Source of the DNA: a bacterium
GTDB lineage: Bacteria > Myxococcota_A > Bradymonadia > UBA7976 > UBA1532
Reading direction: 5' to 3'
DNA: 64,000 nucleotides
Assembly (NCBI GenBank): GCA_030426085.1
Contig: JAUHYW010000037.1
Coordinates: 1 to 64,000, forward strand
The notes under the pieces were generated by a model. The model was given only the letters and a program-made list of their open reading frames with translations, ran no database searches and was not told where the DNA came from. Made by a program: the position numbers and the translations under genes. Shown in pieces: positions 1 to 64,000 of the stretch (position 1 is its first letter; each line of letters starts with the position of its first letter).

Positions 1-362
<362 letters not shown>

Positions 363-366
<4 letters not shown>

Positions 367-1064
367 CCCGGCCGGCGCCCGCGCGGCGGGTCTGGCCCAC
401 CCGCGACCTCGTCTGGCTGGTGCTGACGACGCTGCTGGCGACCTTCGCCGCCGGGGCCGCGGTGGCCTTCGCCGGGCTGGAGCCGGTCGACGAGGTGCTG
501 GGCCTGCTGGTCGCCTCGGCCCTGGGGCTCGGCCTGCCGGTGGGCCTGCTGCTGGCGCTGCGCCCCGAGCGGCGGGCGGCGATCGGCCTGCGGCGCACGC
601 CGTGGGGCGAGATCGGGCGGGCCCTCGGCTGGCTGCTGGGGCTGCTGCCGGTGGTGGCGCTGGTCTCGCTGGCGATGCAGACCCTGCTGGGCTACGACGA
701 GAACCCCCAGGCCGAGGCGCTGATGCTCGACCGGATGTCGGGGGCCCGGCTGGCGGTGGTGGCGCTCTTCACCGTCGGCGCGGTGCCGCTCGTCGAGGAG
801 CTGCTGTTCCGGGGGGTCTTGATCTCGGCCCTGCTCGAGCGGGGGCCGGCCGACCCCGAGGCCCGGCGGCGGCGGGCGCTGATCGTCTCGTCGGTGCTGT
901 TCGGCCTGATCCACATCGAGCCGGCGGTGATCGTGCCGACCATGCTGCTCGGCGCCGCGGCGGGGGTCCTGCGCCTGCGCAGCGGCTCGCTGTGGCCGGC
1001 GGTGACCCTGCACGCGGCCAACAACGCGGTGGCGACGGCGGTCCTGGCCGCCGGGCTGGGTTGA
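363..1064 (+). CDS. CPBP-family intramembrane metalloprotease (CAAX/Abi type)
   Basis: A 233-residue polytopic membrane protein with the motifs of the CPBP (CAAX protease and bacteriocin-processing) family: EELLFRG with E145, E146 and R150, FGLIH with H184, and HAANN with H217 and N221. In this family these residues form the intramembrane zinc-dependent active site; some members cleave prenylated or membrane proteins. Hydrophobic segments lie near residues 16-37, 45-65, 88-108, 129-143, 172-190 and 210-230. The GTG start at 363 overlaps the stop of the upstream Gly-rich gene, which is the reason for choosing it. The substrate is unknown; coupling to the surface protein suggests, without proof, a role in its maturation. 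Confidence 0.88.
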
Positions 1065-1090
1065 CGGCCACCCCGACGACGAGGAGATCG

Positions 1091-1366
1091 ATGAGACGCC
1101 ATCCGCTGCACGCCCTGCTCCTTGCGCTCGCCCTGGCCCCGACGGGCTGCGAGGGCGACATGATCCGCGACGCCGGCGGCGGCCAGGACGACAGCAGCTC
1201 GCCCGGCCAGCCGGCGGACGACGGCGGCCTCGACGGCCGGACGCCCGCCGACGGGGCCCTCGACGGCGGCGCGGACGGCGGGGACGGGGCCCTCGACGGC
1301 GGCGCGGACGGCGGGGACGGGGCCCTCGACGGCCCGGCGGACGGTCAGGGCGGTCAGGGCGGTTAG
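1091..1366 (+). CDS. Small Asp/Gly-rich repeat lipoprotein
   Basis: A 91-residue protein with a basic N-terminus, a short hydrophobic stretch (LLLALALAP) and a lipobox-like TGC (Cys20), so it is probably exported and lipid-anchored. The mature part is low-complexity Asp/Gly/Ala, ending in an 11-residue repeat GALDGGADGGD in two exact copies and one degenerate copy. The ATG at 1091 follows a purine-rich GAGGAGATC that can act as ribosome binding site. It lies 26 bases after the CPBP protease gene and may share its transcript. No family is recognised; the composition is typical of acidic spacers after myxobacterial lipoprotein signals. Confidence 0.65.
   Translation: MRRHPLHALLLALALAPTGCEGDMIRDAGGGQDDSSSPGQPADDGGLDGRTPADGALDGGADGGDGALDGGADGGDGALDGPADGQGGQGG
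1249..1341 (+). repeat. 33-bp tandem repeat inside the small lipoprotein gene
   Basis: Two near-perfect 33-base units starting GGGGCCCTCGACGG, followed by a partial third, encode the 11-residue GALDGGADGGD repeat. The repeat stays in frame, so copy-number change would alter only spacer length. Confidence 0.75.
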
Positions 1367-1454
1367 GTAGAACACCGTAATCTGCTGTGAGCGGGAAAGA
1401 AACCGGCGGCGCTTGCGAAAGGTAGGGGTGTAGACGCTTTCACGGAGAGACATC

Positions 1455-1631
1455 ATGCGCTGGGTCGCCGCCATCACCGCCTGCATCCTCCTCGGTGTCG
1501 CCGGCGCCGGGATCAGCCTCGCCGCCTCGACGCCCGAGTTCGGCCCCATCGACGCCGAGGTCGAGGCCACCCTCGACGCGGTGTCGCCGGCCGACACCCC
1601 GATCATGGCGGGCCCGCTCGCGGCCCGCTGA
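1455..1631 (+). CDS. Small predicted exported/membrane protein (58 aa)
   Basis: A short open frame read directly from the sequence: ATG at 1455, preceded at a good distance by GGAGAG (1444-1449), ending at TGA 1629-1631. Residues 1-24 look like a signal peptide or single membrane anchor (MRWVAAITACILLGVAGAG), with a possible cleavage site after ISLAA. The remaining 30 or so residues are acidic with no recognised motif. Support is the strong ribosome binding site, the signal-like N-terminus and its placement in an otherwise empty gap before the kinase. Function unknown. Confidence 0.5.
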   Translation: MRWVAAITACILLGVAGAGISLAASTPEFGPIDAEVEATLDAVSPADTPIMAGPLAAR

Positions 1632-1719
1632 GCCCGCCGCGCCCCGGCCGCCCGCCCGCTCCCCCCCGCTCCGAAGACCGTTCGATGCACTGCATCTGGC
1701 CCGGCGGCCGCCGACGCCG

Positions 1720-1725
1720 TATCCT
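1720..1725 (+). promoter_or_regulatory. Candidate -10 box for leaderless kinase transcript
   Basis: TATCCT lies exactly 6 bases before the GTG start at 1732. A transcript starting about 7 bases after this box would begin at the start codon. No Shine-Dalgarno is visible here and the -35 is weak. Confidence 0.4.
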
Positions 1726-1731
1726 GCGGCC

Positions 1732-3504
1732 GTGAACGGCGACGACTCCACCCCCGAGCCGACCGAGCGCCCCGAGCGCACGACCTCGATCCAGCTCGCC
1801 CGCCCCGGCGACCGGCTGCCCGGCACCCCCTATCGGCTCATCGAGAAGCTGGGCGGCGGGGGCATGGGCCAGGTCTTCCGGGCCGAGCACGTCGAGCTGG
1901 GCCGCGAGGTGGCGGTCAAGCTGCTCGCCCCGACCCTGGCCCACGACCCCAAGGCCATGGAGCGCCTGCGCCGCGAGGCCCGGGCCGCCGCCCGGCTGGG
2001 CAACCCCCACATCATCGACGTCTACGACCTGGGCATCACCGAGGACGGCCGGCCCTACGTGGTGATGAAGCTGGTGCCCGGCCGGGATCTCAAGGCGCTG
2101 GCCGACGCCGAGGCCCCGCTCGACCCGGCCCGGGTGGTGCGGCTGGTGCGCCAGATCGGCGACGCGCTGCGGGCGGCCCACGCGGCGGGGGTGGTGCACC
2201 GCGACCTCAAGCCGGAGAACGTGCTGGTCGAGCCCCGGGCCGACGGGGAGTCGGTGACCATCCTCGACTTCGGCATCGCCCAGAGCATCCAGGACACCGA
2301 CACCCGGCTGACCCGCGACGGGCAGATGATCGGGACCCCGGGCTACATGGCGCCCGAGCAGGCCCTGGCCCGCCCGCTCGACGGCCGGGCCGATCAGTAC
2401 GCGCTGGCGGTGATGACCTACGAGCTGCTGTCGGGCCGCTCGCCGTTCGACCGCCTCTCGCCGCTCCAGCTCATCGCGGCCCAGCTCACCGAGGCCCCGG
2501 CGCCGCTGGGCGACGTGATCGACCCCGCCCGGGTGCCCCCGGCGATGGTGGACGTCGTGATGCGCGGGCTGTCGAAGGAGCCCGACGCCCGCTTCCCCGA
2601 GATCGCCGACTTCGTCGACGCGCTGACCGCCGCCGCCGACGCCCCGCTGGCGGCGCCGGCACCCCCGCCGTCGAAGGCCCCGAGCCGCAGCCCCCTGCCC
2701 CTGATCATGCTCGTGGCGCTGGTGGGCGCCGCGGTGGGCGTGCTGGTGGTCGTGGGGACCGGGGGCGACGATCCGGCGGGCCCCGACGCCGGGGCGCCGG
2801 TGGTCGCCGTGGGTGAGACCGCGCCTCCGCCTCCGCTGCCCGCCGACGCCGGGCCCGACGCCGCGCCTGCGCCGACCGACGCGGCGGTGGCCGCCGACCC
2901 CGACGCCGCGCCGGCCCCCCGGATCGCCGCGAAGCCCCCCGCGCCCAAGCCGGCGCCGGTCAAGCGCCCCCCGAAGCCGAAGCCCCGCCCGATCCGCAGG
3001 CCGCCGGCGCCCGACCCCGAGCCCGAGGCGCCCGATCCGCCAGAGCCGGACGACGACCCCGAGCCCGAGGCGCCCGACGCCCCCGAGCCGGACGACGACC
3101 CCGAGCCCGAGGCCCCCGAGCCCGGCGCGGTGGCCGGGGTGACCCCGAAGCCGGCGCCCGACCCCCCGCCGCCCCCGCCTCCGGCCGCGCCGCCGGTGCT
3201 GCGCTTCGGCGGCCTGGACGTCGTCGGCGGCGCCAGCACCCGCACCATCCGGCGCACCGTCTCGGGCGGCTTCGACGACATCGAGGACTGCGTCGAGGGC
3301 AAGAGCGGGCTGACCGCCGGCCGCCGGGCCACGGTGCGCTTCGTCATCGACGCCGACGGCTTCTTCGGCGGCTTCGGCGGCGACGGCGACCCGGCCCTGG
3401 TCGAATGCGGCACCCGGGTCCTGCGGCGCATCAACCGGCTCACCCGCCGCCCGGACACCGGCGACATCCGGGTGTCGCTGCCCCTGCGCCTGGAGGCCCC
3501 GTGA
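1732..3504 (+). CDS. Transmembrane Ser/Thr protein kinase with AgmX-like C-terminal domain
   Basis: A 590-residue Hanks-type kinase. The glycine loop GGGGMGQVF is near residue 40, the catalytic lysine is K63 (AVKLL), the HRDLKPEN loop has D158, DFG has D179, and GTPGYMAPEQ is the activation-segment end, so it should be active. One membrane segment (about 322-344) separates the cytoplasmic kinase from a Pro/Glu/Asp-rich linker with PEPEAPDxPEPDDD repeats. The last 100 residues resemble the AgmX/PglI C-terminal domain of Myxococcus motility proteins, with the conserved Cys and FVIDADG pattern. The GTG start at 1732 follows a possible -10 box by 6 bases. The stop overlaps the next gene (GTGA), tying the kinase to the heme-motif cluster downstream. 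Confidence 0.9.
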   Translation: MNGDDSTPEPTERPERTTSIQLARPGDRLPGTPYRLIEKLGGGGMGQVFRAEHVELGREVAVKLLAPTLAHDPKAMERLRREARAAARLGNPHIIDVYDLGITEDGRPYVVMKLVPGRDLKALADAEAPLDPARVVRLVRQIGDALRAAHAAGVVHRDLKPENVLVEPRADGESVTILDFGIAQSIQDTDTRLTRDGQMIGTPGYMAPEQALARPLDGRADQYALAVMTYELLSGRSPFDRLSPLQLIAAQLTEAPAPLGDVIDPARVPPAMVDVVMRGLSKEPDARFPEIADFVDALTAAADAPLAAPAPPPSKAPSRSPLPLIMLVALVGAAVGVLVVVGTGGDDPAGPDAGAPVVAVGETAPPPPLPADAGPDAAPAPTDAAVAADPDAAPAPRIAAKPPAPKPAPVKRPPKPKPRPIRRPPAPDPEPEAPDPPEPDDDPEPEAPDAPEPDDDPEPEAPEPGAVAGVTPKPAPDPPPPPPPAAPPVLRFGGLDVVGGASTRTIRRTVSGGFDDIEDCVEGKSGLTAGRRATVRFVIDADGFFGGFGGDGDPALVECGTRVLRRINRLTRRPDTGDIRVSLPLRLEAP

Positions 3505-3995
3505 TCCGCTGGCTCTCGCTCGGCGCCGCCCTGCTGCTGCTCGGCTGCGGGGTGCTCGACCCCGAGGTGGGCCCCGAGCGGGTCGGCGCGCCGGGCTTCG
3601 TGCCGCTCGAGGTGGACGGCGGCCCCGACGCGGACGGCGAGGTCGACGGGGGCGAGGCGTGCGACATCGTCGACAGCGACCCCGACACCGACGTGCGCTT
3701 CCCCGACATCACCAGCACGGTGATCGGGGGCTACTGCGGGTGCCACGTCGACGAGGGCGGCGTCGGGCGGACCATCGGCGGGCTCGACCTGCGGACCCAC
3801 GAGTCGGCCCTGCGCGGCGGGCGCCGGGGCGGGGCCGACGACATCGTGCCCGGCGACCCCTGCGCCAGCCACATCGTGGGCAAGATCACCGGCGCGCCGC
3901 CGTTCGGCTCGCCGATGCCGTTCAGCCGGGCCCCGCTGACCGCCGCGCACCAGCAGCTCATCATCGACTGGATCGCCGAAGGGGCCCGCCCATGA
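3501..3995 (+). CDS. Lipoprotein resembling planctomycete-type cytochrome c domain, with CXCH
   Basis: A 164-residue predicted lipoprotein: signal RWLSLGAALLLLGC with lipid-modifiable Cys16, then an acidic linker. Residues 70-164 follow the layout of small cytochrome c-like domains (PSCyt1 type): a CH motif, a GLDL segment, GDPCASHIVGKI, a GSPMPF segment with a possible Met ligand, and the closing helix IIDWIAEGARP. The heme motif is abnormal: Cys78-Gly-Cys80-His81, one residue between the cysteines instead of two. Either heme attaches atypically or this domain no longer binds heme. The gene is coupled to both neighbours (GTGA upstream, ATGA downstream) and very likely works with the monoheme lipoprotein and the porin that follow. 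Confidence 0.7.
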   Translation: MIRWLSLGAALLLLGCGVLDPEVGPERVGAPGFVPLEVDGGPDADGEVDGGEACDIVDSDPDTDVRFPDITSTVIGGYCGCHVDEGGVGRTIGGLDLRTHESALRGGRRGGADDIVPGDPCASHIVGKITGAPPFGSPMPFSRAPLTAAHQQLIIDWIAEGARP

Positions 3996-4309
3996 GCCGG
4001 ATTCTGGCCGGAGCCGGGCTCCTCGTGGGCGCGGCGGCCCTGTTCGCCGCCTGCGGCGGGGCCCCCAACACCCTCGACGTCTCGGGCTACCCGCCCGAGA
4101 TGCAGGCGAAGTACCGCATCTTCGAGACCCGCTGCAGCCGATGCCACGGGCTCGAGCGCCCGATCCAGGCCCGGGTGGCCGAGGGCGGCTGGACGGCCTA
4201 CGTCCGGCGCATGGCCCGCCACCCCGGCGCGGGCATCGACGCCCGCGACCAGCGGGCGATCGCCGAGTTCCTCGAGTACCACCACCAGCGCCGGGAGGGC
4301 GGGCGATGA
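3992..4309 (+). CDS. Monoheme c-type cytochrome lipoprotein
   Basis: A 105-residue small cytochrome. The lipobox-like AAC puts the anchoring Cys at 21, followed by a short mature domain with one canonical heme site C48-S-R-C51-H52 (CSRCHG) and a possible axial Met74 in a conserved-looking VRRMARHPG segment. The closing helix AIAEFLEYHHQ matches small class I cytochromes. It should sit in the periplasm, lipid-anchored to a membrane, and carry single electrons. The ATG overlaps the upstream stop (ATGA), and its own stop overlaps the porin start, so its product is made together with the CXCH lipoprotein and the beta-barrel. Confidence 0.82.
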   Translation: MSRILAGAGLLVGAAALFAACGGAPNTLDVSGYPPEMQAKYRIFETRCSRCHGLERPIQARVAEGGWTAYVRRMARHPGAGIDARDQRAIAEFLEYHHQRREGGR

Positions 4310-5397
4310 TCGGGCTCCTGCTCGTGGCCGGCCTGCTCGGCGACGTCAACGTCGCCGGCAGCGTGTACCTGCACCACCCGACGCTGTTCGACGACGACGA
4401 GTCGGCCCTCGGCGCCACCATGAAGGGCATCAACGCCGAGGCGGCGCTCAAGGTGGTCGCCGACGTGGGGGACAGCGTCAGCGCCAGCGCCAAGATCTGT
4501 TACGGGTGCCACGACTTCACCGCCGACATGGCCTACGTCGACTGGTTCGTCGACGACGCGTTCAACGTGCGCTTCGGCCGGTTCCCGGTGCCTTTCGGCG
4601 AGTTCTACCTGCGCCACGACGCGGCCAACCACCGCTCGGCGACCAAGCCCCTGCCCTACGAGATGGGGCGCATGCTGCGCCGGGCCGAGTTCAACCTGGC
4701 GGTGGTGCCCGAGCCCTACCCCGACAACGGCATCGAGCTGTTCGGCACGTTCCGCGGCGAGTCGGCCGAGCTGGCGTACAACGCCTACGCCGTCTCGGGG
4801 CTCAAGGGCAGCGCGACGATGGCCGACCTCGACTTCATCCAGAGCCGGCAGATCTTCTACGCCGACAACAACCGGACCCCCACCGTGGGCGGGCGGCTGA
4901 CCCTGGCCTTCCCCCGGCTGCCGGCGCGGGCGTGGCGCTGGCTGTCCATCGGGGCGAGCGGCATGTGGGGCTATTACGACGAGGCCGACGAGCTCGACTT
5001 CCTGATGGTCGGGGTCGACGTCTACACCCGCATCGGCAGCCTCAACGTGCGGGGCGAGGCGATGTTCCGCCGCACCTCGATCCCCGACGAGCCGGAGCGC
5101 TTCCAGCAGCGGCTGCGCGAGCTGTTCGTGCAGCGGGAGGGCTTCTACGCCCAGGTGGACGGGCCGCTGTCGTCGCTGGTGGAGTGGCTGGCCCGGATCG
5201 ACGGCTTCCGCCGGGCGGGGCCGCTGCTGGTGGGCGCCGCGCTGCCCTCGACCGACTCGACCATCCTGCGGGGCACCGCCGGCCTGAACCTCGTGCCGAC
5301 CACCGGCATCAAGATGAAGCTGAACTACGAGTACTGGCGGTTCTCGGACTTCCCCGACGCGCACATGCTGCACACCGGCCTGGTGGGCACCTTCTGA
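4306..5397 (+). CDS. Outer-membrane beta-barrel (porin-like) with an internal CXXCH heme motif
   Basis: A 363-residue predicted outer-membrane protein: a short hydrophobic N-terminus (MIGLLLVAGLLGD), then alternating amphipathic strands rich in Tyr, Phe and Trp, ending LVGTF with a C-terminal aromatic as expected for barrel assembly. The segment FNVRFGRFPVPFGEF recalls phosphate-selective porin (Porin_O_P) proteins. Unusually it contains a canonical heme-c motif, C65-Y-G-C68-H69, between early strands. A fused heme and porin is the architecture of Cyc2-type iron oxidases, but here the heme site lies inside the barrel region and homology to Cyc2 is not established. It is coupled by overlap to the monoheme lipoprotein and followed by a hairpin, ending the transcription unit. 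Confidence 0.78.
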   Translation: MIGLLLVAGLLGDVNVAGSVYLHHPTLFDDDESALGATMKGINAEAALKVVADVGDSVSASAKICYGCHDFTADMAYVDWFVDDAFNVRFGRFPVPFGEFYLRHDAANHRSATKPLPYEMGRMLRRAEFNLAVVPEPYPDNGIELFGTFRGESAELAYNAYAVSGLKGSATMADLDFIQSRQIFYADNNRTPTVGGRLTLAFPRLPARAWRWLSIGASGMWGYYDEADELDFLMVGVDVYTRIGSLNVRGEAMFRRTSIPDEPERFQQRLRELFVQREGFYAQVDGPLSSLVEWLARIDGFRRAGPLLVGAALPSTDSTILRGTAGLNLVPTTGIKMKLNYEYWRFSDFPDAHMLHTGLVGTF

Positions 5398-5410
5398 GCG
5401 CGCCGCGGGG

Positions 5411-5430
5411 GCCGGGCATCGCGACCCGGC
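5411..5430 (+). terminator. GC hairpin after the porin gene
   Basis: A perfect 6-base stem (GCCGGG / CCCGGC) with an 8-base loop begins 13 bases after the porin stop. No U-run follows, so intrinsic termination is uncertain. Confidence 0.35.
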
Positions 5431-5475
5431 TCGGACACCACGCATCCCAAGAGCCGGGCCCCGGAGGACGATCCC

Positions 5476-5835
5476 GTGAGCGACGACGACAAGAAGCCGC
5501 CCCGCAGAGGCACCCGGCGCGACGAGCAGACCCAGGTGCTCACCCGGCGCCGCACGAAGCGGCCGCCGCTGTACCGGGTGATCTTCCACAACGACGACTA
5601 CACCACCCGCGACTTCGTGGTGACGGTGCTGATGCGGTACTTCCACAAGACCCACACCGAGGCCAACACCCTGATGCTGCACATCCACACCAAGGGCAAA
5701 GGCATCGCAGGGGTCTACACCTACGACGTCGCGCGCACCAAGCAGACCCGGGTCGAGGGGCTCGCGCGACAGTACGAGATGCCGCTCAAGCTGACCATCG
5801 AGCCCGAAGATGGCGGCCGAGAAGGGGACGGATGA
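5476..5835 (+). CDS. clpS: ATP-dependent Clp protease adaptor ClpS
   Basis: A 119-residue protein with the ClpS core: YRVIFHNDDYTT, the helix FVVTVLMRYFHKTHTEA, and HTKGKGIAGVYTYDVA. In the family these residues bind N-terminal destabilising residues (N-degrons) and deliver substrates to ClpAP. A charged, flexible N-terminal tail of about 30 residues (KKPPRRGTRRDE) precedes the core, as in other ClpS proteins. The GTG start at 5476 is chosen because GGAGG (5462-5466) lies the right distance upstream. It is followed by, and overlaps or nearly overlaps, clpA. Confidence 0.95.
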   Translation: MSDDDKKPPRRGTRRDEQTQVLTRRRTKRPPLYRVIFHNDDYTTRDFVVTVLMRYFHKTHTEANTLMLHIHTKGKGIAGVYTYDVARTKQTRVEGLARQYEMPLKLTIEPEDGGREGDG

Positions 5836-5839
5836 GCCC

Positions 5840-8272
<2,433 letters not shown>

Positions 8273-8284
8273 GCCCGCCCGGCC

Positions 8285-8309
8285 CCCGTCGGCGCGCCCG
8301 ACCGACGGG
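8285..8309 (+). terminator. Hairpin after clpA
   Basis: A perfect 8-base stem CCCGTCGG / CCGACGGG with a 9-base loop starts 13 bases after the clpA stop. No U-tract; the next promoter -35 begins 2 bases later, which separates the two transcription units. Confidence 0.5.
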
Positions 8310-8310
8310 A

Positions 8311-8339
8311 TTGACACCCCGCTGGGCCCTGCCCACGAT
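8311..8339 (+). promoter_or_regulatory. Sigma-70-type promoter for the HEAT-repeat gene
   Basis: A consensus -35 TTGACA (8311-8316), a 17-base spacer, and a weak -10 CACGAT (8334-8339). The gene starts 39 bases downstream, behind an AAGGAG ribosome binding site. Confidence 0.5.
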
Positions 8340-8378
8340 GGGGCCCCCCGTCTCAATCGAACGCACAAGGAGTTCGCC

Positions 8379-9542
8379 ATGCGCGGCCTGCCGATCGCTT
8401 CGCTCACCCTCGCCTTCTGTCTGGCCCTGCCCGCCGTCGCCGGCGCTGAACTGGCGCCGATCAAGCTCTCCCGCTCCGCCCCGGCCGACGTCGTCTCGAC
8501 GGCCGACGCGCTCGCCGCTGGCGTCGAGGGCGGCCGGTTCTCCGGCGCCGAGGAGCGCAACCCGGAGAACGGTCAGGCCTTCCTGCACCTCGCCGCCACC
8601 CACCCCGATCCGGCGGTCGTCGCCGCGTCGCTGCGGGCGATGACCTACACCTGGCGCAGCACGCCCCGCCCGGGCGGCAAGCGCAGCGTCATGAACCGCG
8701 ACTTCGTCACCGTGGTGCACACCCGGCTCGGCGCCGAGGAGGGCATCGTGCGCAAGTCGGCCCTGCGCGCCGCCCGCCTGCCCCTCAGCGGCAAGTCGCC
8801 CGACCCGGGGGTGCTCGACGCGGTGCTGGGCCTGATCGAGAAGGGCTCGACCGCCGATCGCCTCGCCGCGCTCATCACCCTGGGCAACGTGCAGGCCTTC
8901 GCCCGCTCCCGGGCGACCAAGGGCCCGCTCAAGGCCCGGGTGATCGACGCCCTGATGCCCCTGCTGCTGACGAAGGACGCCGCCGTGGTCGCCTCGACCT
9001 TGCGCCGGCTGTCGCGCTCGGCCTACCCCGGCATGCCCCAGGTCAAGGCCCTCGCGGGGCACGCGCAGCGGCTGGCCAAGCACCCCGAGCCGGCGGTGCG
9101 GGGCGAGGCGCTGCGGCTGGCGACGACCCTCGCCGGGCGCAAGGCGAGCAGCGCGCTCACCGGACAGCTCGTGCTCGGGATCTCGGACAAGGACCCCTTC
9201 GTGCGGGCCACGGCCATCGAGCTGGCCGCCGAGTTGAAGCACCGGCCGGCGGTGCACGCGATCGTGAAGCTCATCGGCGACGAGGCGCCGGCGGTGCGCA
9301 AGGTGGGCGGCTTCACCGGGCTCGACGGCCGCCCGGGTCAGGCGCGCTTCCGGGTCGAGACCGGGGGCCGGGTGGACGACGTGGCGCTCGCGGCGATGGA
9401 CGACCTGACCGACGGCATCGGGGCGAAGCTCGAGTGCCGGGTCAGCGGCCGCGACCGCAAGGCGGCCCGGACCAAGGCGCGGGCCGACGCCAAGGCGTGG
9501 TACGCGGCCCACGGCTCGAAGGTGCCCGGCGCGAAGAAGTAG
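8379..9542 (+). CDS. Secreted HEAT-repeat protein, function unknown
   Basis: A 387-residue protein with a clear Sec signal peptide (MRGLPIASLTLAFCLALPAVAGA, cleavage about residue 23). The mature part is made of helical pairs resembling HEAT repeats, e.g. HPDPAVVAASLRAMT, TADRLAALITLGNV, HPEPAVRGEALRLAT and KDPFVRATAIELAAEL. Such repeats form a curved scaffold for protein binding. The last 40 residues are basic and Ala/Lys-rich (KAARTKARADAKAWY). It has its own promoter and the ribosome binding site AAGGAG, 8 bases before the ATG, so it is probably monocistronic. No catalytic motif is visible. A periplasmic location is inferred. Confidence 0.75.
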   Translation: MRGLPIASLTLAFCLALPAVAGAELAPIKLSRSAPADVVSTADALAAGVEGGRFSGAEERNPENGQAFLHLAATHPDPAVVAASLRAMTYTWRSTPRPGGKRSVMNRDFVTVVHTRLGAEEGIVRKSALRAARLPLSGKSPDPGVLDAVLGLIEKGSTADRLAALITLGNVQAFARSRATKGPLKARVIDALMPLLLTKDAAVVASTLRRLSRSAYPGMPQVKALAGHAQRLAKHPEPAVRGEALRLATTLAGRKASSALTGQLVLGISDKDPFVRATAIELAAELKHRPAVHAIVKLIGDEAPAVRKVGGFTGLDGRPGQARFRVETGGRVDDVALAAMDDLTDGIGAKLECRVSGRDRKAARTKARADAKAWYAAHGSKVPGAKK

Positions 9543-9627
9543 ACGCCCCGCCCTCCGGGTCGCCCGGCCCGAGCCGCCGCGGGCGAAACGCTGGACGGCG
9601 CACGCTCGCTCGCGGTACTTCACTGCC

Positions 9628-10455
9628 ATGTCACTCGGAGACGAGATCGAAGATCAGGTCGTGGCGGCGATGAAGTCGTTCGGCTACACCGGCAGCGACG
9701 CCCGGACCTACATCACCCTGCTGCGCGGGCACCCGGCGACGGGCTACGAGCTGGCCGCCCGGGGCGGCATCCCCCGCTCGGCGATCTACAGCGTGCTCAA
9801 GCGCTTGCAGCGGGCGGGGCTGGTCAACGCGCTCAAGGGCAAGCCCGCCCGCTACGTGCCCATCCCGCCCGAGCGGCTCATCGACCACCTCAAGACCCGC
9901 TTCGCCCGCGACATCGAGCAGTTCGAGCAGGCGGTGACCCAGGTCGTCGGCCCCCGCCACGACGCGGTCACCTGGACGGTCACCGGCTACGAGGCGATGC
10001 TGGCCGAGGCCGAGCGGCTCATCGAGGCGGCCAGGAGCCGGGTGCTGATGTCGCTTTGGCGCCGCGAGGCCCAGCGGCTGGCCCCGGCGCTGACCCGGGC
10101 CGGTGAGCGGGGCTTGCAGGTGACCCTGTTCTCGTTCACCCCGCTGCCCCCCGATCTGGGCGACGTGCTCAGCTACGGCATCGATCAGGACCAGCTCGGC
10201 CAGCACTGGTCGCGGCGGGTCATCCTCATCACCGACGCCGATCACCTGCTGGTGGGCGACGCCGAGGGCAGCCGCATCGACCGGGCGGTCGTCAGCGAGG
10301 AGCCCTCGCTCATCGAGATGGCGCTGGCCAACCTGGTGCTCGACATCACCCTGCTCGGCGAGCGCACCGGGGTCGACACCCACGCCGTCGTCGAGCGGCT
10401 GACCTCCCGGCTGGCCCCGATCGAAGAGCTGCTGGGCGACACCCCCGGCGCGTGA
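9628..10455 (+). CDS. TrmB-family transcriptional regulator
   Basis: A 275-residue protein. Residues 10-85 form a winged helix-turn-helix (GYTGSDARTYITLLRGHPATGYELA, SAIYSVLKRLQRAGLV, GKPARYVPIPPERL) typical of TrmB/PadR-like regulators. A short coiled segment follows, then a phospholipase D-like sensor domain (VLMSLWRREAQRLAPALTRAGERGLQVTLF ... HLLVGDAEG), as in TrmB proteins. It probably binds a small ligand, often a sugar in this family, and controls the operon it leads: the next three genes overlap it head to tail. No Shine-Dalgarno is obvious; a TACTTC element 6 bases before the ATG may give a leaderless message. Confidence 0.82.
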   Translation: MSLGDEIEDQVVAAMKSFGYTGSDARTYITLLRGHPATGYELAARGGIPRSAIYSVLKRLQRAGLVNALKGKPARYVPIPPERLIDHLKTRFARDIEQFEQAVTQVVGPRHDAVTWTVTGYEAMLAEAERLIEAARSRVLMSLWRREAQRLAPALTRAGERGLQVTLFSFTPLPPDLGDVLSYGIDQDQLGQHWSRRVILITDADHLLVGDAEGSRIDRAVVSEEPSLIEMALANLVLDITLLGERTGVDTHAVVERLTSRLAPIEELLGDTPGA

Positions 10456-11408
10456 TGGCGGCGCGGGGCGCTTCGGGCGTGATGATCCCCTCCATCGAGC
10501 GCCGGGTGCGCCCGTTCGACGGCGACGACCTGCCGCGCATCGCGTCCCTGATGCGCGCCGCCCACACCCTCGACCCCCGGATCGACGCCCCCGACGAGGC
10601 GGCCCTGGCGGCGTTCCTGGCGCTGGAGAGCAACCGCGGCGGGCGGGACTTCGCGCTGGCCGAGGCGGTGGTCGGCGGCGCGGCCCGGCTGGAGGCGGTG
10701 CTGCTCTCGGGGCGATTCGCGGTCGTCGACCGGGCGCGTCCGGTGCGCGGGTTCCGGGTGGTGGTGGCCCCCGAGGCGCACCACGCGGGCTGGGCCGACC
10801 GGCTGCTGGATCTCGTCGACGCCCAGGATCCGCCGGGCGCGGTGGTGCAGCGCACGGTCATCGGCGACGACCGGGCCGACGCCCGGGCGCGGCTCGAGGC
10901 CCGGGGCTTCGCCCACACCCGCACGGTGGTGCACATGCGGCGGGCGGGGCTGCCCCCGGGCCGCCCTTCGATCCCGACGGGGCACACCCTGCGGGACGCC
11001 GACCCCCACCTGGATGGGCCGTCGCTGTCGGGGCTGTACAACGCCGCCCACCGCGAGGCGTTCGGCTTCGCGCCCATCTCGCCGGCCGAGCTGCTCGACA
11101 CCGCAGGCGCCCCCGGCGGGCGGATGCTGGCCCTCGACGGGCCCGACGGCCGCCTCGTCGGCGCGGTGCAGACCCTGCCGTATTACGCCGGGGTGGGCGT
11201 GCTGCACGCGGTGCAGGTGGCCCCCGAGGCCCAGGGGCGGGGGCTGGGGCGGCTGCTGGTCGCCGCGGCGCTCAACGCGCTGGCCCAGCACGGCTTCGGG
11301 GTCGTCGAGCTGGCGGTGGACGCCGACAACGGACCCGCCCGGGCCCTCTACGCCGGCCTGGGGTTCTCCGACCGGGGGCGTGATCTGGTCTACGAGCGCC
11401 GCCGATGA
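10452..11408 (+). CDS. Tandem GNAT-family acetyltransferase
   Basis: A 318-residue protein with two GNAT-like halves. The second half has the clear acetyl-CoA signature VAPEAQGRGLGRLLVAAAL and the C-terminal strand pattern VELAVDADNGPARALYAGLGF; the first half is degenerate. This double layout resembles mycothiol synthase MshD, but the native substrate cannot be told. The GTG at 10452 overlaps the regulator stop. ATG 10455 is one codon further, and ATG 10482 (MIPSIERRVRPF) is a plausible later start. The stop overlaps the next gene by ATGA, so translation is coupled on both sides. Confidence 0.85.
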   Translation: MMAARGASGVMIPSIERRVRPFDGDDLPRIASLMRAAHTLDPRIDAPDEAALAAFLALESNRGGRDFALAEAVVGGAARLEAVLLSGRFAVVDRARPVRGFRVVVAPEAHHAGWADRLLDLVDAQDPPGAVVQRTVIGDDRADARARLEARGFAHTRTVVHMRRAGLPPGRPSIPTGHTLRDADPHLDGPSLSGLYNAAHREAFGFAPISPAELLDTAGAPGGRMLALDGPDGRLVGAVQTLPYYAGVGVLHAVQVAPEAQGRGLGRLLVAAALNALAQHGFGVVELAVDADNGPARALYAGLGFSDRGRDLVYERRR

Positions 11409-12352
11409 ACCTGTTGATGACCGGCATCGGCACGCTGCTGGGCCAGGCGGTCATCGCCCGGCTCATGCGGGACAACCCCTTCCACCGGGTCTTCGGCATC
11501 GCCCGCCGGCCGCCGGCGATGCTGGGGCCGGTGCACTTCATCGGCGCCGACGTGCGGCTGGTCGACCTCGGGGACCTCATCGTCACCGACGACGTGCAGG
11601 TCGTGCTGCACCTGGCGTGGTCCGACGGGCCCGAGACCGGGCGGGACGAGGGCCTCACGATGCGGCGGCTGCTCGACATCGCCGAGCCGGCCGGGCTGAA
11701 GCGGGTGGTGCACCCCTCGTGCGACTACGTCTACGCCCCCGGCGAGGGCCCGGTGGACGAGTCGGCGCCCCGCCGGGTCGAGGCCGGACTGGGGCGCAGC
11801 GGGCAGCTCCTGGTGCGCAGCAAGCTGGGCATCGAGGAGGCGGTGGCCGGCTACCGGGCGGCGGGCGGGGTCGACGTGGTGACCCTGCGCATGTGCCCGG
11901 TGGTGGCCCCGACCCGGGGGCGCCCGTTCGACGCGGTGCTGGCCCAGAACCCGCTCATCGGCCCCTCCGACGCCGACCCGCTGCTGCAGTTCGTGCACGC
12001 CGCCGACGCCGCCGAGGCGCTGGTCGCCGCCGCCACCCGGCCCGACGTGGCCGGGATCTACAACGTGGCCGGCGACGAGCCGCTGCCGCTGTCCGCCGTC
12101 GCCGGCATCCTCGAGGCGCCGCTGGTGCACACCCCCGGCTGGCTGACCCGCCCCATCCTCGGCGCGCTGGCCCGGATCGGCGCGCTGCCCTTCCGCCCGG
12201 TGGACGCCGCCCGGCTGCACGTCGGGGTGCCGATGAAGACCGACCGCTGCCGGGCCGAGCTGTACCCCCTGCGCTACACCTCGCGGCAGGCCCTCGCCGT
12301 GTGGCGGGTCGGCCCCGGACGGACCGGGCTGCTGCGCCGCGCCGCCCCGTGA
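11405..12352 (+). CDS. NAD(P)-dependent epimerase/dehydratase-like protein (extended SDR)
   Basis: A 315-residue Rossmann protein. The N-terminal MTGIGTLLGQAV matches the GxxGxxG dinucleotide-binding motif of extended SDRs; VVLHLAW and VYNVAG-like segments (GIYNVAGDEPL) fit the epimerase fold. The usual catalytic YxxxK appears as LVRSK: the Lys is kept but the Tyr position is Leu. The closest Ser/Thr region is HPSCDYVYAPG. It may therefore be a binding or regulatory member, or use another residue. The ATG overlaps the GNAT stop (ATGA), and its stop overlaps the hydrolase start (GTGA). Confidence 0.8.
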   Translation: MNLLMTGIGTLLGQAVIARLMRDNPFHRVFGIARRPPAMLGPVHFIGADVRLVDLGDLIVTDDVQVVLHLAWSDGPETGRDEGLTMRRLLDIAEPAGLKRVVHPSCDYVYAPGEGPVDESAPRRVEAGLGRSGQLLVRSKLGIEEAVAGYRAAGGVDVVTLRMCPVVAPTRGRPFDAVLAQNPLIGPSDADPLLQFVHAADAAEALVAAATRPDVAGIYNVAGDEPLPLSAVAGILEAPLVHTPGWLTRPILGALARIGALPFRPVDAARLHVGVPMKTDRCRAELYPLRYTSRQALAVWRVGPGRTGLLRRAAP

Positions 12353-13227
12353 AGCGCCCCGATCCGACCGACCGCTGGGTGGCGGCCCACGGGCTGAGGC
12401 ATCACCTCGTCGAGTGGGACGGCGGGGGCGAGACGACGGTGCTGCTGCTGCACGGATTCCTCGATCTGGGCCGCACCTGGACCTTCACCGTCGAGGCGCT
12501 GCCCCCGGTGGACTGGCACATCGTCGCGCTCGACTGGCGGGGGCACGGCGAGAGCGACCGGGTCGGGGCCGGCGGCTACTATCACTTTCCGGACTACGTG
12601 CGGGACCTGGAGGCCATCGCCCGGGCGGTGCGCCGCACGCGGCTGATCGTCGTCGGGCACTCGATGGGCGCGATGGTGGCCACCCTGTGGCTCGGCGCGC
12701 GGCCCGCCGCGGCCGACGGCCTGCTGCTCGTCGAGGGGCTGGGCCCGATGGGGCTCGAGCCGGCGGCCCACGTCGACCGGATGGCGCTCTGGCTCGACCA
12801 GACCGCGCCGTTCACCCCCAAGGCGCGGCCCATGCGCGACGTGGCCCACGCCGCGCAGCGGCTGGCCCGGATCCACCCCCGCATGGCGCCCGCCGACCGG
12901 GAGCGGCTGGCGGAGTGGGCCACGGCCGAGGCCGCCGACGGCCGCCGGTGGCGCTACGATCCGCTGCACCGGACCCGGGCCCCGCTGCCGATGCCGGATA
13001 CCGCGGCCGCCGCCTTCTTCGAGCGGATCACCTGCCCGATGCGCTGGGTGGGCGGGGCCGAGAGCCCGTGGCTCGGCGGGCGCCTCGAGCGGTGGTTCGC
13101 CGTGCGGCCCGATCTACCGCGACGGCTCTTGCCCGACTGCGGACACATGGTGCAGAATGACCAGCCCGCTCGGCTTGCGACCGAGATGATCGACTTCGTA
13201 TCGGAGTGCACACGACCCGGCGCCTGA
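12349..13227 (+). CDS. Alpha/beta hydrolase
   Basis: A 292-residue protein with the alpha/beta-hydrolase layout: oxyanion-hole HGFLDLGRTW, DWRGHGES, nucleophile elbow GHSMG with Ser105, and catalytic His in CGHMVQND (about H266). The acid residue region reads WVGGAESPW, which offers Glu rather than the usual Asp. No signal peptide, so cytoplasmic. The substrate is unknown; small-molecule esterase or C-C hydrolase activity is possible. The GTG start overlaps the upstream stop, completing a four-gene coupled set with a TrmB-like regulator, GNAT and epimerase. A ferredoxin gene follows after 21 bases. Confidence 0.88.
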   Translation: MKRPDPTDRWVAAHGLRHHLVEWDGGGETTVLLLHGFLDLGRTWTFTVEALPPVDWHIVALDWRGHGESDRVGAGGYYHFPDYVRDLEAIARAVRRTRLIVVGHSMGAMVATLWLGARPAAADGLLLVEGLGPMGLEPAAHVDRMALWLDQTAPFTPKARPMRDVAHAAQRLARIHPRMAPADRERLAEWATAEAADGRRWRYDPLHRTRAPLPMPDTAAAAFFERITCPMRWVGGAESPWLGGRLERWFAVRPDLPRRLLPDCGHMVQNDQPARLATEMIDFVSECTRPGA

Positions 13228-13248
13228 CCGGCGCGCGAGGAGGAGACC

Positions 13249-13587
13249 TTGGCCACCTTCATCACCGACGAGTGCATCAACTGCGGTGCCTGCGAACCGG
13301 AGTGCCCCAATCAGGCCATCAGCGAGGGCGAGGACATCTACGTCATCGACCCCGAGCGCTGCACCGAGTGCGTCGGGTTCCACGGCGACGAGATGTGCCA
13401 GTCGGTCTGCCCGGTGGAGTGCTGCATCCCCAACCCCGACATCCGGGAGAACGAGGCCAAGCTGCTGCAGAGAGCCAAGAAGCTGCACCCGGGGAACGAG
13501 GAGGTCCAGGCGCTGAACCCGTCCGACCTCGACGAGACCACCTCCCGGTTCCGCAACGACGAGTGGATCAACGCCGGCCGCGGCTGA
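13249..13587 (+). CDS. 2[4Fe-4S] ferredoxin, YfhL / Allochromatium type
   Basis: A 112-residue ferredoxin. The first cluster motif is CINCGACEPECPN. The second is CTECVGFHGDEMCQSVCPVECC, where the spacing between the second and third Cys is widened as in the Allochromatium vinosum/YfhL family. The extra Cys and a C-terminal extension of about 40 charged residues are also typical. It transfers low-potential electrons; its partner is unknown. The start is TTG at 13249, supported by the strong ribosome binding site GAGGAGGAG just upstream and by the conserved N-terminus ATFITDECINCG. Confidence 0.93.
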   Translation: MATFITDECINCGACEPECPNQAISEGEDIYVIDPERCTECVGFHGDEMCQSVCPVECCIPNPDIRENEAKLLQRAKKLHPGNEEVQALNPSDLDETTSRFRNDEWINAGRG

Positions 13588-13602
13588 GCGCCCCCGGCGG
13601 GC

Positions 13603-14379
13603 TCAATCGCAGGCGGCGCTCCGCGAGTTCGGCCGCGCCTGCGCCCGCCGCCACCGCTGGAAAGCGGGCCGGATCTCGGGCGCCTCGGCCTCGATCAACG
13701 CGCTCGCGCGCTGCATCGCCGTCGCCCCCAGACCCCCGTGCAGCGTCCAGTCGTCCCCCCCGTCCATCGCCGTCGCGCGCCGGGTGATCTCACGCGCGTG
13801 CGCCTCTTCGTGCAACACCCGGAAGAGCACATGCTCCGGCGGCTGGCCCAGATCGGCCGCCACGAAGCGCCGATGGCCCACCGTGCGCCCCCGCCCGTGC
13901 GCGGCGAGCGCCGGCACGTCGAGGATCGTCAGATCGGGCGCCGCCCCGCCCCACAGCGTGGCCCGGCAGCGGGCGAGCCGATCGGCCGTCCCGCCCCAGA
14001 AGCGCTGGAGCCGCTCACCGTAGCGCTCGTCCGACTGCCACTCGGCCGTCGCCCGCCCGTGCTCGAAGGTCCACGCGTCGCGCAGGCTGACCCCCAGCGG
14101 ATCGTCGCCCGCGGCGTGGTACAAACTGCCGTAGTCACGGGTCATCAGCGGCAACACCTGGGCCCGCCCCCGCCCCGGCGACTCCAGCAGCGCGCGCCGC
14201 AGCGGCTCGACCCACGGGCGCCAGCGCCGCCGGGGGTCGAACAGCGAGACCGCGCTGGGGCCCAGGTCGACGTGGCTCAATACGTGGTAGTGCAGCCAGG
14301 CGTGAAACGGGCGGCTGACCCGGAGCGTGCCGTTCGCCGACCGGGGCGCGGCCGAGTCGGATGGGTCATCATGGCGCAT
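13603..14379 (-). CDS. Uncharacterised protein with an HEEAH (HExxH) motif
   Basis: A 258-residue cytoplasmic protein with no signal peptide. The notable feature is LFRVLHEEAHAREI near residue 190: HEEAH fits the zinc-metalloprotease HExxH pattern, and further His and acidic residues follow. The rest (HAWLHYHVLSHVDLGPSAVSLFDP, then MTRDYGSLYHAAGDDPLGVSLRDAW) matches no family I recognise. The ATG at 14379 is chosen because GGAG lies 7 bases before it; upstream extensions lack a ribosome binding site. The gene converges with the ferredoxin (15-base gap), and its upstream region is unusually AT-rich. A metallopeptidase function is inferred from the motif only. Confidence 0.6.
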   Translation of the reverse strand: MRHDDPSDSAAPRSANGTLRVSRPFHAWLHYHVLSHVDLGPSAVSLFDPRRRWRPWVEPLRRALLESPGRGRAQVLPLMTRDYGSLYHAAGDDPLGVSLRDAWTFEHGRATAEWQSDERYGERLQRFWGGTADRLARCRATLWGGAAPDLTILDVPALAAHGRGRTVGHRRFVAADLGQPPEHVLFRVLHEEAHAREITRRATAMDGGDDWTLHGGLGATAMQRASALIEAEAPEIRPAFQRWRRAQARPNSRSAACD

Positions 14380-14648
14380 GGAGTCTCCGCGGTATCCCCT
14401 CGACAGGGCGCTCGGCGCCCGGCGAGGCGGGGGTGGAACTGTTCGTGTCGCGCGCACATGATAACCCATTGAAATCATTGCATTTAAGAGCACATAGATC
14501 CCCCAGGGGGTGAACAAGGGCAGGGCAAAGGTGGGCGGTGTGGTGTCAGCATACGAACAAACCCTTCAGCGGTCTGTTCAACCTCGCGAGGGTCCCTCCG
14601 ACCCTTGGAGAGGCGCTGATGGCACGCGCGGGCCGGTCGTCGACGCCG
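14380..14648. other. Intergenic region with AT-rich core and a CCCCCAGGGGG palindrome
   Basis: No convincing gene. Bases 14455-14495 are markedly AT-richer than the surroundings and probably hold the promoter of the HExxH gene on the minus strand. CCCCC-A-GGGGG at 14500-14510 is a short palindrome. Near 14590-14604 GGGTC and GACCC can pair on the minus strand after the 534-residue gene, a possible terminator. Confidence 0.4.
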
Positions 14649-16253
14649 TCAGAGCTTCCGGCGGGCGCGGGCCCCGTGCGGGCGGTGCAGGGCGCTGCGC
14701 AGGACGATCGCGTCGATCAGGTCGCGGGCGGTGAGCGGGTCGCCGAGATCGACCCGCCGGGGGCGGTAGTGGGGGTCGGACGGCAGGCGCTCGCCGGGCT
14801 GGGTGATGAGCCGGTGCACCGCCCGATCGAGCCGGTGGTCGAAGGCCCCCTGCCGCTCGGCGGCGATCAGGGCGGCGGCCACCACGATCCGGGGCGCGTC
14901 GGAGAACGCCCGCCCGGCGGCGACGGACTCCGCCCGCTGGCGGGCCCGAGCCCACAGGCCGGGCGACATTTCGAAGTGCCCCAGCCCCGAGAAGCTGCGG
15001 TCGCCGAGGGCGGCGTGTCGGTCGGCGACGAGCGCCATCAGCGGCGCGCGCAGGGGCTCGAGCGCCCGCTCGAGCGGCAGGCCGACGGCCGGGCCGAAGA
15101 GGCTGGGCAGGATCAGCGCCTCGGGCTCGCCGTGCAGCGCGTCCCACCGCTGGCGCAGGTCGCGGGCCTCGACGTCGTAGCCCATCCGGGTCAGCACGGC
15201 GGCCATCGCCGCGACCCGCAGGTGGTCCGGCGGCGTCCGGCCGACGGTGCGGTGGTCACGCCCCGCCCGGACCCGGACCACGGCGTAGGGGTCCTCGGGG
15301 CGGGCGAGGTGCTCGACGAGCGCGGCGAGCGCGACCGGTCCCATCATGAGCGCGGCGAGCGCGTCGACCGCCAGCGCGTCCAGCCAGCGGGCGGCCGCGG
15401 CCTGGGGGTCGAAGACGATCTGCCGCCCCTGCTGGCGGGGCAGCCACGCCGGCACGCCGGGGTCCAGCGCCCGCCGCAGGGGCGCGAGCACGCCCGGCAG
15501 CGTGGCGATCACCGCGCGGGCCACCGCCTGGATCACCCGCGGCCAGCGGTCCTGCTCGTCGACGACGTCGCTGTCGACGAAGACCAGCGGGTGCCCGTCG
15601 AGCAGCGCCCGCAGCGTATCGGGGTCGCTCACCGCGGGCAGCGTCAGCGGCGGGCCCTCGGGCCACGCGACCCGGTCGAGCCGGCCGCCGGCGGCCAGCG
15701 GAGCCAGCATCGAGTCGGCGACGACGTCGATGTCGCCCAGGATCTCACCCAGCCGGGGGTCGCTGCGCCAGCGGGCGCCGTTCTCGATGGCGCCGAGGGC
15801 CTCCATCAGCCGGGTGCTGCGGGTCAGCAGGCGCCGCAGGTCGTCGGCCCGGGCGGACCACTCGGCCATCCGGCGGGCGGCCTCCTCGTCATCGGGGTCA
15901 TCGCCCTCGGCGGGCCCGAAGTGGGCCTCGAGCGCCTCGAGCTCGGCGCCGATCTCGAGCATGGCCGGCCGCACCCGCTGGTCGATCGCCCGGCGCAGCG
16001 GCTCGACCCGCGGCCCCGTCAGCCCCTCCGCGACCCGCCGGGCGCGCAGGAGGTTCCGGACGAGCTGCTGCTGGGCGGACCGCACCTGCTCCCGGGCCCG
16101 GCCGAGCATCAGGCTCCAGGTGCCGTCGTCCTCCTCCGGCGGGGGCATGTTCTCGGCCTGCTCGGCCGCGTTGCCCCCGGTGACCTTCTGGTAGAGGTTG
16201 TAGACCCCCTGCAACACCAGCAGCAGGATGAACAGCTCGTCGAGATACTCCAC
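14649..16253 (-). CDS. Unrecognised 534-residue protein, last gene of the FloA/NfeD operon
   Basis: Starts with a short hydrophobic helix (YLDELFILLLVLQGVYNLY) that could anchor it, followed by an acidic linker and a long, mostly helical Arg/Ala/Leu-rich body: SAQQQLVRNLLRARRVAEGL, DEEAARRMAEWSARADDLRRLL. A middle part (residues about 215-330) reads as globular with hydrophobic strands such as GHPLVFVDSDVVDEQ. A later segment (RTPPDHLRVAAMAAVLTRMGYDVEARDLRQRW) looks like a helical bundle. No catalytic motif or known family was recognised. GTG at 16253 lies 3 bases after the preceding small gene, so it is surely co-transcribed with the flotillin genes and may act at the same membrane domains. 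Confidence 0.7.
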   Translation of the reverse strand: MEYLDELFILLLVLQGVYNLYQKVTGGNAAEQAENMPPPEEDDGTWSLMLGRAREQVRSAQQQLVRNLLRARRVAEGLTGPRVEPLRRAIDQRVRPAMLEIGAELEALEAHFGPAEGDDPDDEEAARRMAEWSARADDLRRLLTRSTRLMEALGAIENGARWRSDPRLGEILGDIDVVADSMLAPLAAGGRLDRVAWPEGPPLTLPAVSDPDTLRALLDGHPLVFVDSDVVDEQDRWPRVIQAVARAVIATLPGVLAPLRRALDPGVPAWLPRQQGRQIVFDPQAAAARWLDALAVDALAALMMGPVALAALVEHLARPEDPYAVVRVRAGRDHRTVGRTPPDHLRVAAMAAVLTRMGYDVEARDLRQRWDALHGEPEALILPSLFGPAVGLPLERALEPLRAPLMALVADRHAALGDRSFSGLGHFEMSPGLWARARQRAESVAAGRAFSDAPRIVVAAALIAAERQGAFDHRLDRAVHRLITQPGERLPSDPHYRPRRVDLGDPLTARDLIDAIVLRSALHRPHGARARRKL

Positions 16254-16256
16254 GGC

Positions 16257-16466
16257 TCAGAGCTTGGGGTGGCCGGGGCCCGGCGCGGGCGGCGCCGGCG
16301 GCCGCGTCGCCAGGGGCCGGGGGCCGCGGCGGGGCGCTCGCCGCACCGAGGCCGGCCGCTCGAGCAGCTCGGCGAGCACGTAGCGCCGGATCCAGCCCGG
16401 GCCCCGGGGCAGCAGGCCCAGCGGGTCGTGGCGTTCACCGGCGGCGGGCAGGCGGGGGCCGCCCAT
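16257..16466 (-). CDS. Small basic Pro/Arg-rich protein (69 aa)
   Basis: The ATG at 16466 overlaps the floA stop (ATGA), and the gene ends 3 bases before the next start, so it is translated within the operon. The product is Pro/Arg-rich without a membrane segment: GWIRRYVLAELLERPASVRR in the middle is the only part likely to be folded. No family recognised. Tight packing is the main evidence that it is real. Confidence 0.55.
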   Translation of the reverse strand: MGGPRLPAAGERHDPLGLLPRGPGWIRRYVLAELLERPASVRRAPRRGPRPLATRPPAPPAPGPGHPKL

Positions 16467-17455
16467 CAGGTGGTCTCCGGGGTGCCGCCCTTCTCGCTCA
16501 GCTCGCTGATGTGGTGCCGCATGTCGGTGTCGGCCTCGAGGTTGCGCATCTGCAGGTAGTCCATGTAGCCGAAGTTGCCGTTGCGCAGCGCCTCGGCGAT
16601 GGCGAGGGGCACCTCGGCCTCGGCCTCGGCGACCTTGGCCCGGGCCTCCTGATAGCGGGCCTTCATCTCCTGCTCCTGGGCCACCGCCATCGCCCGCCGG
16701 CTCTCGGCCTGGGCCTGGGCGATGTTCTTGTCGGCCTCGGCCTGATCGATCTGCAGCTTCGCCCCGATGTTGCTGCCCACGTCGACGTCGGCGATGTCGA
16801 TCGACAGGATCTCGAACGCGGTGCCGGCGTCGAGGCCCTTGTCGATGACCTTGCGGCTGATGATGTCGGGGTTCTCGAGCACCGCCTTGTGGCTCTCCGA
16901 CGAGCCGATGGTGGTCACGATGCCCTCGCCGACCCGGGCGAGGATGGTCTCCTCGCCGGCCCCGCCCACGAGGCGGTCGATGTTGGCCCGCAGCGTGATG
17001 CGGCTGACCGCGATGAGCTGGATGCCGTCGGCGGCCACCGCCGAGACCTTGGGGGTGTTGATGACCTTGGGGTTGACGCTCATCTTGACCGCCTCGAGCA
17101 CGTCGCGCCCGGCGAGGTCGATGGCCGCCGCCCGCTCGAAGGTCAGGTTGATGCCCGCCTTCTGGGCCGAGATGAGGGCGAAGGCCACCCGCTCGACGTT
17201 GCCCCCGGCCAGATAGTGGCTCTCGAGCTGGTCGACGCTGAGGTCGAGGCCGGCCTTGACCGCGCTGATGCGGGGGTTGACCACGCTGGTCGGTCGCACC
17301 CGGCGCAGGCGCATCGCGATGAGCTGCCCGATGCCGACCCCGGCCCCGGTGAGGCGGGCGGCGATGTAGAGCCCGATGGGCACGAAGTAGAAGAAGAGGA
17401 AGACGACCAGGAGGCCGGCGCCTCCGACCGCGATCAGGAAGCCGGTCGAGCCCAA
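16466..17455 (-). CDS. floA: Flotillin-like protein FloA
   Basis: A 329-residue protein matching FloA (YqfA/UPF0365): an N-terminal hairpin-like membrane segment (about 5-45), then the near-invariant blocks [66 protein letters not shown] and [16 protein letters not shown] long helical coiled part rich in EAEAEVP and [11 protein letters not shown] follows. FloA forms membrane microdomains and usually works with NfeD, encoded just upstream. TTG at 17455 is chosen because the ribosome binding site GGAGAGGAG lies right before it and it gives the family length (331 in Bacillus); an earlier in-frame start would add 15 atypical residues. Confidence 0.95.
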
Positions 17456-17530
17456 GAGATTCTCCTCTCCGGCGCCGCGCGCCGGGTCCTGCGCCCTCAC
17501 CGGGCGCGGTTCATGTCACCGTCACCCGGT

Positions 17531-19234
17531 TCAGTACGCGTCTTCGTCTTCGACGACCACCACCCGCACGCCCTCGGTCTCGACGACCTTCACCGGCGTG
17601 TCGCGGTCGATCCACCGGTCGCGGGAGACCACGTCGACCACGTCGTCGCCGATGCGCACCCGCCCCGAGGGGCGCAGCGGGGTCAGGCTGACGCCCTTGT
17701 GGCCCAGCCACACCCGGTTGTCGTTGGACGCCGCCTGCCACGGCTCGTCGGGCGCCGGCGCGTTGCCGTCCCGGCTGCCGCCGAGGGTCGTCTCGAGCAC
17801 CAGCCACTTGCCGAGGAACGAGCCCGGCAGGAAGCGGATGATGACGATGAGCGCCACCGCGGTGCCCAGCAGAGAGACGATCACCGCGGTGAGCGCGTCC
17901 CCGAGCAGGCCGACCTCCCACGACGTGCCCACCGGCATGCCGATGAGCGCCATGACCAGTGATATGCCGATCAAGCCGATGCCGAGCACCCCGGCGATGC
18001 CGAAGCCGGGGATGACGAAGACCTCCAGCCCCAGCGAGACGACGCCGAGGGCGAAGAGCAGCATCTCCTCCCAGCCGGCGAGGCCCGAGATGGACGAGCC
18101 GCCGAAGAACAGCATCAGGCACAGGATGCCCAGCCCGCCGGCCACCCCGAATCCGGGGGTGTAGAACTCGAGCAGCAGCCCCAGCATGCCGATGGACATC
18201 AGCAGCCCCGAGACCACCGGGTCGGTCAGGAAGCGGGCCACCTTCTCGGCCCAGTTGACCTCGGGCCGGCGGACCTCGGCCGCCTCGAGCCCGGTGGCCT
18301 TCAGGATCTCTTCGACCGAGCCGATCTTCTGCGCCGCCAGCCCCAGCCGCACCGCCTCGTCGGTGGTGACCGTCAGCAGCTTGCCCTTGGCGATGACCCC
18401 CTCGACCGCCACGTCGGCGTCGACCATGGCCTCGGCGAGCGCGCCCGACCGGCCGTTGGCCTCCGCGGTGGCCCGCATCTCGGAGCGCATGTAGCTGACC
18501 GTCTTCTCGGCCACCGGCTGGGCCTGCCCCCCCTGGAGCTGCACCGGGGTGGCGGCGCCCATGCTGCCCCCGGGGGCGAAGACGATGTGGTCGGCGGCGA
18601 GGCTGATGAGGGCTCCGGCGCTGATGGCCCGGTTGTCGACGAAGGCCACCACCGGGATCGAGGTGCGCAGCAGCGCATCCCTGATCTGGACCGCGGCGTC
18701 GACCCGGCCCCCGAAGGTGTCCACGTCGAGCACGATGAGGGCCGCGCCGGCCGACTCGGCGAGGATGCGCTCGACGAACGGGGCCAGCCCCATGTCGATG
18801 GTGCCCTTGATGGGGATGACCACCGCCCGCAACCCGCGGCCGCCGTCCTCGTCGAGCGTGGGCAGCGGCGGGGCGGGCTGGGCGGTGAACGGGATCGGCG
18901 CGCTGTCGTCGTCGGCCGCGTCACCGGCGGCCTTCGCCTCGGCCCCCTCGTCCTCGTCGGCCCCGTCGCTCGCCGCGGGCTCGCCCTTCTCCGCGCGCTC
19001 GCTGTCGTCCGTCGGCTCGGGCCCCTGCGCCTCGGCGTCGCGGGCCTGCTCCCGGGCCCGGCGCTCGGCCAGCTCCCGGGCGGCGTCGCCGATGCCTTCG
19101 AGGGCTTCGCCGGCCATGTCCCGGGCCGCCTCGCGCGGGCTCTCGGTCGGCGCCGGGCTCTGCGCCCGGGCGAGCGACAGCCCCAGGCCGAGCAGCAGGA
19201 GGGCCGCCGAGCGTCCGAATCGGGTGGTCTTCAT
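17531..19234 (-). CDS. NfeD-family membrane serine protease (ClpP-like domain plus NfeD OB-fold)
   Basis: A 567-residue long-form NfeD (NfeD1b type). Signal peptide MKTTRFGRSAALLLLGLGLSLARA, then an acidic/Ala linker of about 100 residues that is longer than usual. A ClpP-class protease domain follows with the Ser in NRAISAGALIS (S205) and the probable Lys general base in VAEKTVSYM (K244), as in the Pyrococcus 1510-N Ser-Lys dyad. Four to five membrane helices (about 370-500) and a C-terminal OB-fold (GVSLTPLRPSGRVRIGDDVVDV) complete it. It probably cleaves membrane proteins with FloA, encoded 75 bases downstream. ATG 19234 has GGGAG at the right spacing; ATG 19240 is too close to it. Confidence 0.93.
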   Translation of the reverse strand: MKTTRFGRSAALLLLGLGLSLARAQSPAPTESPREAARDMAGEALEGIGDAARELAERRAREQARDAEAQGPEPTDDSERAEKGEPAASDGADEDEGAEAKAAGDAADDDSAPIPFTAQPAPPLPTLDEDGGRGLRAVVIPIKGTIDMGLAPFVERILAESAGAALIVLDVDTFGGRVDAAVQIRDALLRTSIPVVAFVDNRAISAGALISLAADHIVFAPGGSMGAATPVQLQGGQAQPVAEKTVSYMRSEMRATAEANGRSGALAEAMVDADVAVEGVIAKGKLLTVTTDEAVRLGLAAQKIGSVEEILKATGLEAAEVRRPEVNWAEKVARFLTDPVVSGLLMSIGMLGLLLEFYTPGFGVAGGLGILCLMLFFGGSSISGLAGWEEMLLFALGVVSLGLEVFVIPGFGIAGVLGIGLIGISLVMALIGMPVGTSWEVGLLGDALTAVIVSLLGTAVALIVIIRFLPGSFLGKWLVLETTLGGSRDGNAPAPDEPWQAASNDNRVWLGHKGVSLTPLRPSGRVRIGDDVVDVVSRDRWIDRDTPVKVVETEGVRVVVVEDEDAY

Positions 19235-19433
19235 GAGCATCTCCCGGCCGCTGCTTCCCGGCGCGCCACGTCCGCCATCTTGGCGCATCCGCACGTACAC
19301 GGCGATGATGAAATACGGTCGGGGGTGTCTCGGTTGCAGCCGACGCGCCGGATCGCGTACCCAGACCGAGGCGCCGCGCACTGATCCGACGCCGACAATT
19401 CCTGATTCGGAAGGCCGCCCGTTCGATGCACCC

Positions 19434-20372
19434 ATGATGCGCTCCACCCCCGCGATCATCCTCGGCATGTGCAGCCTGCCGCTGCTCGGCCACGCCGACG
19501 GGCCCGACGACGGGAGCCCGTGCACCCGCCACGGCCAGCGCATCGAGCTGGTGCTGACCGCCGACGAGTTCAACATCCCGGCCTACGACGCCCGCCGGGG
19601 CCTGGTGCTGGTGCAGCCCCAGACCGAGCTGCTGCCGGGTCTCGAGCGTCAGTTCGCCGTCCGGCTGCGCATGCGCGAGCCGCGGGTCCTGATGCCCCTG
19701 GGGCCCACCGGTCTGTTCTTCGGCTTGCAGAGCGGGCCCCGCGATCTGGAGATGGTGGTCGTCGCCGAGCCCGTCGGGCCCGACTGCGCCGTCGAGACCC
19801 GCCCCGCCTGCGACGAGTTGGAGGTCCGCGCCCTGCACCTCAAGCGGGGCGACATGATCATCTCCAGCCGTGAGCTGGATCGCCCGGTCGAGCCGGCGGT
19901 GCAGCTCCGCACCCGGGTGATGACCAAGATCCAGATCGATCGGGGCGAGGTCGACGCCGAGGCCGCCGCGGCGCTCGGCGCCCGAGGGCAGGCGCTGGGC
20001 GAGGTCTGCCTGCGCAAGGCCCTCAGCCGGACGCGGGCGATCCAGGGCGCGCTGGTCGTCGAGCTGACCACCACGGTGCTCGGCGAGCCGGGCGCGACCC
20101 GGGTGGTGGTCGACGGGCTGGTCAACCCGGCGGTCACCCGGTGCCTCATCGAGCGGGCCCGGGACGACGAGGCGCTGTGGGCCGCCCTCGGGCCGGCGGC
20201 CCGGGTCTACCTGTCGCTGTACTTCCGGGGCGAGGCCATCGAGGCGTCGGATGCCGATCCGGTGCTGCCGTCGGTGGTCGCTCCGCCGTCGGGCGGCGGC
20301 GAGGGCGGCGGATCGGACCCGCCGAGCGCCGGCGCGCCGGCCGAGCTGGCCAGCGGGCGCAGCGCCCCGTAG
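19434..20372 (+). CDS. Secreted protein with AgmX-like C-terminal domain
   Basis: A 312-residue protein with a short signal-like N-terminus (MMRSTPAIILGMCSLPLLGHADG). The middle (residues 30-150) is uncharacterised beta-rich sequence. Residues about 160-265 resemble the AgmX/PglI C-terminal domain: GEVDAEAAAALGARGQALGEVCLRKAL, a GALVVELTT strand, RVVVDGLVNPAVTRCLIERA, and LSLYFRGE. The tail is Gly/Ser/Pro-rich. It is divergent from the NfeD gene (about 200-base shared upstream region). The start may be 19434 or the adjacent ATG 19437; no clear ribosome binding site. Its last 166 bases overlap the 3' end of the opposite signal peptidase-like gene. Confidence 0.7.
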   Translation: MMRSTPAIILGMCSLPLLGHADGPDDGSPCTRHGQRIELVLTADEFNIPAYDARRGLVLVQPQTELLPGLERQFAVRLRMREPRVLMPLGPTGLFFGLQSGPRDLEMVVVAEPVGPDCAVETRPACDELEVRALHLKRGDMIISSRELDRPVEPAVQLRTRVMTKIQIDRGEVDAEAAAALGARGQALGEVCLRKALSRTRAIQGALVVELTTTVLGEPGATRVVVDGLVNPAVTRCLIERARDDEALWAALGPAARVYLSLYFRGEAIEASDADPVLPSVVAPPSGGGEGGGSDPPSAGAPAELASGRSAP

Positions 20373-21028
20373 TCGCCCCCCGGCGCCTCGACCCGGGCGC
20401 CGCCCCGCCACACCACCGATCGCGCCACCCCGTTGATCCGGTCGAGGGCCACCGGCCCCGCCTGCTCGTCGAGCGGGCAGATGCGCCGGTTGTCGCACAG
20501 CACGAAGACGTGACCCGGGGGCACCTCGACCTCGGGCATGTCGAGCCGCCACGGGCGCGCGGCGCCGTCGTGGTCGCCGAGGACGCGGTGCTGCCGCCCG
20601 TCGGCGAACCGCTCGACGACCAGCGCCTGCCGGTGAGGCCGGGCCGGGGCGTCGCCCGCGGTCGCCGCCCGCCAGCCGAAGACGCCCAGCGCCTCGGTCT
20701 CGAGCGGCGCGCCGTTGCGCACCAGCACCCCGTCGGCGGTCGCCATCCGGTCGCCGGCCAGCCCGACCACCCGCCGCAGGACCTCCCGCTCGCCCTGCTC
20801 GACGAGCACCACGCTGCCCAAGGCCGGCGCGCCGAGCGAGGCGACCAGCAGCACGTCGCCCTCCAAGACGGCGGGGGCCATCGTGCCGCCCCGGACCCGC
20901 ACCAGTTCGAAGAAGACCAGCCGGGTCACGAGCAGCGCCAGCAGCAGCCCGAGCCCGGCCACCAGCGCGATCGGCTTGATCGGCAGCCGCCGACGGGGCG
21001 CCGTGCCGATGACCAGCCGCTCACCCAT
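20207..21028 (-). CDS. Signal peptidase I-like protein with replaced catalytic residues
   Basis: A 273-residue S26-like protein with one N-terminal membrane helix (about 17-40) and the signal-peptidase box order. In every key position the usual residue is changed. Box B GGSMxP reads GGTMAP, so the nucleophilic Ser is Thr49. Box D KRVVGLPGD reads RRVVGLAGD, so the general-base Lys is Arg85. Box E GDNR reads CDNRRICPLDEQ. It probably does not cleave as a normal LepB and may be a binding or regulatory paralogue; a true lepB must lie elsewhere. The C-terminal 60 residues are Pro/Ser/Gly low-complexity and read antisense to the neighbouring AgmX-like gene. It is the last gene of the rib-nusB run. 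Confidence 0.8.
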   Translation of the reverse strand: MGERLVIGTAPRRRLPIKPIALVAGLGLLLALLVTRLVFFELVRVRGGTMAPAVLEGDVLLVASLGAPALGSVVLVEQGEREVLRRVVGLAGDRMATADGVLVRNGAPLETEALGVFGWRAATAGDAPARPHRQALVVERFADGRQHRVLGDHDGAARPWRLDMPEVEVPPGHVFVLCDNRRICPLDEQAGPVALDRINGVARSVVWRGGARVEAPGGDYGALRPLASSAGAPALGGSDPPPSPPPDGGATTDGSTGSASDASMASPRKYSDR

Positions 21029-21037
21029 CGACGGGGC

Positions 21038-21436
21038 TCAAGGCCCGGCGGCGGTGTAGATCACCACCGCGCCGGCAAACGCCCGCTTCACCTCGTCAGC
21101 GCCGAATCCGAAGTCGGCCGGGCACAGGCCGGGGCGCTCGGCCCCCATCTCACGGGCCAGCCGGGCCAGATCGGCCGGGGTCGCGGCCCCCACCCGCCAC
21201 AGGACGAGCCGGGGCAGCGGGAAGAAGTCGGGGGCCGGCAGCATCAGCGGGGTGTCCCGGGGCACCCGGCCCTCGACCAGCAGCGCCGAGAGCCGGCCGG
21301 CCAGCCGCCAGTCGACCCGCCCGGTGAGCCCCGGCGGGGGGCGGCCGTCCGGGCGCACCGCCAGGATGAGCGGGTCGCACGGCGCCCGCCGCAGGCCGTC
21401 CAGATCGGCCGGGGCGACGCGGGCGGGCCCGGCCAC
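21038..21436 (-). CDS. Small conserved-looking protein, possibly M17 aminopeptidase N-domain-like
   Basis: A 132-residue protein translated from GTG 21436, which overlaps the nusB stop (TAGTG). The sequence LRRAPCDPLILAVRPDGRPPPGLTGRVDWRLAGRLSALL ... LPRLVLWRVG recalls the N-terminal macro-like domain of leucyl aminopeptidases (M17), which carries no active site. No catalytic half follows. The resemblance is weak and only by eye. It lies 9 bases before the signal peptidase-like gene, so both are probably in the nusB transcript. Confidence 0.5.
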   Translation of the reverse strand: MAGPARVAPADLDGLRRAPCDPLILAVRPDGRPPPGLTGRVDWRLAGRLSALLVEGRVPRDTPLMLPAPDFFPLPRLVLWRVGAATPADLARLAREMGAERPGLCPADFGFGADEVKRAFAGAVVIYTAAGP

Positions 21437-21948
21437 TACACCCGCTCCAGGTCCTGGGCGATGCGGTCCAGGATGCCGTTGACGAACTTGCCGCTGTCCT
21501 CGGCGCCGTAGCGCTTGGCGATCTCGATGGCCTCGTTGAGCGTCGCCCGGCTCGGCACGTCCGCCTCGAACGCCAGTTCGAACGTCGCCATGCGCAGCAC
21601 GCAGCGGTCGACCCGGCTCATGCGGGGCAGCTTCCAGTTGAGCGAGCTGCGCCCGATCAGCTCGTCGATGGCCTTGCTGTGGGCTTCGACGCCCCGCACC
21701 AGCCGCTCGACGAAGGCCCACTGCCCCTCGGGCTCCAAGATGGCCCGGGCCCGGCGCAGCAGCCCCGCCGGGGGCTCCTCTTCGCCCTCGGCGAACAGGT
21801 CGCCGAGCACCTCGTCGTCGTGGCTCAGGTGGGCCCGGAACGCGTCGAGCGGGCCGCTGACGTCCCCGATCTGCTTGTCGTTGCGGGCGTCGGCGGCGAA
21901 CAGGATCAACAGCGCGGCCTCGCGGGCGGCCCGGCGGGCGGAGATCAC
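21436..21948 (-). CDS. nusB: Transcription antitermination factor NusB
   Basis: A 170-residue helical protein with the NusB pattern: [19 protein letters not shown] at the N-terminus (arginine-rich RNA-binding helix) and [59 protein letters not shown] at the C-terminus, which is nearly diagnostic. NusB binds boxA RNA with NusE/S10 in rRNA antitermination. It carries about 25 more residues between the two halves than the Escherichia protein. The GTG at 21948 overlaps the ribH stop (GTGA); ribH-nusB adjacency is very common in bacteria. Confidence 0.95.
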
Positions 21949-22439
21949 GAGCCGCTCCCCGGCTTCGCGGCGTCCATCCGAGCGAACAGGTCGACCATCT
22001 CGATGGCCGCCGTCGCCGCCTCGCCGCCCTTGTTGCCGGCCTTGGTGCCGGCCCGCTCGATGGCCTGCTCGATGGTGTCGACGGTCAGCACGCCGAACGA
22101 CACCGGCAGGTCGTGCTGCAAGCCGACCTGGGCCAGCCCCTTCGTCGCCTCGCCGGCCACGTAGTCGAAGTGCGGCGTCGACCCCCGGATCACGGCCGCC
22201 AGGGCGATGATCGCGTCGAACCCGCCGCCCTTGGCGATGCGCTGGGCGGCCACCGGCAGCTCCCAGCCGCCGGGCACCTTGTAGACCACGATGTCGGCCG
22301 GATCGGCCCCGTGGCGCACCAGCGTGTCGATCGCGCCGCCCACGAGCTGGTCGACGATGAAGCTGTTGAACCGCCCGGCGAGCAGCGCGAAGCGGCGGCC
22401 CTCGGCGGTCAGGTGTCCCTCGACGATGCGGGTGCTCAT
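21945..22439 (-). CDS. ribH: 6,7-dimethyl-8-ribityllumazine synthase
   Basis: A 164-residue protein with the lumazine synthase hallmarks: [57 protein letters not shown], and [36 protein letters not shown]. It condenses ribulose-5-P-derived dihydroxybutanone phosphate with the ribityl pyrimidine to give the riboflavin precursor. The usual length and conserved His (TPHFDYV) suggest full activity. ATG at 22439 shares one base with the upstream ribBA-like stop, after a GAGGAGAG ribosome binding site. Confidence 0.97.
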
Positions 22440-23638
22440 CAAGCACTCTCCTCGGCTGCCGGCGCGGCCGGCGTGGATGGGTTGGGGGACGGCGGGCGCG
22501 GCGGCAGCGACAGGATCTCGACGACCTCGAGCCCGTAGCCCTCGATGCCCTTGATGCGGCTGGCGCTGCCGGTGATCAGGCGCAGCTTGCGGGCCCCCTG
22601 GTCGAGCAGGATCTGAGCTCCGATCCCGAACTCGCGCAGGTCGGCCGGCAGCCCGATGGCGCCCTTGTCGACCGGCGTGGGCCGCGGCGTCCGGCCGGTG
22701 ATCGTCAAAAGCTCGTTCTCCAGGCGGGGGGCGGGCTTCTGCAGGTAGACCAGCACCCCGCAGCCCTCGGCCTCCATCCGGCGCAGGGCGTACTCCAGCC
22801 GCCACCGGCTGTCGCCCGACCCGCAGCGGAAGACGTCGCCCAGCACGCTCTCCTGGTGCACCCGGCCCAGCACCGGCACGTCCTCCAGCGGCTGGCCCTT
22901 GACCAGCGCGACGTGCTCCAGGTCGTCGACCGTGGTGCGGTAGGTCACCACCTTGAACCGGCCCACCTCGGCCACGTCCAGCTCGGCCTCGGCGGTGCGC
23001 ACGACCATGCGCTCCCGCAGCAGGCGGTAGCGGATCAGATCGGCCACCGACACGATCATCAGCCCGTGCGCCCGGGCGAAGACCTCGAGCTGCGGGCGCC
23101 GGGCCATGGTGCCGTCGTCGTTCATGATCTCGCAGATGACCCCCGCCGGGGCCAGCCCGGCGAGGCGGGCCAGATCGACCGACCCCTCGGTCTGCCCGGT
23201 GCGCACCAGCACCCCGCCCGGCTTCGCCCGCAGGGGGAAGATGTGCCCCGGCCGGGACAGATCGGACGGCTCGGCCCCGGGGGCCACCGCGACCCGGATG
23301 GTGTGGGCCCGATCGGCGGCGCTGATCCCGGTGGTGACCCCCCGGGCGGCCTCGATGCTGACGGTGAACGCGGTGCCGAAGCCGCTGCGGTTCTCCTGCA
23401 CCATCATCGGCAGGTCGAGCTGGTCGCAGCGCTCGCTGTCCAGCGACAGGCAGATGAGGCCCCGGCCGAAGCGGGCCATGAAGTTGATCGCGTCCGGGGT
23501 GACCAGCTCGGCGGCCATCACCAGGTCGCCCTCGTTCTCCCGGTCCTCGTCGTCGACCAGGATCACCATGCGCCCGTTGCGGATCTCGCCGATGGCCTTC
23601 TCGACCCGGGCGATGCTCTCACTGTCGGCCTGCTTCAC
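22439..23638 (-). CDS. RibB (DHBP synthase) fused to a degenerate GTP cyclohydrolase II domain
   Basis: A 399-residue fusion. The N-terminal RibB half (1-215) is intact: [42 protein letters not shown] and [21 protein letters not shown]. It makes 3,4-dihydroxy-2-butanone 4-phosphate. The RibA half keeps the overall fold pattern ([52 protein letters not shown]) but has lost the three Zn-binding Cys (HSECLTGD reads HQESVLGD, and RCDCG is absent) and the RQEGRG loop. GTP cyclohydrolase II activity is therefore unlikely, as in RibBX-like proteins, and a separate ribA is expected elsewhere. GTG 23638 follows a GGGAGGTG ribosome binding site. Confidence 0.9.
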
Positions 23639-23639
23639 G

Positions 23640-24308
23640 TCACCCACCTCCCAGGAATCCGCTCTTCGCCAGCAGCGCAAGGTCGACCCCGTCGCCCAGG
23701 CGGCTCTCCTCGCCGGCCCGCCACGCCATCAACCGCTCGACGTACTTGCCGATCAGGTCGGCCTCCAGGTTGACCCGGGACCCGGGCCCCTTGCGGTGCA
23801 GGTGCACGATGCCCTGGGTGTGCGGCACCAGGACCACGTCGAAGCCGGCGTCGTCGACCCCGTTGACCGTGAGGCTCACGCCGTCGATGGCGATCGAGCC
23901 CTTGGGCACCAGATACTTGCGGATCGCGGGCGGCGCGTCGAAGGCCACCTTCAGCGCCTCGCCGAGCGGCTCGACCGTGCGCACGCCGCCGGTGGCGTCG
24001 ACGTGCCCCGCCACGAGGTGACCCCCGAGGCGGTCGCCGACCTTCAGCGCCCGCTCGAGGTGCAGCGGATCACCCGGGCGGCGCCGGCCGAGCGTCGTGC
24101 GCTGCATCGTCTCGGAGGAGGCGTCCACCGCGAACCAGTCGTCGGCCCAGCGCAGCACCGTCAGGCAGGCCCCGTCGACCGCCACGCTCTCGCCGGCGGT
24201 CAGCTCGGCCACCAGCGCCCGGGGGGCCTCGATGGTGAGCTGCACCCCCGGCCCGCGGCGCTCGACCCGCCGCAAGCGGCCGGCGGTCTCGACCAGTCCG
24301 GTGAACAT
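23640..24308 (-). CDS. ribE: Riboflavin synthase, alpha subunit
   Basis: A 222-residue protein with two lumazine-binding repeats. It starts [12 protein letters not shown]; each half has the [13 protein letters not shown] / [12 protein letters not shown] pattern and the [18 protein letters not shown] and [14 protein letters not shown] signatures. It converts two molecules of dimethylribityllumazine to riboflavin. Length is normal for the family. It lies between ribD (15 bases upstream) and the ribBA-like gene (1-base gap), consistent with one operon. Confidence 0.96.
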
Positions 24309-24323
24309 GATCCTCCGTGAAGC

Positions 24324-25460
24324 CTATCGCTCGGGCCCGTCGGCCTCGATCGCCGGGTAGACGATCGGGCCCCGCAGCCGCACGTCGGGGCCGAAGGCGC
24401 GCACGTCGACCGGATCGATGCGCCAGCCGGCGGCGATGGTGGCAGCGGAGGGCAGATCGAGCAGGGGCACGCCCCGCCCGACGAAGCGGGGCGCCACGTA
24501 GATGCAGGCCTCGTCGGCCAGCCGGGCGCCGAGCAGCGCGCCGTGCAGCACCCCGCCGCCCTCGACCATCAACCGCACGACGCCCCGCTCGCGCAGCGCC
24601 GACATCAGCGCGTCGAGCTCGAGCCCGCTCCGGCCGAGGGGCAGCTCGAGCAGCTCGGCGCCGGTCGCCGCCAGGGCCGCCACCCGCTTGTCTTCGGCCA
24701 TCGGGCCGTGACAGACGAGGCAGCCCTCGCCGAGCATGGCCGCGTCGGGCGGCAGCGAGGCGTCGGTGTCGAGCACCACCCGCAGCGGATCGACGCCCGC
24801 CCGCTCGGCGTCCGGCCCGTGGCGCACCGTCAGCCGGGGGTCGTCGGTGCGGGCGGTGCCGGCTCCGACCAGCACCGCGTCGGCCCGGGCCCGCAGCCGG
24901 TGCACATCGACCCGGGCCGCCTCGCCGGTGATCCACTTCGAGTCGCCCCCGGCCGCCGCGATGCGCCCGTCGAGGGTGACCGCCGCCTTGAGCATCACCC
25001 ACGGCCGGCGGTCGAGGATGAACCGCCGGAACGGGGCGAGCTGGCGGGCGCAGCGCGCGCCGAGCAGCCCCACCTCGACCGCGACCCCCGCCGCTTCGAG
25101 CTTGCGCAGCCCCTCCCCGTGCACCAGCGGGTTGGGGTCGATGACCCCCACGAAGACCCGCCGGATGCCGGCCGCCAGGATCGCGTCGGTGCACGGCGGG
25201 GTCCGGCCGAAGTGGGAGCACGGCTCGAGGGTGACGTACATGTCGGCGCCGCGGGCCGCCTCGCCGGCCGCCTCGAGCGCCACCACCTCGGCGTGGGCCT
25301 GCCCCGCCGGCCGGGTCACCCCCTCGCCGATCACCGCGCCGTCCTTGACCACGACGCAGCCCACCGTCGGGTTGGGGCTGGTGCGCCGCGGGGGGTGGGC
25401 CGCCAGCGCGATGGCCCGATCCATGTGGGCCGGGTCGGCCTTGGGAGACGCCGCGCTCAC
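24324..25460 (-). CDS. ribD: Bifunctional pyrimidine deaminase/reductase RibD
   Basis: A 378-residue two-domain enzyme. The N-terminal zinc deaminase has HAEVVAL and PCSHFGRTPPC, giving His and two Cys as metal ligands, with Glu in the first motif. The C-terminal reductase (about 150-378) has WVMLKAAVTLDGRIA, DSKWITGEAARVDVHRLRARADAVLVGAGTARTDDPRLTVR and MVEGGGVLHGALL. It deaminates and reduces the ribosylamino-pyrimidine in riboflavin synthesis. GTG 25460 overlaps the nrdR stop; nrdR-ribD coupling is a frequent arrangement. Confidence 0.97.
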   Translation of the reverse strand: MSAASPKADPAHMDRAIALAAHPPRRTSPNPTVGCVVVKDGAVIGEGVTRPAGQAHAEVVALEAAGEAARGADMYVTLEPCSHFGRTPPCTDAILAAGIRRVFVGVIDPNPLVHGEGLRKLEAAGVAVEVGLLGARCARQLAPFRRFILDRRPWVMLKAAVTLDGRIAAAGGDSKWITGEAARVDVHRLRARADAVLVGAGTARTDDPRLTVRHGPDAERAGVDPLRVVLDTDASLPPDAAMLGEGCLVCHGPMAEDKRVAALAATGAELLELPLGRSGLELDALMSALRERGVVRLMVEGGGVLHGALLGARLADEACIYVAPRFVGRGVPLLDLPSAATIAAGWRIDPVDVRAFGPDVRLRGPIVYPAIEADGPER

Positions 25461-25918
25461 GAGGCCTCGTCGTCGGCGTCCAGGGTGCGCAGCTCGGTGA
25501 CGAACTGCCCCACGTCGGAGAAGTCGCGGTAGACCGAAGCGAAGCGCACGTAGGCCACCTGATCGATGTCCCGCAGGAAGCGCAGCACCTGATCGCCGAT
25601 GACCTGGGAGTCGACCTCCCGCTCGGAGGCGTCGGCGAAGTGGCGCTCGATCGTGCCCATCAGCCCGTCGAGCACGCCCGAGGGCACCGGCCGCTTGTGG
25701 CAGGCGTGCTGCACGCCGACCCGGATCTTGTCGATGTCGAACGGCTCCCGATGCCCGTCGCGCTTCACCACCACCGGCAGCACCCGCTCGACCCGCTCGT
25801 AGGTCGTGAAGCGCCGCTGGCAGGCGTTGCAGCACCGCCGACGGCGGATGGTCTGCTGGTCGCGCACGAAGCGGGAGTCGACGACCCGGGTATCCTCCGA
25901 TTTGCAGAACGGGCACAC
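25457..25918 (-). CDS. nrdR: Transcriptional repressor NrdR
   Basis: A 153-residue protein. The N-terminal zinc ribbon has CPFC (first Cys at residue 2) and the second pair CNAC within RRRRCCNACQRRFTTYERVE. An ATP-cone domain follows (VVKRDGHREPFDIDKIRVGVQHACHKRPV). NrdR senses (d)ATP and represses ribonucleotide reductase genes. The GTG at 25918 places the start directly at the CPFC motif, as in known NrdR proteins; the ribosome binding site is weak. The gene overlaps ribD and follows fabF by 32 bases. Confidence 0.95.
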   Translation of the reverse strand: MCPFCKSEDTRVVDSRFVRDQQTIRRRRCCNACQRRFTTYERVERVLPVVVKRDGHREPFDIDKIRVGVQHACHKRPVPSGVLDGLMGTIERHFADASEREVDSQVIGDQVLRFLRDIDQVAYVRFASVYRDFSDVGQFVTELRTLDADDEAS

Positions 25919-25950
25919 GGTGGGGGTAATCCTCGCGGTTCTCGACGGCC

Positions 25951-27204
25951 TCAGCCGGGGTAGCGGCGCAGCACGAGGCTGACGTTGGTGCCGCCGAAGC
26001 CGAAGCTGTTGGACAGCGCCACGTCGACCCGCCCCTCGCGGGCCGTGTTGGGCACGTAGTCCAACCGGCAGTCGGGGTCGGGGGTGGTCTGGTTGATCGT
26101 CGGCGGCACCGCGCCCCGGCTGATCGCCAGGGCGCAGATGCCGGCCTCGACCGCGCCGGCCGCGCCGAGCATGTGCCCGGTCATCGACTTGGTCGAGCTG
26201 ATCCACAGCTCGCGGGCGTGGTCGCCGAAGAGGGTCTCGATGGCCAGCGACTCGGTCTTGTCGTTGATCGGGGTCGAGGTGCCGTGGGCGTTGACGTAGT
26301 CCACGTCCGCCGGATCGAGCCCGGCGTTCTTCAGAGCCCGGCGCATCGCGCTCTGGGCCCCCTGCCCCTCGGGGTCGGGCTGGGTGATGTGGTAGGCGTC
26401 CGCCGACTGCCCGTAGCCCACGATCTCGGCCAGGATACGGGCCCCCCGCGCGCGGGCGTGGGACTCGCTCTCGAGGATGAGCACCCCCGACCCCTCGGCG
26501 GCGACGAAGCCGTCCCGCTCGCGGTCGAACGGCCGGCTGGCGCCCTGGGGATCGTCATTGCGGGTCGACAGGGCCTTCATCGCCGCGAAGCCGCCCACCC
26601 CCAGCGGGGTGATCGTCGCCTCGGACCCGCCGGCCACCGCCACGTCGAGGTCGCCGTGGGAGATGAGCCGGGCCGCCTCGCCGACGCCGTGGGCCCCGGT
26701 GGCGCAGGCGCTGACCGGGCACCAGTTGGGGCCGTGGGAGCCGATCATGATCGAGACCTGCCCAGGGGCGAGGTTGGCCAGCAGCCGGGGCAGCATGAAC
26801 GGGCTCAGCCGCTTGGGGCCCTTGGTGCGCAGCACCTCGGCCGCCTCTTCGATGGTGCCGAGGCCGCCCATGCCCACGCCGATGATCACCCCGGTGCGCT
26901 CGGGATCGGCCACCGGGTACTCGAGCCCCGCGTCGCGGAAGGCGAGCCGGGTGGCGGCCATGGCGAAGTGGATGAAGCGGTCCATCTTGCGGGCGTTCTT
27001 GCGCCCGCCGACCCACTCGACCGGGTCGAAGCCGGTCACCTCACCGGCGATCTGCACGACGTGTTCGGTGGGGTCGAAGTGCGTGATCCGGCCGAGGCCG
27101 CTGCGGCCGTCGAGCAGGCCGCTCCAGTTCTCTTCGGTGCCCACCGCCACCGGCGTGATCAGGCCGATGCCGGTGACCACCACCCGGTGGGCTCCGCTGC
27201 GCAT
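25951..27204 (-). CDS. fabF: Beta-ketoacyl-ACP synthase II
   Basis: A 417-residue condensing enzyme with the full Cys-His-His set: nucleophile in SACATG (C167), NAHGTSTP, and [14 protein letters not shown]; the glycine-rich end [13 protein letters not shown] is also present. It elongates acyl-ACP with malonyl-ACP in fatty acid synthesis. Length and motifs fit FabF rather than FabB. It sits 53 bases after acpP, as in many bacteria. Nothing unusual was seen. Confidence 0.97.
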
Positions 27205-27257
27205 GCCGTGCCGCTCCGATTCGGGCGGGCTACCGGACCGTGACCGCGAGGTCCGAC

Positions 27258-27521
27258 TCAGTCGCCCTTACCCTGATCGATGTGGTTGTCGATGTAGTTG
27301 ATGGCGTCCTGCACGGTGGTGATGCTCTCGGCGTCGTCGTCGGGGATCTCGACGTCGAAGACCTCTTCCATGTGCATCACCAGCTCGACGAGATCGAGCG
27401 AGTCCGCGCCCAGGTCGTCGATGAAGGCCGACTCGGGCGTCACTTCTTCTTCGTCGATGTCGAGCTGATCGACGATGATCTTGATGATGGCCTGCTCGAT
27501 ATCGCTCTTGGCCTTAGCCAT
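27258..27521 (-). CDS. acpP: Acyl carrier protein
   Basis: An 87-residue acidic protein with the phosphopantetheine attachment site [12 protein letters not shown] (Ser41) and the family ending [11 protein letters not shown]. It carries growing acyl chains between PlsX, FabF and the other fatty acid enzymes encoded around it. ATG 27521 is chosen for the GAGAGGCG ribosome binding site and normal family length; an upstream in-frame start would add an arginine-rich leader not found in ACPs. A 105-base gap to plsX could hold an internal promoter. Confidence 0.97.
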
Positions 27522-27626
27522 GGATCGCCTCTCGGATCGGGTGAGTTCGCCGTCGGGCTCGGCGAGTCCGAACGGCGTTAGGTATCCTCTAATGGGCCGG
27601 GAAGTCAACCGGGCCGCGGCGGGCCG

Positions 27627-28730
27627 TCACGATCCGCCCTCCGGCGTGTGCGATCCGCTCTGCCGGGTCAGCGGCAGCTCGGCGGTGCTCGTCATCTCGT
27701 CGAAGCCGCTGTCTTCGAGGGCGCCGCGCAGCGCGCCGACGAGGCCCACCCGGTGGTAACCCCGGGCCCGGCGCACGGCGTTGGCCACCGCCCGGGGGGA
27801 GGAGCCGCCGTGGGCCACCAGCCCGATGCCGTCCAGCCCGAGCAGCGGCGCCCCGCCCACGCTCTCCCAGTCCAGCTCGTCCCGCAGGCGGCGCATGGCC
27901 CGCTTGAACAGCGGCGCGCCCAGGGTGCCGAGCCAGTCCCCCTCGAGCTGCCGCCGCACCCGCTCGACGAGCGCGAGCGCGATGCCCTCGGACAGCTTGA
28001 GCACCACGTTGCCCACGAAGCCGTCGGTCACCACCACGTCGGCCTCGCCGAGCGGCAGGCTGCGGCCCTCGACGTAGCCCAGGTACTTGAGGTCGGTCAT
28101 GTTGAGCAGCCGGTGGGCCTCGCGCAGGGTCTCGGTGCCTTTGCTCGGCTCGCTGCCGTTCGACAGCAGGCCCACCGTCGGGCGGGGGTTCTTCAGCTCG
28201 ATGGCGGCGTAGGCCGCGCCCATCATCGCGAACTGCACCAGGTGGCTCGCCCGGCACTCGACGTTGGCCCCGAGGTCGAGCAGCACCGTGTGGCCGTCGC
28301 GGGTGGGCAGGCTGGTGGCGATCGCCGGGCGGTCGCAGCGGGGCACCCGCCGCAGCACGAGCAGGCCCACGGCCATCATCGCGCCGCTGTTGCCGGCCGA
28401 GACGAAGGCGCACGCCTCGCCCGACTTCACGAGGCCGAAGCCGACGTGCATCGAGCTGTCGCGCTTGGTGCGGGCCGCCCGGCCGGGGTTCTCGGCCATG
28501 CCGATCACCTCGCCCGCGTGGCGGACCTCGATGGGCAGGTCGTCCGCCTTGTGGCGGCCGAGCTCGGCCTCGACGCGCTCCCGGTCGCCGACGAGCAAGA
28601 TGGGGCCGTCGCCCCGACGGCACGCCTCGACGGCGCCGTCGACGACCACCCCCGGCGCCCGATCACCCCCCATGGCGTCGAGCGCGACCGGCGCGTGGGC
28701 TGCGTCCTCGGGCGGGGCCGAGTCAGTCAC
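27627..28730 (-). CDS. plsX: Phosphate acyltransferase PlsX
   Basis: A 367-residue protein with the PlsX signatures ALDAMGGDRAPGVVVDGAV, FVSAGNSGAMMAVGLLVL, LLDLGANVECRASHLVQFAMMGAAY, VGLLSNGSEPSKGTE and VVVTDGFVGNVVLKLSEG. It makes acyl-phosphate from acyl-ACP for phospholipid synthesis. A short Ala/Pro-rich extension precedes the conserved start, and a tail of about 20 residues follows the usual end. GTG 28730 is the start; rpmF lies 36 bases upstream, the classical rpmF-plsX order. Confidence 0.96.
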   Translation of the reverse strand: MTDSAPPEDAAHAPVALDAMGGDRAPGVVVDGAVEACRRGDGPILLVGDRERVEAELGRHKADDLPIEVRHAGEVIGMAENPGRAARTKRDSSMHVGFGLVKSGEACAFVSAGNSGAMMAVGLLVLRRVPRCDRPAIATSLPTRDGHTVLLDLGANVECRASHLVQFAMMGAAYAAIELKNPRPTVGLLSNGSEPSKGTETLREAHRLLNMTDLKYLGYVEGRSLPLGEADVVVTDGFVGNVVLKLSEGIALALVERVRRQLEGDWLGTLGAPLFKRAMRRLRDELDWESVGGAPLLGLDGIGLVAHGGSSPRAVANAVRRARGYHRVGLVGALRGALEDSGFDEMTSTAELPLTRQSGSHTPEGGS

Positions 28731-28766
28731 GGCCCGCGCGCCCGCGCTGGTGCCGCGAGGTCACCT

Positions 28767-28955
28767 TCAGACCTCGACCTCGACCACCTCGAGCACGTAG
28801 CGGTCCTTGTACCACCCGCACTCGCCGCAGATGCGGTGGGGCAGCTTGGGGGCCCCGCAGTTCGAGCAATCGTTGTAGGCCGGCGCGCTGATCTTGTGGT
28901 TGGCGCGCCGGGAGTCACGCTTGGAGCGGGACTTCCTCCGCTTCGGAACGGCCAT
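28767..28955 (-). CDS. rpmF: 50S ribosomal protein L32
   Basis: A 62-residue basic protein, MAVPKRRKSRSKRDSRRANH, with a zinc ribbon CSNCGAPKLPHRICGECG (four Cys). Zinc-containing L32 is the C+ form. It lies between the DUF177 gene and plsX as in most bacteria. A purine-rich AGAGAGAGG stretch upstream of the ATG serves as ribosome binding site. Confidence 0.97.
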   Translation of the reverse strand: MAVPKRRKSRSKRDSRRANHKISAPAYNDCSNCGAPKLPHRICGECGWYKDRYVLEVVEVEV

Positions 28956-28986
28956 GGCGACCTCTCTCTCTGGGCTGGGGGGCGGC

Positions 28987-29577
28987 TCAGCCCCCGTCAG
29001 TCATCTTCTTCTTCATCTCGAGCAGCGGCGCCCACCGGGGGTCGATCTGCGGCTCGTCGGGGGTGGCCTCGGCCACCAGCTCACGACAGTCTTCGGCCCC
29101 GACGGCGGCGCAGCTCGGGTTCATCGGCAGGGCGAGCAGCAGATCCTGGCGGAAGAGATCCGTCAGGTCGACCGACTCGCCGGAGAACTGCTCGACGTCG
29201 GGCTCTTCGGGGTCGACGTCCTCGACGGTCTCTTCGCCGTCCTCGCCCTCGGGGGCCGCCTCGCGGCGCACGAGTACGTGGTCTTCGCGGATGTCGAGGT
29301 CGAGGGTGCGGGCGGCGAGGCAGCGCACGCAGTCGTAGCCGACCGCGGCGCTGATGCGCCCGTCGACGACCAACTCGGTCTTCGCCGAGCGATAGACGGT
29401 GCCCTCGATGCGAGCGTCGCCCTGCGGGCGGTAGCCCAGCTCGCCGACCATACCCGTCAGATCGGTCCGCAGATCGGCCTCGCTCAGCGCGCCGGCGAGG
29501 CGCCGCCCCTCGGCGGGCACCTCGTCGAGCCGGAACTTCAGCTCCAGCGGCTTTGCGGAGACGTTCTCGCTGCGCAT
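28987..29577 (-). CDS. DUF177 (YceD-family) protein
   Basis: A 196-residue acidic protein with the YceD/DUF177 pattern: ELKFRLDEVPAEGRRLAG at the start, then VVDGRISAAVGYDCVRCLAARTLDLD with the CxxC-like CVRC, an acidic insert, the conserved VDLTDLFRQDLLLALPMNP, and C-terminal Cys residues. The family is always linked to rpmF and is implicated in 23S rRNA maturation. It is the first gene after a strong promoter (29632-29660) and leads the lipid/riboflavin gene run. Confidence 0.9.
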   Translation of the reverse strand: MRSENVSAKPLELKFRLDEVPAEGRRLAGALSEADLRTDLTGMVGELGYRPQGDARIEGTVYRSAKTELVVDGRISAAVGYDCVRCLAARTLDLDIREDHVLVRREAAPEGEDGEETVEDVDPEEPDVEQFSGESVDLTDLFRQDLLLALPMNPSCAAVGAEDCRELVAEATPDEPQIDPRWAPLLEMKKKMTDGG

Positions 29578-29631
29578 CGTGGGACAGACCTCGTGGGGGG
29601 CCGATCGGGCCCTCGGGCATCGGGACGCGGG

Positions 29632-29660
29632 ACCTTAGCGGCGCGCCGGGGTCATGTCAA
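29632..29660 (-). promoter_or_regulatory. Near-consensus sigma-70 promoter for the DUF177-rpmF-plsX run
   Basis: On the minus strand TTGACA (29660-29655), a 17-base spacer and TAAGGT (29637-29632). The expected start is about 29625, leaving a leader of about 48 bases before the DUF177 ATG. This is the best-formed promoter in the window. Confidence 0.8.
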
Positions 29661-29669
29661 TCTGTGTGT

Positions 29670-29685
29670 GGCGCGGAGCCGCGCC
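29670..29685 (-). terminator. Perfect inverted repeat after the HEAT lipoprotein gene
   Basis: GGCGCGG-AG-CCGCGCC is a 7-base stem, 10 bases beyond the lipoprotein stop and 10 bases before the next promoter's -35 box. No U-run. It probably insulates the two minus-strand units. Confidence 0.45.
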
Positions 29686-29694
29686 CCCTGGGGA

Positions 29695-30774
29695 TCACTG
29701 GCAGAGGTCGGGGAAGTTGTTGCGCCACATCCGATAGTAGAGCACCGCCGAGTTGCGCTTCTCGCCCTCGCTGCCGTGGGCGACGCGGCGCAGGATGTTG
29801 CCCGCGTCGCTGTAGGGCATGCGGGCGAGCACGTTGAGCCCCTCCTGCCACAGGAGCTGCTCGTCGGACTTCGCCGCCGCCTCGAGGATGGGCAGCGCGG
29901 TGCCCGGCCGATCCTTGATGGCCCACACCGCGAGGATGGCCATGCCCTGCACCGAGAAGGTGGGGTCTTCGAGGCCGGCGGTGATCGCCCGGGTCGCCTC
30001 GTCGGCCCCGTAGAGCGCGACCGCCCAGATGGCCATGCCCCGGAGCTGGGCCGAGGCGTCGCCGGTCAGCGTCTTCCACATCAGCCGCAGCGCGCCGGGG
30101 CCGCCGTGCTCCATGAGCCCCGACAGCGCCATCTCGCGGGCGCCGTGGGGCTGGGAGGGCTCGAGGCTGTCCCGGAAGACCTCGATCGCCCCGGGCACCT
30201 GCCGCCGGCCGATGCTCACCAGGGCGTGCTCCCGGTCGGCGGAGTCCTGGCCCAGATCGCCGGCGAGGGCGAGCATGTCGTCGTCGGAGATGCCCTTCAG
30301 CGGCTCGGGGTCGGGGTGCCCGGTGCCGTTCCAGGCGCCGCCCTTCGCGCCGCCCCAGGGGAACTCGGTCGACAGGCCGCGCAGCCCGCCCTCGCACCCG
30401 GCGCTGGCCGGGACGGGGGCCTTGGCGTCCATGGTCGGCTCGCTGCTGCCGAGGCTGCTCGTCCGGGCGGTCCGGCCGAAGTCGACCCGCAGCGGGGGGG
30501 CCACGGCCGGGGGTTCGGGCACCGGCTCGATGCCCAGCGCGCGCTCGGCGCGGTTGGGGGTGGCGGTGCCGGCGGCGGCGTAGGCCGGGTGGTCGGCCGC
30601 CGGCTGGCCGATCGCGACGGCGGGGGCCGGATCGGCGGCGGGCTCGCGCTCGGGGCTCGCGGCCGGCGGCGTCACCGCCATCAACGGGCCGGGGGCCGGT
30701 GAGGGCGGATCGGCGCAACCGAAGACGGCGAGGCCCGAGGCGAGGAGCGCGAGGGTGCGGGTGCGGTGGTTCAT
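29695..30774 (-). CDS. HEAT-repeat lipoprotein, function unknown
   Basis: A 359-residue protein with lipoprotein signal MNHRTRTLALLASGLAVFGC (Cys20) followed by about 130 residues of Pro/Ala/Glu-rich linker. From about residue 145 there are helical repeats like HEAT: SADREHALVSIGRRQVPGAIEVF, PHGAREMALSGLMEHGGPGALR, AQLRGMAIWAVALYGADEA, FSVQGMAILAVWAIKDR, QLLWQEGLNVLARMP. It ends NNFPDLCQ with an unpaired Cys. It lies 11 bases after the collagen-like fibre gene and is probably co-transcribed, so it may help anchor or assemble the fibre. Confidence 0.75.
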   Translation of the reverse strand: MNHRTRTLALLASGLAVFGCADPPSPAPGPLMAVTPPAASPEREPAADPAPAVAIGQPAADHPAYAAAGTATPNRAERALGIEPVPEPPAVAPPLRVDFGRTARTSSLGSSEPTMDAKAPVPASAGCEGGLRGLSTEFPWGGAKGGAWNGTGHPDPEPLKGISDDDMLALAGDLGQDSADREHALVSIGRRQVPGAIEVFRDSLEPSQPHGAREMALSGLMEHGGPGALRLMWKTLTGDASAQLRGMAIWAVALYGADEATRAITAGLEDPTFSVQGMAILAVWAIKDRPGTALPILEAAAKSDEQLLWQEGLNVLARMPYSDAGNILRRVAHGSEGEKRNSAVLYYRMWRNNFPDLCQ

Positions 30775-30785
30775 CGGAGCCCTCC

Positions 30786-33700
30786 TCAGCGGCTGCGGCA
30801 GCAGTAGGCGTGCCGGTGCCCGCCCTTGCCGGCGTCGCCGTCGTGGTTGTACCAGTAATCGCCGCAGTTGCAGTTGTGGTAGAGCGCGACATCGTCGCCG
30901 ACGGCGTCGGCGTACCAGAAGTTGCCCCCGAACCAGCCCCGCCAGCCGCGGATGCCCGAGACCTCGGCGTCGGTGCACATGTGCGCCCCCTGCTGGGTGC
31001 GGCACCAGTGGTCGCCGACGCCCCAGTCATTGGCGTTGCGCCGGCTGTTGAGGAAGCAGAGGTCGCCGTAGGCGGTCCAGCCGCCGGGGCACGGGGCGTC
31101 GCCCGCCGAGGGGTGGGTGACGCTCAGGCCGTTGTTGCCGGCGGTCAGCCGCCCGGTGACGTTGACGTTGCCCTGGAGCGTGATGCCGCCCGACGCGCTG
31201 AGCAGCATGTTGTCGTCGGCGTCGTTGCCCACCACGATCTCGAAGCGGGTGTTCTCCCCGCCCTCGGAGCGATAGCGGATGTAGGCGGTGTCACCGCCGC
31301 CGCCCCAGCGGTTGCCCTGGAACTGGAAGCCGATCGGGTTGCTGCCGTTGCCCTGAATCAGCGTCATGGCGTTGCTGTACAGCTCGATCTCGTCGTTGCT
31401 GTCGTTGGTGTTGACGATCTGGAGCCGGGTGTCGCTGCCGTTCTGCCGCAGGTAGCGGATGAAGGCGTGGTCGCTGCCGCCCCAGATGTTGGCCGGGAAC
31501 TCGATGCCCAGCTCGTTCCCATAGCCGTGCAGCATCACCATGTTGCCCGAGTAGAGCTGGATGTTGTCGTTGGTGTCGTTGTTGACGCCGATCTGGAGCA
31601 CGGTGTTGGAGCCGCCCTCCGACAGATACCGGATCCAGGCGTCGTCGCCCCCGCCGTGGGCGTTGGTGGGCCAGACGATGCCGTTGTCCCCCCCGCCGGC
31701 CGAGGCGTAGACCGGCCGATAGCCGCCGATGGGCAGGTTGCCCCCGGTCAGGTTGCCGGTGACGTGCACGTTGCCCTCGAGGGTGATGCCGCCCGACGCC
31801 CGCAGCACCATGTTGTCGTCGCCGTTGTTGGCCACCCCGAGCTCGAGCACGGTGTTCTCGCCGCCCTCCGAGCGATAGCGCAGGTAGGCCTCGTCGCCGC
31901 CGCCGCCCCAGCGGTTGCTCTGGAACTGGAAGCCGATGGGGTTGCTGCCGTTGCCCGAGATCCGGGTCATCGCGTTGCTGTACAGCTCGATCTCGTCGTC
32001 GCTGTCGTTGGTGTTGACGATCTGCAAGCGGGTGTTGCTGCCGCCCTCCCGCAGATAGCGGATGTAGGCGTGATCGCCGCCGCCCCAGATGTTGGCCGGG
32101 AACTCGATGCCCAGCTCGTTCCCGTAGCCGTTGAGCATCACCATGTTGCCCGAGTAGAGCTGGATCTCGTCGTTGGTGTCGTTGTTGATCCCGATCTGGA
32201 GCACGGTGTTGGTGCCCCCCTGGGACATGTAGCGGATCCAGGCGTCGTCCCCCCCGCCGAAGGCGGCGGTGGGGAAGACGATGCCGTTGTCGCCCCCGCC
32301 GGCGCTGGCGAGCAGCGGGCGGTAGCCGCCGTTGCTCTCGCAGCCCTGGCACTCGCCGCGCACGATGAGGTTGCGGTTGACGACCAGATCGCCCGATCCG
32401 GCGACGGTCACCCCGCCGCTGGCGTTGAGCACGATGTCGTCGTTGCCCTCGTTGCCGATGCCCAGCTCGAGGCGGGTGTCCTCCCCGTTCTGCGAGTAGT
32501 AGCGCAGCCAGGCGTCGTCTCCCGCCCCGCCCCAGCGGTTGTTGGGGAACTCCAGCCCCAGCCGCCCGGTGCCGTTGCCGTCGAGGTAGACCCCGCCCGG
32601 CGCGTGCAGCGTGATCTCCTCGTTGCTGTCGTTGCCGGCGTAGAGCTGCAAGCGGTGGTTGCCGTTGCCCTCGCGCACGAACGAGACCGAGGCGGTGTCG
32701 TCGCCTTCGCCGAGGAAGAGGATGGCCCGGTTGTCGCGCCCCATCAGGAGCTGCCCGTCGATGTGGGCGTTGCCCAGCATGCGGGCGGTGCCGCTGACGA
32801 AGACGTGGCGCGCGACCCGCAGGTCGCCGCTGCCGATGACGTCGACCCCGCCGCTGGCGTTGAGCCGGATGTTGTCGTCGCCGTTGTTGGCGATGCCGAT
32901 GTCGAGCGCGGTGTTCTCGCCGCCGCCGTCCCGGATGTAGCGCATCCAGGCGACGTCGCCCCCGCCGCCCCACGGGTCGCCGGGCCAGACGATGCCCCGG
33001 GCCCCGCCGCCGATCGACGGCTGGAGGGTGGCCCCCACCTCGAGCCCGCCGCTGACGTAGCCGCTGCCGCTGACCTGGAGGTTGCCGTTGCGGATGTTCA
33101 GGTCGGTGCGCCCCCCGCCGTACCAGTCGTCGGGGTCGTGGCTCGACGAGGCGTCCTCGATGATCACCGACCGCTGGCCGTCGTAGCGCAGGCCGGCGTG
33201 CTTGGTGCCGAAGTTGAGGAACTGGATGCCGGTCTGGAAGCCGCGATCACCCACCTCGAGGTGGTCCCCCCGCACCCGCAGCCGGCTGGTGACGTTGGGG
33301 GTCTGGTTGGCGGCCAGATCGCGCCGCAGGAACTGGTTGCTGGTCAGGCCGTCGAGGCGATCCGAGTCGAGCCCCGACCCCTGCCCGTCGACCCCGACGA
33401 GCTTGGCGAGCACCTGCCCCGGCGTATCGGGGCTGCCGTCGTTGCCGTCGTTGCCGTCCTGCCCGTCCTGACCGTCGGCCCCCGACGCGCCCGCCGGCCC
33501 CCGCGGACCGCGGGGCCCCTCCGGCCCCTGCTCGCCCTGGGGACCGGGCGGCCCCTGGGCCCCCGCCGGCCCCACCGGCCCCCGCGGCCCCCGCAGGCCG
33601 GTCGGATCACCCACCCACTGGCCGTCGGCGTCGATGACCAGCCGCCCGCCGACCCGCAGCGAGTCGGGGTTGATCTCGCCGACCACCGACAGCGCCACGT

Positions 33701-34076
33701 CGGAGACCATCGCCGCCGGCACCTTGCGCAGCGGCGTGCGAGGGGCCAGCTCGTCGCCCCCGTCGATGGTGACCCCGAGGTAGACCCGCGACTCGAGGAA
33801 GACCGTCGGGTCGAGCGCCTCGATGCTGCCGATGGCCACCGCGTAGTAGCCCTGGAAGAACTCCACCCCCCGATGGACCTCCTCGAAGATCGGCCCCCCG
33901 CCGTTCTCCACCGTGTAGAGGCGCACGATGAGGGTGTGCTCGCCCTCCACGGGGAAGCCGTCGCCGTCGAGCACGAGGCCTTCCTGGAGGATCTGGTCGG
34001 GCAGGGCCCGGGCGGTGCCCGCGATGCCGAGGAGCATCAGGGCCAGCCACAGGCGGGGCGCGACAGGGCGTCTCAT
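30786..34076 (-). CDS. Large exported collagen-like fibre / tail-fibre-like protein
   Basis: A 1096-residue protein. The signal peptide ([24 protein letters not shown]) is followed by a domain of about 130 residues seen in front of myxobacterial collagen-like proteins ([30 protein letters not shown]). Next are about 17 Gly-X-Y triplets ([18 protein letters not shown]) and an Asp/Asn-rich GNDGNDG stretch. Residues about 260-1000 are beta-rich repeats of the type [18 protein letters not shown] / [18 protein letters not shown], including a 201-residue tandem duplication. The C-terminal 90 residues are Cys/Trp/His-rich ([10 protein letters not shown] ... CNCGDYWYN ... AYCC), probably a tip domain. 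ATG 34076 has AAGGAGAG upstream. Adhesin or surface fibre is inferred. Confidence 0.8.
31150..32333 (-). repeat. 603-bp tandem duplication within the fibre gene
   Basis: Two adjacent copies with an offset of 603 bases (201 codons), roughly 31150-31730 and 31753-32333. Both run from a GGYRP(L/V)xAS start to a GGITL(E/Q)GNV end and share long identical stretches, e.g. around 31371 and 31974. They stay in frame and differ mainly by single codons. Confidence 0.85.
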
Positions 34077-34222
34077 GCCGCTCTCCTTGGGTCGGATCCG
34101 GGGTGCGGGCTGCTCTCGATCCATGTGACGAGCGCGGAGCGCGTCCGTTTCAAGAGTCCGTTGATCGCATTCAACCATATTGAGAAGATCCGATCATGCT
34201 GGATTTTTCCACGAGGGGCACA
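34077..34222. promoter_or_regulatory. Divergent promoter region between fibre and Cys-rich lipoprotein genes
   Basis: 146 bases, AT-richer at 34145-34210 than the flanks. TTGATC (34161-34166) on the plus strand and TTGAAA-like boxes on the minus strand could be -35 elements, but no convincing pair with a -10 was found on either strand. Confidence 0.4.
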
Positions 34223-37200
34223 ATGAGGCGTGCGATCTGGGCCACGGGGGTGCTCGCCGCGCTGGCGCTCGGCGGGTGTGACGGGGACGGGGACGCCCAG
34301 CCGGCGGTGGACGCCGAGGTGGACGGGCCGGCCGTCGACGGGGCGGTCGATCCGGCGTGCGAGGGGCCGGGCGACTGCCCGGCGGGCGAGGTCTGCGAGG
34401 CGGGCGCCTGCCGGCCGATGGAAGCCGTCGACTGCCGGCTGGACGACGAGTGCCCCGGCAATCAGGTGTGCGATACGACGACCTTCCGCTGCGCCGAGCC
34501 GGGGGCCTGCTTCGCCGACGCCGACTGCTTCGAGGGGCGCCACTGCTTCCGCCAGGCGTGCCGCCCGGCGTGCACCGTGGACGGGGACTGCGCCGGCGGG
34601 GCCTGCGCCGAGGGGCGCTGCGTCGACGAGGGCCCCGAGTGCATCGCCGACGCCGACTGCGGCCCGGGGCGCTTCTGCGACGACGGGGCCTGCGCCGATC
34701 GGGCGATGTGCGACGAGGCGAACCCCTGCCCCGGCGATCTGACCTGCGTCGACGGGTCGTGCGCCGAGACGTCGCCCTGCGTCGACGAGACGAGCTGCTT
34801 CGCGGGCCGGGTGTGCCTGGCCGGGGCCTGCGCCGACGCCTGTGATCCGGCGGACGCCGAGGGCTGCGGGGGCAACACGGTGTGCGACACCGGCGGCATC
34901 TGCGCCCCGGCCCCGTGCCTGGAGGCCGGCGACTGCCCGAGCGCCTGGGCCTGCCAGCAGAACATCTGCACCCCGCTCACCGCCCGCCGCTGCGCGGTCG
35001 ACGCCGAGTGCCCCGGCCAGCAGCGCTGCGTGGACGATCTGTGCGCCGAGGCGCCGGTCTGCGAGGGCGATCTGGACTGCACCGGGCTCCGGGCGTGCGC
35101 CGAGGGCCTGTGCGTGGCGGCCTGCGAGGGGCCCGACGACTGCGGCGAGGGGCTGGTCTGCGAGGGCGGGCGCTGCCTGCCCGAGCCCGAGCCGGAGTGC
35201 GCCGAGGACGGCGACTGCATCGGCGATCGGGTCTGCCGTATGGGGGCCTGCGCCCCGCCGGCTGATCGGGCGTGCGCCGAGGACGGCGACTGCCCCGGCA
35301 GTCAGGTGTGCGACACCGACCTGTGCGTCGAGTCGGGGCTGTGCGCCGAGGACGTCGACTGCTTGCAGGGGCGGGTGTGCGACGCGGGGGTGTGCATCCC
35401 GGCGTGCGGGGGCGACGGCGACTGCCCCGGCGAGCAGGTGTGTGACGAGGGGCGCTGCACCCTGCCGGTCGAGGTGGGCGACGAGTGCCTGGCCGACGGC
35501 GACTGCGGCGGGGCGCAGTTCTGCGAGAGCGGGTTCTGCCGCGAGCCGGGGCTGTGCTTCGCCGACGACGACTGCCGGGGCAGCCGCTACTGCGCGCTGG
35601 GTCAGTGCGTCGACGCCTGCGCCGACGATCTGGCCTGCGGGCCGGGGCAGCAGTGCGTCGGCGGCCGCTGCGTCGAGGTCGTCGGCTGCGAGGACGACGG
35701 GGGGTGCCCCGGCAACCAGGTCTGCGACCTCCAGAGCGGTCAGTGCCTCGAGCCCGCGCAGTGCCAGGGTGATCTGGACTGCTTCGGCGTGCGCTACTGC
35801 GACTTCGGCCCGATGACCTGCGCCGATCCGTGCGCCGACGACGGGGCCTGCGGGGCGGGGCGGCAGTGCCTCGCCGGGCGCTGCGTCGAGCAGGCGGCGT
35901 GCGCCGACGACGGCGAGTGCCCCGGCAACCAGGGCTGCGTGGGCGGGCAGTGCGTCGAGCCGCCGCTGTGCGTCGACGACATCGACTGCATCGGCGCCCG
36001 CTACTGCGCGGCGGGCATCTGCGCCGAGGGCTGCGTGGCCGACGACGAGTGCCCCGACGAGGAGGTCTGCCAGGAGGGCCGCTGCCGGCTGCGCGAGGTG
36101 CAGGCCGACTGCGAGGCCGACGAGGACTGCCCCGGGGCCCAGTTCTGCGGGGGCGACGGGCGCTGCGCCGAGCCGCCGTTCTGCGGGGGCGACGTCGACT
36201 GCCTCGGCGAGCGCTACTGCGACGTGCTGCGGCTGACCTGCCAGCCCCCGTGCGTGGCCGACGATGCCTGCGACGTGGGGCAGGTGTGCCGCGAGGGGCG
36301 CTGCGTGCTCGACGGCGGCGAGCCGGGGGACGAGTGCGACGGGGACGGCGACTGCCCGGGCAATCAGGGCTGCCAGAACGGGTTCTGCGTCGAGCCGGGC
36401 TTCTGCTTCGCCGACGTCGACTGCCTCGGCGCCCGGGTCTGCGAGGCCGGGCTGTGCGTGGACGGCTGCGCCGAGGACGTCGACTGCCCCGACGGGTCGG
36501 CCTGCGTCGAGGGGCGCTGCGCCGACCCCGGCGCCGAGTGCGGCGGCGACGAGGACTGCCCCGGCGAGGCGCAGTGCGTCGCCGGGCGCTGCGTCGAGCC
36601 GGGCGAGGGCTGCGTGGTCGACGCCGACTGCCCCGGCGGGCAGGGCTGCGACGGCGGGCAGTGCGTCGAGCCGGGGTTCTGCATCGCCGACGTCGACTGC
36701 CTCGGCGACCGCATCTGCGAGGCCGGGCTGTGCCAGGCGCCGCAGTGCGTGGACGACGCGGCGTGCGGCTTCGGTATGGCCTGCCTCGACGGCCGCTGCG
36801 CGCTGCCCCCCGCCGAGTGCGTCGAGGACGGCGACTGCGACCCGGGCGACGTGTGCGACGCCGGGCGGTGCATCGACCCCGACGGCGCCTGTGAGGACGA
36901 CGGAGACTGCCCCTTCGGCCAGGCGTGCGACGCGGTGTCCGGGCGGTGCACCGAGCCGGGCTGCGCCGATCTGGCGCTGCTCCAGCCGGGGGTGCCGACC
37001 CCGGGCGAGCTGCGCGACATCGACGACGGCTTCCTGCTGATGTGCGACCCGGCCAACGGCCTGCCGGCGCCCGACCGGGCCTTCCGCTTCTCGCTGGCGG
37101 CCCCGGGCACGGTGGGGATCGACATCGGCGGCCTCGACGGCTTCGTCTACGTCACCGACGCCTGCCGCTTCGACGCCGCCCCGCTCGCCTGCGGACCGGC

Positions 37201-37306
37201 CGGCGCCGTGAATGCGGTCGATCTGGACCCCGGGGATTACTATGTGATCGTGGAGCGCGCCGGCGGTGGAGCCGGGGCCTTCGAAATCACTCTGCAGGTG
37301 CGCTGA
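34223..37306 (+). CDS. Very Cys-rich repeat lipoprotein with a C-terminal beta-sandwich-like domain
   Basis: A 1027-residue protein: lipoprotein signal MRRAIWATGVLAALALGGC (Cys19), a short Asp-rich linker, then about 35 tandem cysteine modules of the form CxxDxDCPGxQxCxxGxC and CFADVDCLGxRxCExGLC, resembling the Cys-rich repeats of myxobacterial surface proteins. Each module has Cys pairs suited to disulfides and Asp/Glu that could bind calcium. Residues from about 912 form a different domain (FRFSLAAPGTVGIDIGGLDGFVYVT ... NAVDLDPGDYYVIVERAG) like pre-peptidase C-terminal domains. ATG 34223 is chosen for the lipoprotein signal and the GAGGGG site before it; an upstream ATG at 34196 adds nine residues. 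Its stop overlaps the TPR gene (TGATG). Confidence 0.82.
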   Translation: MRRAIWATGVLAALALGGCDGDGDAQPAVDAEVDGPAVDGAVDPACEGPGDCPAGEVCEAGACRPMEAVDCRLDDECPGNQVCDTTTFRCAEPGACFADADCFEGRHCFRQACRPACTVDGDCAGGACAEGRCVDEGPECIADADCGPGRFCDDGACADRAMCDEANPCPGDLTCVDGSCAETSPCVDETSCFAGRVCLAGACADACDPADAEGCGGNTVCDTGGICAPAPCLEAGDCPSAWACQQNICTPLTARRCAVDAECPGQQRCVDDLCAEAPVCEGDLDCTGLRACAEGLCVAACEGPDDCGEGLVCEGGRCLPEPEPECAEDGDCIGDRVCRMGACAPPADRACAEDGDCPGSQVCDTDLCVESGLCAEDVDCLQGRVCDAGVCIPACGGDGDCPGEQVCDEGRCTLPVEVGDECLADGDCGGAQFCESGFCREPGLCFADDDCRGSRYCALGQCVDACADDLACGPGQQCVGGRCVEVVGCEDDGGCPGNQVCDLQSGQCLEPAQCQGDLDCFGVRYCDFGPMTCADPCADDGACGAGRQCLAGRCVEQAACADDGECPGNQGCVGGQCVEPPLCVDDIDCIGARYCAAGICAEGCVADDECPDEEVCQEGRCRLREVQADCEADEDCPGAQFCGGDGRCAEPPFCGGDVDCLGERYCDVLRLTCQPPCVADDACDVGQVCREGRCVLDGGEPGDECDGDGDCPGNQGCQNGFCVEPGFCFADVDCLGARVCEAGLCVDGCAEDVDCPDGSACVEGRCADPGAECGGDEDCPGEAQCVAGRCVEPGEGCVVDADCPGGQGCDGGQCVEPGFCIADVDCLGDRICEAGLCQAPQCVDDAACGFGMACLDGRCALPPAECVEDGDCDPGDVCDAGRCIDPDGACEDDGDCPFGQACDAVSGRCTEPGCADLALLQPGVPTPGELRDIDDGFLLMCDPANGLPAPDRAFRFSLAAPGTVGIDIGGLDGFVYVTDACRFDAAPLACGPAGAVNAVDLDPGDYYVIVERAGGGAGAFEITLQVR

Positions 37307-38475
37307 TGACCTCGACTCCTCTGTGGTTCAAGCTGAGCATGGCCACCCTCACCGCGGTGGGGCTCCTGGTGGCGGTGGCGATGATGCCGCTGGTGGCCAA
37401 CGAGCGGGCCGACAAGGCCGCCCGGGGGTCGCTGGTCGACCTCGCCGAGCGCTACGCGGCGGCGGCGGCCGACGCCCGGGCGGCGGGTGATCTGACGCTG
37501 GCCGGCCGGGCCTACGCCGCGGCCCTCGAGCTGCGCCCGGGCGACGAGGCGCTGCGCACGGCGCTGGCCGAGGTGCACATCGACCAGATCCTGACCGACC
37601 ACGCCGTGCTCGACGATACGACGGTGCAGCCGCTGCAGCTCGAGCTGAGCGCGCGCATGCTCGCCGGTCAGCGCGACGCGCGCACGCTCACGGCCTACGC
37701 CAAGGTGCTGCTGTATCGGGGCTTCGCCGAGCCGGCCCGGGAGCGGCTGCGGGAGGCGGTGGCCCTCGACGGCGAGCTGCTCTCGGCCCACGTCTTCCTG
37801 GCCGACGCGCTGCTGCGGGCCGAGGAGTGGACCGGGGCCGAGTCCTCCGCCGAGCGCGCGCTGTCGATCGCGCCCGACGACGGGCTGGCCCACTACGCGA
37901 TGGGCCGGGCCAAGGCCGGGCTCCAGGCGTGGGACGCGGCGGCGGTGCACTTCGGCAAGGCGGGCGAGGTGCTCGACGCCTTCGGCGTGTGGCGGGCGCT
38001 GGCCGAGGTCGAGTCCGAGCGGGAGAAGTGGGCCGAGGCCGAGCTGGCCTACCGCAAGGCGCTGCAGAAGCGCCCCGAGGCGGCCGATCTGTACGCCGGC
38101 TACGGCCGGGCGCTGGCGTTCACCGGCAAGCTTGCGCCGGCGGCCCGCTACTTCCAGATGGCCTGGGAGCGCACCGCCGACGCCGAGGCCTACGCCTCGC
38201 TGGGCGACGTCGCGCTCAAGGCCCGGGACTTCGACCGGGCGGCGCAGGTCTTCGCCGACATGGTGCGGCTGCGGGGGGGTGACCCCGAGATGATGTGCCG
38301 GCTGGGCTACGCCGAGGAGGGGCGGGGGCAGAAGGATCGGGCCCGGGCGGCGTTCGCCCGCTGCGCCCGCTCGGCGACGGCGATCAGCGGCAAGGAGAAG
38401 CTGGTGGCGGCGGCCCGGGCGAAGCTCGAGGCCCTCGGCCCGCCGGAGGGCGCCGAGGCCCCCGAGAAGCGCTGA
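37306..38475 (+). CDS. Membrane-anchored TPR protein
   Basis: A 389-residue protein with one N-terminal membrane segment (about 10-30, MATLTAVGLLVAVAMMPLV) followed by tetratricopeptide-like helix pairs to the end: AAAADARAAGDLTLAGRAYAAALELRPGDEALR, SAHVFLADALLRAEEWTGAE, YAMGRAKAGLQAWDAAAVHFGKAGEVLDA, AYRKALQKRPEAADLYAGYGRAL, AYASLGDVALKARDFDRAAQVF. TPR proteins assemble complexes, often envelope assemblies. Its ATG overlaps the stop of the Cys-rich lipoprotein gene, so the two are produced together and may interact at the inner membrane/periplasm. The C-terminus is charged. Confidence 0.82.
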   Translation: MTSTPLWFKLSMATLTAVGLLVAVAMMPLVANERADKAARGSLVDLAERYAAAAADARAAGDLTLAGRAYAAALELRPGDEALRTALAEVHIDQILTDHAVLDDTTVQPLQLELSARMLAGQRDARTLTAYAKVLLYRGFAEPARERLREAVALDGELLSAHVFLADALLRAEEWTGAESSAERALSIAPDDGLAHYAMGRAKAGLQAWDAAAVHFGKAGEVLDAFGVWRALAEVESEREKWAEAELAYRKALQKRPEAADLYAGYGRALAFTGKLAPAARYFQMAWERTADAEAYASLGDVALKARDFDRAAQVFADMVRLRGGDPEMMCRLGYAEEGRGQKDRARAAFARCARSATAISGKEKLVAAARAKLEALGPPEGAEAPEKR

Positions 38476-38493
38476 GGCCCCCGAGGCGAGGCG

Positions 38494-38840
38494 TCAGAAC
38501 AGCGAGACGACGCTTCGCCCAGCGAGCCGGTGAACGGCGCCTCGTGCAGCCCCGAGATGTCGGAGTTGATCGGCACGTCGAGCGAGAGCTGCTGGGTGCC
38601 CTCGCCCTCGATGTCGCCCCACTTGTAGTCGATGCCGATCGCCGCGCCGTCGCACGCGTCCGGCCGGTGGATCCGGTCGCTGTACTCGGCCGTCCGCTTG
38701 CCCTCCCGCTCGGCCTCGCGCTTCGCCTCGAAGGCGTTGCCCGTCCCCTCGAGCTGGGTGCCGAGCGCCGCGCCGACGACGCCGAGCAGGCCGGCCGAGC
38801 CGCCGATGACGCGCGCGGCGCCCGAGCGCAGACGATCCAT
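38494..38840 (-). CDS. Small uncharacterised protein, probable frameshift near the 3' end
   Basis: From ATG 38840 the frame encodes MDRLRSGAARVIGGSAGLLG ... IGIDYKWGDIEGEGTQQL ... ISGLHEAPFTGSLG, about 110 residues with beta-strand character after a short hydrophobic start. Read on unshifted it passes through its natural neighbourhood and runs antisense into the TPR gene to 38307 (177 residues). A one-base shift after FTGSLG instead gives RSVVSLF and a stop at 38494, ending 18 bases from the TPR gene. The shifted ending looks more natural (terminal aromatic, no overlap), so a sequencing error or recent mutation is suspected. No family recognised. Confidence 0.4.
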
Positions 38841-38986
38841 GGTGTGCGATCCCCCCGTGATCGGATGTGTCCGTCCTTCTGCATGTGCACCGCGATCGGG
38901 AGACCGCCGGCGACACATGCGTCGAGAGCATGCCCCGGAACTCCCATTCTGCGCCACCGGGTGGGGCGCCCCACCGGCGGGGGCGA

Positions 38987-39016
38987 TTGCACCCCTGGTG
39001 GCGGCCGCACTACCCT
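38987..39016 (+). promoter_or_regulatory. Promoter giving a probable leaderless mRNA for the propeller lipoprotein
   Basis: TTGCAC (38987-38992), an 18-base spacer and TACCCT (39011-39016), which ends 6 bases before the ATG at 39023. The predicted first base of the RNA coincides with the start codon. No Shine-Dalgarno is visible. Confidence 0.5.
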
Positions 39017-39022
39017 GCGATC

Positions 39023-40990
39023 ATGTCCCGCCCCGCCCCGCCCCCGCGCGCCCGACGGCGCACGCTGATCGCCGCTCTGGCGCTCGCCGGGTTGTCGGCC
39101 GGGGCCTGCCTGCCCGAGCCCACCCCGTCGACGCCCCGGGGCCGCTTCGCGGATCCGCCGGTCGTCCGCCCGCCGCCGCCCATCGAGGCGCCCGAGCCGG
39201 AGGCCGACCCCCCGCCCGGCCCGTGGCCCGCCGATCCGCCGCCCGTCTCCGACCCGGGCCCGCCCCACCCGCTCGATCCGACGCCGCTGCCCGCCCCGTG
39301 GCCGGTGGGCGAGGCGGTCGTCGGGGTCGACTTCGAGCGCACCGTCGTCGCCGACGAGCGGGTGGTGGGGCTCGTCGCCACCGATCGGGGCGTCTCGGCG
39401 GCCACCGCGAGCGGCGGGCTCTTCGAGTTGCGGACCCCCGGCGGGTTCGAGCCGGTGCCCACCGCGCTGCCCCCGCTGCGGGGCTTCATCGGCGAGCAGA
39501 GCGTGCGGGTCGCCTGCCCGGCGGACGGCGCCCCGGCCCGGGTCGACCTCGGCGCCGGCTGGGCCCGGCTCGACGTCGGCTGCAACCCCGGCGGCCGGCA
39601 CACGGTGGCCACCGACAAGGCCCACGGCTACCTGCTGGCCGGCGGCGAGCTGCGCGACGGGGCCTGGCCGGCCCTCGAGCGGCGGCGGCCGGCGCCGGTG
39701 CCCGAACCGCGGGTGGTCGGGGCCAGCGAAGGGCGCGCGATCGTCGTCGGGCGGGCCGCCATCGCCGCCTCGGAGGACGCCGGGGGCACCTTCATCGACG
39801 GCGCGCGCCCCGAGCCGGTGGTGCTCGAGCCCCGGGCGGTGGCGGTGACCGGCAAGGGCCGGGCGGTGCTGGTCGGGCGCTCGGCGCCCGGTCGGGCGGC
39901 CATCGAATACAGCCGGGACGGCGGCCGGACGTGGCGGGCGGCCCTCGGCCCCGACCGGGGGGCCGACGACCTGGCGGGGGTGGTGGTCGACGCCCGGGGC
40001 ATCTTCTTCGCCGCCCCCCGCGAGCCGGGTGCCGCGCTGCGCAGCGACGACGGGGGCCGCTCCTGGCGCCCGATCGACCGCCGCATCCCGGTGGGCGGGG
40101 CGCTGCTCGCCGCCGATCGGGGCGCGCTCGTCGGCACCCCCCGGGGCCTCGTCGCCGGGCTCGACCGCGACCCGCCCCGGGGCCCGGGCCTCGACCGGCC
40201 GCTGTGGCGGGCGACCTTCACCCACCCCCGGGTCGGGGTCGGCGTCGGCGTGCTCGGCGGCATCTGGCGCACCACCGACGGCGGCCGCCGGTGGCACCTC
40301 GTGCCGGGCACCGCCGGGCTGCCCTTCACCGACCTCGACCGCCTCGGCGGGCACCGGCTGATGGCCGTGGGCGCGGGGCTCTTCCGCCGCAGCGACGACG
40401 CCGGCGCCCGCTGGACCGCCCAGCCCCCGCCGGGGAGCTGCGAGGCCACCTGGGTGCGCTTCACCGGCGAGCGGGGGCTGGCCGACTGCGGCGACGGGCG
40501 CCCGGCGCTCAGCGTGGACGGCGGCGCGACCTGGGATCGGGTCGAGGCGGCCCCCGCGCGGGGCCCGGCGGTGTGGCTCGATCACCAGCGGGCGGCGACC
40601 CTGGCCGCCGACGGCCGCGTCGGCTGGTCCCGGGACGGCGCGGCGCACTTCGCCTGGGCCGCGCCGCCGACCCCCTTCGTCGAGCTGGCCCCGGCCCCCG
40701 AGGGCGTCTCGGCCATCGACGTCGAGGGCCGGATCTGGCGCTCGGCGGGGCCCGACGGCGCGTGGCAGCCCGGGCCCCGGGTCACGACCCCCCGCCCGCC
40801 GGTCACCCATCACCCGCTGGCCGACGGCCGCACGCTGCTGGCCACCGCCGAGGCGCTCTACGTCGCCGATCCGGACGGCGCGGCCCGCCGGCTGGGGCCG
40901 ACCCCCGAGGCCCGGGCGCTGGCCCTGACCGGCGACGGCGCGGTGCTCGTCCTCCAGGCCACCGCCACCACCCGCTTCGACCCCCGCTGA
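39023..40990 (+). CDS. Beta-propeller lipoprotein with BNR/Asp-box repeats
   Basis: A 655-residue protein: lipoprotein signal ending GLSAGAC (Cys29), then a Pro-rich spacer of about 65 residues. The remainder consists of beta-propeller blades with Asp-box motifs (S/T-x-D-x-G-x-x-W): YSRDGGRTWRAA, RSDDGGRSWRPI, TTDGGRRWHLV, RSDDAGARWTAQ, SVDGGATWDRV and SRDGAAHFAWA. These occur in sialidases, sortilins and YCF48-like assembly factors, but no glycosidase active-site set is visible. It is likely a surface or periplasmic binding protein. The gene appears to be transcribed alone, with a promoter abutting its ATG and a hairpin after the stop. Confidence 0.8.
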   Translation: MSRPAPPPRARRRTLIAALALAGLSAGACLPEPTPSTPRGRFADPPVVRPPPPIEAPEPEADPPPGPWPADPPPVSDPGPPHPLDPTPLPAPWPVGEAVVGVDFERTVVADERVVGLVATDRGVSAATASGGLFELRTPGGFEPVPTALPPLRGFIGEQSVRVACPADGAPARVDLGAGWARLDVGCNPGGRHTVATDKAHGYLLAGGELRDGAWPALERRRPAPVPEPRVVGASEGRAIVVGRAAIAASEDAGGTFIDGARPEPVVLEPRAVAVTGKGRAVLVGRSAPGRAAIEYSRDGGRTWRAALGPDRGADDLAGVVVDARGIFFAAPREPGAALRSDDGGRSWRPIDRRIPVGGALLAADRGALVGTPRGLVAGLDRDPPRGPGLDRPLWRATFTHPRVGVGVGVLGGIWRTTDGGRRWHLVPGTAGLPFTDLDRLGGHRLMAVGAGLFRRSDDAGARWTAQPPPGSCEATWVRFTGERGLADCGDGRPALSVDGGATWDRVEAAPARGPAVWLDHQRAATLAADGRVGWSRDGAAHFAWAAPPTPFVELAPAPEGVSAIDVEGRIWRSAGPDGAWQPGPRVTTPRPPVTHHPLADGRTLLATAEALYVADPDGAARRLGPTPEARALALTGDGAVLVLQATATTRFDPR

Positions 40991-40994
40991 GCCC

Positions 40995-41013
40995 CCGGCG
41001 CACCCCTCGCCGG
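40995..41013 (+). terminator. Hairpin after the propeller lipoprotein gene
   Basis: CCGGCG / CGCCGG, a perfect 6-base stem with a 7-base loop, 4 bases after the stop codon. No U-tract follows. Confidence 0.4.
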
Positions 41014-41095
41014 CCCCCGGGCATCGTCACTGATGACGTGCACGCGACCTGCGACCGCAGCGCCGCGCGGGTCGGGCCCCGCTCCGGCGGCCGAC

Positions 41096-41125
41096 GTGAC
41101 AACACGGCGAAGCGTCCCGTATCAT
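41096..41125 (+). promoter_or_regulatory. Promoter for the coiled-coil/MoxR operon
   Basis: GTGACA (41096-41101), an 18-base spacer and TATCAT (41120-41125). The leader of about 30 bases contains the GAGGGAACGGA ribosome binding site before GTG 41163. Confidence 0.6.
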
Positions 41126-41162
41126 GCGCTGTCGCAGAGCCGCCGCGAGGGAACGGACGATC

Positions 41163-42680
41163 GTGAAGACCAAGGCCTACAAACTGGCTGCCGAGCTGGG
41201 GCTGCAAGAGCAGTCGGTGCTCGAGTGGCTGCGGGCCAACGGCTACCCCAACGCCCGCCGGGCCGATACCATCCGGGCCGACGTGGCCCAGGCCGCTCGC
41301 AAGGCGCTCGGCCGGGGCGGCAGCCCCCGGGCGCGCCGCTCCCAGTCGGGGCGGGCCCAGCCCCAGAGCCGCAGCAGCCGTCAGAGCGGGCGCGACCGCC
41401 GCCGCTCGGGCAAGTCGGGCGGCGGGGGCGACGGCTTCCGGGTCAGCTTCGCCGATCTGCTCGAGTCGCACCTGCCCAACGACATCACCGCCGGCCACCA
41501 GGCGGTGCCCGACACCCGCTCCTCCCAGTCCCCCCGCCGGGCGCGCCCGGTGGCCCCCGCCGCCCGGGTCGCCGACGACCGCGACGACCTCAAGATCCGG
41601 GTCGCCCGGGCCGAGTCCGACCGCGACCGCGCCCGGCAGCAGGCCGACGTCGAGCGGGCCCGGGCCGAGGGCTACGCCCGCGAGCTGCAGAAGCTGCAAG
41701 GCGAGATCGAGGCCGCCCGGCGCAACATGGGCGGGGTCGACGCGCTGCGGGAGGACAACGAGCGGCTGAACCTCGAACGGGCGACGCTCAAGCAGAAGCT
41801 CCAGGTGGCCGACGACGAGCGGGAGACCCTGGCCCAGACCTGCGGCGAGCTGCAGGAAGAGGTCGACGAGCTGCGGGCCAGCCTCGAAGAGGCCCAGGAG
41901 TCGTTGCAGGAGTCCCGCCAGGAGAGCCTCGACCAGAACTCGGTGCTCGGCGACCTCGAGACCGCCCGCAAGCGGGAGGTCGCCTGGCGCACCCGGGCCC
42001 TCGAGCTCGAGCGGGCGGTGCAGCAGGGCGGTGATGTGGCCCGGCTGCTGCGGGATCACGGGCTGGAGACCTTCCGCCAGCAGGTGCGGGTGCTCAAGGC
42101 GCTGCTCTCCGACGAGCGGGCGGCGGTGCAGGTCATCAAGGCCATCCGTCAGGTCGACGCCCAGACCCTCGAGAAGCTGCTCGACAAGCACATGCAGGCC
42201 ACCTGCGCCGACCCGCTGTGCAACCGGGTCACCCGGGCGGCCGATCGCATCCCGCTGCGGGTGGACGACGACAAGGCGTGCGCGGTCTGCGCCGGCGACC
42301 CCGAGCAGCGCTGGTTCTCGCACATGGTCGCCGAGTGCGGCCTCGCCGGCGTACGTCGGCTGCTGGTCGTCGGCGGCACCGACGCGATCCACGACAAGCT
42401 GCGCGCGCTCAGCGAGGGGCAACCGGTCGACCTGCGGCTGGTGTCCAGCGACGAGGAGGCCCTGCCCGCCCGGGCCGCCGGCCGGGTCGAAGGTTGCGAC
42501 GCCCTCGTGCGCTGGAGCACCTGGGTCGTGCCGGCCACCGTCAGCGAGCCCTACGTGCAGGCCGCCCTCGCCGCCGACCGCCCCATCGTGACCGTGCTCG
42601 GCCGCACCTGCGGCGTCATCGCGTTCGCCCGGGCGACGGTGAACCGCCTCGCGCGCAACCACGTCCTGCGCGCCGTCTGA
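41163..42680 (+). CDS. IF2-N-like / coiled-coil / four-Cys / DUF2325-like fusion protein
   Basis: A 505-residue cytoplasmic protein of unusual architecture. Residues 1-45 (KTKAYKLAAELGLQEQSVLEWLRANGYP) resemble the IF2 N-terminal helical domain. Residues 50-95 are an Arg/Ser/Gly-rich basic linker suited to nucleic-acid binding. Residues about 140-305 are a strong coiled coil. Cys348-x4-Cys353 and Cys373-x2-Cys376 look like a zinc site. Residues 390-495 (VRRLLVVGGTDAIHDKLRAL ... CDALVRWSTWVVPATVSEPYVQAALAADRPIVTVLG) resemble DUF2325. GTG 41163 is supported by an upstream ribosome binding site and promoter. The moxR gene follows after 16 bases, so the gene probably heads that operon. Function unknown. 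Confidence 0.75.
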   Translation: MKTKAYKLAAELGLQEQSVLEWLRANGYPNARRADTIRADVAQAARKALGRGGSPRARRSQSGRAQPQSRSSRQSGRDRRRSGKSGGGGDGFRVSFADLLESHLPNDITAGHQAVPDTRSSQSPRRARPVAPAARVADDRDDLKIRVARAESDRDRARQQADVERARAEGYARELQKLQGEIEAARRNMGGVDALREDNERLNLERATLKQKLQVADDERETLAQTCGELQEEVDELRASLEEAQESLQESRQESLDQNSVLGDLETARKREVAWRTRALELERAVQQGGDVARLLRDHGLETFRQQVRVLKALLSDERAAVQVIKAIRQVDAQTLEKLLDKHMQATCADPLCNRVTRAADRIPLRVDDDKACAVCAGDPEQRWFSHMVAECGLAGVRRLLVVGGTDAIHDKLRALSEGQPVDLRLVSSDEEALPARAAGRVEGCDALVRWSTWVVPATVSEPYVQAALAADRPIVTVLGRTCGVIAFARATVNRLARNHVLRAV

Positions 42681-42696
42681 CCGCCCCGGCCGCCCG

Positions 42697-43629
<933 letters not shown>

Positions 43630-43648
43630 GACCGCGCGCGAGGCCGCC

Positions 43649-44911
43649 GTGAACCTGCGCGAGCTCAACTACATCTTCATCCCCCGCTCGACCGAGCGCT
43701 TCGACGGCTGGAACCGCACCCGCCTCGGCCGGGCGATCGAGTGGATCACGACCCCGCTGCACAGCCTCACCCGCGAGGGGCAGGTGCTCGTCGTCGCCAC
43801 CATGGTCGCCGGCGCCGCCGGCATCGACGTGAGATTCAGCCACCTGTACCTCGTCTTCTGCGGCCTCTTCGGGCTGCTCGTCGCCGCCTTCGTCAGCCGC
43901 CCGCTGGCCCGGATCCGAGGCGCCGAGCTGCGCATCGAGCACCCCCGCCGGGTCGCCGCCGGCGAGCCGGTCCGGTTCACCGCCGTCGTACGCAACACCG
44001 GCGACCGCCCGATCTACGCGCTGCGGGTGCACGGCCCCTTCCTGCCATGGGACGGCACCTGGATCGAGCGCCGCCCGGGCATCGGCCACCTGCCGCCGGG
44101 CGCCGAGGCCCGGATCACCCTCTCGGCCCGATTCCTGGTGCGCGGCGAGCGCTACATCGGCCGCTTCCGCATGGCCTCGATCCGCCCGCTGGGCCTCATG
44201 CTCGGCCGCCGGGTGACCAGCGCGCCGGCGCGCATCACGGTGGTGCCGCCGGTGATCCCCATCCGGGCCCCCCTGCCCCCGGCCGTCGCCGCCCCACCCG
44301 AAGGCCGCAGCCGAAGCCGCATGACCGGCGAGAGCTTCGAACTGCTCGGCGTGCGCCCCTACCGCCGGGGCGACCGCATCCGCGACCTGCACGCCCGCTC
44401 GTGGGCCCGGCTGGGCGAGCCGATGGTGAGGGAGTACCGCACCGCCCTGCGCCGCCGGGTGCGGGTCGCGCTCTTCGGGGCCATGCGCAAGCCCGAGCGG
44501 GAGAGCTTCGACGGCGCCGTCTGCCTCGCCGCCTCGCTCGTCGCCTGGGCCGCCGGGGGCGAGACCCGGGTCGAGCTGGTCGCCGCCACCGCCGAGCCGG
44601 GCACGATCATCGTCGGCCCCGACGCCTCGGCGCTCGAGCGGGCCCTCGACCTGCTGGCCACCGTCGAGCCCGGGGCCCCCGACGACGCCGAGGCCCGGAT
44701 CGCCATCGGCCTCGCGCCCGGCGAGCCGCTCTACCTCGTGCTCGCCGACTGGAGCCCGATCGAGCAGCGCCTGGCGGCCGCCGTCCGGGCCCGCAGCCCC
44801 GGCGCGCGCCCGCTGCTGGTCACCCGTGACAAGGCCGCCCTGGAGGCCGCCGCCGACGCCGGCCTGCGCGCGCTGCACCCCGACGACCTGCCCCGAGGCG
44901 TCAGCCCGTGA
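43649..44911 (+). CDS. DUF58 (VWA-related) protein
   Basis: A 420-residue protein with two adjacent membrane segments (about 45-80), an N-terminal periplasmic-type beta domain (IRGAELRIEHPRRVAAGEPVRFTAVVRNTG), and the DUF58 signature FELLGVRPYRRGDRIRDLHARSWARLGEPMVREY. The C-terminal part has a VWA-like fold layout without a complete MIDAS motif. In MoxR operons this protein is the usual partner of the ATPase and the transglutaminase. GTG 43649 starts 19 bases after moxR, and its stop overlaps the next gene (GTGA). Confidence 0.93.
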   Translation: MNLRELNYIFIPRSTERFDGWNRTRLGRAIEWITTPLHSLTREGQVLVVATMVAGAAGIDVRFSHLYLVFCGLFGLLVAAFVSRPLARIRGAELRIEHPRRVAAGEPVRFTAVVRNTGDRPIYALRVHGPFLPWDGTWIERRPGIGHLPPGAEARITLSARFLVRGERYIGRFRMASIRPLGLMLGRRVTSAPARITVVPPVIPIRAPLPPAVAAPPEGRSRSRMTGESFELLGVRPYRRGDRIRDLHARSWARLGEPMVREYRTALRRRVRVALFGAMRKPERESFDGAVCLAASLVAWAAGGETRVELVAATAEPGTIIVGPDASALERALDLLATVEPGAPDDAEARIAIGLAPGEPLYLVLADWSPIEQRLAAAVRARSPGARPLLVTRDKAALEAAADAGLRALHPDDLPRGVSP

Positions 44912-46839
44912 GCGCTCGATCCCACCCGACCCACCGGGCCGCCGGGGCCGCGCTGGCCTTCGCGCTCGAGGTGCCCGCGCTGCTGCTCCTCTTCTCGGGC
45001 GCCCGCCACGCCCCGGTCGGCGCCGTCCTCGCGCTGCTGGCCATCGCCGGGGCCCGCCTCGGCCGCCTGAAGCGCCCCGCGGGCATCGTGCAGGCCGCCG
45101 TGCAGCTCGTCGCGCTCACCGTCGCCCTCGGCACCCTCACCGCGTTCTCCGGCCAGAGCCGCCCCAGCTTCGGGATCTACGTCACCGTCGGCGGCCTCGC
45201 CATCGCCCTGCCCCAGCTCTGGTGGACCGCCAACCGCGCCGGCAACGCCGCCGCCCTCGGGGCCGGCCTCGTCGCGCTGATGGGCCTCGCCCGCACCGTC
45301 GACCGCCCGGTCTTCGGGCTCGGGGTCGCCGCCTACCTCGCCGCCGGGCTCGTCGCCACGATGCTGCGGGACGGCGGCTGGCCGGCCTTCTTCCGCCACC
45401 GGCGGGGCGCGCTGCTGCCGTTGATCGGCGCGCTGCTGCTCGCCGGCGGCGCCCTCGGCGGGCTCGGCTGGGCCCTGCCCGCCGCCGAGCCCGCCGTCAG
45501 CCGGGCGCTCTCCCCCTACCTCTTCGGCGGCGCCGGCACCTCGGGCTTCGGCGAGGGCCGCATCCAGCTCGGAGAAGCCGGCCGCATCACCCTCGACGAC
45601 AGCGTCAAGCTGCGGCTCGAAGGCCGCACCGACCACCTGCGGGGCCGGATCTACGTCGACTACCGCGGCGGCGACTGGGCCATGCGCCCCATCCTGGGCT
45701 ACAGCGGCCCGCCCTTCGTGCCCGGCACCCCGCTGCCGCTGGACTACGGCGACGCCCGCCCCCGGACCACGCTCACCATCGAAGGCACCCCCGACTCCGG
45801 CCTGGCCCTCTTCGCCCCGCTCGGCGCCCTGCGGCTCGACACCGGCCCCGAACTGACCCGGCTCGACCCCTACGGCATCCTCGAGCTCGCCCCGGAGATG
45901 ATCTCCGAACCGCGCACCTGGACCCTCCAGGTCACCGACCCCGCCGCGCCCGGCCGCCGCCCGCACATCGACCGGCCCACCGAGCACGACCTCGCGCTGC
46001 CCGGGAAGTGGGCCGACCGCTTCACCGACCTCGCCGCCACCTGGACCGCGGGCCACGCCGACGACCGGGCCCGGCTCGCGGCCATCACCCGCCGCTTCGC
46101 CGAAGACTTCACCTACAGCCTCGAGCTGGTCGAGCCCCCCCAGCGGGTCGACCCGACGTGGTGGTTCCTCAACTTCAGCCGCGCCGGCCACTGCGAATAC
46201 TTCGCCAGCGGCCTGACCCTGCTCGCCCGCGCGCTCGGCCTGCCGGCCCGCATGGTCGCCGGCTACCGGGTCGTCGAGCACAACCCGGTCGGCGACTATG
46301 CCATCGTGCGCGGCCGCGACGCCCACGCCTGGGTCGAGATCTGGCTCGACGGCCGCTGGCACACCTGGGATCCGACCCCGCCCGGCGCCCTCGGCGAGCA
46401 CACCCGCCAGACCACCGGCTGGTGGGACGCCCGCTGGGACCTCTTCAAGCGCAGCTTCGGCCGCGTGTTCGAGCGCCTCGCCGACCTCTCCGTCGTCGAG
46501 CTGACCGCGGCCCTCGGCGGCATCTCGGCCCTCCTGCTCGCCTGGCTGCGCATCCGCCGCCGCCGCGCCGTCCGAGCCATCGACGACGGCGAGCGCTTCG
46601 GCCCGCTCATGCTGCTCGAGCAGCACCTCGCCGCCCGCCACCGCCTCGAGCGCCCGCCCCACGAGCCCCTCGGCCGCTTCGCCGCCCGCCTGCGCGCCGC
46701 CGATCTGACCCCCGCCGCCGCCCTGGTCGACGACTGCCGCGCCCTGCGCTACGGCCACCGCGGCGACCCCGACGCCCTGGCCGACGCGATCGACGCGTTC
46801 ATCCGCCGCGACGGCCGCCGAGGGATCCTGCGCCGCTGA
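44908..46839 (+). CDS. Membrane transglutaminase-like protein (DUF3488/TgpA type)
   Basis: A 643-residue protein: six or seven N-terminal membrane helices (about 10-200), a large periplasmic domain, and a transglutaminase-like core with C429 in RAGHCEYFASGLTLLARALGLPARMV, H473 in GRDAHAWVEIW and D488 in HTWDPTPP. A further helix (about 532-550) and a cytoplasmic C-terminal part (LEQHLAARHRLERPPHEPLGRFA) follow, as in the TgpA/DUF3488 family. It is encoded with MoxR and DUF58 in the standard order. GTG 44908 overlaps the upstream stop. Confidence 0.95.
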   Translation: MSARSHPTHRAAGAALAFALEVPALLLLFSGARHAPVGAVLALLAIAGARLGRLKRPAGIVQAAVQLVALTVALGTLTAFSGQSRPSFGIYVTVGGLAIALPQLWWTANRAGNAAALGAGLVALMGLARTVDRPVFGLGVAAYLAAGLVATMLRDGGWPAFFRHRRGALLPLIGALLLAGGALGGLGWALPAAEPAVSRALSPYLFGGAGTSGFGEGRIQLGEAGRITLDDSVKLRLEGRTDHLRGRIYVDYRGGDWAMRPILGYSGPPFVPGTPLPLDYGDARPRTTLTIEGTPDSGLALFAPLGALRLDTGPELTRLDPYGILELAPEMISEPRTWTLQVTDPAAPGRRPHIDRPTEHDLALPGKWADRFTDLAATWTAGHADDRARLAAITRRFAEDFTYSLELVEPPQRVDPTWWFLNFSRAGHCEYFASGLTLLARALGLPARMVAGYRVVEHNPVGDYAIVRGRDAHAWVEIWLDGRWHTWDPTPPGALGEHTRQTTGWWDARWDLFKRSFGRVFERLADLSVVELTAALGGISALLLAWLRIRRRRAVRAIDDGERFGPLMLLEQHLAARHRLERPPHEPLGRFAARLRAADLTPAAALVDDCRALRYGHRGDPDALADAIDAFIRRDGRRGILRR

Positions 46840-46920
46840 GTGTTCGGATGTCAGGAGGCCAGCCGGCCCGCGGTCAGCGCCGCTGAAACCGAAGATATCC
46901 GGAATCAGCCAACCCTATAC

Positions 46921-46965
46921 GGGCTATGCGCTTCTCTGGCCGCTGCCGCGGATCCGGGCTATGCT
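46921..46965 (+). promoter_or_regulatory. Repeated GGGCTATGC elements upstream of the kinase, with candidate -10 box
   Basis: GGGCTATGC occurs at 46921-46929 and again at 46956-46964, 35 bases apart. The downstream copy contains TATGCT (46960-46965), a good -10 candidate for the kinase gene. The pair could be tandem promoters or a regulator binding site. Confidence 0.4.
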
Positions 46966-46989
46966 GCCGACATAGGCAGGAGGCGGCGA

Positions 46990-48309
46990 TTGGACGACAT
47001 GCGTGGCAGGGTCCTCGGCAAGCGCTATCGGATCGACGAACGCATCGGGCAGGGTGGCTTCGGCACCGTCTATCGGGGCACGCACTTGAGGCTCGGCGAC
47101 ACCGTCGCCGTCAAGGTCATCTCGGCCCCCCACCCGGGCATGATCGATCGCTTCCACCGCGAGGCGAAGCTGCAGCGGCGCCTGCGCCACCCGGCGTTCG
47201 TGCGGCTGCTCGACTTCGACGTCGAGCCCGACGGCTTGCAGTACATGGTCCAGGAGTTCGTCGACGGCCGCACCCTCAAGGCCATCCTGTACGCCGACGG
47301 CGCCCTCGATCCGCACCGTATCGCCGCCCTCACGGTCGACCTCCTCCAAGCGCTCGAAGAGGCCCACAGCATCGGTATCGTGCACCGGGACCTCAAGCCC
47401 CCCAACATCATGCTGACCGACGGCCTGCGCGGCGAAGAGGTGCGCCTGCTCGACTTCGGCATCGCCAAGCTCTTCGAAGACGACGAAAACAGCGCGCCGC
47501 TGACCCAGCCCCACCAGATCGTCGGCTCGGTGCATTACATGGCCCCCGAGCAGATCGCCTGCCAGCCCCTCGGCCCGACGACCGACCTCTACCAACTCGG
47601 CTGCGTGCTGTACGAAGCCTGCTCCGGCGAGCGCCCATTCACCGGCGCCATCCAAGGCATCCTGCGCAAGCAGATGGTCGTCAAGCCGCCGGAGCTGCCT
47701 TCGCGGGTCCCGCCCGCCCTCGCGGAGGTGGTCATGCGCGCCTTGCAGAAGAAACCCGTCGACCGCTTCCCCTCGGCCCGCCAGATGCGCATCGCCCTGA
47801 TCGAGAGCGGCCTCGTCCCGCCCGACTCCGTCATGCGGCTGCCCACCACCGGCGAAGCCCCGGCCATCAGCGAAGCCCACCCGGAGGCCCGCCCGGCCGA
47901 CGACGGCGCGACCGCCGAGCAGCCGACCCACCCCGACCCGTTGCCCGCGCCGCGGCCGGTGCCCGTGCCCATCCCCGCGCCTGAGCACACCCGAGACACC
48001 CGGCCGTCCACCGGCGACCTGCCGCCCACCCGCGCGCTGCCGACCTCACCGGCCGACGACCCGACCCTCTTCGTGAAAGGTCAGGCCCCGCCGCTCTCGT
48101 CCATCGGCTTCGACGACGAGGACGTCGGCGTCGAGCGCACCGGGCCATCGTTCGAGGTGCCCGACCTCGGCCCGCCGCTGTCCACCGCCGAGCCCTCGAC
48201 GACGGGGCCGTCCAGCGAGGCCCCGCGGCGGCCCTCGTGGCCGGTCATCATCGCCGCCGTCGCCGGCCTCGCGCTCCTCGCGCTCGCCGTCCTGCTGATC
48301 GGAGACTGA
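46990..48309 (+). CDS. Tail-anchored Ser/Thr protein kinase
   Basis: A 439-residue Hanks-type kinase with G-loop RIGQGGFGTVYRG, catalytic K42 (VAVKVI), HRDLKPPN with D134, LLDFGIAK with D155 and GSVHYMAPEQ, all intact. After the kinase domain (about 1-275) comes a Pro/Ala/Thr-rich linker of 140 residues and a single membrane helix at the very end (417-438, WPVIIAAVAGLALLALAVLLIGD), so essentially nothing is exported and the kinase is tail-anchored. TTG 46990 is preferred over ATG 46999 because AGGAGG lies exactly 6 bases before it. Confidence 0.9.
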   Translation: MDDMRGRVLGKRYRIDERIGQGGFGTVYRGTHLRLGDTVAVKVISAPHPGMIDRFHREAKLQRRLRHPAFVRLLDFDVEPDGLQYMVQEFVDGRTLKAILYADGALDPHRIAALTVDLLQALEEAHSIGIVHRDLKPPNIMLTDGLRGEEVRLLDFGIAKLFEDDENSAPLTQPHQIVGSVHYMAPEQIACQPLGPTTDLYQLGCVLYEACSGERPFTGAIQGILRKQMVVKPPELPSRVPPALAEVVMRALQKKPVDRFPSARQMRIALIESGLVPPDSVMRLPTTGEAPAISEAHPEARPADDGATAEQPTHPDPLPAPRPVPVPIPAPEHTRDTRPSTGDLPPTRALPTSPADDPTLFVKGQAPPLSSIGFDDEDVGVERTGPSFEVPDLGPPLSTAEPSTTGPSSEAPRRPSWPVIIAAVAGLALLALAVLLIGD

Positions 48310-48346
48310 CGTGGATTACAGGCCCATGACTCCCACGAGCGCGGCC

Positions 48347-48375
48347 TTGCGACGCCGCGGATCCCCGGATAAGGT
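48347..48375 (+). promoter_or_regulatory. Promoter for the 48429 gene
   Basis: TTGCGA (48347-48352), a 17-base spacer and TAAGGT (48370-48375); the predicted leader is about 47 bases. The same TAAGGT -10 is used upstream of the DUF177 gene. Confidence 0.5.
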
Positions 48376-48428
48376 GTCATCGTGAACCAACGGGCCAGAG
48401 GGCCGCATCACCACCGGGGTCGCTTGTC

Positions 48429-49415
48429 ATGACACGCCCTCTCCTCCGCTCGCTGACAGCCACCGCGCTGAGCGTCGCGCTGACCGCGACCCCCGCGCTG
48501 GCGAAGCCCTGCGCGGGGTTGACGAAGAAGACCGACCAGACCTGGATGCAGTACGCCGGGGCGCAGGCCAATTCGGCCAATGACCTCGAGAGGAAGGGCC
48601 TCGACGGGGACGCGCTCAAGGCCCGTGAGAGGGCCATGCTGGGCCTCACCTGCGCGTGGCGCAGAGACGAGGACCCGGCGGCGCTCGAGCCGCTGCTCAT
48701 TCAGCTGCATCGACGCCTGAAGAAGTCGACGACCGCGGTCGAGGCCGCGCTCCGGCTCATCTACGAGCTCTACGAATCGCCCAAGCTCACGGCGGCCCAG
48801 AAGGCACGCCTCGACCAGCTCAACACCCAGCTCAACCTCGCCCTCCTGCGCCTGCGCCGCGACGCGAAGCCGGGCGACACATCCGCCTGCGACGGCCCGG
48901 TCGGCCGCCGCCCGGGCGAGCTGGCCATCCAAGGGCTGCTGCCCGACGAGCCGGTGCTGGTGCTGCGGGATGTGCCGGGGGGTGAAGTCGAGGTGGTCGA
49001 GTGCCCGCTGGCGGCCGGCACAACGCCGCTTCCCACGCCGAAGTGCAGCGATTGTCCCCCACCGACCCTGTATGAGCGCGATCCGGATCACTGGTGGTTC
49101 ACCGGTCCAGGTATCGCCCTGTTCCTCGCTGGTGGGGCTTTGCTCGGGCTCGGCGCCGACGCCTACCTGACAGTCGAAGAGCGGCGCGACCAGACGGTCC
49201 AGGACACGGGTGAAGGAGGCCTGGGCACCGAGGAACGCCGGGCTGAAGGTCGAATGCAGGGCTATTTCATCGGCGGTGGTACGCTCGCGCTCTTTGGCAT
49301 CGCTGCCCTGGCCACCGGGATCGTCATCGCCACCACCGAGGATGAGACCGGGGCGGCATCGGCGATGCAACTCCATGTGGGGCCCGGCAACGCTGCCCTG
49401 TCCCTGTCGTTCTGA
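48429..49415 (+). CDS. Exported membrane protein of unknown function
   Basis: A 328-residue protein with a Sec signal peptide (MTRPLLRSLTATALSVALTATPALA, cut about residue 25). The mature N-terminal half is helical (QTWMQYAGAQANSANDLERKGLDGDALKARERAMLGL, TTAVEAALRLIYELYESP) and TPR-like. A small beta segment (GELAIQGLLPDEPVLVLRDVPGGEVEVV) resembles a PEGA-type strand set. Two hydrophobic helices (about 222-240 and 275-300) follow, ending in ALSLSF. This signal, helices, PEGA-like, paired-TM layout is common in myxobacterial proteins near kinases. The upstream kinase is 119 bases away and a MopE-repeat gene follows after 24 bases. Confidence 0.7.
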   Translation: MTRPLLRSLTATALSVALTATPALAKPCAGLTKKTDQTWMQYAGAQANSANDLERKGLDGDALKARERAMLGLTCAWRRDEDPAALEPLLIQLHRRLKKSTTAVEAALRLIYELYESPKLTAAQKARLDQLNTQLNLALLRLRRDAKPGDTSACDGPVGRRPGELAIQGLLPDEPVLVLRDVPGGEVEVVECPLAAGTTPLPTPKCSDCPPPTLYERDPDHWWFTGPGIALFLAGGALLGLGADAYLTVEERRDQTVQDTGEGGLGTEERRAEGRMQGYFIGGGTLALFGIAALATGIVIATTEDETGAASAMQLHVGPGNAALSLSF

Positions 49416-49439
49416 CATCAATCGAACCGAGAACAACTC

Positions 49440-51170
49440 ATGCTGCGTTACTCCATCCTGGCGCTCGCCCTGCTCGCCGCAAGGCCCATCTGCGACCCCG
49501 AGGATGATGGCTTCTGTACCAAGGATGGCGACTGCGAGAACGACGCCGGGGTTGCGAAAGTCTGCAACGCAAACAACAAGTGCGAGTTCGTCGACCTGTG
49601 CGATGGGCAGGACGACGACAACGACGGCCGGACGGACGAAGACTTCCAAAACCGACAAGGTGGGCCGTGCACGCCGCGAAAAGAGAACGGGGAGCCACTC
49701 TTCACTCATGCGGGTGATGAAGACAACTACAATCAGTGCCGGAGGGGAGTATACCGTTGCATGCCCGACGGTGAGGGGCGTGCATCGGTGGTGTGCGCAG
49801 GCGCGACAGGACCGGCTTCGCCGGTCGACTCGACGTGCAACGCCACCGACGACAACTGCAGCGGACCCGTCCTCGACGGGGCTGGAGTCGATACTGGCCG
49901 ATGCGAGCACGCGGTGGGCACCACCGATTGCTCCAATCGCACCATCTGCGCGCCGGTGGACGAAGGCTGCGCGTGGATGGCGTTGCAGCCGGTTCCGGAC
50001 GAGGTATGCGATGGCGCCGACAATGACTGCCTCAATGGCATAGATGACACCTTCCCTCACAAACCCGGTGAGATCATGCCGGGGTCCGACCCATGCTATA
50101 CGGATCATGATGGCCGCCAGATCTTGGATCCGAGCATGGCGGGGATTGGCGAGTGCGTGGCCGGTGACTATTTCTGCCCGCAAGACCAGCCCATTGATGA
50201 CTTCCGCCTGCGCTGTCACGGCGCGGTAGGTCCAGTCGCCGAAGAGTGTAACGGTCACGACGATGACTGCGATGGGTCGACCGACGAAGGAGACGGGCAG
50301 CCTGATGGCATCACCAACATGCAGTGTGACTGTAACGGGTTGGACGACGACAACGACTGCGCCGTAGACGAGGATTGCGCTGAAGCGATGCTGCCATGCA
50401 AGGACGAGTGCGGGATATGTGGGCTCGACAGCATCAAGGAATGCATGCAGGATGGAGCAGGCTGGGGGGAGCGGTGTCGACCCGTCACGGACCCGGAACG
50501 GAATGCCAACCGCCGAGAGGCGACCGCTGAAGTTTGCAACGGCGAAGATGATGATTGCGACTGCACGACTGACGATGAGCCCGACACAGTCCCTTGCGAA
50601 GGGAATTCAGTCGGCGCCTGCGACCCTGGCTGGCGACGCTGTACCGATGGCGCCCTCGGTGATGTGTGCTTGAATCGAGTAGAGCCCACGGAAGAGATCT
50701 GCGACGACAAAGACAATGACTGCGACGATGGCATAGATGAGCCCTTTCGTTCTGCGAACCCCGCTGACCGGGCACTTGGAAACGAATGCCGTCGCGGCTC
50801 GGGACCCTGCCAGACCGTTGGCGCGTGGGTGTGCTCCGCGGACCCTGGTGCCATGAGCCCGCTGACTTGCGACGCGGACGCGCCTAATATGGCAGAGGCG
50901 TCTGATGAGATATGCAACAGCACAGATGATGACTGTGATGGGATTGATGATAACATCACCGGGGCCGGCAGTTCATGCGAGAGTCAAGGAGGCATCCCGG
51001 GAGAGTGCGTTTGCGATCTCGAACGGCCGATGGCAGAGCGCGCTTCGTTGTGTGAGTACACCCTTGGTGACAACGTGGTCCGCGGGCCGGGCCGCGAGGA
51101 TCCAGAGAATTCCCGCGACGATGACTGCGACGGTGTCGTAGATGAGGACGAGCCAGATCTAGGTCCGTAG
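49440..51170 (+). CDS. Exported protein with MopE-like metal-binding repeats
   Basis: A 576-residue Cys/Asp-rich protein with a hydrophobic N-terminal signal (MLRYSILALALLAA). It contains about nine copies of the motif ExCDGxDNDCDGxIDE, e.g. EVCDGADNDCLNGIDD, EECNGHDDDCDGSTDE, EVCNGEDDDCDCTTDDE, EICDDKDNDCDDGIDE and EICNSTDDDCDGIDDN, like the putative metal-binding (MopE) repeats common on myxobacterial surfaces. The acidic residues suggest calcium binding, and paired Cys suggest disulfides. Codon third positions are visibly less GC-rich than in flanking genes, hinting at different ancestry. It converges with the giant helical gene with a 5-base gap. Confidence 0.82.
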   Translation: MLRYSILALALLAARPICDPEDDGFCTKDGDCENDAGVAKVCNANNKCEFVDLCDGQDDDNDGRTDEDFQNRQGGPCTPRKENGEPLFTHAGDEDNYNQCRRGVYRCMPDGEGRASVVCAGATGPASPVDSTCNATDDNCSGPVLDGAGVDTGRCEHAVGTTDCSNRTICAPVDEGCAWMALQPVPDEVCDGADNDCLNGIDDTFPHKPGEIMPGSDPCYTDHDGRQILDPSMAGIGECVAGDYFCPQDQPIDDFRLRCHGAVGPVAEECNGHDDDCDGSTDEGDGQPDGITNMQCDCNGLDDDNDCAVDEDCAEAMLPCKDECGICGLDSIKECMQDGAGWGERCRPVTDPERNANRREATAEVCNGEDDDCDCTTDDEPDTVPCEGNSVGACDPGWRRCTDGALGDVCLNRVEPTEEICDDKDNDCDDGIDEPFRSANPADRALGNECRRGSGPCQTVGAWVCSADPGAMSPLTCDADAPNMAEASDEICNSTDDDCDGIDDNITGAGSSCESQGGIPGECVCDLERPMAERASLCEYTLGDNVVRGPGREDPENSRDDDCDGVVDEDEPDLGP

Positions 51171-51175
51171 TCCCT

Positions 51176-54100
51176 TCACCCCACCAACCTGAGCATCCCC
51201 TCCACCAGCGCGGTCAGATCCTCCACCCCCTCCCACCTGCGCTTGACCGCCATCAACCCCGCTCGGTTCGACCGGATGGCCGACGGCTCGGCCTGACTCA
51301 GCGCCACCACCGCCGCGTGATCCGCGCGGTACCGCCGGTCCAGCTCGGTCACGTGCCCCATCAACTCCATCGGGTTGCGCGGCGGCAGCCGGGCCGCCAG
51401 CGCGCGCAGCGAGCTGCCCGTGCCCGCTGAGCTGCCCCGGCGCAGCGCCTCGATCTGCTGGCCCAGTTGCCCCAGGCGATCGTAGGCCCGGGCGCACACC
51501 GCCTTGACGAAGGCCTCCCGGTCGGCCTCGGTGGGGCACGGCGGCGCGCCGGCCACCGCGCAGCGCAGCCAGCGGTGCAGCTCGTCCACCGCGTGATCGA
51601 GCGCCTCGACCTCCCGGGCGCGGGCGGCGACGGCCTGCTCGGCGCGGTCGCGCAGGGCCGGCAGGATGCCGCGCACCCCGTCGGCGCCCTGCGGCAAGCG
51701 GCGGCCGACCTCGAACGGGTGGGGCAGGTCGAGGCGGGCGAGGTGGGCGACCGAGCCGGTCTCCTGCAAGCGGTCCAGCAGCCGCTCGACCCGGTCGAAG
51801 GCCCGCTCGGCCATCGCCCGCTTCAGCTCGGCCACCACCGGCTCGGCCTGCTGCCAGCTCGCCCGCAGCTTCGCCGCCTGCTCGCCCTCCACCAGCTTGC
51901 CCTGCTCCAGCCGGCACGCCTCCTCGAGCACCGCGCTGTCGAGCGTCTCCAGGGCCTGCTTGATCAAGCCCTCGTGGCGCCGACGGGCGTCGACCTGACG
52001 GCCGATGTCGGTCCGGATCTGGCGGATGCGCCGGCGACACCGCTCGAACTGCGGGTCGGACTCGACGTAGCGCCCCAGGGTGTCGAGGCGGGCCTCGATG
52101 TCGGCGAGCTGCTGGGCCGAGAGGGCGTCGAGGCGGGTGTGGCTCTCGATCCACTCCAGGAACTCGCGGCCCTCGTCCGGCAGCCGCGCCTGCAAGAGGG
52201 CAAGCTGCTCGTCGAGAGCGGTGACGGGCGGGCCCTCGGAGAGGATGCGGGCGACCAGATCGATCCGGGCGATCACGCCTCCGGGCAGCAGATCGCGGCT
52301 CCAAGCGGTGAAGAGCTGCTCCACCGCGGCCACCAGGCCGGCGTCGAGGCGGCGGCGGGTCTCGGCGAGCGCCGCATCGCAGTGGGGGTGGGCCTGCACC
52401 ATCCGGTGCACGTCGAGGCGGACCCGCCGGATGTGATCGACGACGCCGGCCGCCGTCCGCCCCTCGGCCGACCCCCCGTCGACGACGCCCGAAGCCGGGA
52501 TCGAGGTCGTCGAGGCGGCGAGGGTCGAGACCAGCGCCGCGTCGGCGGCGGCGCACAGCTCGACCAGCCGCCGGGCCATGATCGCCTCGTCGGCGCTCGG
52601 CGCCGGGTAGGCGGCCAGCAGCGCCCGGGCCTGCGCCAGATCACTCCCCCCGAGCGCCTGCCCGAAGAGCCGCCCGAACTCGATGCGCGCCAGCCGGGCC
52701 CGGACCCGCTCGACCGCCGGGTGGTCGGCGCTCTCGACGTCTTCCAGACGGCTGCGGGCCGAGGCGAAGTCGAAGCGGGCGATGGCCTCCTCGGCGGCGC
52801 ACAAGCGCTGTTCGAGGATCAACCGCTGCGCCAGGAGCCGGCCTTCGGGCGGGGCGGCGTCGTCGGTGAGCCGGGCCCGCAGGCCGTCGTCCATCGGGAT
52901 CCGCTCGAGCTGCCGCAGCGCCTCGGCGAGCTGGGCCGCGGCCTCGGCCGGGGTGGGGCTCTCCGGCGAGGGCGCGAGGCAGTCGTCGGCCGGGAAGGGG
53001 CGCGCCTGCCACGCCTCGCGCGCGGCGCGCACCTCATCCAGCGCGGCCCCGAGGCGGGCGATGCGGTCGTGGTCGAGGGCCATCTCGGCGCGGTGACGCG
53101 CGGCGCGCCAGTCGGCGGCCTGATGAGCCGACAGCTCGATATCAGCGCTGAGGAGCGCGAGGCTCTCGGCCCATCGGTCCTGGGCCTGCAGTGCTTCGGC
53201 CCGCTCGAGCCGCCGCTTCACCTCGGCCGAATCCCGGCGGGTGGCGCGCAGGTGCTCGACGAGGCGCTCGACCTCCTCTGCTCGATTGGCCGGCGCCTCG
53301 GCCTGAACGGCGAGCGCGATCTGCAGCGCTTCGGCGATCCGCCCCTCCCGTTCGAGGCGCCACGCGTCCTGAAGCCGCTCGCTGGCGGTGCTCTCGAGCA
53401 GGTAGCGGCGGCAGGTGGGCTGGTCGGCGTGCGCCTCGGCCCACTGGCGGGCGCCGGCCCGATCGGAGAGCGCCAGCAGGTTCAGCCGGGCCTCGATCTC
53501 ATCCTCCTCGATCGCGATGTCCAGCTCGACCTTGAGATCGGTCAGATGTCCTTTGCGCTGGGGCGGCGCGTCCTCGCCCATCCGCTCGACGAGCCGCCGG
53601 GCCTGACCGATGCGGCCCTGATCCACCGCGGCCCGACAACGCTCGAACTGGCGGTCGAAGCGGTCGAGGCGCCCCTTGAGCCGGCGCAGACCCTGGTTGA
53701 TGTCGGCCACCTTCTGCTGGGTCTCGGCGAGCCCATCCGTCTGGGCGGCGACCGGCGCGATGCGGTCGAGCACCCCTCGCAGCGTCTCGGCGATGTGCTC
53801 GAACTCGGCGTCATCGGTGTAGGGGTCGCTCATGAGCAGATCCAGGCCGTCGAGCTGATGCCGGATCTGCTGGGCCAGCGCGTCGGTCGCGATGCCGATG
53901 GGCCGCTGCACGTCGATCTGGAACTGCTCGTGCAGCCGGGCCTGCAAGATGAGCTGGCGGATGGCGCCCACGTAGTCGCCCCGATGGATCTGACCGATGG
54001 CCTCGTCGACCTCGGCGAGCACCTCGTCCCGACGGCGGATCAGCTCGACGAGCGCCTCCTCCCGCCGCTCGACGGTCGCCCTCAGGTCGGCGGGCAGGTG

Positions 54101-55351
54101 ATGCCACAGGCGCTTGTACTCCCGCAGGCGATCGAGGCCGACCTCGGCGTCCCGGGGGTTGGCGGCGAGGGCCTCGGTGTCTTCGAGGAACTCCCGCATC
54201 TTGGGCGCGAGGCGCTCGCCGATCAGGCGGGCGATCTGGTCGATCTGCTCCCGGGCGTAGTGCGCGTCGAGCGCGCCGCTCTCCAGCGCTTCGCCGTAGT
54301 CGTCGAGCGCGGCCACAAGATCGTCGATCTGGCCGATCGCGACGGCCGTGCGCCGCTCCGACTCCCGGTTGTCGGCCTCCTTGATGCGCCGCTCGACCTC
54401 GTCCCGCTCGTCGCGGATCACGTCGAAGGCCGGGCGCAGGGACGGGTAGCGCTCGATGCGGCGCAGCAGGTCGTCGTAGAGCTTGAGCGCCTGCTTGAGC
54501 TGCCGCGGCTCGTGCGGGGGGCCGCCCAGCTCGCGGGCCCGCTCCAGCTTGAGCTCGCCCTCCCGGCTCGCTCGCCGGTCATCGTGGGCCCGGGCCAGCT
54601 CGGCCGTCGCCCGGGCCAGCCGCGGGTGGTCGTCGGCCACCGCGCGCGCCTGCTGGAGCAGCGTGTCGGCTCCGTCGAGGTCGTCGGCCTTGAGCCGGGC
54701 CCCGAAGGCCTCGAGGAGCTGTCCGAGCACCTTTTCCTGCAAGGCCGTCACCAGCCGGATCGCTTCATCCAGGCGCGCGTCGCCGCCCAGCCGCCGGGCG
54801 CGCTCCAGGCGGACCAGGAGCGCGGGGAAGCGATCGGCGGTGATGAGGTCGACCCAGTCGTCGGGCAGCAGGTCTTCGATCGCCGACAGGCCCCGGACGA
54901 CCGCCTGCCGGGTGACGTCGCTCGCCCCCAGCGTGAGCGCAGACCCGCCGGCCGTCTCCTCCAGCCGGGCGTCGATCTGCATCTGCACCGACTCGGTCAT
55001 CTCTTGCGTCGAGTCGAGGGTCTGCGCGCCACGCTCGGCCCGATGCCGGGTGCGCGAGATGGGGCCGCTGCCGCCGTCCACCCCGGGGATCGAGATCCGG
55101 CGCAGGTCGGAGGCGAACTTGCCCGGTCCCCGGACCGGCAAGAGCCCGCTGCGCCGTGGCTGACCCATCGGCGGGCTCTCGTCGGATCGGGCCGGTGTAC
55201 CGAGCGGCGCGCCGTCGGACCAGGCCGATCGCCGCTGGACCCGTCGATGGCATCGGTCGCAGGCTTCGGTCGTCGGCGCCGGCGCGCCGTCAGGCGCCAC
55301 GGGGCGTCCGCAGTCTTCGCAGGGGGAGCCGGTCGCTGTCGTCGGGTTCAT
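51176..55351 (-). CDS. Giant helical protein with N-terminal zinc ribbon
   Basis: A protein of about 1391 residues. The N-terminus has CEDCGRPV ... CDRCHRRV, a four-Cys zinc ribbon, followed by a disordered basic/Ser-rich region and then more than 1200 residues of almost pure alpha-helix: LLVRLERARRLGGDARLDEAIRLVTALQEK, AIGQIDDLVAALDDYGEAL, LIRRRDEVLAEVDEAIGQI and many similar blocks, suggesting helical-repeat or spectrin-like architecture. No catalytic motif, signal or membrane segment. It follows the atypical kinase gene by 22 bases on the same strand, so it may be its scaffold or substrate. ATG 55351 is chosen after the kinase stop; ATG 55402 would overlap the kinase gene by 29 bases. Confidence 0.75.
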   Translation of the reverse strand: MNPTTATGSPCEDCGRPVAPDGAPAPTTEACDRCHRRVQRRSAWSDGAPLGTPARSDESPPMGQPRRSGLLPVRGPGKFASDLRRISIPGVDGGSGPISRTRHRAERGAQTLDSTQEMTESVQMQIDARLEETAGGSALTLGASDVTRQAVVRGLSAIEDLLPDDWVDLITADRFPALLVRLERARRLGGDARLDEAIRLVTALQEKVLGQLLEAFGARLKADDLDGADTLLQQARAVADDHPRLARATAELARAHDDRRASREGELKLERARELGGPPHEPRQLKQALKLYDDLLRRIERYPSLRPAFDVIRDERDEVERRIKEADNRESERRTAVAIGQIDDLVAALDDYGEALESGALDAHYAREQIDQIARLIGERLAPKMREFLEDTEALAANPRDAEVGLDRLREYKRLWHHLPADLRATVERREEALVELIRRRDEVLAEVDEAIGQIHRGDYVGAIRQLILQARLHEQFQIDVQRPIGIATDALAQQIRHQLDGLDLLMSDPYTDDAEFEHIAETLRGVLDRIAPVAAQTDGLAETQQKVADINQGLRRLKGRLDRFDRQFERCRAAVDQGRIGQARRLVERMGEDAPPQRKGHLTDLKVELDIAIEEDEIEARLNLLALSDRAGARQWAEAHADQPTCRRYLLESTASERLQDAWRLEREGRIAEALQIALAVQAEAPANRAEEVERLVEHLRATRRDSAEVKRRLERAEALQAQDRWAESLALLSADIELSAHQAADWRAARHRAEMALDHDRIARLGAALDEVRAAREAWQARPFPADDCLAPSPESPTPAEAAAQLAEALRQLERIPMDDGLRARLTDDAAPPEGRLLAQRLILEQRLCAAEEAIARFDFASARSRLEDVESADHPAVERVRARLARIEFGRLFGQALGGSDLAQARALLAAYPAPSADEAIMARRLVELCAAADAALVSTLAASTTSIPASGVVDGGSAEGRTAAGVVDHIRRVRLDVHRMVQAHPHCDAALAETRRRLDAGLVAAVEQLFTAWSRDLLPGGVIARIDLVARILSEGPPVTALDEQLALLQARLPDEGREFLEWIESHTRLDALSAQQLADIEARLDTLGRYVESDPQFERCRRRIRQIRTDIGRQVDARRRHEGLIKQALETLDSAVLEEACRLEQGKLVEGEQAAKLRASWQQAEPVVAELKRAMAERAFDRVERLLDRLQETGSVAHLARLDLPHPFEVGRRLPQGADGVRGILPALRDRAEQAVAARAREVEALDHAVDELHRWLRCAVAGAPPCPTEADREAFVKAVCARAYDRLGQLGQQIEALRRGSSAGTGSSLRALAARLPPRNPMELMGHVTELDRRYRADHAAVVALSQAEPSAIRSNRAGLMAVKRRWEGVEDLTALVEGMLRLVG

Positions 55352-55373
55352 GGGAGTCTCGGTCGGTGGCTGG

Positions 55374-57548
55374 TCACCAGGCAATATCTTTGACCAGTGC
55401 ATCTGGCGGATCCGGAGGGATGACGGTCACGACGGGCGGTCGAGGTGTCGCGGCATCCCGCGGCTCGGGGGGTCGACCTCGTCGCCGAACGCGGCGACGT
55501 CGGCCGGGGGCGGTCGTCGGCCGTGCCTTCGCCACGTCGGGAGCGGGGGGAGAGACATCGGGCGCCGCGTCGACGGCTGCATCAGCCGCTTCGCCCCGGG
55601 CGCCATCGCTCGGGCTGCTGTCCGGGATCGACGCGTCGCGGACGCCGCTCGCGTCCGGCGCAGGCCGGGTCGAGCCGACATCCGCGCCCACGGCGCGGCC
55701 AGCCTCGCCCGTCGTGGCCCCATCACCTATCAAGATCCGCCCCGGCGGATCGCGCCCATCGTCCACCCGGCGGGCCTGCCAGAGCCACCATCCGACCCCG
55801 GCCCCGACGAGGAGCACCAGGACCAGCAGCCCCAGAAGGCCGCCCCGGCGCCGCGGCCCGCGCTCACCGGATGCCTCGGGGTCCAGCTCGATGTTCAGGG
55901 CGCTTACGTCCCCATAGGCCAGCTCGCCCGAGTCCCCCGCGTCGTCGCTTCGAGGCTCATCGAGGGCGTGCCCGGACAACCCCGCCGGCACCGAGGTGCG
56001 CGAGCGCTCGGCGTGGTGCGCCGACGCCAGCGTGCGCACCCGCCGCTCGATCGAGGCCGCCTCGGCCCTCACCTCGTCGAGCAACGCAACGGTGCCGGAG
56101 AACCGGGCGAAGAGGGCCTCGGACCACGGCACCCGCCGAAGCAGCGCGACGCCCGCCTCCAGATACTCCAACGCCTCGACGTAGTGGGCCGCGCGATCCC
56201 GCTCGAACGAGAGCAGCTCGAGGGTGTCGTGCCCATGCAGGCTGCCGTCGTCGACCACCAGCGCCGCCGCCCGATCGAGCGGCTTGAGCGCTCTGACACA
56301 CAGCGCGAGCCCCTCGGTCTCGTGCGCGAGCGGCCCCAGCTCCTCGATCACCGCGGCGTGACGCTCGAAGTCGCGCATCAGCCGCTCGATGGCCTTGTTC
56401 GCCGTCTGCCAGCGCACCCGACCGTACGCCTCGCGGATCGCCAGGAGCGCATCCCGAGCCCCGAGCACCGCGTGCAGGGTGTGCGCCAGCCGTCGCATGC
56501 GGTGGAGCTCGATGCTCTCTCCCGGCGGCACGTGCACCTGATCGGCCCGCCCCTCCAGCGTCGCGTCGAGATCGGCGATGGCGTCGGCGTCGTCCCCGAG
56601 CAAGTCGCCGGCCTGCCCGATGAGCTCCCGGGCCCGGAACGCGACCGCGGCGCTGCGGGCGTTGGCGGCGAGCTCGGCGAAGGCCAGCGCGTCGATCAGG
56701 GCCGCGCGGCCAGCCTCGCCCGAGAGTCGCCGGGCCTCGATGAGCCGCTCGATGACCCACTGCAAGAGGTCTTCGGGCTCACCGTCCAGGGCTTCGGCGA
56801 TGCGCGCCAGCCGCTCCCGGAGCGCAGCGAGGTCGGCCTCGGACGGCCCCTCGACCAGCTTGGTGAAGGTGAGTTGGAAGACGCGCAGGTAGATCGTCCA
56901 CCGCTCGGGCAGATGGCGGAACGGCCGCCCCCAATCCGGCGCGCGCTCATCGCAGTTGCCGTGGAAATCGAGCAGCGCCCGATCCAGGACCTCGGCCACC
57001 AGCGCCAGATCGGGATCGAGCCAGCGGGCGTCGTCGTCCGGCCCCCAGGGGCGGACGACGTTCCAGTCGATCAGCCCGAGCGCCTCGGTCCCCGGATCCC
57101 AGAGGATGGAGTCGTACTTGAGATCGACGTTGCGGACGCCGGCCTCGGCCGCGATCAGCAGCGCATCGGCGAGCTGGATGGCGACCGAGAGGCATTGCCC
57201 GATGGACAGCGCGGTGCGCCCCAGGATGTCGGTCAGCGGCACCCCGGGCATGTAGTCCATCACGAAGAAGCTGCGCTCCAGATCCCGGGCGTGTACCCGG
57301 GGGAAGCGCTGCCGCCCGTCGCCCAGAGCCGCCTCGACCGCCCGCAGTCGATCGAGGGTGTCCGCTTCGGCGAGGAAGGCCGCCGGGTCGAGGCTGGATC
57401 GACCCGTCTCGTCCCGGCGCAACGCCTTGAGCACGAGGCGCTCGTCCCCCGCTTCGAGCAGGAAGACCTCGGCCGTCCGCCCGGTCCCGATCCGCCGCCC
57501 GATCGTGAACGACAGCCCACCGACCGTCAGGGTCTCACCCGGCTGCAA
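55374..57548 (-). CDS. Atypical membrane-anchored protein kinase-like protein
   Basis: A protein of 724 residues. The N-terminal 280 residues have a kinase outline: G-loop GTGRTAEVFLLEAG, K41 in LVLKALRR, and a catalytic loop RNVDLKYDSIL where HRD reads NVD (D142 and K144 kept, the following Asn is Ser147). The metal-binding DFG reads DWN (D161 kept). It is probably an atypical kinase or nucleotide-binding pseudokinase. A long helical part follows (about 290-540), then one membrane helix (about 568-588, LLGLLVLVLLVGAGVGWWLW) and a Pro/Asp/Arg-rich exported tail ending DALVKDIAW. TTG 57548 overlaps the upstream gene by 14 bases; this start is the least certain point. Confidence 0.72.
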   Translation of the reverse strand: MQPGETLTVGGLSFTIGRRIGTGRTAEVFLLEAGDERLVLKALRRDETGRSSLDPAAFLAEADTLDRLRAVEAALGDGRQRFPRVHARDLERSFFVMDYMPGVPLTDILGRTALSIGQCLSVAIQLADALLIAAEAGVRNVDLKYDSILWDPGTEALGLIDWNVVRPWGPDDDARWLDPDLALVAEVLDRALLDFHGNCDERAPDWGRPFRHLPERWTIYLRVFQLTFTKLVEGPSEADLAALRERLARIAEALDGEPEDLLQWVIERLIEARRLSGEAGRAALIDALAFAELAANARSAAVAFRARELIGQAGDLLGDDADAIADLDATLEGRADQVHVPPGESIELHRMRRLAHTLHAVLGARDALLAIREAYGRVRWQTANKAIERLMRDFERHAAVIEELGPLAHETEGLALCVRALKPLDRAAALVVDDGSLHGHDTLELLSFERDRAAHYVEALEYLEAGVALLRRVPWSEALFARFSGTVALLDEVRAEAASIERRVRTLASAHHAERSRTSVPAGLSGHALDEPRSDDAGDSGELAYGDVSALNIELDPEASGERGPRRRGGLLGLLVLVLLVGAGVGWWLWQARRVDDGRDPPGRILIGDGATTGEAGRAVGADVGSTRPAPDASGVRDASIPDSSPSDGARGEAADAAVDAAPDVSPPAPDVAKARPTTAPGRRRRVRRRGRPPEPRDAATPRPPVVTVIPPDPPDALVKDIAW

Positions 57549-59355
57549 TGAACTCGACCCGCGCGTTGGAGAACTCGAAGGGGGCCGCCCCCGAGAGAGG
57601 GCAGGACTCGACCCGCATGCGGCGGTGACCGGTCTCCTCGTCCCGCCGACCGAGCACGATCGCGCGGAAGCTCGGCCGCCAGCCGTCCCAGACGACCTCG
57701 GCCCGAGCCAGCACCTCACCCCGGGCGATGGGCAGCTCCCGAATCCCCGCCAGCAGAACCGGATACGCCGTGCTCTGGTCCAGCACCCGCTCGTTGACGA
57801 GCGCGTCGCCCACGTACAGCGCGATCGTGCCCCGAGGCCGAGGCCGCCTGCGTCGCACGAGGGAGACGACCCGAGGGCGGACCGCCTCGAGGACGATCAC
57901 CAGGATGACTGCCAGCAACGCCGCCTGCCACGGCGCGCCCTCCGTGGAGCCGGGCTGCCCCACCTCGGCCTCGACCTCGACCCGATCGACCTTCATCCGC
58001 CGGGTCGCGGCCGGCTCCAGCACCACCAGATGGCGACCGGGCTCCACATCGTCGAAGCGGGCCTCGGCGCGATCTTCGAGCAGCTTCAGCGGCGCGGAGG
58101 CGCCGGAGTCCAGCGTCACCGAGGGGCGCGTCGCCTCGATGACCGCGGCCGGCGGCACCACGGCCCCCCCGGCGTCGGTGAAGACGGCCCGGACCCGGAG
58201 CCCCCCGTCATCCGGGTTGACCACCAGCCGCGCGGTCAGCGCGCGCGCCGCCGGCTGACAGTCGCTGCGCTCGCCGAGCACCACGGGCGGGTCGCTCGTG
58301 GTCACCGGCATGATCGTGAACCGGCCGGTGACCGCTTCGGGCAGCTCCACGACGCCGGGGCCACTCGGCGCGACCCGCTGCCGTCGGACCTCGCCGGTCG
58401 CGTCTCGATAGCGCACGTTGAAGCCGATCCGGGCGGCCAGCGCCTCGCTCCACTCCACGCCCGGCGAGGCGAAGCGCCAGCGGACGGCGTCGTCGTCGAT
58501 GAGGCTGCAGTCGGTCACGATGACCGCGGGATGCACGACCACCGCGAGGACCCGCACCGGCTCGCCGTCCGGCCCGACGAAACGATGCTCTCCCACCGGC
58601 GGTGACGTCCACACCCGCGCTGTCACCACCCGCTTCGACTTCGCCTCCCCCTCGGGAAAAGCGCGGCCCTCGCCGAGGCTGGGAGCCGATGGCTCGGCGT
58701 CCCCCGGCGCGATGGCCACCAGCCGCTCCACGCCCGGGGTCGCGTCCACCCGGTCGGTCACGGTGACGCGGACCCCCGGGACGCCGCCGAGCGCCGCCGT
58801 CAATGCGCCCCCGGCCGCCTCGAGCATGTCCGCCGTGGGGTCATAGCGCCGGCAGCCGGCGTGCTCGGCGCAGGCTTCGCCGAGGGGGCCCGACGTGGAC
58901 GGGCCCAGCACCGTCAACTCGCCCCGACCCGACTCGGGGACCGCAGCCCACCCCTCGCCGCCGGCCGCCAGCACGATCCGCTTCGCGCCCGAGGGCAATC
59001 CGCCCATGGCCTCCGAGGGCGACCAGCCCTGCCGGCCGGCCTTCACCCCTTCCCGGGCCGCGTCCAACCAGGTGGCCAGAGACCCCGAGGCCCCACCCGA
59101 CCGCCCGGGGCCACGCACGTCCACCTGGACCAGCTCCGGCGAGCCGGGCGCCGCCAGCCCATAGAGAACGGCGTACAGCGCCTCGGTCATGGCCCGAGAT
59201 ACATCGCCTTCCCGAGGACGATCGTCCACCACGACCACTCGAGCGGGCTCGGCCTGCGACGGCCGCAGCGCGCCGAAAGACATGAGACAGACGACCCCGG
59301 CGATCGATGCCCGGAGACCCGCCCTGACAAGCCGCCGCCGCATCCGAGGCGCCAT
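57535..59355 (-). CDS. Exported single-pass membrane protein, sensor-like
   Basis: A protein of 606 residues with a signal peptide (MRRRLVRAGLRASIAGVVCLMSFGALRPSQA), a periplasmic part of about 400 residues, one membrane helix (PWQAALLAVILVIVLEAV) and a cytoplasmic C-terminal domain of about 120 residues rich in beta strands (GTIALYVGDALVNERVL ... PFEFSNARVEFIAAG). The first periplasmic domain begins ARVVVVDDRPREGDVSRAMTEALYAVLYGL and could be a VWA-like or nucleotide-hydrolase-like fold without a visible MIDAS. Later parts (FTIMPVTTSDPPVVL, LVVNPDDGGLRVRAVFTDAGG) look Ig/CNA-like. It leads a three-gene minus-strand unit with the atypical kinase. ATG 59355 is preferred; ATG 59403 is an alternative. 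Confidence 0.68.
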   Translation of the reverse strand: MAPRMRRRLVRAGLRASIAGVVCLMSFGALRPSQAEPARVVVVDDRPREGDVSRAMTEALYAVLYGLAAPGSPELVQVDVRGPGRSGGASGSLATWLDAAREGVKAGRQGWSPSEAMGGLPSGAKRIVLAAGGEGWAAVPESGRGELTVLGPSTSGPLGEACAEHAGCRRYDPTADMLEAAGGALTAALGGVPGVRVTVTDRVDATPGVERLVAIAPGDAEPSAPSLGEGRAFPEGEAKSKRVVTARVWTSPPVGEHRFVGPDGEPVRVLAVVVHPAVIVTDCSLIDDDAVRWRFASPGVEWSEALAARIGFNVRYRDATGEVRRQRVAPSGPGVVELPEAVTGRFTIMPVTTSDPPVVLGERSDCQPAARALTARLVVNPDDGGLRVRAVFTDAGGAVVPPAAVIEATRPSVTLDSGASAPLKLLEDRAEARFDDVEPGRHLVVLEPAATRRMKVDRVEVEAEVGQPGSTEGAPWQAALLAVILVIVLEAVRPRVVSLVRRRRPRPRGTIALYVGDALVNERVLDQSTAYPVLLAGIRELPIARGEVLARAEVVWDGWRPSFRAIVLGRRDEETGHRRMRVESCPLSGAAPFEFSNARVEFIAAG

Positions 59356-59698
59356 GCCCCCGGTGGTATGCTGACAGCGGACGTGGCTCGTATCGCTCAT
59401 CATGAATGCTTCCCGCGCCGACCTTCGAGACTCTAGCGCGGGTCCGCCGACATGGCCAGACCCTACCGCATTATCTGCGATCGGCACGTCTCGTCCGCCA
59501 GTCGACGGCCCGGACCGCCTTCGGTATGCCTTAAAGAGACACGGACGGGACCGGGGCTCTGCTGCCACGAAAGAGTGTGGACGGGCGTCCGCGGGTTGGG
59601 TTAGCGTGGCAGTCGGCGTTCGGAGCCGAGGGCAGATCGGGTGAGTCCCGAGTCGAGCGGACCGAGCGCGACGCACGTCCCGGCGCGAGGTGTCACTC
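59356..59698. other. 343-base divergent intergenic region
   Basis: No gene supported. It is less GC-rich than coding flanks. On the minus strand GATAAT (59475-59470) is a good -10 candidate for the sensor gene; on the plus strand TAGCGT (59602-59607) may serve the kinase. -35 boxes are weak on both sides. An open frame on the minus strand extends through here from the sensor gene but has Arg-rich noncoding composition. Confidence 0.45.
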
Positions 59699-61198
59699 AT
59701 GGAGTTCAGACGACCGACCCGGCTGAGACCCCGGCGGTGTCCGGTGTGCGGGCTCGAGAAAGAGAGCGGGCTCGGAGAGCGCTGCCCCGAGGACGGCGAG
59801 ATCCTCGTGATGCCCGAGCTGCTCGACCAGATGCTCGTCGGAGGCCGCTTCCGGGTCGTCGAGCCGGTCGGTCAGGGTGCGTTCGCCCGGGTGTACGCCG
59901 CGTCCGACCGGGCGCGTGGCTCCGGCTCGGGGGGGCTGGTGGCGGTCAAGCTGCTCAAGCCGAGCATGCGCCATCATCAAGAGGCCCTCGCTCGCTTCGA
60001 TCGTGAGGGCGACCTGCTCCGACAGCTCGAGGGCGTACCCGGCGTGGTCGACCTCGTGCACCGGGGGCGGACCGACGCCGGCGATCCCTTCCTGGCGCTG
60101 GAGTACGTCGACGGCCAGACGCTGCAGGAGGTGCTGCACAACTACGGACACCTGCCGCCGATAGTCGCCTGCCGCATCGCCCTGGCGCTGCTGGAGGCGG
60201 TGGGCGCCATCCACCGCCTGGGCATCGTGCACCGGGATCTCAAGCCCAGCAACATGATCATGCTGTCGGCCGGCGACGCGATCGACCTGCGGCTGCTCGA
60301 CTTCGGCATCGCCCAGTCACCCGATCGCAACGACAACCAGCTGACGATGCAGCATCGCACCGTCGGCACGCCTCAATACATGTCCCCCGAGCTGTGGAAC
60401 AGCTCCCGGGTCGACCGGCGGTCCGACCTGTATGCGATCGGCGTCATCCTGCACTACATGCTCGTGGGATCACAGCCCTACATCGGGGACACGGTCCAGA
60501 TCGCCAACCAGCACAAGACCTCGGCGGTCCCCCGCATCGCGATCAAGGGCGACATCCTGCCCGTCATGTCCGACGTCGTCACCAAGGCGATGAGCAAGCT
60601 GCCCGAGCAACGCTTCGCCTCGGCCGAAGAGATGTACGATGCGCTCGCCGGGGGCCTCGGGCTGGCCTCGCTGGGTGAGGTCCGGGCGGCGCGGGGCAGT
60701 GATACGCTGATCGAGCAGCTCACCGCGGGAGATGGCTCGCCGATCAGCCTGCCGAGCGGCTCGTCGTCGACCCGGGTCGCCGCCGAGACGATCAAGCCGG
60801 CCCGGCCGAGCCCCCGTCGCCTGCTTCGGGTGGCGCTCACGGCGGTCTTCGCCGGTGCGCTCGCCGGGTCCCTCGCCCTCGGGTGGGGCTCGCATGGGGC
60901 CGAAGCGGGGCCGCAGGGGCCGTTCGAGGGCACATCGGCGAGCGTCGAGTTCTCCGACGAGCGGATCGCAGCGCCGGCACCGGTGACCCGATGGACGAGC
61001 CGCTGGACGCCCGGGGTCGCTCGGGCCGAGTTGACCACCCGGGACAGCGAGCGCCCGCCGATCGTGGGGGACGGCTCGAGCGATGGTGACGACCTCTGCA
61101 AGTGGATCCGCGTGCAGGCCGGCTGCGAACTCGAAGATCCCATAACGGGCCGGTGTCTCAATTCGAGATGGAGGCGTAAAAAGGTGTGCCCTCGATGA
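59699..61198 (+). CDS. Ser/Thr protein kinase with N-terminal zinc ribbon
   Basis: A 499-residue kinase. Residues 12-35 form a small zinc ribbon CPVCGLEKESGLGERCPEDG. The kinase core has PVGQGAFARVYAAS, VAVKLLKPS, HRDLKPSN with D180, LLDFGIAQ and GTPQYMSPELW, all active-site residues intact. One membrane helix (about 374-395) leads to an exported tail of about 100 residues with Cys near the C-terminus (CKWIRVQAGCELEDPITGRC). ATG 59699 is chosen because GAGGTG lies 6 bases upstream; an in-frame GTG at 59690 is part of that site. Divergent to the atypical-kinase unit, and its stop overlaps the next gene (ATGA). Confidence 0.92.
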   Translation: MEFRRPTRLRPRRCPVCGLEKESGLGERCPEDGEILVMPELLDQMLVGGRFRVVEPVGQGAFARVYAASDRARGSGSGGLVAVKLLKPSMRHHQEALARFDREGDLLRQLEGVPGVVDLVHRGRTDAGDPFLALEYVDGQTLQEVLHNYGHLPPIVACRIALALLEAVGAIHRLGIVHRDLKPSNMIMLSAGDAIDLRLLDFGIAQSPDRNDNQLTMQHRTVGTPQYMSPELWNSSRVDRRSDLYAIGVILHYMLVGSQPYIGDTVQIANQHKTSAVPRIAIKGDILPVMSDVVTKAMSKLPEQRFASAEEMYDALAGGLGLASLGEVRAARGSDTLIEQLTAGDGSPISLPSGSSSTRVAAETIKPARPSPRRLLRVALTAVFAGALAGSLALGWGSHGAEAGPQGPFEGTSASVEFSDERIAAPAPVTRWTSRWTPGVARAELTTRDSERPPIVGDGSSDGDDLCKWIRVQAGCELEDPITGRCLNSRWRRKKVCPR

Positions 61199-61986
61199 CT
61201 CGTCGCCTGGTGGTCCTCGCGTCGTTGCTGTGCGCCACGCTCGCGCTCGCCCAGAATGTTCGTCAGCAGCAGGAGGCCAACGCCCGCTACCTGAGGGGTG
61301 TCAAGGCGTTCGCCGATGCCATGAAGGCGCTCGACGAGGAGGCCGCGCGGTCGCTCTTCGAGGAGGCGCTGGAACACTTCGGAGCGTCGTATCTGGCCCT
61401 TGTATCCGATGTGCACCAGTCCCTGCTCATGCAGGCGCTGACCCTCAAGCGGCTCAATCGCATGGACGAGGCCTTGCAGCTCTTCGAGTCGCTGCTCGAG
61501 TCACCCAACGAGGCGGTGCGCGAGCGGGCCACCACCGAGCGCACCGCCATCTTCGAGGGTCTGGGAGAGGCCGAATGGGCGATCGTGCAGCTCGAGTGCG
61601 GCCTCTCTCGGGTGTCGGTGCGCGTGCAGCCGACGGCCGTGATCGGAGAGAACGCCGTCTCTGCCGCCCGCCTCGGCAAGTGGGTGCCCTGCGAGCAGTG
61701 GGCGGAGCTCAGCGTGCTGCGGCCCGGCGAGTACGACCTCTACCTCAACCGCAAGGCGCCCGATGGTCGATCGCTCTCGACGCAGCGGAAGATCGAGCTG
61801 GGCATCGGCGCCCGCCAGAAGATCCTCGTGCACTTCGAGCTGGCGCCATCGCCGCCGATCTACATCACGGACTGCAACTGCAACTCGGGTCCCGACTGTC
61901 GGCCCGTTCGGGTCGGCGAGGAGGCCCTGTCGGCGACGACTGTCGAAGCTGGCGATCGGTTCGACGAGGGGCTGCTGCACGACTGA
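61195..61986 (+). CDS. Secreted TPR/PEGA-like protein coupled to the kinase
   Basis: A 263-residue protein with a Sec signal (MTRRLVVLASLLCATLALA, cut about residue 19). The mature N-terminal part is helical and TPR-like (NARYLRGVKAFADAMKALDEEAARSLFEEALEHF, LMQALTLKRLNRMDEALQLFESLLESP). Residues about 145-220 are beta-rich, like a PEGA or carbohydrate-binding strand set (SVRVQPTAVIGENAVSAARLGKWVPCEQWAELSVLRPGEYDLYL). The end is Cys-rich (CNCNSGPDC). ATG 61195 overlaps the kinase stop and follows AAGGTG, so the pair is co-translated; this may be the periplasmic partner of the kinase's exported tail. Confidence 0.75.
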   Translation: MTRRLVVLASLLCATLALAQNVRQQQEANARYLRGVKAFADAMKALDEEAARSLFEEALEHFGASYLALVSDVHQSLLMQALTLKRLNRMDEALQLFESLLESPNEAVRERATTERTAIFEGLGEAEWAIVQLECGLSRVSVRVQPTAVIGENAVSAARLGKWVPCEQWAELSVLRPGEYDLYLNRKAPDGRSLSTQRKIELGIGARQKILVHFELAPSPPIYITDCNCNSGPDCRPVRVGEEALSATTVEAGDRFDEGLLHD

Positions 61987-61990
61987 TCGG

Positions 61991-62010
61991 GCGGGGCCCG
62001 GCGCCCCCGC
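61991..62010. terminator. Hairpin between convergent genes
   Basis: GCGGGG and CCCCGC can pair (6 bases, loop of 8) in the 25-base gap between two converging genes, so it could serve both directions. No U-tract of length. Confidence 0.35.
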
Positions 62011-62011
62011 T

Positions 62012-62704
62012 TCAATAGTTCGTCAGAAACCGCTCCGGCCGCAGACCTCGCTCCACCGCGCGATGCCGCGCCGCGTCCTGCATCTCGGGCTGCCCGCAGG
62101 CGAGCAGCCACCCGTGATCCAGGCGCTCCACCTCGCGCAGCAGCGCGTCCTGCACGTAGCCCCGGCGGCCGGTCCAGCCCGGGGGCGGGCGGCTGAGGCA
62201 CAGGTGCACCGCGAAGCCCCGGTCGCGCAGGCGCTGCTGGCCGACCGTGTCGAGGACCGCGGGCGGGTCGTGGAAGCCAGCGTAGACCGTGGCGGTGCGG
62301 CCGGCGGCGGCCAGGGCCCACAGGGCGCTGCGCAGGCCGTACCAGCCGGAGCCGGTGGCCAGGGCGTAGAGCGGGCCGCGGTGGGCGAGCAGAGCGTCGA
62401 GGGCGTAGCCCGGGCCGGTGGGCGGGCCGAGTTGCACGACGGCGCCCGGGGGGCTGCGCAGCATCGCGGTCGAGCTGCCGCCGTTGTCCTGCACGAAGAA
62501 GCGGGGCCGCGCGGCGCCGGGCGGGCTGGCGATGGCGAAGAAGCCGGTGTGGCCCCCGAGCCGGATCTCGCAGTACTGGCCGGCGGCCCGGTGGCGGGCG
62601 CGCCAGGTCGGATCCACGGCCAGCGTCAGGAGCTGGCCCCGCGGCCCGTCGGTGGCCCGCTCCACGATGCGGGCGGCGTCGAAGGTCGGCTGGACGTCGG
62701 GCAT
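62012..62704 (-). CDS. Ferredoxin reductase-like flavoprotein
   Basis: A 230-residue protein with the two-domain layout of ferredoxin-NADP reductase relatives: a flavin-binding barrel (AAGQYCEIRLGGHTGFFAIASPPG) and a nucleotide-binding domain (LYALATGSGWYGLRSALWAL, GYVQDALLREV, GWLLACGQPEMQDAARHRAVERGL). The usual RxYS flavin motif is replaced by FFAIAS, so flavin binding may be altered. It has no iron-sulfur domain, so it may hand electrons to a partner protein. ATG 62704 is chosen for GAGG six bases upstream; a longer frame to 62866 lacks a ribosome binding site and overlaps the divergent yihY-like gene. Confidence 0.8.
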   Translation of the reverse strand: MPDVQPTFDAARIVERATDGPRGQLLTLAVDPTWRARHRAAGQYCEIRLGGHTGFFAIASPPGAARPRFFVQDNGGSSTAMLRSPPGAVVQLGPPTGPGYALDALLAHRGPLYALATGSGWYGLRSALWALAAAGRTATVYAGFHDPPAVLDTVGQQRLRDRGFAVHLCLSRPPPGWTGRRGYVQDALLREVERLDHGWLLACGQPEMQDAARHRAVERGLRPERFLTNY

Positions 62705-62768
62705 GCAGCCTCGATGCCCGGGGCTCGGCGGGGGTCGCGCGTGACCTTCGACGGGGCCGACATCTCGA

Positions 62769-63716
62769 ATGGGCATGAACGCCGACAACCCCGTGCTGCG
62801 CCGCCTGCGATCGGTCGGCGGCCTGCTGAAGAAGACCGTGCTGCAGTTCATCGACGACGGCTGCATCGACCTCGGCGCCCGGCTGAGCTACTACACCGCG
62901 CTCTCGCTGGCCCCGCTGGTCATCCTGGCCCTGGGCGTCGCTGGCTTCGTGTGGGACGAGCAGGCGGCCTCCGAGCGCTTCATCGACCAGATCGAGCTGC
63001 TGTTCGGCGAGACGGGGGCCGGCGCCATCCAGGAGGTCATGAAGGCGGGGGCCCAGGACGCCGGCGGGGGGCTGGCGGCGGTCATCGGCATCGCGGTGCT
63101 CGTCTTCGGGGCCACGGTGGCCTTCGCCAGCCTCCAGGAGACGATCAACCTCATCTGGCGGGTCGAGCCGGCCCCCGGGCGCAACATCTGGAACTTCGTG
63201 CGCAAGCGCCTGCTGTCGCTGGCGACGATGGGCATGCTGGGGTTTCTGATGCTGGTGTCGCTGCTCGCCAGCTCGACGCTGGCCTTCCTGCTCGAGCAGG
63301 TGCACGGCTGGCTGCCCATCGACGATGGCTGGCTGCTGCGGGCGGGCGACATCGGGCTGTCGCTGCTGCTCTACACCGGCCTGTTCGCCTTCATCTTCAA
63401 GGTGCTGCCCGACGTGCAGATCGCGTGGCGCGACGTGTGGGTCGGCGCGGGGGTGACCGCGGCGCTGTTCGAGATCGGGAAGACGGTGATCGGGCTGTAC
63501 ATCGCCAACAGCGCGGTCATCTCGTCGTACGGGGCGGCGACCTCGCTGGTGGCGTTCCTGGTGTGGGTCTACTACAGCTCGCTCATCCTGTTCTTCGGCG
63601 CCGAGTTCACCCAGGTCTACGCCTCCCGCTATGGTGCCGGCATCGAGCCCGACAGCCACGCGGTGCGGCTCGAGCCGCGGGCCGATCCCGACGGGCAGCC
63701 GTCGGTGCCCGAGTGA
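62769..63716 (+). CDS. YihY/BrkB-family inner membrane protein
   Basis: A 315-residue polytopic membrane protein with the YihY/UPF0761 hallmarks: a soluble N-terminal helix, GARLSYYTALSLAPLVILALGV, the FGATVAFASLQETINLIWRVEP segment, six predicted membrane helices, FKVLPDVQIAWRDVWVGAGVTAALFEIGK and SLVAFLVWVYYSSLILFFGAEFTQVYA. The family's activity is not settled. A short acidic tail follows. ATG at 62769 (MGMNADNP) or 62775. It diverges from the reductase-like gene with a 64-base gap. Confidence 0.92.
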   Translation: MGMNADNPVLRRLRSVGGLLKKTVLQFIDDGCIDLGARLSYYTALSLAPLVILALGVAGFVWDEQAASERFIDQIELLFGETGAGAIQEVMKAGAQDAGGGLAAVIGIAVLVFGATVAFASLQETINLIWRVEPAPGRNIWNFVRKRLLSLATMGMLGFLMLVSLLASSTLAFLLEQVHGWLPIDDGWLLRAGDIGLSLLLYTGLFAFIFKVLPDVQIAWRDVWVGAGVTAALFEIGKTVIGLYIANSAVISSYGAATSLVAFLVWVYYSSLILFFGAEFTQVYASRYGAGIEPDSHAVRLEPRADPDGQPSVPE

Positions 63717-63812
63717 GGCCGCGCCGCCCGGGAGCGCCATGGCCCCCGTCGATCGAGCCACGCTGGTCCGCCAGCTCCGGGCGTCGGGCGTGCGCCCGGG
63801 CCCGGGGCTCGA

Positions 63813-64000
63813 TCAGCGGCTGGTCCAGATGACCCGATCCCAGTCGCGGGCGCCGTTGAGCCCGGTGCGGGCGCCGCAGCGGTAGCCGCCGTTGAAGCTG
63901 GTGTTGCCGGTGTGCCAGCACAGCCGGTACTCGGGCGAGTTGTTGGCGGTGTCGCACGAGTTGCGCTGCACGCCGGTGCCGGGCAGCACGAAGCCGATCG
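63813..64000 (-). CDS. C-terminal part of a surface/fibre protein (truncated by window edge)
   Basis: Only the last 62 codons are present, reading from the right edge to TGA at 63815-63813. The visible end IGFVLPGTGVQRNSC ... YRLCWHTGNTSFNGGYRCGARTGLN ... DWDRVIW contains paired Cys, Trp and Gly residues in the style of C-terminal tip domains of myxobacterial collagen-like or lectin-like surface proteins. The identity cannot be fixed from this fragment. The start lies beyond the window. Confidence 0.55.
   Translation of the reverse strand, partial: IGFVLPGTGVQRNSCDTANNSPEYRLCWHTGNTSFNGGYRCGARTGLNGARDWDRVIWTSR

Follow-up and report, generated by a model that had tools for sequence, protein, structure and literature searches.

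Four coupled genes for a CXXCH-bearing porin, two cytochrome-like lipoproteins and a Ser/Thr kinase: a candidate monohaem redox complex of the outer membrane in Myxococcota

To our knowledge, the described electron conduits of the outer membrane are either multihaem wires or the Cyc2 plug. In the Mtr/Mto/Pio systems, multihaem cytochromes are combined with a larger barrel, which has 26 strands in the PioB/MtoB models (PMC10654088), and the Pcc porin-cytochrome complexes also bring multihaem cytochromes together with a barrel (PMC4245776). In Cyc2, the haem belongs to an N-terminal domain that precedes the barrel and lies at its periplasmic opening, and the protein is recognized by the motif AXPXFAR[Q/K][T/Y] (PMC8406198). 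Furthermore, GM18_3465 of Geobacter sp. M18 has been predicted to be a porin-like 10-haem protein with its motifs in the loops of the barrel (PMC4245776), which is the nearest published idea that we found to the arrangement described here.

This arrangement consists of four coupled genes, in the order kinase, lipoprotein 1, lipoprotein 2 and barrel, all on the + strand at positions 1732-5397 of the window (i.e. the whole stretch of 64,000 nucleotides that was analysed). Their features are as follows.

1732..3504, + strand: Ser/Thr protein kinase, with kinase domain (Pkinase, E 5e-41), one TM segment, long Pro-rich periplasmic stalk and AgmX/PglI-like C-terminal domain
3196..3501, + strand: AgmX/TonB-like tail domain of the kinase, with two invariant Cys and a D-x-G motif (tail alignment)
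3501..3995, + strand: lipoprotein 1, PSCyt1-like; GTG start, lipobox LLGC
3735..3746, + strand: CGCH motif of lipoprotein 1 (C79-G-C81-H82), from the sequence
3992..4309, + strand: lipoprotein 2, predicted class-I-like monohaem cytochrome c; ATG start, lipobox FAAC
4133..4147, + strand: CSRCH haem motif of lipoprotein 2, from the sequence
4306..5397, + strand: predicted 16-stranded porin of 363 aa that carries CXXCH; ATG start
4498..4512, + strand: CYGCH of the barrel (C65-Y-G-C68-H69), end of strand 3/loop 2
4588..4719, + strand: loop 3 of the barrel, residues 95-138, with conserved KPLPYxMG (paralogue alignment and model)
4663..4665, + strand: codon of Met120, invariant candidate distal haem ligand

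The original prediction had singled out a lipoprotein with CXCH, a lipoprotein with CXXCH and a 363-residue barrel with CXXCH, encoded by three genes joined by 4-base overlaps; all of these motifs are read at the positions above, and both junctions, at 3992-3995 (lipoproteins 1 and 2) and 4306-4309 (lipoprotein 2 and barrel), are seen in the sequence. As a cluster, the three genes form a real association, which recurs in rearranged form, but an incomplete one, with the Ser/Thr kinase left out: a third 4-base overlap (GTGA, 3501-3504) couples the upstream kinase gene to lipoprotein 1. The start of the kinase was set at GTG 1732 by comparison with the related locus L016, and its TM segment and stalk were read from the sequence. 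Downstream of the barrel are ClpS (at 5476) and ClpA (at 5810), which do not seem to be part of the set, since the clusters (6 and 7) of relatives of genes beside ClpS/ClpA are found in only 5 of 70 related loci. A viral origin of the locus was discarded, there being no relatives in viral contigs and no PHROG match.

Cyc2 and Cyt572 resemble the barrel of the window in their single CXXCH haem site and in being 16-stranded outer-membrane porins that have been compared with phosphate porins. However, the CXXCH of the window's barrel comes after three strands (from residue 65), at loop 2, and two predicted cytochrome lipoproteins accompany it; the PXFAR[Q/K][T/Y] sequence was found upstream of the CXXCH in none of 62 barrel homologues, and motif position and missing signature together rule out membership of the Cyc2 family. 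With the Mtr/Mto/Pio and Pcc systems the window shares an outer-membrane barrel encoded beside c-type cytochromes, but its partners have one haem motif each and its barrel 16 strands; the absence of a multihaem partner from the window rules out assignment to the Mtr or Pcc type. Among the relatives examined, the only multihaem neighbours are those of locus L025 (five motifs) and of some Archangium-like loci (a two-haem partner). The MtrB/PioB barrel profile TIGR03509 had no match in the window's genome, and control genomes were likewise unmatched. GM18_3465 is one reported case of a single 21-segment protein with ten motifs in long loops, whereas the window's barrel has one motif, at a strand end, that is found family-wide. 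We place the gene set with the cytochrome-porin kind, but in no named family. It had been suggested at the outset that the combination matches no system that could be named, and a search of open-access full texts, with subscription papers outside it, returned no description of this gene set.

Conservation of the CXXCH of the barrel is, by sequence comparison, far beyond chance. A family-alignment scan of GTDB species genomes gave 70 loci which, with the window, make up 71 homologues; the motif is present in all of them (71/71), down to 34% identity, and its Cys pair is nearly always the sole Cys of the protein. One of the two scan patterns includes Met120, so that the invariance of this residue is partly built in there, while the CXXCH is in neither pattern. 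Nearly all of the 70 loci are from MAGs labelled Myxococcota or deltaproteobacteria, with one Latescibacterota and two Planctomycetota, and the carriers, largely Myxococcota, are numerous uncultured bacteria of soil, freshwater and groundwater. A profile search of 379 Myxococcota genomes, free of these patterns, gave 29 genomes with strong matches; of 23 loci fetched, L108 is a fragment without the motif region, leaving 22 that cover it, and the CXXCH is found in all (22/22) and a Met in the same loop in 21, L106 being unmatched by the simple loop pattern. The pattern-based and profile-based sets have some genomes in common. In neither set was there an orthologue without the motif, the retention of which had been proposed as a check on a haem-bearing porin. 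When the proteins of 58 related genomes were searched, eight close members (43-100% identity, the window's own barrel among them) stood apart from general Porin_O_P relatives, which formed a second tier at 26-31% identity; the CXXCH provides the only two Cys in 8/8 of the former, and the matched part is free of Cys in all seven general Porin_O_P paralogues (0/7). C65, C68, H69 and M120 are invariant across 62 aligned barrel sequences.

The AlphaFold2 model of the barrel, obtained with 62 sequences (mean pLDDT 92.7), has 16 strands, among them those at residues 13-27, 43-54, 58-66 (strand 3) and 72-81 (strand 4), with C65 among the last residues of strand 3 and C68-H69 within the short loop that leads into strand 4. 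In Foldseek the model groups with general porins, OprP having the top TM-score by query length (0.64) among the 50 matches listed. The Pfam profile Porin_O_P scores 26.2 bits (cut-off 20.9) over a short stretch of the window's protein and, at E 0.001, matches only 13 of 62 barrel homologues; searches of NCBIfam and of PDB sequences with the barrel gave no match. The fold and a weak profile match are what is shared with Porin_O_P (OprP/OprO), the compared members of which have a shorter loop 3 and no CXXCH. Over the 62 sequences, positions 58, 60, 62 and 64 of strand 3 are hydrophobic and 59, 61 and 63 polar, and C65 shares the polar, lumen-facing phase with S59, N/S61 and the nearly invariant K63. 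A lipid-facing Cys, named beforehand as one of the findings that would speak against a haem-bearing porin, is thus not what strand-3 hydropathy and the model give for C65. Loop 2 would be extracellular if strand 1 starts on the periplasmic side and runs upward, which is the orientation of known porins.

Compared with ordinary Porin_O_P paralogues, loop 3 has about 12 additional residues (33 versus 21, for those paralogues in which the landmarks were found), and it contains KPLPYxMG with the invariant Met; the CXXCH and the longer loop occur together, and both are missing from the ordinary paralogues. M120 is the best candidate for the distal haem ligand; H109 of the barrel is not invariant. 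The barrel appears to hold one haem inside its own lumen. The leader of the window's barrel (4306-4345) is only about 12 residues long and without positive charges (MIGLLLVAGLLG); family relatives have similarly short leaders, and L036 (= L008) has a normal one.

Profiles made for each of the lipoproteins found lipoprotein 1 in 54/71 loci and lipoprotein 2 in 54/71, and each of them in 26 of the 31 loci with wide flanks; one or both are undetected in some loci, of which only part are contig ends. The order is barrel-extra lipoprotein-lipoprotein 1-lipoprotein 2 in several Kofleriaceae-like loci and lipoprotein 1-barrel-lipoprotein 2 in L068 and L078, so that barrel and lipoproteins are kept together through rearrangement.

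Lipoprotein 1 barely exceeds the Pfam cut-off for PSCyt1 (22.5 bits, cut-off 22), and 37 of 50 homologues match this profile at E 0.01. Unlike the planctomycete PSCyt1 cytochromes c, the window protein is a short lipoprotein, with CXCH in place of the CXXCH expected of PSCyt1. About 40% of its homologues share this feature (22 of 54, while 31 have CXXCH). C81, H82 and M139 are invariant, and M139 is a candidate distal ligand by sequence. The CXCH had been remarked upon as unusual; it is odd indeed, but parsimony along the barrel tree requires no fewer than five switches between CXCH and CXXCH and, because of this repeated exchange, it is probably a working variant haem site. No paper describing a CXCH haem site turned up in a literature search, and an article on haem attachment consulted for this question does not refer to one; lipoprotein 1 would offer a natural test of whether such a motif can hold haem c. 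Its AlphaFold2 model (pLDDT 84.2) has a helix ahead of the motif and a C-terminal helix, like small cytochromes c, and gives weak matches in the PDB (best E 0.055), all of them to cytochromes, other haem proteins or their complexes. Lipoprotein 2 has its CXXCH and a conserved Met, with only sub-threshold cytochrome c matches in Pfam and NCBIfam.

Kinases are found beside the barrel (phmmer) in 29 of the 42 loci whose upstream sequence extends for 4.5 kb or more, and kinase density is 0.109/kb within 3 kb of the barrel versus 0.017/kb beyond, a sixfold enrichment. NF033768 (AgmX/PglI C-terminal) matches 10 of 14 aligned kinase tails (best 3.5e-9), the window's own tail being unmatched. Such a kinase is lacking in L083 (Planctomycetota), L072, L025 and Myxococcaceae-like loci; the core is therefore made up of the three proteins with haem motifs, to which the kinase has frequently been added in Myxococcota.

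As to function, we lean, if only slightly, towards an outer-membrane redox complex of the four coupled genes, with a haem in the porin, two relay cytochromes and a probable coupling to the kinase. A single haem c would be bound covalently within the lumen of the porin, close to its extracellular mouth, with thioether bonds to C65 and C68, H69 as the proximal ligand and M120, from loop 3, as the distal one. The two monohaem lipoproteins, anchored in the outer membrane, would exchange electrons with this haem and connect it, in either direction, with the periplasm and the respiratory chain. Such a complex would work in the manner of Cyc2, with a single haem on a porin, although at a different site. 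The potential of His/Met haems tends to be high, which fits transfer from a donor to an aerobic chain better than mineral reduction, and the window's genome encodes two subunits of haem-copper oxidases as well as proteins for cytochrome c assembly. Because of these aerobic oxidases and the usually high potential of such haems, the likely direction would be electron uptake, from a small donor able to enter the mouth of the barrel. In most Myxococcota, the kinase stalk could reach the outer membrane and tie the complex to the kinase, so that the state of the complex would probably be coupled to phosphorylation in the cytoplasm. The full chain, which would be a new class of outer-membrane electron device, i.e. 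a porin with a His/Met haem at its extracellular mouth, two monohaem lipoproteins (one of them with a natural CXCH haem site) and a kinase connected through a periplasm-spanning stalk, in which redox events at the surface control phosphorylation, is put forward only tentatively. Of the electron conduit originally envisaged, the recurrent association of three components stands; conduction across the membrane goes beyond the evidence, and the kinase raises sensing as a rival. The three haems, one per protein, may or may not be spaced so as to form a continuous path across the membrane.

Sensing or regulation has to be taken seriously as an alternative, given that the coupled set includes the Ser/Thr kinase and its periplasmic stalk. 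The haem barrel and the lipoproteins might form a trans-envelope sensor of an external redox compound, oxygen or NO, signalling to the kinase through its AgmX-like tail and stalk, as would agree with the 4-base coupling of the kinase gene, its position next to the barrel (29/42 loci) and the AgmX/PglI type of its tail (10/14 examples). We regard this as unlikely, if not lightly dismissed: core genes occur without the kinase in L083, L072, L025 and Myxococcaceae-like loci, and three separate cytochromes exceed the needs of a sensor.

The nature of the barrel site itself allows for another reading, in which CXXCH and Met bind copper or another soft metal, or the Cys form a disulfide, the barrel being a metal-uptake or gated porin with haem on the lipoproteins only. 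Two Cys, a His and a Met make a plausible Cu(I) site, and the haem of the barrel is a prediction, but the exact CXXCH spacing, the invariant His, the usual lack of any other Cys, the two cytochrome partners in the coupled set and the cytochrome c assembly proteins of the genome make this quite improbable. Least of all do we expect an ordinary solute porin lying beside unrelated cytochrome genes: the Porin_O_P family consists of solute porins, and the match to it is above cut-off, yet the motif and the longer loop 3 are conserved across phyla and the gene set is kept in changed orders, so that this reading is given hardly any weight.

What the gene set seems to encode is a minimal apparatus, so far undescribed, by which electrons are moved or sensed at the surface of the cell. 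If the redox complex is real, conduits would have a third design, a monohaem porin that is widespread and in many cases linked to a kinase; this would point to surface redox chemistry in many uncultured Myxococcota, and CXXCH plus KPLPYxMG in a porin would serve as a marker.

Some loci have further neighbours. In five relatives, a ferritin-like protein (Ferritin_2/DUF4439) is encoded directly downstream of the barrel (L017:2225-2863, L018:2363-3037, L019:2360-2995, L020:1890-2513 and L021:9083-9697), that of L017 being EncB-like with a twin-arginine-like lipoprotein leader; no such gene follows the window's barrel, where ClpS is found instead. This neighbour is a weak hint towards iron. An extra lipoprotein of about 330 aa (weak DUF7482), not found in the window, accompanies the barrel set in 19 loci, either upstream or directly after it (e.g. 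L022:6164-7111, L037:6391-7419 and L031:2045-3055). In L025, a protein with five CXXCH (6349-7284) lies upstream of a CX4CH version of lipoprotein 1 and the barrel, with no kinase nearby. In the Archangium-like loci L063, L070, L071 and L073, a two-haem version of lipoprotein 2 comes after the barrel and, beside it on the opposite strand, there is a protein with an end that by eye is sulfatase-modifying-factor-like; in three of these loci (L063, L071 and L073) this protein is a fusion with a kinase. Finally, the two-contig genome G356, with an estimated completeness of 100%, has the barrel and both lipoproteins, whereas in L120 (G200:C1:1572624-1573255), from a one-contig genome of that genus, the front of a lipoprotein 1 abuts the back of the barrel and the middle parts are missing, apparently as a decayed copy of the gene set.
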